Shown here one piece after another: positions 1 through 56,882 of a DNA stretch of 56,882 nt (the first letter of the stretch is position 1; every line of letters begins with the position of its first letter). A program made the position numbers and the translations under genes. The stretch comes from Tardiphaga robiniae (GTDB taxonomy: Bacteria; Pseudomonadota; Alphaproteobacteria; Rhizobiales; Xanthobacteraceae). The DNA lies in contig NZ_LVYV01000014.1 of NCBI RefSeq assembly GCF_001618955.1, forward strand, positions 1-56,882. The letters are read 5' to 3'. The notes below the pieces were generated by a model. The model made no database searches and was not told where the DNA came from. It worked only from the letters and a program-made list of their open reading frames with translations.

Positions 1-1
1 C

Positions 2-88
2 ATCGCCGTTGCCCGAAAGCTCCTCATCACCGCCAACGCGCTCGTCAAAGCCAACAAACACTATGACGGAGAGACCCAGCCTCATTGA
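2..88 (+). CDS. IS110-family transposase, C-terminal end (cut by window start)
   Basis: Frame 2 is open from the window edge to a TGA at 86-88. Its 28 residues contain AVARKLLITANAL, which resembles the C-terminal end of IS110/IS116/IS902-type transposases. Only the tail is present, so catalytic residues cannot be checked and it is not possible to say whether the copy is intact upstream. Confidence 0.6.
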   Translation: MAVARKLLITANALVKANKHYDGETQPH

Positions 89-109
89 CACACAAGACAG
101 TCGCCGGGT

Positions 110-275
110 TCGCATTGCAGCGGCTTTGCCGCTTTCATGCGCCTCCGGAATGACGAGTGTGGATCGAGATTCCCCGCCACTCCAAGTGGAGTGGCTGAGG
201 TTCGCGCTCTGCCGGCTTCGCCGGCGACGCCCGCCCTCAGGCAAACCAATTGGTTTGCCGGGGAATGACAGTCAA
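110..275. repeat. Hairpin-rich dispersed intergenic repeat
   Basis: This stretch between the transposase tail and the pilus gene holds several short perfect inverted repeats: GCGGCTTTGCCGC near 119, CCACTCC/GGAGTGG near 178-195, GCCGGCTTCGCCGGC near 212, and CAAACCAATTGGTTTG near 243. It also has the ggaatgac motif at both ends. Such blocks are common dispersed repeats in Bradyrhizobium-like genomes. I see no gene in 89-425. Confidence 0.5.
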
Positions 276-425
276 TCAAGGCTTCTTAAGCCGGAACAGC
301 GTCCATCATGCACCCCGCCACTGCCGTTTCCAGTTCCTTCATCAATTAACGGCACATTTGCCATGTCGGGCGCCGGCACCGCTGCGTATCTGCTTTTGTC
401 GGCTTGTATCGTCCCGGAGTACAGG

Positions 426-932
426 ATGTCGTTTCAGTCGAAGCGCGCGCGGATGCGTGCGGTGTTTGTGGCCCGTGCTCTGGCGGCAGGGACCATGCTG
501 TTGCCGGCGGGCGGTCTTGCGGCCCCTGCGGACGATCCGATCGCGGTCAGCGTCGATCAGGCCAAGCTCGTCAAATTTCCTGAGAAGATCGCCACCATTG
601 TGGTCGGCAACCCGCTGATTGCAGATGTGACGCTGCAGCCCGGCGGCATGGTCGTGGTGACCGGCAAGGGCTATGGCGCCACCAATGTGATCGCAATGGA
701 TCGTACGGGCGCTGTCCTGATGGATCGGCTGGTTCAGGTCGAAGGTCCGACCGACAAACTCGTCACCGTCTATCGTGGTGTCGATCGCGAGACTTACACC
801 TGTACGCCGGAATGTCAGCGACGCGTGAGGCTGGGTGACGGTGAGACCTTCTTCAGAGCCGCGATCGGGCAGGCCGGGACTCTCAGTACTCAGGCCATAA
901 CGGCAGGAAATGCCGCCAGGCTCAACAACTGA
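426..932 (+). CDS. Pilus assembly protein, CpaC/RcpA N-terminal domain (stand-alone)
   Basis: A 168-residue protein starting at ATG 426. It has an N-terminal signal-like stretch (ARALAAGTMLLPAGGLAA) and then a periplasmic domain. The segment AKLVKFPEKIATIVVGNPLIADVTL, in pieces, and the GKGYGATNVIAMD motif match the N-terminal domain of the Flp/Tad secretin CpaC, but no secretin domain follows. Such short proteins accompany Tad pilus loci, and two TadE-like genes lie directly downstream. A longer upstream reading frame exists but runs through the repeat block and is not credible. Probably exported and involved in pilus assembly. Confidence 0.75.
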   Translation: MSFQSKRARMRAVFVARALAAGTMLLPAGGLAAPADDPIAVSVDQAKLVKFPEKIATIVVGNPLIADVTLQPGGMVVVTGKGYGATNVIAMDRTGAVLMDRLVQVEGPTDKLVTVYRGVDRETYTCTPECQRRVRLGDGETFFRAAIGQAGTLSTQAITAGNAARLNN

Positions 933-1111
933 TCTGTGATCTCGTAAACGCGCAAACGGCGCCGCATCCCATGCGGTGTCGTTCGGCGGAGACATGGTCA
1001 ACAGCGGGTTAACGCATCGAGCCGTCTTGTCTCGATCCGGCGAAACACTTCAACAATCTGTTTCCGATACATCTCGGCGGTAGTTATTTCCCTCTCGCTG
1101 AGGCATTGCAG

Positions 1112-1654
1112 ATGCTGCTACCGTTGATTTCGATGGCGACGCTCGCCAAGCGGCTCCGCCGCTTCGGTCGCAACAGCAGCGGCTCGGCCGCGGTCGAATT
1201 CGCATTCATCGCGCCGATCTTCTTCGCGCTGATCTTCGCAATCATGGAAACCGCCATGGTGTTCTTCGCCGGCCAGGTGCTGGAGACCGCCGTACAGGAT
1301 GGCTCCCGGCTGTTCTATACGAGCCAGGCACCGAGCCAGGCGGACTTCAATGCCGTCATCTGCGCGCGCGTTTCCGTACTGATGGATTGCGCCAAGATCG
1401 GCACCGACGTGCGTTCCTACAATCCGGGCACGGGGATCGTCATTGCGGATCCGATCGACAGCAGCGGAAATTATGCGGGCACCACGCTCACCTGGCAGCC
1501 GCCGACGAACACAAACCAGACCGTCGTGAGCCGCGGGTTTTATCAATGGCCGCTCTACGTGACCGGCCTAGGCTACAACATCGCTAATATCGGTCGTGGA
1601 ACGACGAGCAGCAAGCGCCTGCTGGCCGCGACAGCGGCTACCGGGCCGCAGTGA
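1112..1654 (+). CDS. TadE/TadG-family pilus protein
   Basis: A 180-residue protein. A short cytoplasmic basic N-terminus is followed by the TadE signature GSAAVEFAFIAPIFFALIF, with the invariant Glu (F-E-type pseudopilin motif) at the start of a single membrane helix. The remainder is predicted periplasmic. The ATG at 1112 is preceded by GAGG at good spacing; a TTG at 1106 and an ATG at 1133 are alternatives. Its stop overlaps the start of the next TadE-like gene, so the two are translationally coupled. Likely minor pseudopilin of a Flp-type adhesive pilus. Confidence 0.8.
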   Translation: MLLPLISMATLAKRLRRFGRNSSGSAAVEFAFIAPIFFALIFAIMETAMVFFAGQVLETAVQDGSRLFYTSQAPSQADFNAVICARVSVLMDCAKIGTDVRSYNPGTGIVIADPIDSSGNYAGTTLTWQPPTNTNQTVVSRGFYQWPLYVTGLGYNIANIGRGTTSSKRLLAATAATGPQ

Positions 1655-2295
1655 TGGCAGGGATCGGGACAATGCGTGTGCGTATGGCTGCACTGGCAGC
1701 CGGGCGACGGGCCTTGCTGTTGCGAGACGACACGAGAGGCGTATCCGCGGTCGAGTTTGCGCTGATCGTTCCGCTGATGTTCCTGATGTTCTTCGGCATG
1801 CTGGACGTTACCAACTATTTTGCCATCGATCGCAAGCTCAGCCAGATCTCGCAGGGCATGGCCGACCTGGCGTCGCGTTACACGACACTGGCGGAAACCG
1901 ATGTCTCGAATTTCTTCATCATCGCCGGTGCGATGCTGACGCCTTATGACAAGACGCAGCTCAAGGCGTCGATCAGTCAGGTGTATATCGATCCGTCGAC
2001 CAAGATCGCCAAGGTGGTGTGGGCGCGCGGCGATTTTCCCACCGGGAAAGTGAATGGCACTGTTGTGGTCAGGAAAGTGAATGACATCGTATCGGTTCCC
2101 ACCAATCTGATCGTCAAGGATGCCAACGGGAACTATCTGGCGAACCAGTATCTGATCCTCGGCGAGGTCAACTACAACTACGTGCCGACGATCGGCTGGG
2201 TCGTGCCGAAGGGCGGGCTCACGCTGCCCGCTGCGATGTTTATGCGTCCTAGGCAAACGTCATGCGTCGTGATGGTGACGAGCTGCACGCCGTAA
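1654..2295 (+). CDS. TadE/TadG-family pilus protein
   Basis: The ATG overlaps the TGA of the preceding gene by one base. The protein has about 213 residues: a basic N-terminus, then the TadE motif RGVSAVEFALIVPLMFLMFF with one membrane helix, and a periplasmic region of about 150 residues ending in a small Cys pair (SCVVMVTSCTP). It is the second pseudopilin-like protein of the pair. The core Tad genes (tadA, tadB, tadC, flp) are not in this window. Confidence 0.8.
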   Translation: MAGIGTMRVRMAALAAGRRALLLRDDTRGVSAVEFALIVPLMFLMFFGMLDVTNYFAIDRKLSQISQGMADLASRYTTLAETDVSNFFIIAGAMLTPYDKTQLKASISQVYIDPSTKIAKVVWARGDFPTGKVNGTVVVRKVNDIVSVPTNLIVKDANGNYLANQYLILGEVNYNYVPTIGWVVPKGGLTLPAAMFMRPRQTSCVVMVTSCTP

Positions 2296-2341
2296 TTTGC
2301 GATCATGAGCTGCGTATTTGTAGTTGCAGCCAACTATCGTT

Positions 2342-2366
2342 GATCCACTTTTCCGGATCATGCTTC
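2342..2366. repeat. Half copy of a dispersed palindromic repeat
   Basis: The stretch around CCACTTTTCCGGATCATGCTT closely resembles one arm of the repeat at 19430-19501. Both contain the CCACTTTTC...ATCATGCT core common in intergenic regions of Bradyrhizobium-type genomes. Confidence 0.45.
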
Positions 2367-2370
2367 AGCA

Positions 2371-2400
2371 AAAAGGCCGCGCTCAAGAGCGCGGCCTTTT
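2371..2400. terminator. Bidirectional intrinsic terminator
   Basis: The arm at 2371-2384 and its complement at 2387-2400 form a perfect 14-bp stem (AAAAGGCCGCGCTC and its reverse complement) with a 2-base loop. It has A-runs on one side and T-runs on the other. It lies between the convergent TadE gene and the cold-shock gene, so it can serve both strands. Confidence 0.85.
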
Positions 2401-2447
2401 CGTATTCAGTCAATCAGTTCGCAAGCAGCAAGCTTGCGAATGATCGT

Positions 2448-2660
2448 TTAGCCTGCGGCGCGGAGATTGTCGGCCGACGACTTGCCGGAACGACGGTCAG
2501 CAACGATTTCGTAGCTGATCTTCTGGCCTTCACGCAGGGTGCCGAGACCGGCACGCTCAACGGCGCTGATGTGAACGAACACGTCGTTGCCACCATCGTC
2601 CGGCTGAATGAAGCCGAAGCCCTTGGTCGCGTTAAACCACTTCACTGTTCCCATGCTCAT
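2448..2660 (-). CDS. cspA: Cold-shock protein, CspA family
   Basis: A 70-residue single cold-shock domain. RNP1-type [11 protein letters not shown] and RNP2-type VFVHISAVE are both present after the [15 protein letters not shown] start. These proteins bind single-stranded RNA and DNA and melt RNA structure. GAAGGGA precedes the start as a ribosome binding site. IF-1 and an RhlE-type helicase follow upstream on the same strand, a cluster concerned with translation and RNA structure. The product is clear; which csp paralogue it is cannot be told. Confidence 0.93.
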
Positions 2661-2881
2661 GGGGGTAGTCCCTTCTCAAAGATATAGTGTAGCCCACGAA
2701 ACAGATGTGGGCTGGTGACATCGAATTTTTGGAAGGGTCGTCAGTCTAGACCGGCTGCACCGGGGGATAGATAATGTCGTCCGGCCGAAAATCGATTAAC
2801 TCATATTAGGGGAAGCGTCCCCTCAAAACAATCCTGACGCGCACGATTTTTTGATTGCGCACGAACGGTCAGGAACGCTTA

Positions 2882-2920
2882 CCCATCCGCGCACCACGAG
2901 TGATCCAATGCGCGGATGGG
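2882..2920. terminator. Stem-loop downstream of infA
   Basis: The arms CCCATCCGCGC (2882-2892) and GCGCGGATGGG (2910-2920) form an 11-bp perfect stem with a 17-base loop. It lies just beyond a second palindrome after the IF-1 stop and before the cspA promoter region. It lacks a strong U-tract, so the terminator role is inferred. Confidence 0.4.
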
Positions 2921-2932
2921 TTGTCGTTGCGA

Positions 2933-2954
2933 TTTAAACTGTCGACAGTTTAAA
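2933..2954. repeat. 22-bp perfect palindrome
   Basis: A perfect palindrome with no spacer, centred between 2943 and 2944, with half-site TTTAAACTGTC. It starts 13 bases after the IF-1 stop on the minus strand. It could form a hairpin at the transcript end or be a protein binding site; the function is not determined. Confidence 0.6.
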
Positions 2955-2966
2955 CGCTGGATGCGC

Positions 2967-3245
2967 TTAGCGGCGACGGAACTGACCGCGCGGCGGTGCA
3001 CCACGCGGAGGACCGCCGGGACGCTCGTCCTTGTGGCGGAAAATCAGACGACCCTTTTCGAGATCGTAGGGCGACATTTCGATGGTCACGCGATCACCGG
3101 CCAGCGTCTTGATGCGGTTCTTCTTCATCTTGCCGGCGGTGTAGGCGACGATTTCGTGTCCTGCGTCCAATTGCACGCGATAGCGTGCATCGGGGAGGAT
3201 TTCGGTCACCAGTCCTTCGAACTGGATCAGCTCTTCTTTGGCCAT
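2967..3245 (-). CDS. infA: Translation initiation factor IF-1
   Basis: A 92-residue OB-fold protein: [11 protein letters not shown] start, then [30 protein letters not shown] and the [16 protein letters not shown] end of canonical IF-1. A Gly/Pro/Arg-rich tail of about 18 residues follows ([16 protein letters not shown]). IF-1 blocks the ribosomal A site during initiation. Canonical IF-1 is about 72 residues; this basic tail is typical of the rhizobial copy found beside cold-shock and DEAD-box genes. It lies just downstream of the helicase on the same strand. Confidence 0.9.
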
Positions 3246-3269
3246 TGTTAGCTCCAGATCGATCGGCTG

Positions 3270-4748
3270 TTAGCGTGGCCGCTGGGTGCGGTTCGGGGTT
3301 GTATTCGGTCGGCTTTCGCGGTGCAGGAAGGCAACGCCCTGCATCCCTTCTTTAGTCGCAGTTCCAGCCTGGTTGGCCGGACGTGAGGTCGGCTCATGGC
3401 GAGCGTTCTCGTGTCTTGCATTCTCGTGTCTCGCATTCTCGTTCCGACCATGATCGCGGTTCGGTTGCGATGCGCCACCGTTGCCGCCATGCGGACGACG
3501 ACGATTGCGCGCGTTCTTGCCGGGCGCTCCGTCATTGCTGCGTGGTGCGTGCGGGGCGGAGCGACCGTTGCGCTGACCGCCACGGTTCTGGGAAGGCGAC
3601 GGCCCCACGTCGTTGCGGCCTGGGGTGCGGCGGTCTTCCTTCGGAAGCGAAATGCGGATCAGCTTTTCAATATCGCGCAGATACGCCATTTCCTCGCCCG
3701 CGCAAAGCGAGATTGCGATGCCTTCGCGTCCGGCACGGGCCGTACGGCCGATTCGGTGGACATAGGTTTCCGGGATATTCGGCAGGTCGAAGTTCACCAC
3801 GTGGGTGATGCCGTCGACGTCGATGCCGCGGGCGGCGATGTCGGTGGCCACCAGGGTGCGGATTTCACCGGTGCGGAACTGGGCCAGCGTGCGCTCGCGG
3901 TGGTTCTGCGACTTGTTGCCGTGGATCGCGGCGGCGGCGATGCCGGCGCGCTCGAGCCCCTTCACGACCTTGTCGGCGCCGTGCTTGGTGCGGGTGAACA
4001 CCAGTGCGCGGTCAACCGTCTCGGTCTTGAGGATCTGGGCGAGGATCGTCGGCTTGGCGGAGTGATCGACCAGCATGATCCGCTGGCTGATGCGCTCCAC
4101 GGTGGAGGCAACCGGGGTCACCGCGACGCGGGCCGGATCCTTGAGCATTGCTTCGGCAAGATCGGCGATATCCTTCGGCATGGTGGCCGAGAAGAACAGC
4201 GTCTGGCGCTTGATCGGGAGCTTGGCGACGACTTTGCGGATGTCGTTGATGAAGCCCATGTCGAGCATGCGGTCGGCTTCGTCGAGCACCAGGAACTCAA
4301 CCATGTTGAGCTTCAAGCCGTTGCTCTGCACGAGGTCGAGCAGGCGGCCCGGGGTGGCGACGAGGACGTCGACGCCCTGCATCAGCGAGCGGACCTGACG
4401 GCCCATCGGCACGCCGCCGATGGCCAGCGCCGATGCGAGGTGCATATGGCGCCCATAGGCGTTGAACGAGTCGAGGATCTGGCCGGAGAGTTCGCGGGTC
4501 GGGCTCAGCACCAGCACGCGGCAGGTCTTGGGCTGCGGCTTGATGCGGTTCTCGAGCAGGCGGTGAAGGATGGGAAGCGCGAAGGAAGCGGTCTTGCCGG
4601 TGCCGGTCTGGGCGATGCCGATCACATCCTTGCCGGTGATGGCAATCGGGATGGTCTGGGCCTGGATCGGGGTCGGGGTGGTGTAGTTTTCTTCTTTAAG
4701 CGCACGGGTGATGGGATCGGCGAGGCCGAATTCCTGAAAGGTGGTCAA
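3270..4748 (-). CDS. rhlE: DEAD/DEAH-box RNA helicase, RhlE type
   Basis: The helicase motifs appear in order: Q-motif ([11 protein letters not shown]), motif I AQTGTGKT, Ia [30 protein letters not shown] and [12 protein letters not shown]. An Arg/Gly/Asn/His-rich disordered tail of over 100 residues follows, including repeated NARHE units. It unwinds RNA, probably in ribosome assembly or cold adaptation given cspA and infA alongside. The TTG at 4748 starts the conserved [12 protein letters not shown] segment and has GGAAAG upstream; an in-frame ATG at 4802 would add 18 non-conserved residues. Confidence 0.9.
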
Positions 4749-4802
4749 AAGATTAATCTTTCCAAAGTGAAAGCAGGCGCCCGGCCATGATTCAAAGACC
4801 AT

Positions 4803-5208
4803 GGGGCCAGGGAGCGCGCGAGTGTGTCTGGGACACCCGCGTGTTTGGGGCGTCAGTTCTGGTTAGCTGAAGGGGCAAGCCAGAAACCGTCGAACTGCCC
4901 TGAGGAGATCAGAGTAAAGACGGGATCAGAACACGCGGCTCGCAAGGACCTGATGATTCTCTAGGTCGTTCAATTGATATGGAACAGCAAGGCGGCGGAT
5001 TCAAGGTCAATCGGCGTGAGGGTTAAAACCAGCGACAAAATACCGCTGCATGAAATTTAGACATGAGGCAATTTTTGGTGATTATTTAAGCTGTTTGCCG
5101 TGTGCATGATCAATTTTTCTGCACAAGAAATAAACAGGAAAGTCTCAGCACTTTCCGAAAATCAGAAACACGCGAACAATCCCAATCACTTAACGTGTGT
5201 TCGAGGGC
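4803..5208. other. Intergenic region upstream of the urea operon
   Basis: About 400 bases between divergent rhlE and urtA with no credible gene. It presumably holds the rhlE promoter and upstream activator sites for the sigma-54 promoter at 5209. A loose pair of GTGCA/TGCAC half-sites lies near 5100-5125, but its orientation differs from the usual NtrC site, so I do not call it. Confidence 0.5.
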
Positions 5209-5223
5209 TGGCACACTTCTTGC
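5209..5223 (+). promoter_or_regulatory. Sigma-54 (-24/-12) promoter of urtA
   Basis: TGGCAC-ACTTC-TTGC matches the RpoN consensus TGGCAC-N5-TTGC at every conserved base, with the GG and GC doublets at the correct one-turn spacing. It lies 70 bases upstream of the urtA ATG at 5293. Sigma-54 promoters need an activator; for urea uptake the expected one is NtrC under nitrogen limitation, which is inference. Confidence 0.85.
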
Positions 5224-5292
5224 GATCTCCTTAACGCGCCGGCCGTGGGGCCGTTCCGCATTGATTTCGTCTGCGTCAGGGAGAGACCGCAC

Positions 5293-6615
5293 ATGATTAC
5301 TAATTTGACTCACGCAATAGCCAAGCCGATCTCGCGTCGCAGCCTGATGGCCGCGGCAACGGGTCTGGCTCTGGGCCTGTCGGCATTTTCGCCGGCCAAA
5401 GCCGCAGACGACACCATCAAGGTCGGCGTTCTGCATTCGCTGTCGGGCACCATGGCGATCTCCGAGACCACGCTGAAGGACACCGTGCTGTTCATGATCG
5501 ATCAGCAGAACAAGAAGGGCGGCGTGAACGGCAAGAAGCTCGAAGCCGTGGTGGTCGATCCCGCATCGAACTGGCCGCTGTTCGCCGAAAAGGCGCGCGA
5601 GCTGATCACCAAGGACAAGGTCGCCGTCGTGTTCGGCTGCTGGACCTCGGTGTCGCGCAAGTCGGTTCTTCCGGTGTTCAAGGAACTGAACAACATCCTG
5701 TTCTATCCCGTGCAGTACGAGGGCGAAGAGTCCGAGCGTAACGTGTTCTACACCGGTGCTGCTCCGAACCAGCAGGCGATCCCGGCTGTCGATTATCTGA
5801 TGAAGGACGAGAAGGTGAAGCGCTGGGTGCTGGCCGGCACCGACTACGTCTATCCGCGCACCACGAACAAGATTCTCGAGGCCTACTTGAAGTCGAAGGG
5901 CGTCAAGCAGGAAGACATCATGATCAACTACACGCCGTTTGGTCATAGTGACTGGCAGACGATCGTCGCCGACATCAAGAAGTTCGGCTCGGCCGGCAAG
6001 AAGACCGCCGTGGTCTCGACCATCAATGGCGACGCCAACGTTCCGTTCTACAAGGAGCTCGGCAACCAGGGCATCAAGGCGACCGACATTCCGGTGGTTG
6101 CGTTCTCGGTGGGTGAAGAAGAACTCGCCGGCATCGACACCAAGCCGTTGCTCGGCCATCTCGCGGCCTGGAACTACTTCCAGTCGATCAAGAATCCTGA
6201 GAACGAGAAGTTCATCAAGGAATGGCAGGCCTTCACCAAGAATCCGAAGCGCGTGACCAACGACCCGATGGAAGCCACCGTGATCGGCTTCAACATGTGG
6301 GTGAAGGCGGTCGAGAAGGCCAAGTCGATCGAAGCCGACAAGGTTATCGACGCACTGCCCGGCATCGAAGCCAAGAACCTGACCGGCGGTACCTCGAAGA
6401 TGCTGCCGAACCACCACATCACCAAGCCGGTGTTCATTGGCGAGATCAAGGCCAATGGCCAGTTCGACGTGGTCTGGAAGACCCCGGCGCTGGTGGCAGG
6501 CGATGCATGGTCGAAGGAGCTCGACGGCTCCAAGGACCTGATCGGCGACTGGGTCGGCAAGAAGTGCGGCAACTTCAACACCAAGACCAACAAGTGCGGC
6601 GGTCAGGGTTCCTGA
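5293..6615 (+). CDS. urtA: Urea ABC transporter, substrate-binding protein UrtA
   Basis: A 440-residue periplasmic type-I binding protein. The N-terminus carries a twin-arginine signal (SRRSLM followed by a hydrophobic stretch and AKAAD cleavage region). The mature part has family features such as KVGVLHSLSGTMAISE, VVFGCWTSVSRKSVLPVF, LFYPVQYEGEE and YVYPRTTNKI. It captures urea for the UrtBCDE importer. The ATG at 5293 has GGGAGA upstream; reading further 5' would run through the sigma-54 promoter. The first gene of the operon. Confidence 0.95.
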   Translation: MITNLTHAIAKPISRRSLMAAATGLALGLSAFSPAKAADDTIKVGVLHSLSGTMAISETTLKDTVLFMIDQQNKKGGVNGKKLEAVVVDPASNWPLFAEKARELITKDKVAVVFGCWTSVSRKSVLPVFKELNNILFYPVQYEGEESERNVFYTGAAPNQQAIPAVDYLMKDEKVKRWVLAGTDYVYPRTTNKILEAYLKSKGVKQEDIMINYTPFGHSDWQTIVADIKKFGSAGKKTAVVSTINGDANVPFYKELGNQGIKATDIPVVAFSVGEEELAGIDTKPLLGHLAAWNYFQSIKNPENEKFIKEWQAFTKNPKRVTNDPMEATVIGFNMWVKAVEKAKSIEADKVIDALPGIEAKNLTGGTSKMLPNHHITKPVFIGEIKANGQFDVVWKTPALVAGDAWSKELDGSKDLIGDWVGKKCGNFNTKTNKCGGQGS

Positions 6616-6766
6616 TCTCGCGCTGAGGTTCTGTGTTCTCCATCATTGCGGGCATTTTCCGCCCGCAATGATGATCCTCCCGAGACTCTTCTGACACGAG
6701 ACTCCCAAAACTGGAGAAGGCGGTGAATCCGTCGCCTTCTCTTTTTTCTTCGGCCGGGGTTTTCCA

Positions 6767-8377
6767 GTGACTGATCTCCTTTATCGTTTCCGCGCGATCG
6801 CGCTCGCATTTCTGCTGATCGTCGCGACCGCCATTCCGGCCTTTGCGGGTCCTTTCGAGGATGCCGTCGCCAAATTCGCCAATGATGATTTCTCTGACAG
6901 CGACGAGGCCGTGGGCATCATCGCAACCTCGGGCAATCCGCAGGCTTTCGCTGTGATCACCGCGCTGCAGGAAGGCCGGCTCTCCGCCGATCCCGACAGC
7001 AAGAAGGTTTATCTCACCGGCACCGACGGCAAGGTCACCGATGCTGCGACCGGTGAAGCCGTCGCCGAAGTGCCGGCCAGCGCCGCCGCGGTGCGCCTCA
7101 ACAATCGTCTTCGCCGCAACATCGAATCCGCACTGGGCGGGCTCACGCTGATGTCGCCGGATCCCGCCAAGCGCATCGCCTCGGCGCAGTCGGTGTTCAA
7201 GAGCCACGAAACCGCGATGCTGCCGGTCATCGAGGCTGCGCTGGAAAAGGAAACCAACAAATCCGCCAAACAGGCCTTCACCGAGGCCCGTGCTGCGATC
7301 CTGCTCTACAAGGAAGATGCGACCGAGGCCGAGAAGATCGAATCCATTGCGATCATCAAGGGGCGCGGCGATCAGGACGCGCTGGCGCTGCTCACCAGCC
7401 TGCCGGCCGATCAGACCGTCGGTGTCGCGCGCAGCGCGGCCAGCGCCGTCACGGCGATCAACAGCCGGCAGACGCTGTGGTCGATCGGCCAGAACGCCTG
7501 GTATGGCCTCTCGCTGGGCTCCGTGCTTCTGCTCGCCGCCATCGGCCTCGCCATCACCTTCGGCGTGATGGGCGTCATCAACATGGCGCATGGCGAGATG
7601 GTGATGATCGGCGCCTATGTCACCTTCGTGGTGCAGGACGTGATCCGCACCAGCTATCCTGGCCTGTTCGATTATTCGCTGCTGATGGCGGTCCCGCTGG
7701 CCTTTATCGTCGCCGGTCTCCTCGGCATCGTCATCGAGCGCACCATCATCCGCTTCCTCTATGGCCGCCCGCTGGAAACCCTGCTGGCGACCTGGGGCCT
7801 GTCGCTGGTGCTGCAACAGGCAGTGCGCACCATGTTCGGCCCGACCAATCGTGAGGTCGGCAATCCCTCATGGATGTCCGGCGCATTCGAGCTGGGTCAG
7901 CTCACGATCACATACAACCGGCTCTGGATCCTGTGCTTCACGCTTGCCGTGTTCGCGATCCTGCTGGCGATGCTGCGCTATACCAGCATCGGACTCGAGA
8001 TGCGCGCCGTCACCCAGAACCGTCGCATGGCAGCCTCCATGGGCATCGCGACCTCGCGTGTCGATGCGCTGACCTTCGGCCTCGGCTCTGGCATCGCAGG
8101 CATTGCCGGGGTGGCGCTGTCGCAGATCGACAACGTCTCGCCCAATCTGGGCCAGAGCTACATTATCGACAGTTTCATGGTCGTGGTGTTCGGCGGCGTC
8201 GGCAATCTGTGGGGCACGCTGGTCGGCGCGTTCTCGCTCGGGATCGCCAACAAGTTCCTCGAGCCGGTCGCAGGCGCCGTGCTTGGCAAGATCGCCATCC
8301 TGGTGCTGATCATTCTGTTCATCCAGAAACGGCCGCGCGGTCTGTTCGCGCTCAAGGGTAGGGCGATCGAAGCATGA
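6767..8377 (+). CDS. urtB: Urea ABC transporter permease UrtB
   Basis: A GTG start at 6767 gives 536 residues. A signal-like N-terminus (FLLIVATAIPAFAG) and a periplasmic extension of about 200 residues precede a LivH-type permease domain from about residue 240. That domain contains AIGLAITFGVMGVINMAHGEMVMIGAYV and the conserved GVGNLWGTLVGA loop. The long N-terminal extension is characteristic of UrtB and distinguishes it from LivH. Its end overlaps urtC (ATGA). Confidence 0.94.
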   Translation: MTDLLYRFRAIALAFLLIVATAIPAFAGPFEDAVAKFANDDFSDSDEAVGIIATSGNPQAFAVITALQEGRLSADPDSKKVYLTGTDGKVTDAATGEAVAEVPASAAAVRLNNRLRRNIESALGGLTLMSPDPAKRIASAQSVFKSHETAMLPVIEAALEKETNKSAKQAFTEARAAILLYKEDATEAEKIESIAIIKGRGDQDALALLTSLPADQTVGVARSAASAVTAINSRQTLWSIGQNAWYGLSLGSVLLLAAIGLAITFGVMGVINMAHGEMVMIGAYVTFVVQDVIRTSYPGLFDYSLLMAVPLAFIVAGLLGIVIERTIIRFLYGRPLETLLATWGLSLVLQQAVRTMFGPTNREVGNPSWMSGAFELGQLTITYNRLWILCFTLAVFAILLAMLRYTSIGLEMRAVTQNRRMAASMGIATSRVDALTFGLGSGIAGIAGVALSQIDNVSPNLGQSYIIDSFMVVVFGGVGNLWGTLVGAFSLGIANKFLEPVAGAVLGKIAILVLIILFIQKRPRGLFALKGRAIEA

Positions 8378-9546
8378 CGCCGCATTTCCTCACCCGCACG
8401 CTGGACCGCAGCGCGACCGTCTTCCTGCTGATCGTTGCCGCCGTCGGCATCCTCATTCCGCTGTCGAACCTGTTGCTGCCGGCGGACTCGCCGCTGCAGG
8501 TGCCGACCTATCTGATGGCGCTGTTCGGCAAATATGTCTGCTACGCCATCCTCGCGCTCTCCATCGACCTGATCTGGGGCTATTGCGGCATTCTCTCGCT
8601 CGGTCACGGCGCCTTCTTCGCGCTCGGCGGCTATGCCATGGGCATGTATCTGATGCGCCAGATCGGCTCGCGCGGCGTCTATGGCAACCCGATCCTGCCG
8701 GACTTCATGGTGTTCCTGAACTACAAGGCGCTGCCGTGGTACTGGTATGGCTTCGACATGTTCTGGTTCGCCGCGGCCATGGTGCTGATCGCGCCGGGTA
8801 TCCTGGCTTTCGTGTTCGGCTGGCTCACTTTCCGCTCGCGCGTGTCTGGCGTGTATCTGTCGATCATCACGCAGGCGATGACCTATGCGCTGCTGCTGGC
8901 CTTCTTCCGCAACGATTTCGGCTTCGGCGGCAATAACGGCCTGACCGATTTCAAGGACATCCTCGGATTCAACGTGCAGGCCGACGGCACGCGTGCGGCG
9001 CTGTTCGCGCTGAGCTGTCTGGCGCTGATCATCGGCTTCCTCGTCTGCCGTGCCATCGTGACCTCGAAGCTCGGCAAAGTGCTGATCGCCATACGTGACG
9101 CGGAATCCCGCACGAGATTCTTGGGCTACCGTGTCGAATCCTACAAGCTGTTCGTGTTCACGCTGTCGGCCTGCATGGCCGGCGTTGCGGGTGCGCTCTA
9201 TGTGCCGCAGGTCGGCATCATCAATCCCGGTGAATTCGCCCCGGCCAACTCGATTGAAGCAGTCATCTGGGTCGCAGTCGGCGGACGGGGCACGCTGGTC
9301 GGCGCGGCGCTTGGCGCGGTGGTCGTCAATTACGCCAAGACAGTGTTCACATCCGGCGCTCTTGCTCCCTACTGGCTGTTCATGCTCGGCGCGCTGTTCA
9401 TTCTGGTGACGCTGCTGCTGCCCAAGGGCATCATCGGCACCTTCAACGCCTGGATGGAAGGGCGCAAGGCACGCAACACGGCCAATGCCGATAGCGCGGC
9501 GGCGGAAGATGGCGTCACCAAACCTCATCTGGCGGAGAAGGCGTGA
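8374..9546 (+). CDS. urtC: Urea ABC transporter permease UrtC
   Basis: A 390-residue LivM-type permease with about 9-10 membrane segments. Typical features are the SIDLIWGYCGILSLGHGAFFALGGYAMGMYL segment, read in parts, and AVGGRGTLVGAALGA near the C-terminus. It forms the transmembrane channel with UrtB. The start overlaps the urtB stop by four bases and the stop overlaps urtD. Confidence 0.94.
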   Translation: MTPHFLTRTLDRSATVFLLIVAAVGILIPLSNLLLPADSPLQVPTYLMALFGKYVCYAILALSIDLIWGYCGILSLGHGAFFALGGYAMGMYLMRQIGSRGVYGNPILPDFMVFLNYKALPWYWYGFDMFWFAAAMVLIAPGILAFVFGWLTFRSRVSGVYLSIITQAMTYALLLAFFRNDFGFGGNNGLTDFKDILGFNVQADGTRAALFALSCLALIIGFLVCRAIVTSKLGKVLIAIRDAESRTRFLGYRVESYKLFVFTLSACMAGVAGALYVPQVGIINPGEFAPANSIEAVIWVAVGGRGTLVGAALGAVVVNYAKTVFTSGALAPYWLFMLGALFILVTLLLPKGIIGTFNAWMEGRKARNTANADSAAAEDGVTKPHLAEKA

Positions 9547-10394
9547 TGACCGTGACTGAAACGCCAGCCCCGGCAACGCCGGTGTCCCATGCGCCCGCTA
9601 TCATTGATCCAGTGGTCGCAGCACGCGAAGCGGAAGCCCGGCAGAAGCGCATCACCTCCGCACAGCTCTATCTCGACGGCGTTCATGTCTCGTTCGATGG
9701 CTTCCATGCCATCAACAACCTGTCGATGGTGCTCGCTCCCGGCGAGATGCGCGCCATCATCGGCCCTAACGGCGCCGGCAAGACCACGATGATGGACATC
9801 ATCACCGGCAAAACCAAGCCGGACGAGGGCGACGTCTATTTCGACGGCATTCACGACCTGACGCTGCTGGACGAGACCAAGATCGCCGAGCTCGGCATCG
9901 GCCGCAAATTCCAGAAGCCGACGGTGTTCGAGAGCCAGACCATCTACGACAATCTGCTGCTGGCGCTGAATGTCGATCACTCCGTGCGCGGCACGCTGTT
10001 CTGGCGCGGCAGCCGCGCCGAGGCCGAGGGCATCGACAAGGTGCTGGAGACCATTCGCCTCACGGACTCGCGCGATCGGCTCGCCGGAAATCTCTCGCAT
10101 GGCCAGAAGCAGTGGCTCGAAATCGGCATGTTGCTGGCGCAGGATCCGAAGCTGCTGCTGGTGGATGAGCCGGTGGCGGGCATGACCGATGTGGAAACAC
10201 ATCAGACCGCCGAGCTGCTGAAGGCGATCAACCGCGACAACAAGACTGTCATGGTGGTCGAGCACGACATGACCTTCGTGCGCGAACTCGGCGTCAAGGT
10301 GACCTGTCTGCACGAAGGCACGGTACTGGCCGAAGGCACCATCGATCAGGTGTCGACCAATGACCGCGTGGTCGAAGTGTATCTGGGGCGATAG
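9546..10394 (+). CDS. urtD: Urea ABC transporter ATP-binding protein UrtD
   Basis: About 282 residues. Walker A GPNGAGKT, the LSHGQKQWLEIG signature, Walker B LLLVDEPVAGM and the H-loop VVEHD are all intact. The first ~40 residues (TETPAPATP...) are a non-conserved extension. It pairs with UrtE to power uptake. The ATG at 9546 overlaps the urtC stop; a GTG one codon earlier is possible. Confidence 0.94.
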   Translation: MTVTETPAPATPVSHAPAIIDPVVAAREAEARQKRITSAQLYLDGVHVSFDGFHAINNLSMVLAPGEMRAIIGPNGAGKTTMMDIITGKTKPDEGDVYFDGIHDLTLLDETKIAELGIGRKFQKPTVFESQTIYDNLLLALNVDHSVRGTLFWRGSRAEAEGIDKVLETIRLTDSRDRLAGNLSHGQKQWLEIGMLLAQDPKLLLVDEPVAGMTDVETHQTAELLKAINRDNKTVMVVEHDMTFVRELGVKVTCLHEGTVLAEGTIDQVSTNDRVVEVYLGR

Positions 10395-10397
10395 AGC

Positions 10398-11093
10398 ATG
10401 CTCAAAGTCGATAATATCAGCCTCTATTACGGTGCAGCCCAGGCGCTGCGCGGCGTCACCGTTTCGGCGGAGCCCGGCAAGGTCACCTGCGTGCTCGGTC
10501 GCAACGGTGTCGGCAAGACCTCGCTGCTGCGTGCCATGGTCGGCCAGCAGGCGATCTCGTCAGGCTCCATTACCTTCGACGGTCAGGATATCTCGACGCT
10601 GAAGCCGTTCGAGCGGGCGCGGCGCGGCATTTCTTTCGTACCGCAGGGCCGCGAGATCTTTCCGCTGCTCACAGTGGAAGAAAACCTCAAGACCGGCTAC
10701 GCGCCGCTGAAGCGCGCCGACCGCAATATTCCCGACGATGTGTTCTCGCTGTTTCCGGTGCTGAATTCGATGCTGGGGCGGCGCGGCGGCGATCTCTCCG
10801 GCGGCCAGCAGCAGCAGCTCGCCATCGGCCGTGCGCTGGTGATGCGACCGAAACTTCTGCTGCTGGATGAGCCGACCGAAGGCATCCAGCCCTCGATCAT
10901 CAAGGATATCGGCCGCGCGATTTCCTATCTGCGCTCGCTCGGCAATATCGCTATCGTCCTCGTGGAGCAGTATCTCGACTTTGCCTGCGAACTCGGCGAC
11001 AACTTCGCCGTGATGGATCGCGGCGCGGTGAAATACACCTGCGACCGCTCGACGCTCGATCCCGCCGAGATCAGCCGCCAGATGGCGCTGTAA
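10398..11093 (+). CDS. urtE: Urea ABC transporter ATP-binding protein UrtE
   Basis: A 231-residue LivF-type ATPase: Walker A GRNGVGKTSLLRA, signature LSGGQQQQLAIGRAL, Walker B LLLLDEPTEGIQPSI and the VEQYLDFA H-loop region. It is the second nucleotide-binding subunit of the urea importer. It starts three bases after the urtD stop and is followed after 24 bases by ureD, so uptake and urease genes appear to form one transcription unit. Confidence 0.94.
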   Translation: MLKVDNISLYYGAAQALRGVTVSAEPGKVTCVLGRNGVGKTSLLRAMVGQQAISSGSITFDGQDISTLKPFERARRGISFVPQGREIFPLLTVEENLKTGYAPLKRADRNIPDDVFSLFPVLNSMLGRRGGDLSGGQQQQLAIGRALVMRPKLLLLDEPTEGIQPSIIKDIGRAISYLRSLGNIAIVLVEQYLDFACELGDNFAVMDRGAVKYTCDRSTLDPAEISRQMAL

Positions 11094-11117
11094 CGCGGGC
11101 TCAAAGCCGGAGAGTGC

Positions 11118-11954
11118 ATGCAGGCTGACAACACCACGCTGTCGTCATCGACGATCTTTGCCGCTAACCGTGCCCGCGGCGCGGTGGCGTTCGACGTGCA
11201 TCTGGTGGAGGGCAAGACGCGCCGCCGCCAGCTGCATGAATCCGGCTCGCTGCGTGTGCGCTTCCCGTCCCCTGAAGACGACGGCCTCTCGGCGATGTTC
11301 GTCAACACCGCCGGTGGTGCGGCCGGCGGCGATCGTTTCGATATCGACATCGCGGCCGGCGAAGGCACCAGCCTGACTGTGACGACCGCCGCCGCCGAGA
11401 AGGTCTATCGCTCCCATGGTCCCGCGGCCGAGATCAACATTGCGTTGAAAGCCGAGGCCGGCGCGCATCTGTCCTGGCTGCCGCAGGAAACCATCCTGTT
11501 CGATCAGGCCCGCACCATCAGGCGCATCGATATCAATCTGGCCGATCGCGCGACGCTTTTGCTTTGCGAGATCGTCGTGTTCGGTCGTGCGGCCATGGGC
11601 GAGGTGATGCAGACGGGATCTTTCGTCGACCGTTGGCGCCTGCGTCGTGGTGGCAGGCTGGTGTTCGCGGAAAACGTGCGGCTGGATGGCGATATCGCCG
11701 CGAAACTGGCCAGGCCCGCCATCGGCAACGGCGCGGTGGCTATCGGCACGGCGCTGATTGTGCCCGGCGATGAAGCACTCATCGAGCGGCTACGCGAAGC
11801 CACGGATGGCTCTCGCGGCGAAGTTGGTATCTCCTGCTGGAACGGCTTTGCAATGGCCCGCTTCTGTGCACAAGATGCGGCCAAGCTGCGTGCCGACATG
11901 ATGGCCGTGCTTGGACGATCAGGCGCGATGCTGCCGCGCATGTGGCTCAACTAA
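11118..11954 (+). CDS. ureD: Urease accessory protein UreD
   Basis: A 278-residue UreD/UreH: FVNTAGGAAGGDRFDIDI, VTTAAAEKVYRS and LPQETILFDQA are family hallmarks. UreD docks on apo-urease and recruits UreF-UreG for nickel insertion and lysine carbamylation. It lies between the importer genes and ureA, the usual rhizobial order. Confidence 0.93.
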   Translation: MQADNTTLSSSTIFAANRARGAVAFDVHLVEGKTRRRQLHESGSLRVRFPSPEDDGLSAMFVNTAGGAAGGDRFDIDIAAGEGTSLTVTTAAAEKVYRSHGPAAEINIALKAEAGAHLSWLPQETILFDQARTIRRIDINLADRATLLLCEIVVFGRAAMGEVMQTGSFVDRWRLRRGGRLVFAENVRLDGDIAAKLARPAIGNGAVAIGTALIVPGDEALIERLREATDGSRGEVGISCWNGFAMARFCAQDAAKLRADMMAVLGRSGAMLPRMWLN

Positions 11955-11972
11955 ACCTATCAGAGTGTTCGC

Positions 11973-12275
11973 ATGAATCTCTCCCCCCGCGAAAAAGACA
12001 AGCTCCTGATCTCGATGGCCGCCATCGTGGCGCGTCGCCGGCTGGAGCGCGGCGTCAAGCTCAACCATCCCGAGGCCATCGCCATCATTTCCGATTTCAT
12101 CGTCGAGGGCGCGCGCGACGGCCGCACCGTTGCCGAGCTAATGAAATCCGGCGCCGAGGTCATCACCCGCGCGCAATGCATGGACGGCATCGCCGAGATG
12201 ATCCACGACATTCAGGTGGAAGCGACGTTCCCGGATGGAACGAAGCTCGTCACGGTGCATGAGCCGATCCGCTAG
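11973..12275 (+). CDS. ureA: Urease gamma subunit UreA
   Basis: A 100-residue gamma subunit starting [12 protein letters not shown]. It contains [26 protein letters not shown] and the [18 protein letters not shown] end, all family features. It forms the (UreABC)3 urease with UreB and UreC, which hydrolyses urea to ammonia and carbamate. Confidence 0.95.
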
Positions 12276-12284
12276 TTCAAACTC

Positions 12285-12362
12285 CGTCATGCCCGGGCTT
12301 GTCCCGGGCATCCATCTTCAGCGCTCTAAGGCGTGGATGGCCGGGTCAAGCCCGGCCATGAC
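12285..12362. repeat. Palindromic intergenic repeat between ureA and ureB
   Basis: GTCATGCCCGGGCTTG at the left and GGGTCAAGCCCGGCCATGAC at the right form a long imperfect palindrome; the left arm also folds on itself (GCCCGGG..CCCGGGC). Translated in the ureB frame it gives the MPGLVPGIH peptide that spuriously lengthens many rhizobial ORFs. A dispersed repeat that has landed in the urease operon, where it could form an RNA stem-loop between the two genes. Confidence 0.75.
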
Positions 12363-12384
12363 ACCGAGAAAATCGAGAGGTCAC

Positions 12385-12690
12385 ATGATCCCCGGCGAAC
12401 TATTCATCCAGGACGGCGAGATCGAACTCAATGCCGGGCGCAAGACCGTGACGCTGACGGTGGCGAATTCCGGCGACCGGCCGATCCAGGTCGGCTCGCA
12501 CTATCATTTCTTCGAGACCAACCCGGCGCTGAAATTCGACCGCAAGAAAGCCCGAGGCATGCGCCTCGACATCGCCGCAGGCACTGCGGTCCGCTTCGAG
12601 CCCGGCCAGACCCGCGACGTGCAACTGGTCGAACTCGCCGGCAAACGCATGGTTTACGGCTTCCGCGGCGACGTGATGGGGAAGCTGTAA
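12385..12690 (+). CDS. ureB: Urease beta subunit UreB
   Basis: A 101-residue beta subunit from ATG 12385 ([16 protein letters not shown]). It has the family features [21 protein letters not shown] and [16 protein letters not shown]. Upstream sequence remains open in frame but is the palindromic repeat and not part of the protein. Gamma and beta are separate genes here, as in most bacteria. Confidence 0.95.
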
Positions 12691-12691
12691 G

Positions 12692-13042
12692 ATGTCGACC
12701 TATGTCGGGGGCTGTCAGTGCGGCAAGGTCCGCTACGAGATGACCGGTGAAATCGCCGAAGTGATCGCCTGCAATTGCTCGCGCTGCGGCAAGCTGGGCA
12801 CGCTTTTGACTTTCGTTCCGGCGCAGAATTTCAAGTTGCTGTCGGGTGAAGATGCGACGATCGAATTTCTGTTCAACAAGAATGTCATTCACCATCGTTT
12901 TTGTGCGACCTGCGGTGTCGAATCCTTCGCAAACGGCAAGGCTCCGAACGGTAGCGAGATGGTTGCAGTCAATGTGCGATGCATCGACGGCATCGATCTC
13001 GACGGCCTTCAAGTGAAACAGTTCGACGGCAAGAAATACTGA
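12692..13042 (+). CDS. GFA-domain (glutathione-dependent formaldehyde-activating type) zinc protein
   Basis: A 116-residue protein starting one base after the ureB stop. The pattern CQCGKVRYE, then [10 protein letters not shown], then [10 protein letters not shown] gives the zinc-binding Cys set of the GFA/CENP-V fold. These proteins bind zinc; catalytic function is often unproven. It sits inside the urease operon between ureB and ureC with tight spacing and so is presumably co-expressed. A metal or thiol role near urease maturation is only a guess. Confidence 0.85.
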
Positions 13043-13053
13043 AAGATCAGCCG

Positions 13054-14766
<1,713 letters not shown>

Positions 14767-14780
14767 GGTGCTCGGTGGCT

Positions 14781-14957
14781 CTCCCTCCCTCCAGCGCAGC
14801 GAAGCTGCGCGCAGTGGGGAGGGTCGGCCGTTAGGCCGGGGTGGGGTGCTTCAACAAGCGCGATGTTTCGTGTTGCTCCCCACCCGTCACGTTGTTCGCT
14901 TCGCTCGCAACGCGCCACCCTCCCCACTGCGCAGCTGCGCTGCTTGGGGGAGGGAGA
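14781..14957. repeat. Imperfect long inverted repeat after ureC
   Basis: The block begins CTCCCTCCCTCCAGCGCAGC and ends GCTGCTTGGGGGAGGGAG. It contains CAGCGAAGCTGCGC, GCCGTTAGGCC and CGTTGTTCGCTTCGCTCGCAACG hairpins. It looks like a dispersed repeat element of about 180 bp, common in this family. It lies between ureC and the monooxygenase gene and may interrupt transcription of ureEFG or be read through. Confidence 0.6.
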
Positions 14958-15043
14958 AGAAAGAGCCCTTCAATCTCGCACCATAACCCCCTAATGTCCG
15001 TCCCGGCATTCTTAGCCACAACAACAAACCGGGAGGACTCCCC

Positions 15044-15343
15044 TTGATCTACGTCGTTGCCACTTTGTCCGTGAAACCCGAAGCCCGCGCCGAACTGATC
15101 GAAGCTGCCAAGGCTTGCATCGCCGAGACCCGCAAGGAAGCGGGTAATATCGCCTATGATCTGCACGAGAGCGTCACCGATCCGACCCGCATGGTGTTCG
15201 TCGAGCAGTGGGAGAATGCCGAGGCACTGGTGCCGCACCGGACGCAGGAACATATGAAGACTTTCGGCCGCGTCGCGGTGAAATGCTTCAGCGCGCCTCC
15301 GAAGATCGAAATCATCACCCCGGCTGACGTCGTGGTGCGTTAA
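15044..15343 (+). CDS. Antibiotic-biosynthesis-monooxygenase-type (ABM) protein
   Basis: A 99-residue dimeric alpha/beta-barrel protein of the YgiN/ABM family: [40 protein letters not shown] and [10 protein letters not shown]. Members are quinol monooxygenases or small detoxification enzymes; the substrate is unknown. TTG start at 15044 with GGGAGGA upstream. It lies between ureC and ureE, an insertion that is not needed for urease. Confidence 0.85.
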
Positions 15344-15360
15344 ACCAAACGAGAGAGTTC

Positions 15361-16035
15361 ATGATCCGCGCGACTGAGGTCAAAGGCCAATACAACTGGA
15401 CAGAGGCGGCGGCAGATACCGTCGTTCTCGATTTCGACGATCGTCATCGTCGCCGCATGGCGATGACGGGGACGCGCGGACTGGAATTCCTGCTCGATCT
15501 CGAAAACGCCGTCGCCCTGCGGGGCGGCGACGCCCTGGTGCTGGAAGACGGGCGTCTCGTTGAGGTGGTTGCAGCTCCCGAGCCGCTGATCGAAATCCGT
15601 GGTACCGATCCCGGCCATCTGGTGCGGCTCGCCTGGCATCTCGGCAACCGCCATCTGCCGACGCAGATCATGGCCAAGGGGCTGCGCATCCGCAGCGACC
15701 ATGTGATCGAGGAAATGGTCAAGGGTCTGGGCGCGCGCGTGATCGAGATCGAGGCGCCGTTCGATCCCGAAGGCGGCGCCTATGCCGCAGCGCATGAGCC
15801 GGCCGGACATGGGCATCACGGTCATCATGATCATGCTCATCACGATCACGGACACAGTTACGACGATCATGGGCACGACCACCATGGCCACAGTCATGAC
15901 GCGCACGGTCATGCCGGTCATAGCCATGACCAGCATGTCCATGACGAGCATTGCGGTCACGATCACGATCATCACCATGATCACGACAGCACGCACGACC
16001 ACCATCGTCACTCTCATGCTCATGACCACAAATAG
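15361..16035 (+). CDS. ureE: Urease accessory protein UreE (His-rich nickel chaperone)
   Basis: A 224-residue protein. The N-terminal ~140 residues contain the UreE core ([33 protein letters not shown]). The last ~80 residues carry about 37 histidines in His-Asp/Gly runs with a single Cys, a nickel-binding tail much longer than the ~10-15 His tail of Klebsiella UreE. It stores and delivers nickel to urease. The stop overlaps ureF by 14 bases. Confidence 0.93.
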
Positions 16036-16762
16036 ACCGGCGGACAATAGTTCGCTGAACGACTCTCCCGCCTTGTCTGCCGACGAAGGCGCTGCGCTGT
16101 ACCGGCTGATGACCTGGCTGTCGCCAGCTTTTCCTGTCGGCGCGTTTTCCTATTCCAGCGGTATCGAATGGGCGGTGGAAGCAGGCGACATCGCCGATGC
16201 TGCCAGCCTGCAGGACTGGTTGTCGGCGATGCTGTCCGATGGCGCAGGGTTTTGCGATGGCGTGTTTCTCGCTCATGTGCACCGCGCGGCATCTGATGGC
16301 GACGACAAGGCATTGCGCGAGGTTGCCGAACTCGCCAGCGCCTTCGTGCCATCAAGGGAACGTCAGCTGGAGACCACGACGCAAGGCAAGGCCTTCGTCG
16401 AGATCGCGCGCAATGCCTGGTCGCATGAGGGTATGGAGCAGCTGATCGCGATATGCGACAGCCCGATTGTCTATCCCGTTGCCGTCGGACTTGTGAGTGC
16501 CGCTCATGGTGTGCCGCTGTCGGCGACGATGCATGGTTTCTTCCACGCTGTGGTCTCGAACTGGATTTCCGCTGGCGCGCGGCTGGTGCCGCTCGGCCAG
16601 ACCGACAGCCAGCGCGTACTTGCAGCGCTGGAGCCCGTCGTCGTGAGCACAGGCCATCGCGCCATGGCGGCATCCCTCGACGATCTTGGCGGCGCGACAT
16701 TCCGCTCTGACATCGCCAGCATGCGTCACGAGACGCAGTATACGCGGCTGTTCAGGTCATGA
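16022..16762 (+). CDS. ureF: Urease accessory protein UreF
   Basis: About 246 residues. [21 protein letters not shown] and the [19 protein letters not shown] segment are UreF hallmarks. UreF is the GTPase-interacting scaffold of the UreDFG complex. The ATG at 16022 lies within the end of ureE; an ATG at 16016 is an alternative. The upstream continuation in this frame is only the His-tail of ureE read out of frame. Confidence 0.92.
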
Positions 16763-16798
16763 TTTGCAACAACACCCTTAACCCGGAGAGCATTTGAC

Positions 16799-17428
16799 AT
16801 GTCCAGTTTTCACGGTCCGCTCCGCGTCGGCATTGGCGGTCCCGTCGGCTCCGGCAAGACCGCGCTGATGGACCTGCTGTGCAAGACCATGCGCGAGCGC
16901 TACGACATTGCGGCGATCACCAATGACATCTACACGAAGTGGGACGCCGAATATCTGGTGCGCTCGGGCTCGCTGACAGCGGATCGCATTGCTGGTGTCG
17001 AAACCGGCGGCTGTCCGCATACGGCGATCCGCGAGGACGCCTCGATGAACCTCGCCGCCGTTGCCGACATGCGCGTCAAGTTTCCCGATCTCGACATGGT
17101 GCTAATCGAATCCGGCGGCGACAACCTCGCGGCGACCTTCTCGCCGGAACTGGCCGATATCACCATCTACGTGATCGACGTTGCGGCTGGCGACAAGATC
17201 CCCTCCAAGGGGGGGCCGGGCATCACGCGCTCGGACCTGCTGGTGATCAACAAGATCGATCTGGCGCCCTATGTCGGGGCTTCGCTTGAGAAGATGGACG
17301 TCGACGCCAAACGGATGCGCGGGGTCAGGCCCTTCGTGATGACCAATATGAAGACGCAGGAAGGTCTCGACCGGATTATCTCATTCATTGAGAGCAAGGG
17401 CGGCCTTAAGGCCAAGGCAGTCGCCTGA
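16799..17428 (+). CDS. ureG: Urease accessory GTPase UreG
   Basis: A 209-residue SIMIBI GTPase. P-loop GPVGSGKT at residues 14-21, the metal-binding CPH motif in [11 protein letters not shown], switch [17 protein letters not shown] and NKID ([11 protein letters not shown]) are intact. It hydrolyses GTP during nickel delivery to urease. Last gene of the urt-ure block. Confidence 0.95.
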
Positions 17429-17686
17429 GACCTGTGAATAAGGCCTCTGCCGCAATCTCACGAGCGGGCTTCGACTTGAGGCGTTCATATTGGGTTGGTT
17501 ATAACGACGGGCTGGTCGATGCCCATCGGCCAATGTGTCGTGTGATATTGCGTTAAGCCTGTTTTTCAAGATTTGTCCGGTCCGGAAATAATTTCCATCG
17601 GGCTGGAACCAAATTGTTCCGGCATGATTGGCATACTCCTGAGCCGCTGACCCGGCAGCAACGTCTCCTATTTCCCGAGTATCCGT

Positions 17687-19336
17687 GTGGTCCGGCTTGG
17701 CTTCATCATCGCATTACTGGCACTGGTCGGAGCTCTGCTCTCCGGCCTAGCGGCCTATCGCGTGCATGACCAGGAGCTGGCGATCGAGAATATCGCGCTG
17801 GGCCGGGCCGTGGATATCCATGCCAGCCTGGTGCAGGAGCGTTTGACCGAGCGCGAATTGCTGGCCCGCGTCGCAGCCGGGCTGTTTCGTGCGCCGACGG
17901 TCATGAAGGCCAACATGCTGCAGCCGTTGCGGGCCTCGATCTACGCCTTCAAGACCGATTTCGCGATTGCCGCCTGGATCGCTCGCCTGCAGCCGAACGA
18001 ATTGGCGGCCGCCAGCGCGGAGCTGGCCAGTGCCGGCTACCGCAATCCTACGATCCGCAGCTACAACGACGATCGCCTGGATGCCAGGGCGCTCGGGCAG
18101 CCGCTCGACGTGCTGATGGATGTGGAGCCGCGCAATTCCGTCACCGAAGGCTTTGCCGGTCGCGCCCTGAATTTCTCTCCCGTCACAGGGCCAACGCTGG
18201 TGCGCGCCGTGAACGAGGGCAAGCCGGTCGCCTCCAGCCCCACGCCGCTGCAGCAGCCCGATGGACCGCTGGGATTGGTACTGGTGACGCCAGTTGTGCC
18301 CGAAGGCGATCCCGCGCCGGCCGGCTTCGTGTCGTTCTCCTATGAACTCGGGCCGTTGATGCTGGCCAATGACGAGATGTCATTGTTCTCCGTAGCGCTG
18401 AAAGATCCGCGCGTCGCTGATGGCGAAATCGTTGCCGACGACGACGGCAGGGTAACGGCGCGCCCCCTGGTGGCGAATGGTCCTGCGCTGGCAGTCCTGC
18501 GCACGGTTTCGTTCGGTGGGCGTGACTGGTCGCTGGGCTATTATCCGAAGATCAATACCGAGCTGCGCGCGCAGCGTATCGCGATCATCGTCGGCGGGGT
18601 TGGCCTCGCGCTGACGGCCATCGTCTGCGGGCTGTTCGGCTATGTCTCCTACGCCAATCTGCGGCTGCGGCGCGAGGTCGAGACCCGCATCGGCTTCGAA
18701 CGTCGCCTGACCGCCGTCATCGACGAGCTCAATCACCGCGTGAAGAACATCCTGGCGGTGATCCAGTCCATCGTGACGCGCACGCTGCGTCACGGCTCCG
18801 ACGTGGACAGCGCGCGCGATCTCCTGATCGGGCGTATTCACGCGATGTCGAATGTCGTGTCGCTGCTGAGCGAGAGCCAGTGGCAGGGCGTGCAGCTTAA
18901 GGGTCTGTTCGAGGCGCGTGCGATCCCGCATGCCGACCGTATCGCACTGGAAGGTCCGGACATCATTGTCAGCGCGCGCGCCGCGCAGAGCCTGTCGCTG
19001 CTGTTCTTTGAACTGGCCTCGCATTCCGACGAGGGCCTGTCGCTGGTGGGCAAACATCCGCATATCGTTGCGCATTGGGAGATTACGGGCAGCGAGCCGG
19101 ATGGGCTGTTCAATTTCCGCTGGGAAGAGTTCAACACCAGCGAAGCAACGCGGCGCCCGGACAGCGATTTCGGTCTGGTGCTGCTCGATCGCGTGGCGCC
19201 GGAAGCGCTGGGTGGTACGGCGAAGCGCTACTTCACCGATGTGTCCTACGTCTATGAACTGACGGCACCCGTCGAAACGGTGATCGACATGACCGAGCGC
19301 GACCGGACAGAAGCGCTGGCGAAGCCGATCAGATAA
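17687..19336 (+). CDS. Membrane sensor kinase, CHASE-like sensor plus HWE/HisKA_2 domain
   Basis: A 549-residue protein (GTG start). Membrane helices at about residues 3-25 and 300-325 flank a periplasmic CHASE-type domain. The cytoplasmic part has the HWE/HisKA_2 phosphoacceptor motif ELNHRVKNILAVIQSIVTRT. The following ATPase domain is unusual: where relatives have ELATNAAKYGALS this protein reads ELASHSDEGLSLV, so the N-box Asn is missing, although DFGLVLLDR and the strand order remain. No response regulator is adjacent. It may be catalytically weak or act through partners. Confidence 0.75.
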   Translation: MVRLGFIIALLALVGALLSGLAAYRVHDQELAIENIALGRAVDIHASLVQERLTERELLARVAAGLFRAPTVMKANMLQPLRASIYAFKTDFAIAAWIARLQPNELAAASAELASAGYRNPTIRSYNDDRLDARALGQPLDVLMDVEPRNSVTEGFAGRALNFSPVTGPTLVRAVNEGKPVASSPTPLQQPDGPLGLVLVTPVVPEGDPAPAGFVSFSYELGPLMLANDEMSLFSVALKDPRVADGEIVADDDGRVTARPLVANGPALAVLRTVSFGGRDWSLGYYPKINTELRAQRIAIIVGGVGLALTAIVCGLFGYVSYANLRLRREVETRIGFERRLTAVIDELNHRVKNILAVIQSIVTRTLRHGSDVDSARDLLIGRIHAMSNVVSLLSESQWQGVQLKGLFEARAIPHADRIALEGPDIIVSARAAQSLSLLFFELASHSDEGLSLVGKHPHIVAHWEITGSEPDGLFNFRWEEFNTSEATRRPDSDFGLVLLDRVAPEALGGTAKRYFTDVSYVYELTAPVETVIDMTERDRTEALAKPIR

Positions 19337-19429
19337 TCGATCCCCTCTGCCAATCGAAGCGATGTCCCTCATCTGGCTTGCGGAGAGAGGAGAGTGCGCC
19401 ACGCGGTGTCGGAACAATGTTTTTTATCG

Positions 19430-19501
19430 GAGCATGATCTCTCGACAAACGATCTCGTTTGTCGGCTAAAACCGGCATCCACTTTTCGGGATCATGCTCT
19501 A
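19430..19501. repeat. Dispersed palindromic repeat
   Basis: The outer arms AGCATGATC and GATCATGCT enclose an inner perfect hairpin CGACAAACGA..TCGTTTGTCG and the CCACTTTTCGG core. The same core occurs at 2342-2366. This type of element is very common between genes in Bradyrhizobium-like genomes. Confidence 0.65.
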
Positions 19502-19521
19502 GCTTCCATTCACCCAACAAA

Positions 19522-19545
19522 AAAGCCGGCGTTTCCGCCGGCTTT
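19522..19545. terminator. Bidirectional intrinsic terminator
   Basis: AAAGCCGGCG and CGCCGGCTTT form a perfect 10-bp stem with a TTTC loop, A-rich on one side and T-rich on the other. It lies between the convergent kinase gene and rpoH. Confidence 0.8.
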
Positions 19546-19571
19546 CGTATTCGTTGTATCCGCTGCGCCCG

Positions 19572-20471
19572 TTAGTGCGCAGCTTCCAGAGCGGCAGCTT
19601 CCGCCTTGGCGATGGTGCCCTTGACCGCGGTCTGCACCTTTTCAAAGGCGCGGACTTCGATCTGACGGACACGCTCGCGCGAGACGCCGAACTCCGAGGC
19701 GAGATCTTCCAGCGTCATCGGTTCATCGGCGAGGCGACGAGCCTCGAAGATGCGCCGTTCGCGCGGGTTGAGGACACCGATGGCGCCGTTCAGCGCCTGA
19801 CGGCGATGATCGAACTCCTCGTGCTCCGCCATGATGGTTTCCTGATTGGGCGAGTTATCGACCAGCCAGTCCTGCCATTCGCCGGCTTCGCCGTCGTCAC
19901 GGATCGGTGCGTTGAGCGACGCGTCGCCACCGAGGCGGCGGTTCATGTCGATCACGTCCTGTTCCGTCACGCCGAGACGCGTGGCGATGATCTTGACCTG
20001 GTCGGGGCGCAAATCGCCTTCGTCCAGGGCGGAAATCTTGCTCTTCGCCTTGCGCAGGTTGAAGAACAGCTTCTTCTGGTTCGCGGTGGTGCCCATCTTC
20101 ACGAGCGACCACGAACGCAGGATGTACTCTTGAATCGACGCCTTGATCCACCACATGGCGTAGGTGGCCAGGCGGAAGCCTTTCTCCGGCTCGAAGCGTT
20201 TCACAGCCTGCATCAGACCGACGTTGCCTTCCGAGACAACTTCGGAGATCGGCAGACCGTAGCCGCGATAGCCCATGGCAATCTTGGCGACGAGACGCAG
20301 ATGGCTGGTCACAAGGTGATGTGCCGCGTCGCGATCGTCGTGCTCGCGCCAACGCTTGGCAAACATATATTCCTGCTGAGGTTCCAGCATCGGAAACTTG
20401 CGGATCTCGGCGAGGTAATGCGACAGGCCGGATTCTCCATTGAGAACCGGAAGGGTAGCTGTACGGGCCAT
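19572..20471 (-). CDS. rpoH: RNA polymerase sigma-32 factor RpoH
   Basis: A 299-residue sigma factor. Region 2 has VTSHLRLVAKIAMGYRGYG and the core-binding RLATYAMWWIKASIQEYIL; the diagnostic RpoH box QKKLFFNLRKAK is present; region 4 has the HTH TLEDLASEFGVSRERVRQIE. It directs heat-shock and envelope-stress transcription. Alphaproteobacteria often carry several rpoH genes; which one this is cannot be decided here. Confidence 0.95.
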   Translation of the reverse strand: MARTATLPVLNGESGLSHYLAEIRKFPMLEPQQEYMFAKRWREHDDRDAAHHLVTSHLRLVAKIAMGYRGYGLPISEVVSEGNVGLMQAVKRFEPEKGFRLATYAMWWIKASIQEYILRSWSLVKMGTTANQKKLFFNLRKAKSKISALDEGDLRPDQVKIIATRLGVTEQDVIDMNRRLGGDASLNAPIRDDGEAGEWQDWLVDNSPNQETIMAEHEEFDHRRQALNGAIGVLNPRERRIFEARRLADEPMTLEDLASEFGVSRERVRQIEVRAFEKVQTAVKGTIAKAEAAALEAAH

Positions 20472-20684
20472 TATGATGCCCTCCAGTGGTTCAGGCCCCC
20501 GATAGCGGCGGGCGAGGCAGCGAGCGCTTTGTTAAAGCCGCCCTGGCTGCGATGTTCCGCGTCTCATTTGACGCAAGTGCAACATACACCCTACTACAAG
20601 CGTATTGAAAGTGAATTCCCTGTCACGTTCCTGTGTCGCCCATATAAGCGTTTGGAAAAGCTTACTTTTTTGTATGCATCTGCG

Positions 20685-21695
20685 TCATTCTGGCACGGCC
20701 ATATGGGCCCGTAAAACCGCCAGATCGTGAGGAAGCTCGCTGGTCCACTCCAGAATCTCGCCTGTGCGAGGGTGCTCGAGCGCCAGCAAATAGGCGTGAA
20801 GCGCCTGCCGGTCGAGCGCTTCCAGCGCGGCGCGGCTCTTCACGCCCAGCGACGACGCCTTGGTCTTGAAATGCGAGCCATAGACCGAATCCCCCATCAG
20901 CGGATGCTGGATATGGGCGAGATGCACGCGGATCTGGTGGGTCCGGCCGGTCTCGAGCTGGCAGGCCAGCAGGGTGGCGATCGGCTTGCCGTGGCGATCC
21001 GGGAATTCCTGCAGCACTTCCCAATGGGTGACGGCATCGCGGCCGCCTTCGCGGACCGCCATTTTCTCGCGGGCGTGCGGATGCCGGTCGATCGGCGCTT
21101 CCACCGTGCCGCGCGGCCGGTTCGGAATGCCCCAGGCAAAGGCCATATAGCCGCGCCGCATCTCGTTGGTGCGGCCGTGATCGGCGAATTGCGCCGTCAG
21201 CGACGCATGGGCGGCGTCGTTCTTGGCGACCACCATCAGGCCGGTGGTGTCCTTGTCCAGCCGGTGCACGATGCCCGGCCGCTTGACGCCGCCGATCCCC
21301 GACAAAGACGCGCCGCAATGGGCGATCAGCGCATTCACCAGCGTGCCGGTCTCATGGCCGGCGGCGGGATGCACGACGAGGCCCTTCGGCTTGTTGATGA
21401 CGATGATGTCCTCGTCCTCGAACACGATATCGAGGGCGATATCCTCGCCTTCGGGCTCCGGCGCGACGGCGGGCGGGACGTCGATTGTGATCGTATCGCC
21501 GGCAGCGACATGATAAGCGGGGTCGCGCACGGGGGTGGGGTCTTGCGAAGACCGGGTGATCGTCACCTGGCCGGCGAGGATCAGCGCCTTCAGCCGGGAG
21601 CGCGACAAAGCCGGACTGCGCACGGCGAGCACGCGATCGAGCCGGGTCGAGCCTTCGTCGCCCTGCACCGTGACATCCAGCCGTTGATCGTTCAT
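20685..21695 (-). CDS. rluD: 23S rRNA pseudouridine synthase, RluD type
   Basis: A 336-residue RluA-family enzyme. An N-terminal S4-like domain (RLDRVLAVRSPALSRSRLKALI) precedes the catalytic domain with VINKPKGLVVHPAAGH and HRLDKDTTGLMVVAKN; the Asp is the catalytic nucleophile. GRTHQIRVHLAHIQHPLMGD completes the fold. RluD modifies helix 69 of 23S rRNA. It lies upstream of rpoH on the same strand, a conserved neighbourhood. Confidence 0.94.
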   Translation of the reverse strand: MNDQRLDVTVQGDEGSTRLDRVLAVRSPALSRSRLKALILAGQVTITRSSQDPTPVRDPAYHVAAGDTITIDVPPAVAPEPEGEDIALDIVFEDEDIIVINKPKGLVVHPAAGHETGTLVNALIAHCGASLSGIGGVKRPGIVHRLDKDTTGLMVVAKNDAAHASLTAQFADHGRTNEMRRGYMAFAWGIPNRPRGTVEAPIDRHPHAREKMAVREGGRDAVTHWEVLQEFPDRHGKPIATLLACQLETGRTHQIRVHLAHIQHPLMGDSVYGSHFKTKASSLGVKSRAALEALDRQALHAYLLALEHPRTGEILEWTSELPHDLAVLRAHMAVPE

Positions 21696-21762
21696 TCCGT
21701 AAAGCCTTACCTGACAGAAGCGTGTTGCTTCGAGAGCCGTGAATTAAGAGACGAGTGTCTGC

Positions 21763-22104
21763 ATGACCCAGCCCGCCGCCGATAGCGCGCCCGAACCGAC
21801 CCTTGAACAGGCCGCCATGATCGCGCGCGTCCGCCGCATGATGCTGATCGCGGGCCTGACCACCGCCTTGGGCGTCGGCGCGCTGCTCGTCGTGATCGGC
21901 TACCGCCTTTTCCGCACGGATGGAAGCACTGTCACGTCCACGACGACCGCGACCCTGCCGAAAGGCGCCAAAATCCTCTCCACGGGGGTAGCCGGCGACC
22001 GGATCGTGCTGACGCTGGACGTCGGCGGCAGCACCGAAATCCGCACTTTCGACGCCAAGAGCCTGAAACCCGTGGGCACGCTGAAATTCGCCAGCGAGCC
22101 CTAG
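21763..22104 (+). CDS. Small single-pass membrane protein (resembles DUF6476)
   Basis: 113 residues: a Pro/Glu N-terminus, RVRRMMLIAG, then one membrane helix (LTTALGVGALLVVIGYRLF) and a periplasmic domain with TLPKGAKILSTGVAGDRIVLTLDVGG. I recognise it as a conserved alphaproteobacterial family that sits divergent from rluD, probably DUF6476. No biochemical function is known to me. Confidence 0.75.
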   Translation: MTQPAADSAPEPTLEQAAMIARVRRMMLIAGLTTALGVGALLVVIGYRLFRTDGSTVTSTTTATLPKGAKILSTGVAGDRIVLTLDVGGSTEIRTFDAKSLKPVGTLKFASEP

Positions 22105-22212
22105 ATTTCGCCTGAGACCACTAGGTTCGCTTGGGGACCATAACCATGATGGGGGCAGGGGCCGCCAGCATCTTGCAGCCGCCGCCATTCCCGGCTATCC
22201 CCTCCCGCGCAC

Positions 22213-22287
22213 GCTCCGTTCGTCTAACGGTTAGGACATGGCCCTCTCAAGGCTAAAATAAGGGTTCGATTCCCTTACGGAGCGCCA
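22213..22287 (+). tRNA. tRNA-Glu (CTC)
   Basis: A complete cloverleaf. The 7-bp acceptor stem GCTCCGT/ACGGAGC is perfect, with discriminator G and encoded CCA at 22285-22287. The anticodon loop CTCTCAA gives anticodon CTC, and the T-arm has GGTTCGATTCC. A tyrosine integrase starts 110 bases downstream, so the 3' end is a likely integration (attB) site. Confidence 0.95.
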
Positions 22288-22396
22288 CGCCTTTCGCGGA
22301 AAACCCTTATAAACAAGACGTTTTCGCAATTCCATTGACACTGCAAGCCCTTGTTGCGACGGTTTCGTCCTACATAGCGTCCTACATGGGTGCAGG

Positions 22397-23725
22397 GTGA
22401 GTGAGTATCTGACGAAGCGGAACGGGGTCTGGCACTATCAGCGGCGCGTGCCGGAGGAATATGCTGCCTTCGACACGCGGGTGCCCGTCAGGCTGACGAC
22501 CGGCATTAAGGTCGTGGACGACAAGCGCGGACGCAAGGCGATTGAGATTGCCGAGAGGCTTAACCTCGACACCGAAGCGTACTGGTGCATGTGCGCTGGC
22601 GGCAACGCGGAGCAGGCGAAGCTCGATTACAACGCGGCCGTAAAACGGTCCCTGATCCTCGACCTTCCATATTTGCCGGCGGCCGCGATCGCCAAGGAAC
22701 CGCCCGCCGATCTCATTCGCCGGATCGATGCCCTGGCTGTCGGCGATCGCGCCCATGATCCCGACACACGCGCAGCGGTGCTCGGCGCGATCGCGGCGCC
22801 GACCGTGAAGCTCTCCGCGCTTTATGAGGAATTCGATCTGGCGACGGCGACGGAGCGCCTCGGCTATTCGCCGCGGCAGCTGACGAAGTTCAAGGCGGCA
22901 AAAAAGCGGGCTATCGAAATCCTCATCGAGGTCGCCGGCGACGGCACGGTGAACGATCTGACGCGCGAGAAGATGCTGAAGCTGCGCGACCACTGGTCGA
23001 AGCGCGTGAAGGATCAGGGCATCCAGGTGCGGACCGCCAACAAGAACATCAGTCACATCACGCGGATGGTGCGCGAGGTGAGCATGCGGCACAATCTCGA
23101 CAAAGAAGTCATCGTCGCCGGCCTGCGGCTGCGCGGCGGCAAGGATGGCAGCCGCAGTCCCTATCCGATTCCATTCATCACCGGCGTGATCCTGCGGCCC
23201 GGCGCGCTCGATGACCTCAACGACCAGGCGCGGGCCGTGGTTCGCATCATGGTCAATACCGGCATGCGGCCGGTCGAGATCATCAACCTCACTCCCGGCT
23301 TCATTCTGCTCGATGCGGAGATCCCGCATGTGCGGGTGAAGCCGTTCGGCCGCGTGCTGAAATCGCAGGCATCGGAGCGCGACGTGCCACTGGTCGGCAT
23401 CTCGCTGGATGCGATGCGCGAATTCCCCAGCGGCTTCGCGCAATATGCCGACAACGGCGATACGCTATCCGCAACGGTGAACAAGTATTTCGAAGAGAAC
23501 GGCATGCGGCTGTCGAAGATGCATACGCTCTATTCGCTGCGCCACAGCCTGAAGGACCGGCTGCGCAATGTCGAATGTCCGGACGAGCTCACCGACGAGC
23601 TGATGGGCCACTCCAGCGGCAAGCCAAAATACGGTGACGGCCACGGGCTAAAGCTGAAACTGAAATATCTCCAAATGATCGCGTTGTCGCCGGCCGATCT
23701 CAATGCCGTTCGAATGGTCGGTTAG
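22397..23725 (+). CDS. Tyrosine recombinase / phage-type integrase
   Basis: 442 residues from GTG 22397. The N-terminus (SEYLTKRNGVWHYQRRVPEEYA) is the arm-binding domain seen in rhizobial island integrases. The C-terminal catalytic domain shows the active-site set: Arg in NTGMRPVEIINL, HxxR-like YSLRHSLKDRL, GH in LMGHSSGKPKYGDG and a following Tyr. It catalyses site-specific recombination, here most likely into the adjacent tRNA-Glu. I found no second copy of the tRNA 3' end downstream by eye. Confidence 0.9.
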   Translation: MSEYLTKRNGVWHYQRRVPEEYAAFDTRVPVRLTTGIKVVDDKRGRKAIEIAERLNLDTEAYWCMCAGGNAEQAKLDYNAAVKRSLILDLPYLPAAAIAKEPPADLIRRIDALAVGDRAHDPDTRAAVLGAIAAPTVKLSALYEEFDLATATERLGYSPRQLTKFKAAKKRAIEILIEVAGDGTVNDLTREKMLKLRDHWSKRVKDQGIQVRTANKNISHITRMVREVSMRHNLDKEVIVAGLRLRGGKDGSRSPYPIPFITGVILRPGALDDLNDQARAVVRIMVNTGMRPVEIINLTPGFILLDAEIPHVRVKPFGRVLKSQASERDVPLVGISLDAMREFPSGFAQYADNGDTLSATVNKYFEENGMRLSKMHTLYSLRHSLKDRLRNVECPDELTDELMGHSSGKPKYGDGHGLKLKLKYLQMIALSPADLNAVRMVG

Positions 23726-23962
23726 CATTCTTTCAGAGGAGAAATGCGTGTCCTTCAGCGGCGTACAGAAGCTCCGATGACCGGCCAAGGTCGGTTACGT
23801 ATTCGGCCATGCTCTCCAATAGTCGCCCTAATTTAAGTCCGGGACGAGGGTCCGCCGTGGGCGGGGCATCCCCCAGAAATGTAGCCGGCAGTAACCATTG
23901 GCAATTATACCGATTGATCCCCGCGTGCATTTCGAGCAGAACGCAATGCAGGGGAGAATCGA

Positions 23963-24360
23963 ATGGTGTTTTTGGAAGATCTGGAAGAGTTGCAGGAGCA
24001 GTGTCCGCCAGCCAAAGCCGTGAGCACTTCAATTGAAGGCGCCTATCGGGTGGTGTTCACAATGCCGCCCTCGATCAAGGATTTTTGGTCCCCAGTAAGC
24101 TTGGCAAAAAGCGCTATGGTGAAGTCACCGAGTGCAGGTGGCGATCATGTTCAATGTTTCTGACCCGAGACAGGGCCCTCAACATTGCCGGAAAGCTTCC
24201 AAAATCCCGCGAGGCGAAGCCCTACTTAGCGCTAGTCAACATATCGCCAAACGACGGAATGGCGCTGATCAATGAGAAAACCGCACATATCGATGTGTGG
24301 CTTTCCGAGCAATTTTCAATCGACGACGCGGTTATAGAGACTGAGGAAGCACCGACATGA
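23963..24360 (+). pseudogene. Frameshifted orphan gene (about 130 codons) upstream of a DUF6575-like gene
   Basis: An ATG at 23963 has a strong GGGGAG site upstream and starts MVFLEDLEELQEQ...MPPSIKDFWSP in frame 2. Homology-like continuity then moves to frame 1 (SKLGKKRYGEVTECRWRS...VIETEEAPT), ending at 24360. Adding one base in the CCCC or TTTTT run near 24086-24095 restores one ORF of about 130 residues. It is coupled to the next gene by ATGA. It could be a real mutation, a sequencing error or programmed slippage. I do not recognise the protein. Confidence 0.55.
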
Positions 24361-25382
24361 CCAAACCCGGTCGCAGCGGCGCCCACTACATTCGAACGCT
24401 CGTCTACATGGACGAGCCGCAACTCATCCTTCTGAAACGGAACAGGGCGAATGTCATCGCGCTTGCGATTCCGTCTTCTGAGGGCAAGGCCGAATTCCTA
24501 GCAGTGACGGTTTCGAAAAAGGACTATGAAGCCTACATCGATGGCTTAGTCGATCTGCGATACCTCTACACTTATCCAATCAATCGGACAGTTTTCACCT
24601 TTGACCTCATGGAGTTGAAAGGCGGAAAGGTGATGATGACTCCGTGGGAAGAGCAGATCCCCGACAACTACCTTCCATCGCCCAGATTCTTCTCCAGCAA
24701 TCACACCGAACTCGAAGAGAACAACGTGGCTGACCCACACGTTGAGAAGTTAGTGGTGGATGGTGACTGGGACATGCCTGATTTCGGCGACTTCTATAGC
24801 CGATACTCGAATGTGTACTACCTGCTATCAGCAAGCCACGCCTTTTCGGACGACGAAGTCGATCTTGAAAAAAAGAAGGAAATCAAAAAGGCATTTGGTG
24901 ACATCCCCTTCCGGGGAGGAAGCAGCTACGTTCATTTTTATAAAGCGCTTCCGGGAAGCATTCCGCGCGCCGAGCGACTGCGTATGGATAAAATAGTGTA
25001 TCAGTCGCCTGGATACGTATCTGTGCACGGCGACGCCGACGCGTTCAGCGAAACCGAGGCTCTCATTCGAGCCTTTCTTGGTGATCGAGCCGCGATCAAG
25101 CAGATCTACGACAAATTCCATGAGTTTCTATCGAAAAATCGTTTTCTCGCAATGCCGGCAGATCAGTTCCTCCCCACTGACGCTGCAGCCGCATACATTA
25201 AGAACACAACCAACTCGCTCGTGGAAAAACTGCACGTGCCAAACGCAGCGATACTTAAATCACTCGTGAACAATAATGAGCTCGCTTTCGCGAAGATAAT
25301 ATTGTCGCTCTATCGTCGTCTGGACGAGGCGTCGCGGTTCTTCGCACAGGGCCGAGTGAATTTCGCAAGCAGCGAATCCTAG
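24357..25382 (+). CDS. Hypothetical protein, resembles DUF6575 family
   Basis: A 341-residue soluble protein. The start HYIRTLVYMDEPQLILLKRN and VSKKDYEAYIDGLVDLRYLYTYP resemble a family I recall as DUF6575, of unknown function. The C-terminal half carries YVSVHGDADAFSETEALIRAF and a helical end. GC content is visibly lower than that of the flanking chromosomal genes, in keeping with transfer. It forms a two-gene module with the preceding frameshifted ORF. Confidence 0.65.
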   Translation: MTKPGRSGAHYIRTLVYMDEPQLILLKRNRANVIALAIPSSEGKAEFLAVTVSKKDYEAYIDGLVDLRYLYTYPINRTVFTFDLMELKGGKVMMTPWEEQIPDNYLPSPRFFSSNHTELEENNVADPHVEKLVVDGDWDMPDFGDFYSRYSNVYYLLSASHAFSDDEVDLEKKKEIKKAFGDIPFRGGSSYVHFYKALPGSIPRAERLRMDKIVYQSPGYVSVHGDADAFSETEALIRAFLGDRAAIKQIYDKFHEFLSKNRFLAMPADQFLPTDAAAAYIKNTTNSLVEKLHVPNAAILKSLVNNNELAFAKIILSLYRRLDEASRFFAQGRVNFASSES

Positions 25383-25477
25383 CTGCCGGAGGCGACTAAT
25401 TGGAAACTAGGCGCTACACGACGGCTCGCTTATCTGAGTGACAATCGCGGTCGCAGTTCGTTTGCGCGAAAGTATTG

Positions 25478-25825
25478 TCACGCTCGCTTACGCTTTACGG
25501 CAGCGCTCGTCGCGCGAGGCTTCGGCTTGTCGCCGAGCACAACAAACTCAACCTTGCCGCGCTTGATCCGCGACTTTAGCATGTCATTGATGCGCGTCTG
25601 CCAGCCCGGGCCCGTCGCTCGTAGTGCCGTGACGACGTCGTCGTCGAGCCGGAGCTTCACCGGCACCTTGGGATTTTCCACGCGCGGGCGGCCGGGCTTG
25701 TTCTTGAATTGGGCAAGAATATCCGGCGGCAGTTCTTCGGCCGGGCGGGAGGCGGCGAAGTCGGCTGCGGTCCATTCCGGGTTGTCGTCGAGGGCGGCTG
25801 GTGCTGTTTTCTTTTTAGCGGACAT
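25478..25825 (-). CDS. brnA: BrnA-type antitoxin
   Basis: A 115-residue protein with an acidic N-terminus and the BrnA (DUF4415) C-terminal RHH-like DNA-binding segment VPVKLRLDDDVVTALRATGPGWQTRINDML. BrnA neutralises BrnT and represses the operon. The start overlaps the end of brnT by 11 bases, the usual toxin-first order. The Lys/Arg-rich tail is an extension. Confidence 0.88.
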   Translation of the reverse strand: MSAKKKTAPAALDDNPEWTAADFAASRPAEELPPDILAQFKNKPGRPRVENPKVPVKLRLDDDVVTALRATGPGWQTRINDMLKSRIKRGKVEFVVLGDKPKPRATSAAVKRKRA

Positions 25826-26072
25826 TTCGTTTCATCTCCTTTGCATGGGCCCGGCGCAGGCTGATGGGACGCACCTTGCCGTCACGAACGGTGAAGGCCA
25901 GGAAGTAAGGCTGTTCGTCGATGTAGCCCCATGCACGATAGCGCGTTTCACCGTACTCAAAACGGTCATCAACGACGAAGCGAGCGATTTCCATGTCGGT
26001 CGCACGTGCCAGCGAAATGCCGTGGTTGGCGATGTTGATGGCATTTTTCGCTTCGTCGTATAGCTTGCTCAT
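25815..26072 (-). CDS. brnT: BrnT-type ribonuclease toxin
   Basis: 85 residues from ATG 26072: YDEAKNAINIANHGISLARA (related to the usual DxxKxxxNxxKHG), EIARFVVDDRFEYGETRYRAWGYID and a C-terminal RPISLRRAHAKE that carries the conserved ISxRxA motif. BrnT is an mRNA-cleaving toxin. Reading further upstream would run through the operator palindrome, so the ATG at 26072 is preferred. Confidence 0.88.
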   Translation of the reverse strand: MSKLYDEAKNAINIANHGISLARATDMEIARFVVDDRFEYGETRYRAWGYIDEQPYFLAFTVRDGKVRPISLRRAHAKEMKRNVR

Positions 26073-26081
26073 GACATAAAC

Positions 26082-26123
26082 GTACACCCAAAAAATGGGT
26101 GCGTCAATCGTTGATGGGTGTAC
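26082..26123 (-). promoter_or_regulatory. brnTA promoter and palindromic operator
   Basis: GTACACCCA (26082-26090) and TGGGTGTAC (26115-26123) are perfect inverted arms, with a further TGGGT at 26096-26100 making a nested ACCCA-N5-TGGGT. On the minus strand TTGACG and TACGTT at 17-base spacing fall inside the palindrome, so repressor binding would block the promoter. BrnA autoregulation is known; this site is inferred. Confidence 0.65.
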
Positions 26124-26268
26124 AAAAATCGAGTCGACAAGGGAGCTGCCGGCATGCTCCGCCTTCTCTCCGATCAGTCTCACGGCTAACCGACAGGTGC
26201 GGCGTTCTTGCACAACAACTAAATCTCAATAGACGTATTTTCGCACTTATATACTTGACAAATGTGAC

Positions 26269-26454
26269 ATGAAACCTAAAGATTCTACCCGACAGGGCAG
26301 CGCTGACGAAATAGAAATTACCCCTCAGATGGTTGAGGCTGGTATTCCTGCGCTTATGCAGTCGGGGCGCGTCTCGGAAGATCTGCCTGATTGGGTAGCT
26401 CGTTCAATAGTCGAAGACATTCTTCGGGATGCGTTGCGCTTGGCCCGCCGTTGA
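26269..26454 (+). CDS. Small passenger ORF of unknown function
   Basis: 61 residues just inside the left end of the transposon: a charged N-terminus, then EIEITPQMVEAGIPALMQSG and a helical tail. The 25-bp terminal repeat contains TTGACA-like sequence directly upstream, so the end itself may supply a promoter. It overlaps the 3' end of the minus-strand HEPN-like gene by 101 bases. Not recognised. Confidence 0.45.
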   Translation: MKPKDSTRQGSADEIEITPQMVEAGIPALMQSGRVSEDLPDWVARSIVEDILRDALRLARR

Positions 26455-26959
26455 CGAATTCGGTTGCGTCCATCAATAGGCGTGCAAGTTCGCGATATCG
26501 TTCAGTGGCGAGTTTTAGCCTATCCACGGTTATAGCTGTCTCGGCCGCCTTTTCAGGGGCCAGCTTTCCTGAAATTAGGATGGTTTGCTTAAATGTTGGT
26601 GCTTCAGGGCGCGCATCAAACGTCTGCTCACCATGCGCCAGGTGGTTTCTAAAGCTGCTGTATTTACCGGCCTTTGTGGTAGCAGCTTTTATGAAGCGTA
26701 ATGAACATTCGCATAGGCGAAACGAATGCTTGATAGCAGCCTCTAAAAGATCTGTTCGCGCTTGGAAGACGCGGGGCGAAAAGAACATTGCGCGCGCCAT
26801 TTCGTATGGCAGCCCGGTTGTATCTTGGAACCAATAGCTAAGTCGCTCTTCGATGAGAGCCCACTGGGCCATTGCTTGTCCGTAGGCTAGATGAAACTCT
26901 CTCTGAGAATCTACCCACTCGGTGTGATGGAAAGATTCTTTTCCAAGGATAGGCGGCAT
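26354..26959 (-). CDS. HEPN-like passenger protein (Rx4H motif)
   Basis: 201 residues from ATG 26959, preceded by GAGGA at good spacing. It is largely helical (EFHLAYGQAMAQWALIEERLSYWF, in parts) and contains FRNHLAHGEQ, an R-N-H-L-A-H run that fits the Rx4-6H motif of HEPN ribonucleases. Many HEPN proteins are toxins or anti-phage effectors. The assignment rests on motif and helicity only. A longer upstream reading frame is just the antisense of the Lys-rich small ORF. Confidence 0.5.
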   Translation of the reverse strand: MPPILGKESFHHTEWVDSQREFHLAYGQAMAQWALIEERLSYWFQDTTGLPYEMARAMFFSPRVFQARTDLLEAAIKHSFRLCECSLRFIKAATTKAGKYSSFRNHLAHGEQTFDARPEAPTFKQTILISGKLAPEKAAETAITVDRLKLATERYRELARLLMDATEFVNGGPSATHPEECLRLLNELPNQADLPRRAPTA

Positions 26960-27104
26960 GGCAAAGTCCTCGAATGAAATCGAAAAAACGAAAGCGCTTA
27001 TGGGCGCGCTCGTGCGCATGAAGCCGAAGCCGCACGAGGACATGAAGGTCGGAAAGAAGAAGGTCGGAAAGAAGTCTGCGGCTAAGAAGAAGCCCAGCAA
27101 ATAG
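26958..27104 (+). CDS. Short Lys-rich passenger ORF
   Basis: 48 codons: MAKSSNEIEKTKALMGALVR, then MKPKPHEDMKVGKKK and a Lys-rich end (total charge strongly positive). I recall similar small basic ORFs with RMKPKPHEEM next to IS1595-type transposases in rhizobia. Its ATG and the minus-strand HEPN start share one CATG. It could encode a nucleic-acid-binding helper or antitoxin-like peptide. Confidence 0.55.
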   Translation: MAKSSNEIEKTKALMGALVRMKPKPHEDMKVGKKKVGKKSAAKKKPSK

Positions 27105-27206
27105 GCCGGGCTTCTACGAAGGAATTGACCCAATGAAAACACGTTACTTCAAAGGGTATTTAGTTCTTCTTGTCGCAAGATTTTTGGGCGTTCCGATTGA
27201 ATTGCG

Positions 27207-27506
27207 TCAGACGCGTTTCAAAAAAGGAATAAGTTGATCGATGTCGTGATCAACAGCCGCGCCGATCAATCTTGCAGTTTTAAATTCGGTCATGCCAAGT
27301 AATACGATGTCTACCGACGGCCGTATCGCCGCTTTCGCTTTGGCGGCAATCGTGTCTGCGCTCTCACTCGATTCAAATACTATGAATGAAGTGGGCTCTA
27401 CCCACCACATTGTACTGATATCGTTGATTGCCGCGTAGAGGTCGTCACGGCGTTCTTGTGAGTTTCCGCTATCGTGAATGCGGAACGTTATCCAGTAGGT
27501 TGACAT
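27207..27506 (-). CDS. Small Cas2/VapD-like (SinR-type) passenger protein
   Basis: 99 residues with a ferredoxin-like pattern: STYWITFRIHDSG, helix, ISTMWWVEPTSFIVFES, helix, VDIVLLGMTEFKTARLIG. This order resembles SinR/VapD/Cas2-like small RNases. No catalytic residue assignment is secure. It lies between the HEPN-like gene and the transposase, all on the minus strand. Confidence 0.5.
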   Translation of the reverse strand: MSTYWITFRIHDSGNSQERRDDLYAAINDISTMWWVEPTSFIVFESSESADTIAAKAKAAIRPSVDIVLLGMTEFKTARLIGAAVDHDIDQLIPFLKRV

Positions 27507-27659
27507 GCGTAGTCCCTTCTAAAATGAGGGACGGCTCTTGACCTTTCGTGCAGAATCCCAATGATGGGAGCACTCACTACACTGCAGCTCATGACCCGTC
27601 CCTCGGGTTAATGAGCTATCCGAGGAGGCCGGTTGGCGCCGGTTGTTCTCCGCGAATCG

Positions 27660-27701
27660 CTCGACTCCTAGTCTGCCATGGAACTGGCGCTGGGAGTCGA
27701 G
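27660..27701. other. Inverted repeat between transposase and passengers
   Basis: CTCGACTCC (27660-27668) and GGAGTCGAG (27693-27701) form a 9-bp stem with a 24-base loop in the 276-base gap between the transposase stop and the Cas2-like gene. It may be a transcript-end hairpin. I see no gene in this gap. Confidence 0.35.
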
Positions 27702-27782
27702 ACGGTTCTTTATTTGTCCCGTTTATGAACAGACTTACGCCAAGCGCGAAAGCGCTTAACTGCCTGTTTTTTGTGGGTGATT

Positions 27783-28718
27783 TTAGTGAGCCGGCCGGTA
27801 CGTCAGGCGCTTGCCCTCGATACCCTTGAGAGCCTTCGCCGTCCGTTCCCCATCGGTAACACCAAGGCCGGATCGGTTGTTGTAGCGGAACTGGAATTCC
27901 GTCAGGTAACGCTGCAAGTGCTGTTCGCCGCAGAACGTGTAGGTGCCGCGCATACCGCGCTTGAACACGCCAAAGAAGTTTTCGACGTTGTTGGTGGTGA
28001 AGCCGAGCTTGTTCACATACTCGCGGCCGGTGTGGTTCATCGTCTGATGATCGCCGTAGGCTTTGCCGGTGTAGGTGTAGAGCGCGCTCTCGTCAGTCAC
28101 GAGCGTAGCCTTGCGAATGACGTTGGTGAAAAGGATATCGCGGACCTTATCGGCAGTGACGCCCTTCTGAACGTGGAAGGTGCGAACGGTGCCGGTGTTC
28201 TCGTCAACGAGCGCAACGATGCTGGCCTTGTGCGAATGGCCCTTCTTGTAGCCCTTGGCGCGCTTGGACGTATTGAGGTGATAAGTTTCGTCAGCCTGAA
28301 CGTTGCCGCCATTCTCGCCCATGGGAGCGGGCTTGCTGTCGATCATGGCTTCGCGCAGGCGATGCATCATGAACCATGCGGTTTTGTAGGTGACGCCAAG
28401 TGCACGATGGATCTCATGGGCAGAAACGCCGTTCTTGCCTGAGTTCATCATGTGCGCAGCCATCCACCACTTGGTGAGAGGCACCTTGGAGCGTTCGAAC
28501 ACAGTGCCTACGGTCACGGTGAATTGGCCTTTGCAGTCGTTGCAGTAGTACAGGCCGGGACGATGGGACTTCTTGGTGCCGCCCATCTTGGCGAGCTTGT
28601 CGGGATCGGAGCTACCGCAGTGAGGGCAAATCGCACCATCGGGCCAGCGCACAGCCTCAAGGGCTTCGCGGGCCTTGTCCTCGTCCTGAAACATGGGGTC
28701 TTGGAAAACTGCGGTCAT
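27783..28718 (-). CDS. IS1595-family transposase (ISXO2-like DDE)
   Basis: About 311 residues from ATG 28718 (GGAG six bases upstream). The N-terminal zinc ribbon CPHCGSSDPDK...YYCNDCKGQFTVT is typical of the family, with GTVFERSKVPLTKWW after it. The catalytic domain shows ADETYH, VTDESALY and NNVENFFGVFKRG, consistent with an intact DDE/DDN-type triad, and ends HLQRYLTEFQFRYNNR. It appears full length and functional. Confidence 0.93.
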   Translation of the reverse strand: MTAVFQDPMFQDEDKAREALEAVRWPDGAICPHCGSSDPDKLAKMGGTKKSHRPGLYYCNDCKGQFTVTVGTVFERSKVPLTKWWMAAHMMNSGKNGVSAHEIHRALGVTYKTAWFMMHRLREAMIDSKPAPMGENGGNVQADETYHLNTSKRAKGYKKGHSHKASIVALVDENTGTVRTFHVQKGVTADKVRDILFTNVIRKATLVTDESALYTYTGKAYGDHQTMNHTGREYVNKLGFTTNNVENFFGVFKRGMRGTYTFCGEQHLQRYLTEFQFRYNNRSGLGVTDGERTAKALKGIEGKRLTYRPAH

Positions 28719-28863
28719 GGGTTGCTCCAATGACTAAGGTTTTAGGGAGTCAATCCACATTTGTCAAGTATATAAGTGCGCGTATTTTCCCAGTAAGACT
28801 ATAAGCCTCATACTTCCGCCGCATTTCGTTCCGATTATGTTCCTAGCGAGCATGGAGGCGGAG

Positions 28864-29031
28864 ATGAATAGAGATATGGGGGAATTGCTGGACCACGTGC
28901 CGCTGCTGGTGAAGGCATATGGGCGCTGGCCAAGCTACGTCTATCTGCTGCTTTTTACTCCATTGAGCCGGGGATTACTCGGGGCAATGGCTACAATCGC
29001 CGCCTTAGTCGTCTACCATCAGTTGCGGTGA
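28864..29031 (+). CDS. Small membrane protein
   Basis: 55 residues from ATG 28864, directly after GGAGGCGGAG. A short amphipathic N-terminus (MNRDMGELLDHVPLLVKAYG) precedes one or two hydrophobic segments (YVYLLLFTPL and LGAMATIAALVVYHQL). It lies 15 bases before the next membrane protein and is probably co-transcribed. Not recognised. Confidence 0.5.
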   Translation: MNRDMGELLDHVPLLVKAYGRWPSYVYLLLFTPLSRGLLGAMATIAALVVYHQLR

Positions 29032-29046
29032 TGGGAGCGCCGGCTG

Positions 29047-29886
29047 ATGGATAAGGTGCGAGAGATTCTGCTGTTTTTTGCAGCTACAATGGCTGTATTC
29101 GCGCTTATATGTGCCCTGTACCAAGCCATGAACGACAGGGTTAGCGCCGCTGCGCTTTTGAGCACCATCTTCCTTGTATGCGTGCTGGTCGTTTACCTGC
29201 CCAAGCTAGAGATTCTAGAGGCTTGGGGCGTCAAGGCACACCTCGTCCGCACCCTCAACGAAGCCGACGAGATTTTGGCTAAGCTCCGACGGCTAGCAGT
29301 GATCAACGCAAAATCGACCTATGAGACAGTGGGGATCGGTCAAAGGTGGGACGGACAGAGCGCAGTCGAAAACCAGGCGCGCTTAGACGAGATCAACGCG
29401 CAGCTTATCGACTTCGGTGTGGCCGAGGTCGAGCGACGAGAGCTGGCCAAGACATATGTCCGGCTCATGGGGTTTGACCTCTACATGCATTATGTCCAGA
29501 CCCTCGACCGTTATTTCAATTTCAAGGCAAACGCCCTGCGCATGCAAGGCGATCGCGAGAAGAACGAAGCCATGAAGGCTGAGGCGGCGGGTTATGATGA
29601 GGTGAAGGCAAATTGGAAGCCCAAGTATAATTTATTCTCTCAGCTAGCGACTTACTCACTTGAAGAGGAATTGACGCTCGCAACCCCCACAAAGCAGCTC
29701 AGCGAAAACGACAGGAAGGCTGTCGAAGCCTTCAAGAACCAGATCGTGAGGCTGTTCAAAGATACCGAGACAAAGGCTGGTCTCACTAAGGAAGCGGCGT
29801 CGTATCTCGACACGTACAAGGGCACGGGCGGGCAGGACAAGCGCATCATTGAGTTGTTCGGCTTCAACCCGAGTGAGGTGAGGTAA
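29047..29886 (+). CDS. Hypothetical inner-membrane protein with long cytoplasmic helical domain
   Basis: 279 residues. Two N-terminal membrane helices (ILLFFAATMAVFALICALY and AALLSTIFLVCVLVVYL) are followed by a ~220-residue charged, mostly helical soluble part (WGVKAHLVRTLNEADEILAKL and onward). No enzyme motif is visible. Together with the small upstream membrane protein it makes a two-gene cassette beside the transposon in the island; a defence or stress role is only speculation. Confidence 0.65.
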   Translation: MDKVREILLFFAATMAVFALICALYQAMNDRVSAAALLSTIFLVCVLVVYLPKLEILEAWGVKAHLVRTLNEADEILAKLRRLAVINAKSTYETVGIGQRWDGQSAVENQARLDEINAQLIDFGVAEVERRELAKTYVRLMGFDLYMHYVQTLDRYFNFKANALRMQGDREKNEAMKAEAAGYDEVKANWKPKYNLFSQLATYSLEEELTLATPTKQLSENDRKAVEAFKNQIVRLFKDTETKAGLTKEAASYLDTYKGTGGQDKRIIELFGFNPSEVR

Positions 29887-29894
29887 AGTAAGGT

Positions 29895-30014
29895 GCATAC
29901 GCCGGGAACGGGTTAGATTTCCACGCGTACCAATGCGTTGCTGTCGCAACGAGAAACCGGCAAAACCGCTGCGTCCATCATCCCCGTTATGGCCGGTTGT
30001 CACCCGGCGTATGC
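29895..30014. repeat. Short inverted-repeat-bounded segment (MITE-like)
   Basis: GCATACGCCGGG at 29895-29906 and CCCGGCGTATGC at 30003-30014 are perfect 12-bp inverted arms bounding a 120-bp non-coding segment. No target duplication is clear. It could be a miniature element or one large stem-loop. Confidence 0.4.
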
Positions 30015-30064
30015 CTTATACAATCCCGCCAAAACGGAATCGTTTCCGGCCCTCAGATCAAATA

Positions 30065-30084
30065 GGCCCCGGCGAACCGGGGCC
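30065..30084 (-). terminator. Terminator hairpin of the PRC-barrel gene
   Basis: GGCCCCGG and CCGGGGCC form a perfect 8-bp stem with a CGAA tetraloop, followed on the minus strand by TATTTG. It lies just past the PRC-barrel stop. Confidence 0.6.
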
Positions 30085-30091
30085 ACAGAGA

Positions 30092-30445
30092 TTAGACCCA
30101 AGGGGTGCCGTAGTATTCGTTGAGTGAGCGGGCCCGCTTGGTGTCTGCCCAGTCCCAATCATTCTCGTTGGCGTATTTTGGCGCGCCTTCGAGCTGATCC
30201 TTCGTTACGTTGGTGACATAACCTCCAAGATTGGTGTCGTATTTCAGCGTCTGCCACGGAAGCGGGTAGTGCTCATCGCCCATGCCAAGGAAGCCGCCGA
30301 AGCTCAGTACGGCATAAGCGACCTTGCCACCGACTTTGTCGATCATCACACTTTCAATGGAGCCGATTTTTTCGCTGTCGGGACCATAGACGGCGGTGCC
30401 TTCCACCTTCTCGCTGCTGATCAGATTGCCCGTTTCGTTTGCCAT
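30092..30445 (-). CDS. PRC-barrel domain protein
   Basis: 117 residues from ATG 30445 with GGGAGA upstream. LISSEKVEGTAVYGPDSEKIGSIESVMIDKVGGKVAYAVLSFGGFLGMGDEHYPLPW, read in parts, is the PRC-barrel. The C-terminus NENDWDWADTKRARSLNEYYG is common in stress-related rhizobial versions. These small cytoplasmic proteins are often stress-induced; the molecular function is unclear. Confidence 0.85.
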   Translation of the reverse strand: MANETGNLISSEKVEGTAVYGPDSEKIGSIESVMIDKVGGKVAYAVLSFGGFLGMGDEHYPLPWQTLKYDTNLGGYVTNVTKDQLEGAPKYANENDWDWADTKRARSLNEYYGTPWV

Positions 30446-30628
30446 GATGGCTCTCCCTTGTTTGAGTGACGGTAAAACAGGAGAATCTGTCATTCGTTCC
30501 GGAGCTGTGTTGCTGTGTAGCGACCGGATTTGTCACATTAAAAAGAGCGCCCGCAGCGGCTCTGTGCCGTGCGGCTTTCCCATGATTGGCGCTGGTTCGT
30601 TGTGATGCAGGGTCCATGCGGGTCCTAG

Positions 30629-31437
30629 GGCGTGTACTCATAAAACCGCCCGCCATCTCCGCTTCACCGCTGGAAGCGGACAGCGGCGCACCACACCGGC
30701 ATATCGGCTAAGTGCCGATTGCTGACTTCGCGGGCTCGGTCGCAGACTTGTCTATCGACAACGGCTCCGGCTAGATTGCAGCGCTAGCTGTGGAGAAAAT
30801 GAGGGACGTGGATGTTTGAGGTCCGCGAAGACGATCTTTCCGGCGAAGCGACGTTGCGCTTGCTTGCACTTCACCTCTCCGGGATGCACGCCAACTCACC
30901 ACCTGACAGCGTCTATGCCCTCGATCTGTCGGGATTGAAGGCACCGGGCGTCACGGTCTGGACCGTCTGGGAGGGTGCCGAAGTGGTCGGAATCGGCGCG
31001 CTGAAGGAATTGGGCAATGGCAGCGGCGAGGTGAAGTCCATGAGAACCCATCCCGATCACCTCCGCCGGCGCGTGGCCGCGCTGCTACTAGACCAGATCG
31101 TGGCAGAGGCCAAGGCGCTTGGCTTGACCCGTCTGAGCCTCGAAACCGGAAGCGGCCCGGCGTTCGAACCCGCGTTGACGCTCTATCGGAAGCATGGCTT
31201 CGTGGACGGGGAGGCATTCTCCGACTACCAGCCGAGCGCCTTCAACCAATTCCTTCACCTACAACTCTCTGCTTAGCCCAAGTCGCAGATCGGCCCAGCC
31301 GCGAACATAAAATCGCTCCAAGATTGAAGTCCCGCGCGGTCATGTCTGAAGTGAGTCAAAAACCGACCTCGGCGGGACAATCAAGGGGGCTGTTTTACTC
31401 CTAAAAGCGGACATCCCGAATTTTATGAGTACACTCC
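30629..31437. mobile_element. IS-like cassette carrying a GNAT gene, no transposase
   Basis: GGCGTGTACTCATAAAA (30629-30645) and the reverse complement of GGAGTGTACTCATAAAA (31421-31437) are 17-bp ends differing at one base. CTAG flanks both (30625-30628 and 31438-31441), a 4-bp duplication of the YTAR type used by IS5-like elements. The 809-bp interior holds only an acetyltransferase gene. It therefore looks like a non-autonomous unit (mobile insertion cassette) mobilised in trans. Confidence 0.75.
30812..31276 (+). CDS. GNAT-family N-acetyltransferase
   Basis: 154 residues. VWEGAEVVGIGALKEL, then GEVKSMRTHPDHLRRRVAALLLDQIVAEAKALG (motif A with the acetyl-CoA loop; R-R-R-V replaces the usual R/Q-x-x-G-x-G/A), LSLETGSGPAFEPALTLYRKHGF (motif B) and FSDYQPSAFNQFL. 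The pattern resembles YafP/PaiA-type acetyltransferases. The substrate is unknown; resistance or detoxification is plausible for cargo of a mobile cassette. Confidence 0.88.
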   Translation: MFEVREDDLSGEATLRLLALHLSGMHANSPPDSVYALDLSGLKAPGVTVWTVWEGAEVVGIGALKELGNGSGEVKSMRTHPDHLRRRVAALLLDQIVAEAKALGLTRLSLETGSGPAFEPALTLYRKHGFVDGEAFSDYQPSAFNQFLHLQLSA

Positions 31438-32562
31438 CTAGCATCGCCGTCCCATTCGCTTTGCGAGCCATCCTCTACAGCCAACAAGATCGTTTGTTTC
31501 GCCAGGACCGTGCACTAAGTCATTGCCCGCGTTTGTCAGCGTTTTGACCGTCCATCCCTCCCGCCCGAAGAGATCGTTGTTTTTCCCGTAGCAATTTCTA
31601 GAGTTGAATCCTTCCGACAAACATTTTTGCAGTTCGCGTATGGTCAGCTTAATCGCCGCACAGGCGGCAGCTGCGTAAGGTTGGCCGCCAGTCTCGGCGA
31701 CGCAGGCTATGGCGATCCTTTGCTCCGGATTCAGATTGGCTCCCAATATCTTTGTGCCGGCACAGGTTGCAAACCCTGTCGCGCTTCCGCCTGACTCGGC
31801 TGCGCATGCTACCGCCGCTCTCTGCTCGGGATTGAGGCGCGATCCAATTAGCTGCGATCCCGCACACGTTGCAAACTCACTCGAGCTGTCCGAGTCTGCC
31901 GCACAAGTGAGGACCGCTCGTTGCTCAGTTGATAAGCGAGAGACACCGTAAGCGCTCATGCAACTGACGAAGGCATTCGATCGTCCTTCCGCGTCGTAAG
32001 CGCATTTCAGTAAGGCGCGCTGATCCTGACTGACGTGCCTGCCAAGTAACTTTGGACCGGCACATTCCGCGAGGCCTTGCGCAGTCGTTCCCGAACTCTC
32101 GGCGCAATCAACAAGGACGCGTTGATCCGGATTTAGGACGACTTTTCCGCCACTGCATTGAAGGAATGCATCAATCCGAGTGCTGGATTGCCGGGCACAA
32201 TCGACGGCTAAGCTGGCTGAGGAGGACCTTTCGGGCCTCTCTTCACTTTGAAACCGAGGCTGGACTGCTTGTTGGCGCCCGTAAGGATTTACGGGCGATT
32301 CTTCAGGGAGTGGTGGCGGGGCGGCGAACGTCGGGTAAGGCAACACCGGCGGCGCGGGACGTACGTTCGGCGCTTGGACAGGGCCGGGATAAGGCAATAT
32401 TTGTGGGGCTGGGATCATCTGCGAGGGGCAAAGTCCAAAGTACCCGTTCGGATACTGTAGTACCCATCGCTGGCCGTTGAAAAAACATTGTCCCTGGGCA
32501 TGTGCGTCAGTAACGCTGAGATAGAACGAGAATACTGCCAAGATCGCCGCAAACTTGATCAT
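31438..32562 (-). CDS. Secreted Cys-rich repeat protein
   Basis: 374 residues from ATG 32562 with GGGAG upstream. Signal peptide (FAAILAVFSFYLSVTDAHAQ), a Pro-rich linker, then about five tandem repeats of ~33 residues with consensus L-x-x-E/D-Q-R-A-x-x-x-C-A...F-A-x-C-A-G, each with two Cys. A C-terminal part has ELQKCLSEGFNSRNCYGKNNDLFGREG. It is probably periplasmic or secreted and disulphide-linked. The stop codon lies in the CTAG duplicated by the neighbouring cassette. No known function. Confidence 0.75.
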   Translation of the reverse strand: MIKFAAILAVFSFYLSVTDAHAQGQCFFNGQRWVLQYPNGYFGLCPSQMIPAPQILPYPGPVQAPNVRPAPPVLPYPTFAAPPPLPEESPVNPYGRQQAVQPRFQSEERPERSSSASLAVDCARQSSTRIDAFLQCSGGKVVLNPDQRVLVDCAESSGTTAQGLAECAGPKLLGRHVSQDQRALLKCAYDAEGRSNAFVSCMSAYGVSRLSTEQRAVLTCAADSDSSSEFATCAGSQLIGSRLNPEQRAAVACAAESGGSATGFATCAGTKILGANLNPEQRIAIACVAETGGQPYAAAACAAIKLTIRELQKCLSEGFNSRNCYGKNNDLFGREGWTVKTLTNAGNDLVHGPGETNDLVGCRGWLAKRMGRRC

Positions 32563-32685
32563 GCCGCCGCTCCCTTTGCCGATCTCCAAACTGCATAGGT
32601 AGTGTCAAGCCCCTATGCTGGCTGCCGCCGGCAAGGTTATCAAGATCAATCTCATAGTCTGCCCTCGCTGATGCGCGATACTGCG

Positions 32686-32904
32686 CTATGGACGCGCTTC
32701 GGCGAGACGCTGGTTGCGCAACTCAACATTCCGCCGCGCGCGGGCGACGACGTCATCTTTGCGGCGGATCAATTCCAGCTCGTTTTCGAGCCGCTCCAGA
32801 ATTGGCGCGTAGACCGCGCCGTCCTCCACGATGCAGAACGACACGGTGTCGATGGCCTTGAGCAGCCATTCCTCCGTGAACTCGCCCGGCACCGTGCGTG
32901 TCAT
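32686..32904 (-). CDS. Small conserved hypothetical protein
   Basis: 72 residues from ATG 32904: FTEEWLLKAIDTVSFCIVED, then GAVYAPILERLENELELIRRKDD and a basic helical end. Amphipathic helices dominate. I recall similar short proteins in Bradyrhizobium genomes but no function. A longer 5' extension is possible but not supported. Confidence 0.55.
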   Translation of the reverse strand: MTRTVPGEFTEEWLLKAIDTVSFCIVEDGAVYAPILERLENELELIRRKDDVVARARRNVELRNQRLAEARP

Positions 32905-33940
32905 CTCAGGCGGCTTTCGTCCTGGGCGCGCATGCCTCCGCTCCGAACCATGATCGGTCCAATGCACATTGAGCGTAGGTTTAGCAGCAAGAAAGAGCCT
33001 TGGAGCTCAGGTATGATTGCATGGTGCTGTGGCGTACAAATAGGACGAAGGATCGCTCTATTTCGCGATATCGGAATGACCGGCGGTAAGCGCGGTAGTA
33101 GCGTTTGGAGCAGAGGGGGCATTGCAAAGACGCGGGCCTGTCGGCGAAGCGCAGTCCGCGCTCCTAAGAAGGGGGCGCATGGCGTTTGTCCTTGCTTCAC
33201 AATGTCTGGGGCCGCGCGCACCGGCCGAAGGCTTTGGCGACATTACGTCCAGGATGTGAGCGTTGGCAGATCTTCTGGCAGTCATCACGCTGTCATGCAC
33301 GGCTCGTCGTGCGATGTGAGGAGCGACGCCCTCAACGCGGGTGCGCAATATCTTGATGCGAACAAGCTTGCCGTAAAGGTGCAGCTCCAGAAAGCAGGCG
33401 TACGATTTGTACGCTACTCGATACGACCTTGCAGAATTAGCTGCCGAATCGAAAACAAAAGACGGTTCGCGACCGGCTCTGCCGGTCGGGCTCTCGTGAA
33501 CCGAGCCGCAAGGCGTCTCGGCCTTCGGCTTCGATCCCTTCGCGCAATACCGTGTCGCTCGCCGGAGGCACTCGGTCCCGGGTCCCGCCAAGCGGCGGCG
33601 CTATGCTGACCCTCCTGCGGGTGCCTTCTTAACCGGTCTCGCGACTGCCGACTGGCCTTCGCTTCACTGCGGCCCAGACGCCCTTTTTCTGTTTGGGAGC
33701 TAAGGGCTCCGCCCTCGCGCGGGCAAGGGTGCAGTCCCGGAAGATCCGGGACCGGCCGGGCCGGTCTCCCCGACCTTCCGCGCGGACGTCAAGACCGGAC
33801 CGCTACCAACCATCGGAATCCGCTTGTGCAGGCCGGGTGATCCCCCTCCGCCCCGCTCGCCCTTGCCCTTGCTACCCCGGTCTCGCCGACGGGCAGGGCT
33901 GCAGCGCAGCGCTGCGCCCCAAACCCGAAGGAGAACGACC
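32905..33940. other. Gene-free stretch upstream of the parB-like gene
   Basis: About 1 kb without a credible gene. Long open frames exist on both strands, but their composition is low-complexity and frame-shadow like. The last 300 bases are very GC-rich with hairpins (CCCGG AAGAT CCGGG near 33737; GCCGGGCCGGTC near 33754) and form the leader of the next gene. Confidence 0.5.
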
Positions 33941-35977
33941 ATGTCTGCTAAGAACGTTGAAATCGTCACGCAGAGCGGGACGGAGATTTTCATTCCACTC
34001 AACAAGCTCAAGAAGTCTCCGAACAATGCCCGCAAGACGCCGCACAGTGAGGCGTCGATTGAGGCCTATGCGGCCAGCATCGCCGCGAAAGGCATCCTGC
34101 AAAATCTTGTCGTCGAGCCGGAATTGGACGCAGACGGTGCGGCAACAGGGTTCTATTTCGTCACCATCGGCGAAGGCCGCAGGCTGGCGCAGCTTCTGCG
34201 CGTCAAGCGCAAGGAGATCAAAAAGACCGAACCGATTCGCTGCGTCATCGACACCGCGAATGACGCTTTCGAAATCAGCCTCGATGAGAACGTCACGCGC
34301 GAGAACATGCATCCCGCCGATCAGTTCGAGGCGTTCAAGAAGCTGGCGGAGGAGCGCGGGTTCGGCGCGGAAGAAATCGCCGCTCGGTTCGGCGTCACGC
34401 CGCATGTGGTGCGGCAGCGCCTTCGATTGGGGGCGGTGTCGCCCAAGCTGATGCAAATCTATCGCGACGGTGATCTCGCGCTTGACCAGTTGATGGCCTT
34501 CGCGATCACCGAAGACCATGCCCGGCAGGAAGCGGCCTTTGAGCGGCTATCCTATAACCGCGATGCCAGCACGATCCGCCGCCTGCTCACCGAAACCCAT
34601 GTTGCCGCCACCGATCGTCGCGCGATCTTTGTCGGCGCAGAAGCTTATACCGAGGTGGGTGGCACGATCCTTCGCGACCTATTCACCGAGGATCGTGGCG
34701 GCTATTTTGAGGACGTGGCGCTTCTCGACCTCCTTGTGATGGCGAAGCTCGGACGTGCAGCGACCGCTGTGCAAGAGGCTGAGGGGTGGAAGTGGACGCA
34801 AGTCCATCTCGACTATCCCCACAGTCACGGGCTGCGCCGGACCTATCCGCAGCCGGTGGACCTGTCGGCGGAAGATCAAGCCGCCTTGGATGCCGCACAG
34901 GCTGAGTTCAACAGCCTGACGGAGCAGTATGAGAGTGCCGAGGAATTGCCCGACGATGTCGATGCGCGTTTCGGCGAGCTTGAAGCCGAGATCGAGCGGC
35001 TTGAGGCGAAGCGTCAGGCCTATGACGCCGCCGATATCCCGCGTTGCGGAGCCTTCGTAATCCTCAATCATGATGGGACGTTGCGTGTTGAACGCGGTTT
35101 CATGCGGGCCGAAGACGAGAAACCGGAGCCGGAAACGCATGATGCGAGCGGCGAAGGCGAGGGCGGTGACGCCGCCTATGACGGTGGAGCTAGTTCGAAC
35201 GGTGACCCCGGAGATGACGACTTGGATAGGGAGGATGAGGACACCGACGATCACAAGCCGCTCTCGGACATCCTGATCCGCGATCTCACCGCACATCGGA
35301 CCCTCGGGCTTCGCCTCGCTTTGAGCGAACAGCCAGAGGTCGCCATCGTTGCCGTGACCCATGCGCTCGCTGCACAAATTTTCTATCGCGGCGCGGACGC
35401 CCCCGTTCTCGATATCCGTCCGGTCAGTACAATGCTGGCCTCCCATGCGGATGGTATCGAGGACACTAAAGCGGGCAAGGTGTGGTCAGATCAGCATGCT
35501 CGTTGGGCGGCGCAGATGCCGCGCGACGTATCCGACCTGTGGAGTTTCGTCGTGGAGCTTGACCATGACGGCCGCATGGCGCTGTTCGCGCATTGCGTCG
35601 CGCTCACGGCCAATGCGGTGAGACTGCCATCGGAGCGCAGGCCTCGTGCTGTGGCAACAGCGGATAGGTTGGCGGAGGCCGTGTCGCTCGACATGGCCGC
35701 GCATTGGGCCCCGACCGTACAGACCTATCTGGGTCGCGTCACCAAGACGCATATTCTTGCCGCCGTGCGGGAAGCGGTCAGCAATGAGGCCGCTGACCGG
35801 ATCGCGGATATGAAGAAGCAGGACATGGCGGAAGCTGCCGAGCAGTCCTTGGTCGGTACTGGCTGGCTGCCTGTGCTGATGCGGACACCGCGAGCCACGC
35901 AAGAGCCTGCCGAACCACCGCAGGAGGATGCCACCACCGAGGCGAGCCCTGACGCGTACTCCGTCGCCGCCGAATAA
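33941..35977 (+). CDS. Large ParB/RepB/Spo0J-family protein (mobile-element type)
   Basis: 678 residues from ATG 33941 with GAAGGAG upstream. ParB nuclease-like domain at residues ~15-120 (IPLNKLKKSPNNARKT, SIAAKGILQNLVVEPE, GEGRRLAQLLRVKR), then NVTRENMHPADQFEAFKKL and an HTH (EEIAARFGVTPHVVRQRLRLG). The C-terminal ~400 residues contain a Glu/Asp-rich linker and an unassigned domain. Chromosomal ParB is ~300 residues; this long type occurs on rhizobial plasmids and integrative elements. No parA is adjacent. Confidence 0.85.
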   Translation: MSAKNVEIVTQSGTEIFIPLNKLKKSPNNARKTPHSEASIEAYAASIAAKGILQNLVVEPELDADGAATGFYFVTIGEGRRLAQLLRVKRKEIKKTEPIRCVIDTANDAFEISLDENVTRENMHPADQFEAFKKLAEERGFGAEEIAARFGVTPHVVRQRLRLGAVSPKLMQIYRDGDLALDQLMAFAITEDHARQEAAFERLSYNRDASTIRRLLTETHVAATDRRAIFVGAEAYTEVGGTILRDLFTEDRGGYFEDVALLDLLVMAKLGRAATAVQEAEGWKWTQVHLDYPHSHGLRRTYPQPVDLSAEDQAALDAAQAEFNSLTEQYESAEELPDDVDARFGELEAEIERLEAKRQAYDAADIPRCGAFVILNHDGTLRVERGFMRAEDEKPEPETHDASGEGEGGDAAYDGGASSNGDPGDDDLDREDEDTDDHKPLSDILIRDLTAHRTLGLRLALSEQPEVAIVAVTHALAAQIFYRGADAPVLDIRPVSTMLASHADGIEDTKAGKVWSDQHARWAAQMPRDVSDLWSFVVELDHDGRMALFAHCVALTANAVRLPSERRPRAVATADRLAEAVSLDMAAHWAPTVQTYLGRVTKTHILAAVREAVSNEAADRIADMKKQDMAEAAEQSLVGTGWLPVLMRTPRATQEPAEPPQEDATTEASPDAYSVAAE

Positions 35978-36040
35978 ACGGCGTGGCCGAGACCGCTCAC
36001 GCGGTCCCGGCCTGTCACCGTGCGACTGTCGAAAATTTTT

Positions 36041-36066
36041 GGCCGCGCGCCATCGGGCGCGCGGCC
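36041..36066. terminator. GC-rich hairpin after the parB-like gene
   Basis: GGCCGCGCGCC and GGCGCGCGGCC form an 11-bp perfect stem with a 4-base loop, preceded by TTTTT on the plus strand. The T-run is on the side suiting minus-strand transcripts; as a plus-strand terminator it would be U-poor. Confidence 0.45.
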
Positions 36067-36565
36067 AGTCTCACGATATTCACGCCCCCGACTTGGGGCA
36101 TTCTAGAAAGCGAAGCATTTTTCAAACTGAAGCCAGCGGGGAAGGGGGCGTTATGGTCGGCGCCAATGAACCCGCTCGAAGGACGGCATGTCGCCGCTAA
36201 TCATGCCTTGGCGCGACTGCGATATTAACTGCGGCTGAGCGACCGGTTCTCTTCTGAAGAGCTTCCAGCGTCGCCTTCGTTCGATTTTCGTCTTCTGTCC
36301 CGTTATCCCGCTCTGGCTCGGGCCCTGGCTCAGATGAGCAATCAAATTGATCGAGACATGACGGGCGATTTCTTTCGCTGCTCTTCATTTAGACGCTCTC
36401 CACGGGAGGTGATTCCCAAGAATAAACGCGCCAGTTGTAACGCCGTTCCGTCAAACCTGCCGCTGTGAAAATCGAATTAAGCCACTAAGGGTAAAACAGG
36501 TCAGTACCCCTGACCGGGTACTGGCCGAAGTTCTGTTGGGTGAAGCCACGTTGGGAGTTTTCACC
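36067..36565. other. Degenerate non-coding stretch
   Basis: About 500 bases downstream of the parB-like gene with no credible gene, only short open frames on either strand. Its character fits island debris. Confidence 0.45.
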
Positions 36566-36694
36566 GTGACCGAAGCTGCACACGCGCTGCTTGCCGACCC
36601 GTACGAAGCTGCCTGCGACCACGCCATAGCGACCTGCAACGGCGACATGCGGGCTCGCGGTCTACTGACAGACAAAAGCCCCGACAGCCTGTGA
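36566..36694 (+). CDS. Very short hypothetical ORF before a terminator
   Basis: GTG at 36566 gives 42 residues (VTEAAHALLADPYEAACDHA... to DKSPDSL). The frame stays open about 140 bases further upstream without an obvious start. A good terminator overlaps its stop, which supports a real transcript end. It is not recognised and may be the tail of a decayed gene. Confidence 0.3.
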   Translation: MTEAAHALLADPYEAACDHAIATCNGDMRARGLLTDKSPDSL

Positions 36695-36714
36695 TGGCGG
36701 CTGTCGGGACTTTT
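36674..36714 (+). terminator. Intrinsic terminator
   Basis: AAAAGCCCCGACAGCC pairs with GGCTGTCGGGACTTTT (one mismatch in 16), loop of nine bases, T-run on the plus side. A classical intrinsic terminator at the end of the short ORF. Confidence 0.7.
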
Positions 36715-36832
36715 GCGTTCAGGGTTTAGGAGCTATCCGCTCCCGTGGTGCCAACGGCTGCCACGTGGTCTTAAACTTGCGCGAGGTAAGCCCCGGTGAG
36801 CGAAGCCAGTGGGCTTTCATGCTAACCGAAGG

Positions 36833-37087
36833 TCAAGGTCTGCGTGGTCCGTGGTCGCCCTGTAACGCGGGTCTTGGCTTCTGATGCGGGTGGTCACCCA
36901 CGGACCTAACGAGGGCAAACGCTCGAAGTCTGACCGGGTCTCGCTCCCCGTCCGCCGCCTTCTTTAGTATCCGCAGAGCCATCTCAGATTTGAGAGTTTC
37001 ATATTTGGAACCTTCCGGCAAAGCTCCCCAAGCTTCGTCAAGAACCTCTCTGAGTAGATGCAAGGTTTTAGTATCATAGGTGGCCAT
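36833..37087 (-). CDS. Small conserved hypothetical protein (MATYDTKTLHLLREVLDEAW family)
   Basis: 84 residues from ATG 37087. MATYDTKTLHLLREVLDEAW and SEMALRILKKAADGERDPVRLRAFAL match a small helical protein family that is common in Bradyrhizobium-type genomes. The last ~22 residues (from SVGDHPHQKPRP) look non-native, so the C-terminus may be altered. Function unknown. Confidence 0.65.
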   Translation of the reverse strand: MATYDTKTLHLLREVLDEAWGALPEGSKYETLKSEMALRILKKAADGERDPVRLRAFALVRSVGDHPHQKPRPALQGDHGPRRP

Positions 37088-37273
37088 GGCAGCACCTCCA
37101 GAGTTGTGAGCTACAACCAAACTTTGATACCCATGCCTGTCAATTGGTTCACGACATCGTGGACAATGAAGCTCGCACCTTTTCTAATCAAAGTCCGGGG
37201 GTTTAACATTGTCGGCAGTCTTACTGGCGCGCCGCTGACTGATAGTTCTTTGCGCTCCGCCTAGACGCGTATC

Positions 37274-37529
37274 ATGATACGCAATTCCGGCAATTTACTG
37301 TTGGCTTCTCTTTCCGAGTGTGATGCCGCTGCTATCCGACTACACTTGAAGTCCGTCCATCTGGATCACCAGACGGTTTTGTACGAAGCCGGCACTAAGG
37401 TCACGGACATCTACTTTCCGATAGGGGCGATTGTCTCACTTGTGGTGTGTATTTCCCTCTGGAGAAATCATTGAAGCCGCGATGGTCAGTTGCAATCTGG
37501 CGGTAAGCCATGCGGTGCATTCGTGCTGA
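37274..37529 (+). pseudogene. Crp/Fnr-family regulator, truncated and frameshifted
   Basis: The ATG at 37274 begins NSGNLLLASLSECDAAAIRLHLKSVHLDHQTVLYEAGTKVTDIYFPIGAIVSLVV, in parts the cNMP-binding domain of rhizobial Crp/Fnr regulators. The frame then breaks near 37450. SGEIIEAAMVSCNLAVSHAV in the next frame continues the fold up to a TGA at 37527-37529. The DNA-binding half is absent. Confidence 0.75.
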
Positions 37530-37748
37530 TGGTGGCAGGCGGCAAGCCGGGCGATCCTGAAACGGCGGAGACTACGACCTTGACGGCGTGTTTGCGTGGC
37601 TGCGGGAGATACCTGATCAGATCAGTCGCACCGTAACGGCCCGAGCGCAGTGATCTTTAAAGCGTCTTGGCCGCGCAGCAACTGGTATCAGTTAGATACA
37701 GCGACCGGAACTCCGCCCGGAAAGAATTTAAAGTCACCATGTTTTTCA

Positions 37749-37826
37749 AGGATCGCCACGCGATATGACAAACTCGCGGCCAACTACCTTGCCTTCATCA
37801 AGCTCGCAGCCATTCGGATTTGGCTA
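37749..37826 (+). pseudogene. IS5-family transposase C-terminal remnant
   Basis: The frame encodes RIATRYDKLAANYLAFIKLA followed by AIRIWL, a clear match to the conserved C-terminal end of IS5-type transposases. Nothing of the catalytic core remains alongside. Confidence 0.7.
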
Positions 37827-38019
37827 TCGCCCGTTATATTCGCCAGCGGGCCGCAGTTACCTGCGAGGAGCTGCCGCCGGGGGTGAAGGACTTCATCGAG
37901 CGTTACGCCGAACGGGATTGCAAATTGATAATCAGGCCGGCGTGACAGTGTCTTTCTAGATTTGCCTCGGCTGGCCGAAGGGTTCCGGTATCGGAGCGCT
38001 CGCGCCTAACGGGCTCCGG

Positions 38020-38141
38020 GGCAAAACAATCGTCGAGGTAGCCGACGCGCTCGGGATATCCTACAAGACGGCGACGAATACTACGTCCAACTGAAGGACA
38101 AACTGGGCGCACGGAACCACTCAGATCTTATCCGCATCGCT
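38020..38141 (+). pseudogene. LuxR-type HTH fragment, frameshifted
   Basis: GKTIVEVADALGISYKTATN then, after a one-base deletion near 38086, QLKDKLGARNHSDLIRIA. Together these are the C-terminal helix-turn-helix of a LuxR/FixJ-type regulator. The receiver or sensor part is missing. Confidence 0.7.
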
Positions 38142-38366
38142 GCCGTCACCGCACAAAATATTGCTGAGCAAACGCGTCTCTCGGATCCAACCGTGAATGC
38201 AGCGATCGAACTACTGCGCAAGATCGGTATTCTGAAGGAAATCACGGGAAAACGTCGAGACCGAGTATATGCGTATGACGCGTATCTCAACATCCTGAGG
38301 GACAAGCCGGAGCCGAAACCAGATCATCGCGAAGACGACGAAAACAAAGTAGTCCCGCATGTTTGA
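38142..38366 (+). pseudogene. Fic-family protein C-terminal fragment
   Basis: The frame continues from the LuxR fragment into VTAQNIAEQTRLSDPTVNAA, then IELLRKIGILKEITGKRRDR and VYAYDAYLNIL, to a TGA at 38364-38366. This is the winged-helix C-terminus of Fic/DOC AMP-transferases; the Fic core (HPFxxGNG) is absent. The in-frame junction of two unrelated fragments marks a deletion. Confidence 0.7.
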
Positions 38367-38574
38367 ACAGGCCATCGTTTCACATCAGTAAAATTCGCTG
38401 CCGAACTGCGACCACGCCTCGCAGGCGCGGTCCGCAGCATCCCTGAAGCAAATAAGTACCGAGTCTTCCGAAAGGGGCGCGTCGTCAATCAGATGATTTG
38501 CTGCCGGCGCTCTTCCCAAATCTATAATTCAGGACTTCAGCACGGCCCATTTGCCGATGGAGGGGGAGGTCCTG

Positions 38575-38658
38575 ATGCCAATCTACGGCTACGACCGCAT
38601 AAGCACCTGCGGGCAAGAATTTGACATACAGTATCTGCTACTGACCGCAGAGCAGTGA
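38575..38658 (+). pseudogene. Serine resolvase N-terminal remnant
   Basis: 27 codons, MPIYGYDRISTCGQEFDIQY then LLLTAEQ stop, after GGGGGAGG. It matches the start of Tn3-type resolvases (YGYARVST-DGQ), with the Ser in RIST retained. The rest of the gene is gone. Confidence 0.65.
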
Positions 38659-39137
38659 AAGGACGCGGGGCCCATGAACGACTCGTGCACCACAGCAATT
38701 GCAGTTCGAATCGGGCGCCGCTCAGATGCAGCCGTGAGGCAATCTGTTACTACCGTATATGCCTCGCCCGCACTTATTCTATTGGAACGGCTAAACGGCT
38801 AATCAATGTAGCAATTTCGCTAAGGTTCTTGCGTCCCTGTGCTCCATCAGCATTGCAAGTTTCTGAACACACTCGTCGTCGCTGAAAACCGGCACCGAGG
38901 TGCCAACCGCGGGTTCGAACTTTGGTGACAAGACAATTGCTGACCTGACACTGGTGGATACCTCGCTGAGGTTGATTCGCCTGCTGATCATACTGACGAG
39001 AGGAACAATCAGTGGTTAACGTGTCTTGTTGCCCGACTCATGCTGCGTGATAGCGCCTTAATTCCGACCCGTTCCATTCAGAATTCGTTCAACGCCATTG
39101 AATTTATATGTAACGCTGGACCCAAAGATTTGGCGGG
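38659..39137. other. Gap before the caspase-like gene
   Basis: Mostly non-coding. A 62-codon minus-strand frame (38803-38991) is open but has no recognisable features. This probably contains the island-chromosome transition and the promoter of the next gene; no repeat of the tRNA end was seen. Confidence 0.4.
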
Positions 39138-41777
39138 ATGGTCATGACATCGATCTCGAAGTTCGCTGCTTTTCTGTTGGCACTCATGCTGGTCGGTGGA
39201 AGCTCATCGAACGCCGCGCCGTCTGAACGACGCATCGCTCTGGTGATTGGCAATGCGAACTATCAGGCAGGTGCCCTGCCGACCCCCGCGAACGATGCCG
39301 GCTTGATTGCACAAACACTTCAAGCTGCCGGCTTCGACGTCACCGGGGCACGAGATCTGGATCAGGATTCGCTGCGTCGGACGTTCCGGGAGTTCCTGGA
39401 CAAGGCATCGTCCTCTGGACCGGAGACTGTCACCTTCATCTATCTTGGCGGGTATGGACTGCAACTTGAAGGCGAGAACTATTTCGTGCCGGTCGATGCC
39501 AAGATCGCTCGCGACGTCAATATATCGGCGGAAGCGCTCCGGTTATCCGACTATATGGCGCCGCTTGCCGCGTTGAAATTGAAGGCAAGCATGGTGGTGC
39601 TCGATATCGCGCGAGCCAATCCCTTCGCCAAAACCGGCGCGCCGCTGACCGGCGGACTGGCGCTCGTCGAGCCCGAACAAGGCATGTTTATCGCCTTCAA
39701 TTCAGCACCGGGTACGGTAGCCCCCGCTGAGGCCGGACCCTATTCGGCATATGCCCAGGCGCTTGCCGAAATGATGCGTGAAGGTGGATTGCGGGTGGAA
39801 GACCTCTTCAGCCGCATTCGGCTCCGCGTCAACGAAACAACCAAGGGCGCGGAAGTCCCGTGGAACGCGTCGAAGTTAGAGGCGCCGTTCTATTTCTTCG
39901 ACCGCGCACCCGACGCACCTCCGCCTGCGATTTCGCGCGAGCAAACCTCCGCGATCCGCTCAAGACCGCTTCGCGATTTCAGCTCGCAGGAAGCATACCT
40001 GGCCGCGGTGGACCGTGACACGCTGGAGGATTACGAGGCCTTCCTCGCTGCCTATCCCGATGATCCGATGGCGCGGCGGGTTCGCGCGATCGTCGCGGCG
40101 CGCCGCGAGGCGATCACCTGGCGCCGAACGCGGGGTGTCAACACGCCACCCGCCTACTGGTCCTATCTTCGCCGATACCCGCGGGGCGCGCACGCGGATG
40201 ATGCCCGTCGCCGGCTTGCCTATCTTTCAGCATCCTTTGAACCGCCGCCGCAGTTTTCGGTCATCACATATGACGTGCCGCCGCCACCGCCAGAGGAAGT
40301 AATCTACGTTGAGCGCCCGGTGTTGATGTTCGACGATCCCGATTTCGGATTTGCTCCGCCGCCTCCGCCGCCGATCATCTTCCTGCCGCCGCGTCCGGTC
40401 TATTTTGTCGATCTGCCGCCACCACCGCCGCCGATCTATGCGTTCATTCTTCCGGTCCCGGATTATTCGCCCGTTCCCGTATGGGTGCGGCCACCTGAGT
40501 ATGTGGCACCTCCGCCGAGCAACATCATCTACAACAACATTCACAACACCGTCGTCGTCAACAACACGACGAATGTGGTGACGATCACCAATCCCAGCGG
40601 GCAGGCCCAAACCCTTGCGCCTGCGCCCGCTGCTCCCGTGCAAGGCGTGGCACAGGCGCCGGTGCCCTCGTCACGAGTGGACGGCCTCATCGCTGCTGGG
40701 GTTGCGGGTGCAGGAGCTGCTGCGCTTCTGGCGCCTTCGTTGCCGCCTTCGGTCGCGACCAAGGCTGCGCTCGCGCCCAACCCTCCACCCGTACAGGCGC
40801 CCAAACCTGCTGTTTCAGCGCAGCCGGCGCCGTCTCAGGCGCAGTCCACGCCAGCAACAGGGCCAACGCCGCTGCCAGGCGCCGTCGGCCCCGACGGCAA
40901 GCCAGTTCCCGGTGCACTGTCGCCGGCTGGTACAAAGTCCGCACCAGCAACAACAGGTCCGGCTCCGACGTCACCTACAAATGTCGCGCCCGGTGCGCCC
41001 CCGTTGACCGCTGTAAAACCGGGGACGCCGCCGGCCTCGGCAGCGCCTTTGACTCCAAATGCAATCAACAAGCCGCCGGGACAGACCCTACCGGGAGCGA
41101 ACGGTCAGCCGCTTCCGCCTGTCCCCGGCTCAGCTCCCGGTGCATCACCAGCTTCCGGTGCGAAATCTTCGCCGGCTGCGACACCAGTGCCAGTAGCTCC
41201 GAGTGCGAACAAGCCGGGATCGGCGCTACCAGGAACCGACGGTCAGCCGCATCCCCCTGTCACATCTCCGAAGGCTTCTCCGCCCATCGGCGCAAAATCG
41301 TCCCAAACTCCTGGGCCTGCACCCGCGGTGCCCGCAGCTCCGAATTCGGCGACGAAGCCGGGTGCTACGCCGCCTGCTGCACGTCCGGCACCACCGCCGC
41401 CGCCTGCTGCGCGTCCGGCACCCCCGCCGCCACCTGCTGCGCGTCCGGCACCCCCGCCGCCACCTGCTGCGCGTCCGGCACCGCCGCCGCCGCCTGTTGC
41501 GCGTCCGGCACCGCCGCCACCACCTGCTGCACGTCCGGCACCGCCGCCGCCGCCTGCTGCGCGTCCGGCACCCCCGCCGCCGCCCGCTGCGCGTCCGGCA
41601 CCGCCGCCACCACCTGCTGCGCGTCCGGCACCGCCGCCGCCGCCTGCTGCGCGTCCGGCACCACCGCCGCCGCCTGCTGCGCGTCCGGCACCGCCACCAC
41701 CACCTGCTGCACGTCCGGCACCGCCTACTGCCAAATGTGTGCTTCCAAACGGTCAGCCTTGCCCCCCGCCGAGGTAA
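39138..41777 (+). CDS. Secreted caspase-fold protein lacking the catalytic dyad (pseudo-orthocaspase)
   Basis: 879 residues with a signal peptide (SKFAAFLLALMLVGGSSSNA). The peptidase C14 fold is clear: RRIALVIGNANYQAGALPTPANDA, LQAAGFDV, GENYFVPVDA. Where active relatives have YAGHG this reads YLGGYG (His to Tyr106), and where they have LDACRxNP it reads LDIARANP (Cys to Ala158). A middle part has SYLRRYPRGAHADDARRRLA. The C-terminal ~450 residues are Pro/Ala-rich, ending in twelve PPPPPAARPA units. Probably a non-proteolytic periplasmic or surface protein. Confidence 0.85.
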   Translation: MVMTSISKFAAFLLALMLVGGSSSNAAPSERRIALVIGNANYQAGALPTPANDAGLIAQTLQAAGFDVTGARDLDQDSLRRTFREFLDKASSSGPETVTFIYLGGYGLQLEGENYFVPVDAKIARDVNISAEALRLSDYMAPLAALKLKASMVVLDIARANPFAKTGAPLTGGLALVEPEQGMFIAFNSAPGTVAPAEAGPYSAYAQALAEMMREGGLRVEDLFSRIRLRVNETTKGAEVPWNASKLEAPFYFFDRAPDAPPPAISREQTSAIRSRPLRDFSSQEAYLAAVDRDTLEDYEAFLAAYPDDPMARRVRAIVAARREAITWRRTRGVNTPPAYWSYLRRYPRGAHADDARRRLAYLSASFEPPPQFSVITYDVPPPPPEEVIYVERPVLMFDDPDFGFAPPPPPPIIFLPPRPVYFVDLPPPPPPIYAFILPVPDYSPVPVWVRPPEYVAPPPSNIIYNNIHNTVVVNNTTNVVTITNPSGQAQTLAPAPAAPVQGVAQAPVPSSRVDGLIAAGVAGAGAAALLAPSLPPSVATKAALAPNPPPVQAPKPAVSAQPAPSQAQSTPATGPTPLPGAVGPDGKPVPGALSPAGTKSAPATTGPAPTSPTNVAPGAPPLTAVKPGTPPASAAPLTPNAINKPPGQTLPGANGQPLPPVPGSAPGASPASGAKSSPAATPVPVAPSANKPGSALPGTDGQPHPPVTSPKASPPIGAKSSQTPGPAPAVPAAPNSATKPGATPPAARPAPPPPPAARPAPPPPPAARPAPPPPPAARPAPPPPPVARPAPPPPPAARPAPPPPPAARPAPPPPPAARPAPPPPPAARPAPPPPPAARPAPPPPPAARPAPPPPPAARPAPPTAKCVLPNGQPCPPPR
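41373..41723 (+). repeat. 30-bp in-frame tandem repeat (12 units)
   Basis: Twelve near-identical 30-bp units carrying CGTCCGGCACC encode PPPPPAARPA at the C-terminus of the caspase-like protein. Units differ mainly at synonymous third positions and at one Ala-to-Val. The units are contiguous with no spacers, so this is not a CRISPR array. Copy number is likely to vary by slippage. Confidence 0.9.
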
Positions 41778-42130
41778 GGAAAGGAAAAACCGCGGGATGT
41801 TTGTGTTGAACGCAAACTCGCCAACGTCCGCGTTGGGTCAATCGCGTTCGCGCTGCGCTATAGCCAAGTCCACCATGTGCGCCGAAAGCGGAACTGAAGG
41901 CGACGGGCTGTTGCGGGTTAAGGGAACGGCCCCTGGACGTACTTCAAGGTCCAAAACTGGAGCCTCAGAACGTCCGTCGTCATGGAATGATCACCGACCT
42001 CGATCCGGTCCACGGTTGCCTGAATGTGAGGATGTCGCGCCGACGATATTCTCCCGCATAGCACAGCCGAACCGTTCAATAAGCTTCGGGTCGATGTTGA
42101 CGCGATCACGCACAGATGCGACCTATGCGA
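41778..42130. other. Gene-free stretch before the cobalamin riboswitch
   Basis: About 350 bases with no credible gene on either strand. It should contain the promoter of the cob operon; no clear -35/-10 pair stands out. Confidence 0.4.
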
Positions 42131-42311
42131 GCGGTGGTGCTCGCAAGGGCTAACCAAGGGAATGCGGTGCGTCTGCCTGGCAGACAATTCCGTGGCTGCC
42201 CCCGCAACTGTAGGCGGATAGCCGAGGACCATAAATGCCACTGGGGATGCAGATGCTCCCTGGGAAGGTGGTCCAAGGCGACGATCCGCGAGCCAGGAAA
42301 CCTGCTGCCGG
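42131..42311 (+). promoter_or_regulatory. Cobalamin (AdoCbl) riboswitch
   Basis: The conserved elements occur in order: GGGAATGCGGTGCG, TTCCGTGGCTGCCCCCGCAACTG, GATAGCCGAGGACC, ATGCCACTGGG, TGGGAAGG, and the B12 box AGCCAGGAAACCTGC (42291-42305). The aptamer binds adenosylcobalamin and shuts down expression. It lies about 275 bases upstream of cobF; the intervening sequence probably holds the expression platform. Confidence 0.93.
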
Positions 42312-42584
42312 TCATGGTCATGCGCGAACGCGTCGGGCGGGGTGCCTCGACGCAACAGGGCTGGGTGCATCTGTCGCCGAGGGCGAGGGGAGGATGGACC
42401 GGCAACCGCGCTGACGGGTCGTTGTTTTGCCGTCGAGCAGGTCCGTATCAATTCAGGCAGTGGTGGTCATCCGGCGTCACGTGTCGCGTGCGCTTCGAGA
42501 GTGGCTGCACGTTCTGCATTGGATCGGCTCGGGACGATAACGTTGAAACGCCGTGTATGTGCTGTTGCATCGGAGTACCGAGCT

Positions 42585-43355
42585 ATGAAGAAGATACTTA
42601 TTATCGGCATCGGAGCTGGAGATCCCGATTACGTCACCATGCAGGCCGTGGATGCCCTGAACCGGACCGACGTCTTCTTCATCATGGACAAGGGACCGAG
42701 CAAGACGAAGCTGATCGAGCTTCGTAAGGAAATCTGCCGGCGTTATATCAAAGGCAACAACCATCGCTTCGTTGACGCGACCAGCCCGGAATGGGCGCGC
42801 GATGCGGAGGATTATCTTTCAACCGTGGATGGCCTCAATCGAGACAAGCAAGCTCTGTTCGAACGCCTGATCTCACAGGAGATGTCGGACGGCGAATGCG
42901 GCGCATTTCTGGTATGGGGTGACCCGACACTCTATGACAGCACGATTCGGATCGTCGAGATGATTGCCGGCAGCGGTCGTTACGAACTTGAATATGAGGT
43001 CATTCCCGGCATCAGCAGTGTCCAGGCGCTCGCTGCAAAGCACAAAACAACGCTCAACCGCATCGGGCAATCCATCGAAATCACTACGGGACGGAAGATG
43101 GCGGAAGGCTTCCCTGAAGGCGCCGATAGCGTCGTCGTCATGCTCGATGGCGGAGATACCTACAAGCAGTTCGCCGATCAGAATGTCGATATCTACTGGG
43201 GCGCCTATATCGGCATGCCCGACGAAATCCTGATATCGGGCAAGCTGAAAGATGTCGTCGATGATATCGAACGGATCAGGACAGAGGCGCGCCGCGCCAA
43301 TGGGTGGATCATGGACAGCTATCTGATGCGAAGGGGCGGTGGTGCCAAGATCTGA
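42585..43355 (+). CDS. cobF: Precorrin-6A synthase (deacetylating) CobF
   Basis: 256 residues from ATG 42585. A tetrapyrrole methylase: KKILIIGIGAGDPDYVTMQAVDAL, FLVWGDPTLYDSTIRI and EVIPGISSVQALAAKHKTTLN. CobF methylates C-1 of precorrin-5 and releases acetate, a step specific to the aerobic route. The frame stays open upstream into the riboswitch leader, but that part is not conserved. Confidence 0.93.
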   Translation: MKKILIIGIGAGDPDYVTMQAVDALNRTDVFFIMDKGPSKTKLIELRKEICRRYIKGNNHRFVDATSPEWARDAEDYLSTVDGLNRDKQALFERLISQEMSDGECGAFLVWGDPTLYDSTIRIVEMIAGSGRYELEYEVIPGISSVQALAAKHKTTLNRIGQSIEITTGRKMAEGFPEGADSVVVMLDGGDTYKQFADQNVDIYWGAYIGMPDEILISGKLKDVVDDIERIRTEARRANGWIMDSYLMRRGGGAKI

Positions 43356-43388
43356 CGGGCGGATCCGGGTGGGGCAGGGACACGTGAC

Positions 43389-44696
43389 GTGAATCGTTTG
43401 GCAACGATAGAAGCGAAGGGCTGGTGCCCCGGTGTCTTGCGGCCGATGCTGAGCGGCGACGGACTGATCGTCCGCGTTCGCCCGCAATCGGCGACGCTTG
43501 GCCTCGACCAACTGGCTGCGCTCGCCGACGCCGCAGGGCGTTTCGGCAACGGCCACATTGATTTGACGCGGCGGGCCAATCTGCAGATTCGCGGTGTCAG
43601 CGAGGAGACGCTGCCGCAACTGCACGAGGTGATCGCCCGGTTTGGCCTGCTCGACGATAATCCGGACGGTGAGGCCGTGCGCAATGTGATGGTCAATCCT
43701 CTCGCGGGTATCGATCCCGCCGAAGTCTTTGACGTCAGAAGTATCGGTGGAGAGCTTGCGCGGCTACTCGCGACCGAGACGTCGCTTTGGGCATTGCCGA
43801 CCAAGTTTGGCTTCATCGTCGACAGCGGTGGAGTTTTGGGTCTTGCGGAACAGCGTGGCGATATTCGTCTTGCCGCGATTGCAGATGGTCAAGGTGCTGC
43901 GATTGCGATTGGCCTCGAAACGCGGATCGGGATGGAATGGCTTGGTTCAATCGTGCGCGGTGCGGCAGCGGCCGTCGCCGTCGAAATCGGCCTTGCCTTC
44001 ATCGCCGTGGCGTCGCGTGAACAGCGACAGCGGATGCGCGACCTTTCCGACGAAGGCCTTGCGTCTGTTCGATCCGCGATCATGCCGCGGCTCGATGCGC
44101 TTCGCGAGCAGCCGCGCGATGCCGACGCGCCGTTGATGAAACGTACTGGCTTGATAGAGCTGGGCGCCGGCCGGTTCGCGGTGGGAATCGCAGCACCCTT
44201 TGGACGCGTCGAAGCCGGTCAAATCCGGATGCTCGTTGATGCGATGGCGGCCGATGGCGTCAAGGAGGTCAGGCTCTCGCCCTGGCGCACGCTCTATGCC
44301 GAGGTCTCTGACGAGCAGTCCGGGCAAAGCATTCTCGCGGCTGCGGCAAGCGTTGGCCTGGTCGTTGACTCGGCCGATCCCCTGCTTCAGATCGAAGCCT
44401 GCCCGGGGACGCCCGGCTGTCAGTCGACCTCCCTCGATACGCGTGGCGACGCACGCTGGCTGGCGCGACTGCTGCCGCGGTTTGGTTTCACCGAGACCGT
44501 TCATGTCTCCGGCTGTGCCAAGGGGTGCGCCAAATCGGGGACGAGCGATCTCGTGCTGATTGGTGCCGAGTGTCGTTACGGCCTCGTGCGCAATGGTACG
44601 GCCCAGGATACGCCTGTGCGCCATTTTCTCTTTTCCGATCTTGCCGCCAGTCCGGGTGAGATCTTCGATACGGACCGAGGCAGCATGCATGACTGA
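43389..44696 (+). CDS. cobG: Precorrin-3B synthase CobG
   Basis: 435 residues from GTG 43389. A nitrite/sulphite-reductase-like fold with two ferredoxin-like halves (WCPGVLRPM, GHIDLTRRANLQIRG). The cluster-binding Cys set CPGTPGC...VSGCAKGCAKSG holds the [4Fe-4S] centre. It is an O2-dependent monooxygenase that makes precorrin-3B, marking the aerobic pathway. The stop overlaps cobH by eight bases. Confidence 0.93.
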   Translation: MNRLATIEAKGWCPGVLRPMLSGDGLIVRVRPQSATLGLDQLAALADAAGRFGNGHIDLTRRANLQIRGVSEETLPQLHEVIARFGLLDDNPDGEAVRNVMVNPLAGIDPAEVFDVRSIGGELARLLATETSLWALPTKFGFIVDSGGVLGLAEQRGDIRLAAIADGQGAAIAIGLETRIGMEWLGSIVRGAAAAVAVEIGLAFIAVASREQRQRMRDLSDEGLASVRSAIMPRLDALREQPRDADAPLMKRTGLIELGAGRFAVGIAAPFGRVEAGQIRMLVDAMAADGVKEVRLSPWRTLYAEVSDEQSGQSILAAAASVGLVVDSADPLLQIEACPGTPGCQSTSLDTRGDARWLARLLPRFGFTETVHVSGCAKGCAKSGTSDLVLIGAECRYGLVRNGTAQDTPVRHFLFSDLAASPGEIFDTDRGSMHD

Positions 44697-45321
44697 AACG
44701 CACTCCTATATTAGGGATGGCGCCGAGATTTACCGCAATTCGTTTGCGATCATCCGCACCGAGGCCAATCTGTCCCGCTTCAAGCAGAACGAAGAGAAGG
44801 TAGCCGTCAGAATCATCCATGCCTGCGGCATGGTCGATATCGTGGACGAACTTTTTATGTCTCCGACATTTGCGGCGAGCGCATCCGAAGCATTGCTGCG
44901 TGGTGCGCCCATTCTTTGCGATGCGAAGATGGTTGCTAACGGCGTCACGCGCAGCAGGTTGCCGCGCGACAACAGCGTCGTCTGCACTCTTGATGATCCG
45001 ACTGTCGGGCAACTCGCCATCGAAACGGGCAACACACGCTCGGCGGCGGCGCTGGAGCTCTGGCGCCCACATCTTGAGGGATCTGTTGTCGTGATCGGAA
45101 ATGCGCCGACCGCGCTGTTTCGGCTGCTCGACATGCTTGACGCAGGCGCGCCGCGTCCTGCCGCCATCATCGGCGTTCCCGTCGGTTTTGTCGGAGCCGC
45201 CGAGTCCAAACAAGCGCTTGCGGAGCAGACGCGCGTTCCATTCCTGATTGTCCGTGGTCGCAGGGGCGGTAGCGCCATGGCTGCGGCGGCGGTCAATGCG
45301 TTGGCGAGTGAACGCGAATGA
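44689..45321 (+). CDS. cobH: Precorrin-8X methylmutase CobH
   Basis: 210 residues: YIRDGAEIYRNSFAIIRTEANL, the catalytic His in VRIIHACGMVDIV, GAPILCDAKMVANGVTR and VIGNAPTALFRLL. It moves the C-11 methyl to C-12 to form hydrogenobyrinate. The ATG at 44689 lies within the cobG end. Confidence 0.94.
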   Translation: MTETHSYIRDGAEIYRNSFAIIRTEANLSRFKQNEEKVAVRIIHACGMVDIVDELFMSPTFAASASEALLRGAPILCDAKMVANGVTRSRLPRDNSVVCTLDDPTVGQLAIETGNTRSAAALELWRPHLEGSVVVIGNAPTALFRLLDMLDAGAPRPAAIIGVPVGFVGAAESKQALAEQTRVPFLIVRGRRGGSAMAAAAVNALASERE

Positions 45322-46076
45322 CAAGTTTTGACGTGATCGGTGGTAACGCGCGTGGCGGAACGCTCTATGGCATCGGGGTCGGGCCTGGCGATATCAACTA
45401 TCTGACGCTGCGGGCTGCAGCTCTTGTGCGGGATGTCGATGTGATCGCCTTTTTTGCCAAGCGCGGCCTTCAGGGCAATTCGCGTGGCATCGTCGACCCC
45501 TTGATCGAAAAGGGACGTCCGGAGTTGCGGCTGGAATATCCCGTTACTAACGAGATACCGCCGGAAGATCCTTCCTATCAGGAGCAGATCAGCCGCTTCT
45601 ATGAGGAAAGCGTCGAGACGCTGTCGGGGCTGCTCCGGCAAGGCAAGTCGGTAGGGTTGCTGGCTGAGGGCGATCCGTTCTTCTATGGCTCGTTCATGCA
45701 CATCTGGCGGCGTCTCGAAGCCAGCTTCCCGATTGAGGTCGTGCCTGGAGTCACAGGCATGTCGGCTTGCTGGACGCGCGCAAATGCGCCGATCACCTGG
45801 GGCAATGACGTTCTCTCGGTACTCCCCGGAACCCTGGATGAAGATCAGTTGAGGCGTCGTCTCACTGAAACGGATGCTGCAGTGATCATGAAGGTCGGCA
45901 AGAACCTGGCAAAGATCCGCCGCGCCGTTGATGCGGCGGGTTTGCTTGCGCGCGCCATTTATGTGGAGCGAGGCTCCATGCCCGGTGAGCGGATCATGCC
46001 GTTGTCCGAATGCCCCGACGGCGATGGACCTTACTTTTCGATGGTGTTGATTCCGGGTCAGGGGAGACGGCTGTGA
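45318..46076 (+). CDS. cobI: Precorrin-2 C20-methyltransferase CobI
   Basis: 252 residues: GTLYGIGVGPGDINYLTLRAA, GLLAEGDPFFYGSFMHIW and VVPGVTGMSACWTRANAPITWG. It is a SAM-dependent methylase acting on precorrin-2. ATGA overlap with cobH; the end overlaps cobJ. Confidence 0.94.
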   Translation: MTSFDVIGGNARGGTLYGIGVGPGDINYLTLRAAALVRDVDVIAFFAKRGLQGNSRGIVDPLIEKGRPELRLEYPVTNEIPPEDPSYQEQISRFYEESVETLSGLLRQGKSVGLLAEGDPFFYGSFMHIWRRLEASFPIEVVPGVTGMSACWTRANAPITWGNDVLSVLPGTLDEDQLRRRLTETDAAVIMKVGKNLAKIRRAVDAAGLLARAIYVERGSMPGERIMPLSECPDGDGPYFSMVLIPGQGRRL

Positions 46077-46840
46077 GCGGCTCGGTTTTTATTGTGGGTC
46101 TTGGACCCGGATCCATAGATCTCCTGACGCCGGCGGCGAGCAGGGCGCTTCAGGCCGCGACGGACCTCGTTGGCTATGGACCTTATATCGATCGAATCCC
46201 GGAAACTCTCTTCAGCCAGTGCCGTCATGCGTCCGGCAATCGCGTCGAGATCGACCGGGCACAGCACGCGCTCACACTCGCGGCCGAAGGTAGAAAGGTC
46301 GCAGTCGTTTCGGGCGGCGATCCCGGCGTGTTCGCAATGGCGGCTGCGGTGTTCGAGGCGATCGAGGCCGGCAATCCCGCTTGGCGCGATCTCGATATTC
46401 GTGTCGAGCCGGGGATTACAGCCATGCTCGCCGCAGCAGCCGAGGTCGGCGCACCCCTTGGGGCGGACTTCTGCGCAATCTCTCTGTCGGACAATCTGAA
46501 GTCATGGGACACCATCGAGCGACGCCTGCGGGCCGCGGCTGAAGGTGACTTTGTCATCTCGCTTTACAATCCCGCGTCGCGGGCGCGGCCCCATCAGCTT
46601 GGTCAGGCATTCGAACTCTTGCGCACCATCAAGTCGCCCGAGACCGTTGTGCTCTTCGTCAGAAAAGCCGGGACTCCGGAAGCAGGCGTCATCGTATCAA
46701 CCCTGGCAGAGGTCGATTCGGCTCTCGCCGATATGCGCACGCTTGTCATCATCGGAGCCGAAGCCACGCGGTTGATTCCCCGAACGGGATTGCGGCCATG
46801 GATCTATACGCCACGCGCGGAGCAAGAGGGTGCGCGATGA
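46073..46840 (+). CDS. cobJ: Precorrin-3B C17-methyltransferase CobJ
   Basis: 255 residues from GTG 46073 (overlapping the cobI stop). SVFIVGLGPGSIDLLTPAA, VVSGGDPGVFAMAAAVFEA, FCAISLSDNLKSWDTIERRL and FVISLYNPASRARPHQL are diagnostic. It methylates C-17 with ring contraction. Its 3' end overlaps the opposite-strand cobK by 37 bases. Confidence 0.94.
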   Translation: MSGSVFIVGLGPGSIDLLTPAASRALQAATDLVGYGPYIDRIPETLFSQCRHASGNRVEIDRAQHALTLAAEGRKVAVVSGGDPGVFAMAAAVFEAIEAGNPAWRDLDIRVEPGITAMLAAAAEVGAPLGADFCAISLSDNLKSWDTIERRLRAAAEGDFVISLYNPASRARPHQLGQAFELLRTIKSPETVVLFVRKAGTPEAGVIVSTLAEVDSALADMRTLVIIGAEATRLIPRTGLRPWIYTPRAEQEGAR

Positions 46841-47592
46841 ACACGCTGTTGTTCGAGCCACGCCACGACAGCTTCAGCATTCTGCACGGCGTATCCGGAC
46901 GGCTTATGCGGACGCGCAATCATCACGACCGGAATGCCAAGCGCGCGCGTTGCGTCGATCTTGGCATAAGTCGCAGCTCCGCCGGAGTTCTTGGAAACGA
47001 GAACATCTATTGTCTCGCGCTCAAGGAGTTCGGTTTCGGCCGTTATGTCGAAGGGACCTCGGCTGAACAAGAATTGGATATTGGGCGGCAGCGCGACATC
47101 GTCGGGCGGATCGATGGTGCGTGCGATGTAGTGATGATGAGGTCGCGTTGCGAAGGCGCCAAGCTCCTGCCGGCCCATGCTCAGGAAAACACGACGCGGC
47201 TCAGGCCCCAGCGCGTCAGCGGCGGCTTCGGCGCTCGCGACGCTCAGCCAGTTATCGTCCGGTCGAGGCTGCCAGGCGGGGCGCAGGATCGAGGCGAGTG
47301 GAACTGCAAGCCGCGTGCACGCGGCCACCGCGTTGGACGAGATCTGATCGGCATAGGGATGCGTCGCATCAACGACTGCGTCGATTTTTTCCCGCTGCAG
47401 CCATGTGGCAAGACCGTCGGCGCCGCCGAAGCCGCCGACGCGTGTTTGAACAGGCTGGGCTTTGGGCTTCGCGGTGCGCCCGGCAAGCGAGAGTGTCGTC
47501 TCAAAGCGCGGGTCGTCCGCAAGCAGACGCGTCAGGTCAGAGGCCTCCGTGGTACCTCCGAGGATCAGAACGCGTATCAAGGCCATCTCCAT
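46804..47592 (-). CDS. cobK: Precorrin-6A reductase CobK
   Basis: About 262 residues on the minus strand: IRVLILGGTTEASDLTRLLA, VDATHPYADQISSNAV, FLSMGRQELGAF and LVSKNSGGAATYAKIDATRALGIPVVMI, in parts, are CobK/CbiJ features. It reduces precorrin-6A with NADPH. The start is ATG 47592 or 47586. It is the only reversed gene in the cluster and is convergent with cobJ and divergent from cobL. Confidence 0.92.
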   Translation of the reverse strand: MEMALIRVLILGGTTEASDLTRLLADDPRFETTLSLAGRTAKPKAQPVQTRVGGFGGADGLATWLQREKIDAVVDATHPYADQISSNAVAACTRLAVPLASILRPAWQPRPDDNWLSVASAEAAADALGPEPRRVFLSMGRQELGAFATRPHHHYIARTIDPPDDVALPPNIQFLFSRGPFDITAETELLERETIDVLVSKNSGGAATYAKIDATRALGIPVVMIARPHKPSGYAVQNAEAVVAWLEQQRVHRAPSCSARGV

Positions 47593-48826
47593 GTCTGCTG
47601 AGCCCGCAACCTGCACGGAGCTGCGCTGGCTGTCCATCATCGGCATCGGTGAAGATGGTATCGACGGGCTGTCTTCTGTTGCCAAGCACTTGATCAGCTC
47701 GGCGGAACTGGTTGTAGGCGGCGCGCGCCATCTGGAACTGGCCGGCGATCTTGTGCTTGGGCAGCGTCTGATCTGGCCAAGTCCCATGAGCGACGCATTC
47801 GCCGAGATCAAGCAGCACCGGGGGCGCGCCGTCGCGGTTCTGGCGAGCGGCGATCCCTTTCATTTCGGCGTTGGCAAGCAACTCGCGGCATTTGTCCCAG
47901 CCGAGGAATTCATTTGCCTGCCGCAACCGTCCGCTTTCAGTCTCGCCGCTGCACGGATGGGATGGTCGCTGCAGGACGTTGCGCTGGTCACGCTGCATGG
48001 TCGTGCGCTGCACGGCATTATCAGGCACCTGCAACCCGGCGCGCGCATCCTCGCGCTGTCTTGGGACGGCACAACGCCAGCCAAGCTCGCCGAGCTTCTC
48101 AACGCGCATCGCATGGGCCAATCGCGGGTCACGGTGCTCGAGGCGATGGGGGGCCCTCGCGAGCTGATACGTCACGCGACGGCATCGACTTGCGACATCG
48201 CAGACATTGCCGCGCTCAATACGATCGCGATCGAGGTGATAGCGGAACCGAATGCTGCGATCATCTCTTTCGCACCGGGCCGGGATGACGGGTTATTCGA
48301 GCATGACGGCCAACTGACGAAGCGCGAGATTCGCGCGGTGACGCTGTCGTCGCTGGAGCCACGACATGGCGAACTGCTCTGGGATATCGGGCTCGGTGCG
48401 GGATCTGTCGCGATCGAGTGGTTGCTGCGGCATCCCTCCTTGAGTGCAATCGGCGTTGAGGCGCATCAGAATCGGGCAGACCGGGCCGCGCGGAATGCCG
48501 CAGCGCTCGGTGCGCCGGATCTCAAGATCGTGCAAGGCCGTGCGCCGGAGGCGCTGGCAGGGCTTGCCAGACCGGATGCCGTGTTTGTCGGTGGCGGCAT
48601 GGTGGATGATGGCGTCTTCGAAGCTGTCTGGTCAGCGCTGAAGCCTGGCGGGCGCCTCGTGGCCAATGCGGTATCGCTGGAGACGGAAGCCCGGCTCGCC
48701 GACTATTTCGGCCGCTTCGGCGGCGATCTCGTGCGGCTCCAAATCGCGCGAGTCGATAAAATCGGGACCATGTCCGGCTGGCGTCCAGCCATGCCGGTGA
48801 CGCAATGGCGGGTGAGGAAGCCATGA
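47591..48826 (+). CDS. cobL: Precorrin-6B methyltransferase/decarboxylase CobL
   Basis: 411 residues. The N-terminal tetrapyrrole methylase part (LSIIGIGEDGIDGLSSVA, VLASGDPFHFGVGKQLA) is CbiE-like. The C-terminal Rossmann methyltransferase (LLWDIGLGAGSVAIEWLLRHP, AVFVGGGMVDDGVFEAVW) is CbiT-like. It methylates C-5 and C-15 and decarboxylates C-12. The ATG at 47591 shares a CATG with the divergent cobK start. Confidence 0.94.
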   Translation: MSAEPATCTELRWLSIIGIGEDGIDGLSSVAKHLISSAELVVGGARHLELAGDLVLGQRLIWPSPMSDAFAEIKQHRGRAVAVLASGDPFHFGVGKQLAAFVPAEEFICLPQPSAFSLAAARMGWSLQDVALVTLHGRALHGIIRHLQPGARILALSWDGTTPAKLAELLNAHRMGQSRVTVLEAMGGPRELIRHATASTCDIADIAALNTIAIEVIAEPNAAIISFAPGRDDGLFEHDGQLTKREIRAVTLSSLEPRHGELLWDIGLGAGSVAIEWLLRHPSLSAIGVEAHQNRADRAARNAAALGAPDLKIVQGRAPEALAGLARPDAVFVGGGMVDDGVFEAVWSALKPGGRLVANAVSLETEARLADYFGRFGGDLVRLQIARVDKIGTMSGWRPAMPVTQWRVRKP

Positions 48827-49206
48827 TCGTTGCGGGCATCGGATGCAGGCGCGGCGCGCCGTCCGACGATATCGTTAGTTTGATTTTCGCGGCGCTCTCG
48901 AATTTCGGTATTGCGCATGAGGACCTCATAGCGATCGCGACGGAAACATTGAAAGCCGAGGAGCAGGGGTTGGCGAATGCAGCCCGGTTTCTCTCGGTGC
49001 CGCTGGTCCTATGTCCGCTGTCAGATCTGGGGCGCGTCACCGATCGGATCATCACGCATTCATTACGCGTTCAGGCGATCAAGGGCGTTCCGTCGATTGC
49101 GGAAGCATCTGCGCTTGTGGCAGCGGGGCACAATGCCCGGCTGCTCGGGGCGCGCATCGTGGCCAACAACATAACCTGCGCGATCGCAATTGGTGAGGGA
49201 TCATGA
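48823..49206 (+). CDS. cobE: Cobalamin biosynthesis protein CobE (CbiG C-terminal-like)
   Basis: 127 residues: [50 protein letters not shown] and the final [12 protein letters not shown]. It corresponds to the C-terminal domain of CbiG and is found in aerobic clusters; its exact role is unsettled. ATGA overlap with cobL. Confidence 0.9.
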
Positions 49207-49964
49207 CTGTTCATTTCATCGGAGCCGGACCCGGCGCACCCGATCTGATCACGATCCGCGGACGCGATCTGATCGCTGCCTCTCCGGTCTGCCTCTATGC
49301 TGGTTCGTTGGTACCGAAAGCTCTGCTCGGCCATTGCCCGGCTGGCGCGCGCATCATCAATACGGCGCCGATGTCACTCGACGAGATCATCGCGGAGATC
49401 GTGCAAGCCACCGATGCAGGTCAGGATGTCGCGCGGCTACATTCCGGCGATCTATCGATCTGGAGCGCGCTTGGCGAACAGTTGCGGCGTCTCGATGCGC
49501 TCAATATCCCGTACACCGTCACGCCGGGCGTGCCGGCTTTCGCCGCAGCCTCTGCAGCGCTGGCACGGGAATTGACACTACCCGAGGTCGCGCAGTCGGT
49601 CGTCCTGACCCGAACCTCAGGACGGGCTACGTCGATGCCCGAAACGGAAGATTTGGCTGCATTCGCGGCGACGCGTGCCACGCTCGCTATTCATCTGTCC
49701 ATTCACGTGCTTGAGACAACAGTTGCGACCTTGATCCCCACTTATGGCGAAGCGTGTCCGGTTGCGGTGGTGTTTCGCGCAAGCTGGCCTGACGAACAGA
49801 TCATCCGCGCCACACTCGGCACCATCGCCGCTGAAGTTCAGAAGACCAGCATCGATCGTACTGCGCTTATTCTCGTGGGCGAGGTGTTGGCCGCGCGGGA
49901 GTTTCGTGAAAGTGCGCTTTACGACAGCGCCTATCAGCGGCGGTTCCGGGGGCGAGAGTCGTGA
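49203..49964 (+). CDS. cobM: Precorrin-4 C11-methyltransferase CobM
   Basis: 253 residues: [55 protein letters not shown] and [17 protein letters not shown]. It transfers methyl to C-11 of precorrin-4. Overlaps the cobE stop. Confidence 0.94.
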
Positions 49965-50761
49965 TGGACGCTCAGCTTCTCGCCGATACCCTTCCTAAGT
50001 TCCCGGACTTCCCACCCGGCGAAGTATGGCTTGCAGGTGCAGGCCCGGGCGATCCCGGGCTTTTGACACTGCATACGCTCCACGCACTGCAGACGGCAGA
50101 TGACATTGTTCACGATGCGCTGGTTGATCCGCGGATCCTGAAGCTTGCGGGCAATCAGGCGAAACTGATCTTTGCGGGAAAGCGTGGCGGCAGACCTTCA
50201 TCCGAGCAGGGCGACATCAATGAGCTTCTGATCGAACGCGCCAGGATGCAGCATCGCGTTCTGCGGCTGAAAGGCGGCGATCCCTTTGTATTCGGGCGTG
50301 GTGGAGAAGAAGCCTTGGCACTGACGCGGGCCGGTGTTCGATTCAGAATCATACCGGGCATTACGTCGGGACTTGCGGCTGCAGCCCTCGCCGGCATTCC
50401 CGCGACGATGCGGGACATCAACCATGCGGTTATCCTGATGGCGGGCAGCCGATCGGCGGATCGGGCATCGATAGCCGAGTGGGAGAGGCTGGCGAGTGTC
50501 GGACAGCCGATCATCGTTTACATGCCCATGTCGAATTTGCCTGAGATCATGAGCGCCTTCGAACGTGGCGGCATGGGGCGTGATACACCGGCCGTTATCA
50601 TCAGCTCGGCATCGACGTCGGATGAGCAAATTGTTGAAACGAGTCTTAGCAAAGCTGCGGCGGACGCCGAGCGGCAGGGAATCTGTGCGCCTGCAATCGT
50701 GATTGTCGGTGCGATTGCCGGGATGAGGCAGAAGCTTCTGTCCAATATGGCTTGTGAATGA
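49964..50761 (+). CDS. cobA: Uroporphyrinogen-III C-methyltransferase (SUMT) CobA
   Basis: About 265 residues: VWLAGAGPGDPGLLTLHTLHAL, FAGKRGGRPSSEQGDINELL, LRLKGGDPFVFGRGGEEALAL and FRIIPGITSGLAAAALAGIP. It makes precorrin-2, the branch point to corrinoids and sirohaem. There is no CysG N-terminal dehydrogenase domain. Last gene of the plus-strand cob run. Confidence 0.94.
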   Translation: MDAQLLADTLPKFPDFPPGEVWLAGAGPGDPGLLTLHTLHALQTADDIVHDALVDPRILKLAGNQAKLIFAGKRGGRPSSEQGDINELLIERARMQHRVLRLKGGDPFVFGRGGEEALALTRAGVRFRIIPGITSGLAAAALAGIPATMRDINHAVILMAGSRSADRASIAEWERLASVGQPIIVYMPMSNLPEIMSAFERGGMGRDTPAVIISSASTSDEQIVETSLSKAAADAERQGICAPAIVIVGAIAGMRQKLLSNMACE

Positions 50762-51224
50762 TGATCGTCGACTTGCTGCCATACGGGCAGGGTTCCTTGG
50801 GCAGTTGTTGCGGGATGCTCTTCAAGCATCGCTCGCCTTCATTTATTCACGGTTCGTTCGATTTGCCAGCTTGTCTTTCACGCTCGACCACCCGAGGTGG
50901 AAAACCGGAAGAACGCCGTTAGACCATTGATGTCGGTCTTATGTGGGGACAACAGATGTCTCGAGGTTCGTTCCAGATATCTGGAGCACCGGCCCTGAGG
51001 GCAAAGATCAGATCGTTCTCGCTAGCGCCGCTTCCACGCTAGTGTTTTGCGCTGCTGATGTCCACTACGTTCACGCGCATCGGCTGCATGCTTCGCAACG
51101 CAAAGAATAGGCGCTCAGCCTAGGCCGCGGTCAATTGAGGAAGCGCCCCTTAGCGTCGACCGTAGGGACTCATTAAATTCGCATAACTTACATTTTGGAA
51201 TATTATCCTGGAATCTTGATCGTG
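50762..51224. other. Intergenic region between cobA and the fluoride operon
   Basis: About 460 bases with no credible gene. It marks the junction between the chromosomal cob cluster and a fluoride-resistance operon that may be acquired. Confidence 0.45.
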
Positions 51225-51253
51225 TTGACAGGGATCAATCCACCTCTGTAAGA
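51225..51253 (+). promoter_or_regulatory. Probable sigma-70 promoter of the fluoride operon
   Basis: TTGACA (51225-51230) and GTAAGA (51248-51253) are spaced by 17 bases. The expected transcript start, about 51260, falls right at the 5' edge of the fluoride aptamer. Confidence 0.55.
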
Positions 51254-51261
51254 AAACGACA

Positions 51262-51326
51262 CGGTAATGGATTCTGCCGGGCCATCGTGGCCGAACCGCT
51301 TCCGAGAGAAGCTGATGACTCCTACT
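51262..51326 (+). promoter_or_regulatory. Fluoride (crcB-type) riboswitch
   Basis: GGTAATGGATTCTGCC, a GGCCATCGTGGCC extension hairpin, AACCGCTTC...GAAGC and the signature TGATGACTCCTAC occur in order, as in the crcB motif. GGA of the first element can pair with TCC of the last as the pseudoknot. Downstream GAGTAGAGTC (about 51349-51358) can pair with GACTC-C-TACTC of the aptamer, a likely expression platform. It precedes a CLC-F-type gene. Confidence 0.82.
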
Positions 51327-51432
51327 CAACTCGCCCTCTGGGGCGGAGGAGTAGAGTCGTGAGTCCGCCCCACTACATTTGCGATAGTCACTATCCGGCC
51401 GGCCAAGCCGCTTTGTCAGCGGTCGGCACGCC

Positions 51433-53244
51433 ATGATGTCTGCTGCTGCTGGCTTCTTGCGTCTCGAACAGATCCGCAGCCTGTTCAAATGGGTCGGTAT
51501 CGTCGTTCCCATGGCGGCCGTGGTGGGGTCGCTGTGCGCCCTGTTCCTGTGGGGCCTGGACCGGGCCACCCAGGCGCGCTTCAACTATCCCTGGCTGATC
51601 TACGGCATGCCCGTGGCCGGCTTCCTGATGGTGCTGGCCTATCAGCACTTCGGCCGATCCGCCGAAGGTGGCAACAACTTGATTGTTGAACAGATCCACG
51701 AGCCCGGCGGCGGCGTGCCGCTGAGGATGGCGCCGTTCATCCTCGTTACGACCATTCTCACGCATCTGGTCGGCGGTTCGGCTGGCCGTGAAGGCACGGC
51801 CGTGCAACTCGGCGGCAGCATCGCCAGCGCTTTTGCAAAGGCCTTCAAACTCTCCCCTGCTGACATCCGCATTCTGCTGATGGCCGGCATCGCTGCCGGA
51901 TTCGGAGCGGTGTTTGGCACACCGATCGCCGGGGCGATTTTCGCCCTTGAGGTGCTGACCATCGGGCGGATGCAATATGAAGCCCTGCTGCCCTGCCTGA
52001 TGGCCGCGATTGCAGGCGACTGGAGCTGCCACGCCTGGGGCATCGAGCATACGCACTACTCAATCGGCTACCTGGCCAACGCCGGCGAAACGACCGGCTT
52101 TCACCTTGACGCACTGCTGTTGCTCAAAGTCGGCATTGCCGGCGCCGCGTTCGGCTTGGCTGCGCGCTTCTTCAGTGAGTTCTCGCACCTGGTGACGGGC
52201 GCGTTCAAGATGGTCTGCCCCTACGCACCGCTGCGGCCGGTCATCGCCAGCGCCATTCTCATCGGGCTGGTCTACGCGCTGGGCACCCGTGAGTATCTTG
52301 GCCTGGGCGTCTGGTCGGCAAACCCTGCTGACGCGACCATTGCCGGCTTTTTTCATCCTGGTCACGTCGATCAGTGGAGCTGGCTTTGGAAAACCATCTT
52401 CACGGTTGTTACGCTGAGCAGCGGCTTTAAAGGCGGCGAAGTCACGCCGCTGTTCTTCATCGGCGCCGCGCTGGGTAACGCGCTCGCGTCGCTGCTGGGT
52501 GCACCCTCCGATCTGTTCGCAGGACTTGGTTTCGTGGCCCTGTTCGCGGGCGCCACGAACACACCGCTTGCCTGCATGATCATGGGCATTGAGCTGTTTG
52601 GGTCGCTTCACGCGGTCTACATCGCCGTCGCCTGTTTCGTGGCCTACCTCTGCAGCGGCCATTCCAGCATCTACATGTCGCAGCGGCTGGGCACGCCCAA
52701 GTCCGCTGTCACCCACATCCCTCCTGACATGTCGGTCCGCCAGGTCCGCGATCTCAACGCGCAGGCCTTCGGCGACTTTGTCGGCCGGGTGCGCATGCGT
52801 TCCTCAACCTCCCCCCTCCCAGCAAAGAAAGTCAGTCTCATGGCTCGCCACACGCTCGCACTCAAAGAAATCGGCATGGTCCGCATTTGCGTGAAGCCAC
52901 GGGAAAAGGCCGTCGACGTCGGCAACCGGCTTTTTGGCGGCCGCCCGCTGTATCGCGAGCTGGTGATGCAGGCCAAGGCCGCCGGCATCATGCATGCGAC
53001 CGCGCATCATACCCATTTCGGCTACTGCAACAGCGGCAAGCTTGAAGACGAGGGGTTCGAGATCTCCAACCCCGACTTGACGATGTGCGTCGAACTCATC
53101 ACTCCGCGTGAAGAACTGGAGCACTTCTGCCGCACGCATGGCGACCTGCTGAAGCGCAAAGTCATCATCTACAAGCACATCGAGCACTGGGATCTCGTCG
53201 GTGAAGACGTCACGGTGCACGACGCGCTGAAAGCACGGGCATGA
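51433..53244 (+). CDS. CLC-F-type fluoride/proton antiporter with C-terminal DUF190 domain
   Basis: 603 residues. Residues ~15-430 are a CLC channel/antiporter with the fluoride-clade features [33 protein letters not shown] and [15 protein letters not shown]. Residues ~470-600 are a PII-like DUF190 domain ([38 protein letters not shown]). CLC-F proteins export fluoride; DUF190 could sense a ligand. The fluoride riboswitch upstream supports the substrate. The start may also be the second Met. Confidence 0.88.
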
Positions 53245-53678
53245 AAGACCTGTCGCTTTCATGGATATTCTGGGCGCTGCTCTCGGCAGCGTTCGCGGCG
53301 CTGACAGCCATCTTTGCGAAGATTGGTATTGAGAACGTCAACTCGGACTTCGCCACGTTCATCCGCACGATCGTCATCCTCATGGCCGCGGGCCTCATCG
53401 TCTATGCAACTGGCAACTGGCAGCAGCCCTCCAGTGTGTCCGCCAAGACCTGGGCGTTCCTGGTGCTGTCAGGTCTTGCGACCGGTGCCTCGTGGATTTG
53501 CTACTTCCGCGCCTTAAAGCTGGGAGACGCCGCGCGGGTCGCGCCGATCGACAAGCTGAGCGTGGTGTTTGTCTCCGTTTTAGCGGTGCTCTTCCTGGGT
53601 GAGCGGCTCGCGCTGCCAAACTGGCTCGGCGTGATCCTGATTGCCTGCGGCGCCGTACTCGTCGCCTACCGGGCCTAG
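53241..53678 (+). CDS. EamA/DMT-type small membrane protein
   Basis: 145 residues with about five membrane helices: [65 protein letters not shown] single EamA repeat, about half the usual transporter, so it probably dimerises. ATGA overlap with the CLC gene. Such half-size EamA proteins are widespread next to ion-stress genes; the substrate is unknown. Confidence 0.85.
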
Positions 53679-53687
53679 GGGGACACC

Positions 53688-53906
53688 ATGAATGCCAGAA
53701 AGCACCGGCTGCGGGTTTTTATAGCAATGGTGGCAAGTGACACCTTCGCAATCTGCTTGCTCGCTGTGGTGCTTGCGACGACGATTCTCGCATTCGGCCT
53801 GGGCGCCGATGCGCATCTCATCATCACCATCCTGGTCTTGGGCATCGCCACGGCCTTCGCTGAGACCACCATCCGCGCGCGCAACAACAAAAGGGACCCC
53901 AAGTGA
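53688..53906 (+). CDS. Small two-helix membrane protein
   Basis: 72 residues with hydrophobic segments AICLLAVVLATTILAFGLG and LIITILVLGIATAFAE. It lies between the EamA-type gene and the phosphatase, overlapping the latter by four bases. Not recognised; the operon position suggests a link to fluoride resistance. Confidence 0.6.
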   Translation: MNARKHRLRVFIAMVASDTFAICLLAVVLATTILAFGLGADAHLIITILVLGIATAFAETTIRARNNKRDPK

Positions 53907-54478
53907 AGAGCCAAGCATTACTGTGGCTGAAGCGGTTTGGCCAAGCGGTCGGTATCGTCTCCGCCCTCGCAGGCGGATGGGCAGGATATCTCCGGCTGAG
54001 CGGCAACTTTCATCCCATCGAAGAAGGGGTCATCTACCGCTCGGGCCAGCTGAGCGGGCTGCAGTTCGCGGACCGCATTGAAGACAATGGCATCCGCTCC
54101 ATCATCAACCTGCGCGGTGATAATACCGGGCAGCCCTGGTACGACGCGGAAATGAAAGCCAGCCGCGCCGCAGGCGTGCGGCACGTTGATTTTCCGCTGT
54201 CGGCGGGCAGGGAACTGACCGACGACCAGGTCAGGCAGCTGACGGCGATGCTACAGGACCTGCCGCGGCCGATTCTGGTTCACTGCGAGGCTGGCGCCGA
54301 TCGCAGCGGCGTGGTGTCAGCCCTCTACAAGCTGCTGGTGGCCAAGCGGCCGGCCGAGGAGGCCGCTGGGCAACTGTCGTTCCGCTACGGCCATTTTCCC
54401 TGGCTGGCGAGCCGCACGGCCGCCATGGACCGCACCTTCGCGCGGGTGATGTTGCAGCTTACTGCGGCAGCCCCCTGA
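53903..54478 (+). CDS. Dual-specificity/tyrosine-type phosphatase
   Basis: 191 residues from GTG 53903. An N-terminal helix (AVGIVSALAGGWAGYL) may anchor it, followed by YRSGQLSGLQF, IRSIINLRG and the catalytic HCEAGADRSG (HCx5R) loop, with an Asp-containing loop before it. It resembles small DSP-like bacterial phosphatases. In fluoride operons phosphatases may relieve inhibited phosphate metabolism; that is inference. Confidence 0.85.
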   Translation: MKSQALLWLKRFGQAVGIVSALAGGWAGYLRLSGNFHPIEEGVIYRSGQLSGLQFADRIEDNGIRSIINLRGDNTGQPWYDAEMKASRAAGVRHVDFPLSAGRELTDDQVRQLTAMLQDLPRPILVHCEAGADRSGVVSALYKLLVAKRPAEEAAGQLSFRYGHFPWLASRTAAMDRTFARVMLQLTAAAP

Positions 54479-54480
54479 TC

Positions 54481-55212
54481 ATGGCGCGCATCGGCAACGC
54501 CCGCACCATCGCAGATATTGAATACGTCATCGAGCCGCCAAGCCTGGGCAGCGACGTCACCGCCTGGCTGGCGCACGGGGTGAGCTGCTCGCGCGACCGG
54601 CACCGGTTCTGTGGCCAGGCGTATTCGTTTTCGCTGGAGATCCTCGAACTGCGTTGTGCAGCCCAGCCGCGGCAGCGCTGGCACGTCGTCATTGTCAGCG
54701 AACGCTGGCAGTTCCGCGACGCCAAAGCCGAGCCGCGCGGCAGCAAGTCACTGCGGGTCATTCAGGGTAAAGCCGCCGATGTCCTGTCGTGGATGCGGCG
54801 GTGCCGTGAACGGAAGTTGGCCAGTAAGACTGGTAACCTCACGCTGCTAACCGGCGACTTCAATTCGGCTTCGCCGCATGACCCTGAACCGGAAGGTTTC
54901 GATACTCTCGCTACGCACCATCGGGTCCGTTATTTGGCGGATGACCTTCAGACTGCGGATCGCAGCGTTCTGGCGCACCTTGATGCGGCGGGATGGATAG
55001 ATCTGGGGCACGCACTCGACCCTGCGAAGACGCCCACAGTGCCTACGGCTGGCTTTGTAGGCACGGAGTTTGCCACCATGCGCTGCGACTACCTGTTGGC
55101 CTCCCGTGCCCTCGCGGCCCGGGCTGTCTCCTACCAAGTGATACGTACATCCGCGACCGACATGGCATCGGATCACTACCCGGTCGTCGCAAGCTTTGAG
55201 GTGCCACAGTGA
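54481..55212 (+). CDS. Probable chimeric ORF: unknown N-half fused to EEP-nuclease C-half
   Basis: 243 residues. The first ~112 (IADIEYVIEPPSLGSDVTAW, SKSLRVIQGKAADVLSWMRR) form one small domain I cannot name, with a natural-looking basic end. From about residue 117 (NLTLLTGDFNSASPHDPEPE) the sequence is the second half of an endonuclease/exonuclease/phosphatase domain with GDFN, a structural DYLLAS and the catalytic SDHYP. The EEP N-terminal catalytic Glu/Asn part is missing. An in-frame deletion joining two neighbouring genes is the simplest explanation. Confidence 0.65.
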   Translation: MARIGNARTIADIEYVIEPPSLGSDVTAWLAHGVSCSRDRHRFCGQAYSFSLEILELRCAAQPRQRWHVVIVSERWQFRDAKAEPRGSKSLRVIQGKAADVLSWMRRCRERKLASKTGNLTLLTGDFNSASPHDPEPEGFDTLATHHRVRYLADDLQTADRSVLAHLDAAGWIDLGHALDPAKTPTVPTAGFVGTEFATMRCDYLLASRALAARAVSYQVIRTSATDMASDHYPVVASFEVPQ

Positions 55213-56447
55213 ACACTTCCTCCAGACGATCGGCCCCATGGTTCAACCGCACCGTCGCTGGCGCCGGCTTGACCAGCGCGCTCGGCGATTTTTGCTACGA
55301 GACGACAACGGTCATCCTACCCGGCTTTCTTGCGGTGTTAGGCCTGCCGGCAGCAGCGCTCGGCCTCATTGAGGGCATCGCGGATGCAGTCGCCAGTTTT
55401 ACCAAAATGTTCTCCGGCTTCATTGCCGACAAGCTCGGGCACCGCAAACTGCTGGTGCTCATCGGATACGGCCTCACGCCAGTGGGACAGGTGTGCCTGG
55501 CATTGGCGTTGGGTTGGCCCCTTCTCCTGCTGGGACGCATCGTCTCCTGGTTCGGCAAGGGTCTGCGCGGTCCGCTGCGCGATGCCATCGTGCTGCAGGC
55601 GGTCAGCCCTGAAACGCGCGGGCGTGCCTTCGGATTTCACCGGGCGGCTGACACCGTTGGCGGCGTCCTCGGCCCGCTGCTCGGGGTAGCGCTCCTTGGG
55701 TGGGCACAATCCTTGCCTGGCGCCGACGCGGCGGGACCGTTTCGATGGGTTCTATGGCTATCGGTCATTCCGGGGGCCTTGGCTGTTTTAGCGTTTCTGA
55801 CACTGGTCCGGGACCCGGCGCACTCGCCCAACCCCAAGCTCAAGTTCCTCAGCACACTGCGTGGCCTGCCGGCGCGCTTTAAACGCTACCTCGCTGCCGT
55901 TGGCATCTTCGGCATCGGCGACTTCTCACACAGCCTGCTGATTCTGGCGGCGACACAGCTGCTGACCGCTTCGATGGGCGTGGTGCATGCGGCGCAGGTC
56001 GCAGGTCTGCTCTACGTCTGGCGCAACGTGGTGCAGGTTGCCGCATCATATCCGGTTGGCGTCCTCGCCGATCGGGTGGGACATCTGCCGGTGCTGGTTG
56101 CAGGCTATGTGCTGGGCGCGCTGACCGCGCTGCTCACTGCCGCCGCCTTCTGGTTCGCTGTGGACAGCGTACCTTTGCTCGCTGCGGTCTTCTTCGTCGC
56201 TGGACTGTATGTCGCCGTCCAAGAGGCGCTGGAATCCACGGTCACCGCTGAAATGGTCACGGAGGACCGACTGGCAATATGCATTGGTGCACTTGGCACC
56301 GTCAACGGTTCTGCGAAGTTTGTATCTAGCGCGGCCGTTGGCGTGTTGTGGACAGCCGCGTCTCCTGTGGTGAGCTTTGGTACGGCCGCGCTGTTTATGT
56401 TCCTTGGGACGTTCGCACTTATCGGAGCCCGCAGAACTACAAGTTAG
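55209..56447 (+). CDS. MFS transporter
   Basis: 412 residues from GTG 55209, overlapping the previous stop. Twelve hydrophobic segments and MFS signature loops (SGFIADKLGHRKLLVLIGYG, GRIVSWFGKGLRGPLRDAI, YPVGVLADRVGHLP) are present. The family often appears in fluoride- and phosphonate-type resistance operons. The substrate is not evident. Its stop overlaps the end of a minus-strand WGR fragment. Confidence 0.88.
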   Translation: MNTSSRRSAPWFNRTVAGAGLTSALGDFCYETTTVILPGFLAVLGLPAAALGLIEGIADAVASFTKMFSGFIADKLGHRKLLVLIGYGLTPVGQVCLALALGWPLLLLGRIVSWFGKGLRGPLRDAIVLQAVSPETRGRAFGFHRAADTVGGVLGPLLGVALLGWAQSLPGADAAGPFRWVLWLSVIPGALAVLAFLTLVRDPAHSPNPKLKFLSTLRGLPARFKRYLAAVGIFGIGDFSHSLLILAATQLLTASMGVVHAAQVAGLLYVWRNVVQVAASYPVGVLADRVGHLPVLVAGYVLGALTALLTAAAFWFAVDSVPLLAAVFFVAGLYVAVQEALESTVTAEMVTEDRLAICIGALGTVNGSAKFVSSAAVGVLWTAASPVVSFGTAALFMFLGTFALIGARRTTS

Positions 56448-56632
56448 CCACAGTGCGGAGCCGGGGCCGCGTAGCCTCGCCGCTGCTTAAGATGACACTG
56501 CCGGTCGCGGGCAGCTTCCGCCTCCTGAACCGTGGCATAGGGGGTGCCGCGGGTGGTGCCGCCGCGACCGATGCGCCCCCATTCCCGAATGACCGCCCAT
56601 TCGCCGATTTCTGATCTTCGCTGCAGCAGCAC
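56444..56632 (-). pseudogene. WGR-domain protein fragment
   Basis: The frame encodes IGEWAVIREWGRIGRGGTTR, then GTPYATVQEAEAARDRQ and KQRRGY, the core of a WGR domain (DNA-break-binding module of PARP and MolR proteins). The normal N-terminal strands are missing or in another frame, and an IS5 end lies upstream, so the gene looks truncated. Confidence 0.6.
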
Positions 56633-56730
56633 TGGCCGAAGTCGCAGGCTGCTTCTCCTTCTGGGCTCCGTCTGGATAAGTCACCCTGGTGGCTCGCACC
56701 CGGCCTCGTAGCGCTAGGACGGATCGACAT

Positions 56731-56882
56731 TCATTGGCTCCAGATCATCGCTGCCGCGAGGTGGATAAAGCCGGCGAAGTGAGAAGTTCGTCGGTCATAG
56801 CGTGTGGCGAAGCGCCGGAAGTGCTTGAGACGACAGAAGCAGCGCTCGATCCGATTGCGCTGCTTGTAGGCGTTGGCGTCGT
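56731..56882 (-). CDS. IS5-family transposase, C-terminal part (runs out of window)
   Basis: Open from the window edge to a TGA at 56733-56731: DANAYKQRNRIERCFCRLKH, then FRRFATRYDRR and FAGFIHLAAAMIW. This is the conserved IS5-type DDE end, including the Y-x2-R-N-x-I-E-R-C-F catalytic Glu region. It is distinct from the remnant at 37749 (RIATRYDKLAANY). Confidence 0.85.
   Translation of the reverse strand, partial: DANAYKQRNRIERCFCRLKHFRRFATRYDRRTSHFAGFIHLAAAMIWSQ

Follow-up and report, generated by a model that had tools for sequence, protein, structure and literature searches.

In this study, we describe a 2539-bp transposon (26242-28780) within the window, i.e. the whole 56,882-nt stretch of Tardiphaga robiniae DNA that was analysed. 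It represents IS1595-type elements with the layout end - transposase - slot A - micro-gene - slot B - end, in which the genes of slots A and B are replaced and the transposase, the micro-gene and the ends persist. To explain this arrangement we propose, with roughly even chances of being right, a two-slot cargo transposon, in which a constant micro-protein would accompany exchangeable and often RNase-like effectors, these being controlled by the micro-protein or its antisense transcript and serving defence or addiction. For the biology of insertion sequences this provides a rule: in a sample of 74, every element bears cargo, almost every one keeps the overlooked micro-protein, and the places at which effectors are replaced are fixed. 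Should these effectors prove to be RNases, the elements would be compact vehicles of candidate genes for defence or addiction, which current models miss.

Anatomy, target site and relatives of the element

An initial annotation had proposed a complete IS1595-type transposon with passenger genes at this place, and the ends, the duplication, the transposase and four cargo open reading frames (ORFs) all support it. The supposedly perfect 25-bp inverted repeats, located at the distal end (26242-26266, + strand) and at the transposase side (28756-28780, - strand), are complementary at 25/25 positions, and each contains a TTGACA reading inward. The claimed 8-bp target duplication was recovered as two identical copies of CGTATTTT (26234-26241 and 28781-28788) directly abutting both ends. 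The duplication is enclosed by the target halves TAGA (26230-26233) and CCCA (28789-28792), which deviate by one mismatch each from the preferred target, a palindromic, AT-rich TAGG-N8-CCTA according to the consensus of 70 elements.

The 311-aa transposase is encoded at 27783-28718 (- strand) with an ATG start, an alternative upstream TTG at 28730 being possible. Its annotation as an intact IS1595 transposase agrees with matches to the Pfam families DDE_Tnp_IS1595 (3.6e-26) and Zn_ribbon_IS1595 and to NCBIfam NF033547 IS1595 (6.4e-55), and D143, D209, E246 and N247 are invariant across 8/8 aligned transposases. Inside the element, the four small non-transposase ORFs lie where they had been placed: a 61-aa ORF of the recurrent 'ITPxMIEAG' type adjoining the distal end (26269-26454, +), a HEPN-like protein of 201 aa in slot B (26354-26959, -), a lysine-rich micro-protein of 48 aa (26958-27104, +) and a 99-aa protein in slot A (27207-27506, -). 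The slot-A gene is preceded by a leader (27507-27782, -) that is strongly folded as RNA. A fifth interior ORF of 34 aa (27133-27237, +) is without support.

Cargo-bearing members exist within the IS1595 family. With its Zn-ribbon and DDE_Tnp_IS1595 transposase, inverted ends and 8-bp target duplication, the element belongs to this family; a lone transposase gene without passengers, which is the usual but not an obligatory trait of the family, was found in none of the 74 elements of our set. Inverted ends and an 8-bp duplication are given as family features in the available part of one source (PMC8101967), and passenger-carrying members of IS families are termed 'tIS' in that of another (PMC7986276). 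The element resembles cargo-bearing IS1595 ('tIS') in its Zn-ribbon and DDE transposase, inverted ends, 8-bp duplication and passengers; it differs from the described ones by a constant micro-gene, two exchange slots and a CATG-coupled HEPN-like cargo. In the literature listed for IS1595 with HEPN, for passenger genes and for ISNha5/ISNwi1, represented by parts of four papers, no description of this arrangement was found, and the novelty of the three traits is claimed within that limited scope.

In the T. robiniae genome, a single complete copy is accompanied by a decayed remnant on contig C5. Related DNA was detected in 19 further genomes among 101 searched. Six related elements have homologous ends, and each is flanked by its own exact 8-bp duplication (ACAAAAAT, AATATTGT, CATATATT, AATATATC, CCCCGCAC and AGAATAGT). 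For a broader sample, genome contigs were scanned with an alignment of eight transposases, so that the transposase alone served as bait. The 80 loci kept, mostly from alphaproteobacterial records, showed 47-87% identity in the best segment; a bounded element was obtained at 73 of them and, together with the one in the window, these formed the 74-element set. Exact 8-bp duplications are present in 70/74 elements (window included) and comprise 58 distinct 8-mers. The end pattern was matched in 22/391 family genomes vs 0 for a backward control pattern. Because the relatives have homologous ends and their own duplications, and in view of this control, the boundaries are not due to chance; and since related elements occur in other genomes with other 8-mers and other cargo, we regard the element as a real transposon. 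The elements measure 1.9-3.2 kb. Each of the 74 has 931-2186 bp in addition to its transposase (median 1451 bp), which makes cargo the norm in our sample.

A search for a clean empty site found none: homology of the left flank in two congeners breaks off about 110 bp short of the insertion, and no match to the right flank exists in these two. The element looks active, with its movement deduced from the differing flanks of its relatives. The transposase would move the whole unit into TAGG-N8-CCTA sites and thereby produce the 8-bp duplications.

The constant lysine-rich micro-gene

The 48-aa micro-protein (LMGALVRMKPKPHEDMKVGKKK; motif TLKRMLKTPPKPH / LMGALVRMKPKPH) is encoded by a second gene that is constant and belongs to the element itself. 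A profile built from this ORF detected a relative in 68/74 elements at E<0.01, with the best reversed-ORF control reaching E 0.011, and the gene lies on the strand opposite the transposase in 67 of these 68, the exception being L098. A weak match was obtained for L107 (E 0.08), four elements (L089, L099, L102, L109) have at the same place a diverged micro-gene with SPPQHR instead of TPPKPH, and L097 has no nameable micro-gene.

As the profile was trained on the very set in which these genes were counted, searches outside this set weigh more. In the flanks of these loci, 2/7283 ORFs matched the profile, each next to another IS1595 transposase or transposase fragment. When the micro-gene alone was searched in 119 family genomes, 24 matches were obtained in 20 genomes, of which 18 lie close to an IS1595 transposase or a fragment of one (13 among 19 inspected loci, plus five more). 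Three further matches are located no more than 0.8 kb from a contig end (G048 C9, G171, G136), one (G020) accompanies a 33-bp transposase-side remnant, and near two (G101 C3, G058 C6) nothing recognisable was seen. Among 299 genomes sampled across the phylum, seven including the own one contained a match, and all six others adjoin an IS1595 transposase.

The micro-protein of the window gave a chance-level Pfam match (E 0.23) and no NCBIfam match. Differences between micro-genes fall on codon positions 1/2/3 as 742/658/1191, and single-base codon differences are synonymous in 487 and non-synonymous in 262 cases (47 pairs in both counts, which are not independent). Judged by this codon pattern, the micro-gene behaves as a protein-coding gene.

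Cargo genes and their exchange

Slot B is mostly occupied by HEPN-like genes. A hidden Markov model seeded with 20 motif-bearing ORFs detected such a gene in 40/74 elements, always at the same place and on the transposase strand; 18 members outside the seed set are recovered with E values of at most 1e-3 by the seed model alone, and controls yielded 0 reversed ORFs and 2/2488 flank ORFs. The other 34 elements have no gene matching the HEPN profile, and two recurrent classes of slot partners showed no profile similarity to the HEPN-like class. With pairwise identity averaging about 15%, the R and H of the RNxxxH motif are invariant in all 40 proteins, and the residue following R is N in 29, H in 5, D in 5 and V in 1, in keeping with the R-x4-6-H motif of HEPN proteins with a polar residue after R. 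The window protein, as modelled by AlphaFold, is mostly helical (pLDDT 82, pTM 0.80), and RNHLAH (residues 104-109) stands at the end of the helix 84-109. In the column of E37, which lies in the N-terminal helix 12-48, 37 of the 40 proteins have E, 2 have D and 1 has S; model and alignment thus combine a motif ending helix 3 with an N-terminal acidic residue, as in HEPN domains.

The R/H motif and the helical model agree with the earlier call of a HEPN-like cargo; the window protein has neither a Pfam nor an NCBIfam match, and a PDB fold search with its model gave no significant match. Two of the 40 relatives match HEPN_RiboL-PSP (best 8.8e-6), none matches NCBIfam, and PADLOC named nothing for the window protein and gave only single, mostly weak matches for the 40-member set. 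In sum, we consider the slot-B protein probably a HEPN protein; with somewhat less confidence, motif and fold predict an RNase, which would be metal-independent and use the invariant R-x4-H. As described in the available part of PMC3710099, the HEPN motif is located at a helix end, and HEPN cassettes are known in integrons. The 40 proteins resemble the HEPN superfamily RNases covered there in the R-x4-H motif, in N, H or D after R (39/40), in the motif ending a helix and in the acidic residue of the first helix. Unlike known HEPN RNases, they have no MNT partner, the window protein lacks a profile match to known HEPN families, and the neighbour is a 48-aa ORF instead of the adjoining nucleotidyltransferase antitoxin of HEPN-MNT pairs.

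The remaining cargo is diverse. ITPxMIEAG ORFs occur in 29/74 elements, always opposite the transposase and starting 13-105 bp from the distal end. For the 99-aa slot-A protein, which had been annotated as Cas2/VapD-like, the model shows a beta-alpha-beta-beta-alpha-beta ferredoxin-like topology and the best PDB matches are Cas2; the likeness to Cas2 and other ferredoxin-like small RNases is thus one of predicted fold in a low-confidence model (pLDDT 60). Unlike for Cas2, there is no sequence match, and clear sequence relatives were found in L039 and L055 only. Among 84 other cargo ORFs, Pfam matches comprise Panacea antitoxin domains (3), Clp protease (2) and DUF3892 (2) as well as single matches such as those to AAA_15/AAA_21, an IrrE-type peptidase, DUF4411, DUF2283, DUF4145 and HEPN, and many have no Pfam match at all. 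PADLOC named, among others, AbiLi for L043 (4.7e-46). Part of this cargo shows similarity to families of abortive infection and of antitoxins.

Exchange of the slot genes is evident as mosaicism. In nine of twelve close element pairs chosen by hand, DNA homology is confined to the transposase end, 63-143 bp within the micro-gene and the distal end; the window element and its nearest relative in G011 (transposase identity 95%) are one of these nine. The three other pairs have a short middle match just outside the micro-gene (L037/L038), one longer left block in common (L063/L069), or a common micro-gene and slot B with a different slot A (L058/L064), the last showing that same-class cargo travels with similar transposases. 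The transposases of L077/L079, L059/L061, L056/L058 and L080/L101 are 94-97% alike, and their HEPN proteins have no BLAST match at 1e-3. Identity correlates with that of the transposase at r=0.46 for the micro-protein and r=0.11 for HEPN. On the transposase tree, 21 changes between HEPN and other cargo were counted against a shuffled mean of 24.7, with 7.7% of shuffles at or below this value, so that HEPN presence is slightly, but not significantly, clustered. In the remnant on contig C5, a 262-bp part of the slot-A leader with 91% identity to that of the window stands ahead of a different ORF, the HEPN frame is open and the micro-gene is frameshifted. We infer that the contents of slots A and B are swapped when elements recombine at the islands they share.

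Coupling of the micro-gene to slot B and its possible meaning

In the window, the divergent HEPN-like gene (-) and micro-gene (+) overlap at their start codons as CATG (26957-26960) and have two bases in common. The same overlap of both ATGs was found in 31/37 elements with both genes and in 3/3 elements combining a diverged-form micro-gene with HEPN, in total in 34/40; many of these ORFs have several candidate starts, and the start in use may differ. Random shifting of the micro-gene starts (2000 trials) gave a mean of 1.9 CATG overlaps for any shift and 5.6 for shifts in frame, with a maximum of 13. Eight elements (L037, L038, L041, L053, L057, L084, L104, L105) show CATG with other slot-B genes, and in nine more the stop of a same-strand gene overlaps the micro-gene start by four bases. 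Shine-Dalgarno-like words precede the slot gene in only 13/39 and the micro-gene in 10/39 CATG pairs. Due to the overlapping starts, each ribosome-binding region, and probably each promoter, would be located inside the partner gene. The micro-protein or its antisense transcript may restrain whichever effector occupies slot B, and the effector may pay for transposon carriage by a defence or addiction function. Against this proposal stand the 34 elements without a HEPN-profile match, the two partner classes dissimilar to HEPN, the HEPN-class genes outside the elements, the low count of Shine-Dalgarno-like words, the missing Pfam and PDB matches of the window HEPN, the training of the micro-protein profile on the counted set, the slight clustering of HEPN presence and the same-class cargo of L058/L064. 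The pairing poses a testable question: does one micro-protein control many unrelated effectors?

The main rival to such an element-owned regulator is a transposition accessory, e.g. a regulator binding DNA or the transposase, with the slot genes as independent passengers. The micro-protein tracks the transposase and not the cargo, its partners including HEPN, AAA/AbiL-like, DUF2283-like and other proteins; its gene is nearly restricted to IS1595 elements, its identity follows the transposase better than HEPN identity does, and its lysine-rich tail would fit nucleic-acid binding. An accessory role alone, however, would explain neither the exact CATG overlap in 34/40 HEPN elements and 8 others nor, in nine more, the four bases shared by the micro-gene start and the stop of a same-strand partner; we consider it possible but doubtful. 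Equally tentative is a reading of this clade of small transposons as a cassette system without its own integrase, in which the near-universal micro-gene, with its start codon fused to that of the slot effector, would anchor two slots and the micro-protein would exert common control over unrelated effectors, and by which a rapidly changing repertoire of HEPN-type RNases and other defence genes would circulate in Alphaproteobacteria.

Tight pairing and the RNase-like active site of HEPN could also indicate a classical toxin-antitoxin (TA) pair that addicts the cell, as in Tn3-family transposons, in which TA pairs, one of them HEPN-MNT, reside according to the available part of PMC7157771. These pairs are comparable in that RNase-type effectors, including the one HEPN-MNT, were repeatedly acquired at a fixed place; as presented there, they belong to another transposon family and are type II modules whose antitoxins are known. 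In the present elements, an unrelated, lysine-rich micro-protein serves as partner, both genes diverge and do not form an operon, and the micro-gene remains in place, also with other partners, when the effector is swapped. Furthermore, 22/30 loci with HEPN-class genes outside the elements have neither transposase nor micro-gene (flanks of about 1.5 kb, so that a transposase farther away would be missed), and the remnant has a frameshifted micro-gene next to an open HEPN frame. Since the micro-protein thus follows the element and not HEPN, we rank the element-owned regulator above a strict antitoxin and regard the TA pair as unlikely. Neutral hitchhiking of random chromosomal DNA caught between the ends and functionless for the element would fit the variable slot contents of close relatives and the many cargo ORFs without Pfam match, but is very improbable given the R and H invariant in 40/40 HEPN proteins at about 15% mean identity, the recurring position and CATG geometry, and the 61-aa ORF recurring in 29/74 elements.

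The combination of a frameshifted micro-gene with an open HEPN frame in the remnant also speaks against a strict need for restraint of that HEPN protein by the micro-protein.

Target preference and neighbouring copies

Among the 70 elements with an exact 8-bp duplication, the preferred target was a 16-bp palindrome, TAGG-AATATATT-CCTA, which extends past the duplication (window sites at 26230-26241 and 28781-28792). Its outer eight bases carried at most one mismatch at 42 of the 70 sites and at most two at 54. The element's own sequence starts with CCTA in 32 of the 74 elements compared, and therefore insertion of such elements restores a half-target at the junction. At two related loci (L050 and L064), the right flank contains a second micro-gene, the lysine-rich ORF typical of this family, adjoining a second IS1595 transposase or transposase fragment less than 5 kb from the first element. 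These neighbouring copies could recombine with each other.

Genomic surroundings of the window element

The insertion is immediately adjoined by genes for a BrnA antitoxin and a BrnT toxin (25478-26066, minus strand; Pfam 1.7e-21 and 4.9e-18). On this side, the DNA is homologous in the congener genomes G016 and G005, with the similarity ending approximately 110 bp short of the element. Because a phage-integrase-family recombinase gene (22397-23725, plus strand; Pfam 5.1e-7) is located 2.5 kb from the element, the region may represent an integrated island.

Leader of the Cas2-like gene and the own-genome remnant

The leader ahead of the 99-aa Cas2-like gene (27500-27782, minus strand) was predicted to form a fold of much greater stability than shuffled sequences (-115.9 compared to -83 kcal/mol, z -6.4), and an Rfam search of this leader gave no match. 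A homologue in the same genome shares 91% identity, yet its fold reached a z of only -2.6. This homologue belongs to a decayed relative of the window element (L025, contig C5:42500-47500) with a truncated transposase, a frameshifted micro-gene and a still open HEPN-like frame, in which the conserved leader precedes an ORF other than the 99-aa gene.

Cargo of related elements

L043, a related element 3.2 kb long, is filled at 6170-7967 by an AbiL-like ATPase gene (PADLOC AbiLi 4.7e-46) with another cargo ORF beside it, possibly an abortive-infection system. In the nearest relative of the window element (L026, 1501-4362; transposase identity 95%), the position of the Cas2-like gene is occupied by genes whose products, judged on the ORFs, seem to resemble PemK-type toxins and Phd-type antitoxins. 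In another IS1595 element (L030, 131-3880), the HEPN-like gene is apparently interrupted by an insertion, presumably of IS3 type as judged on its ORFs.
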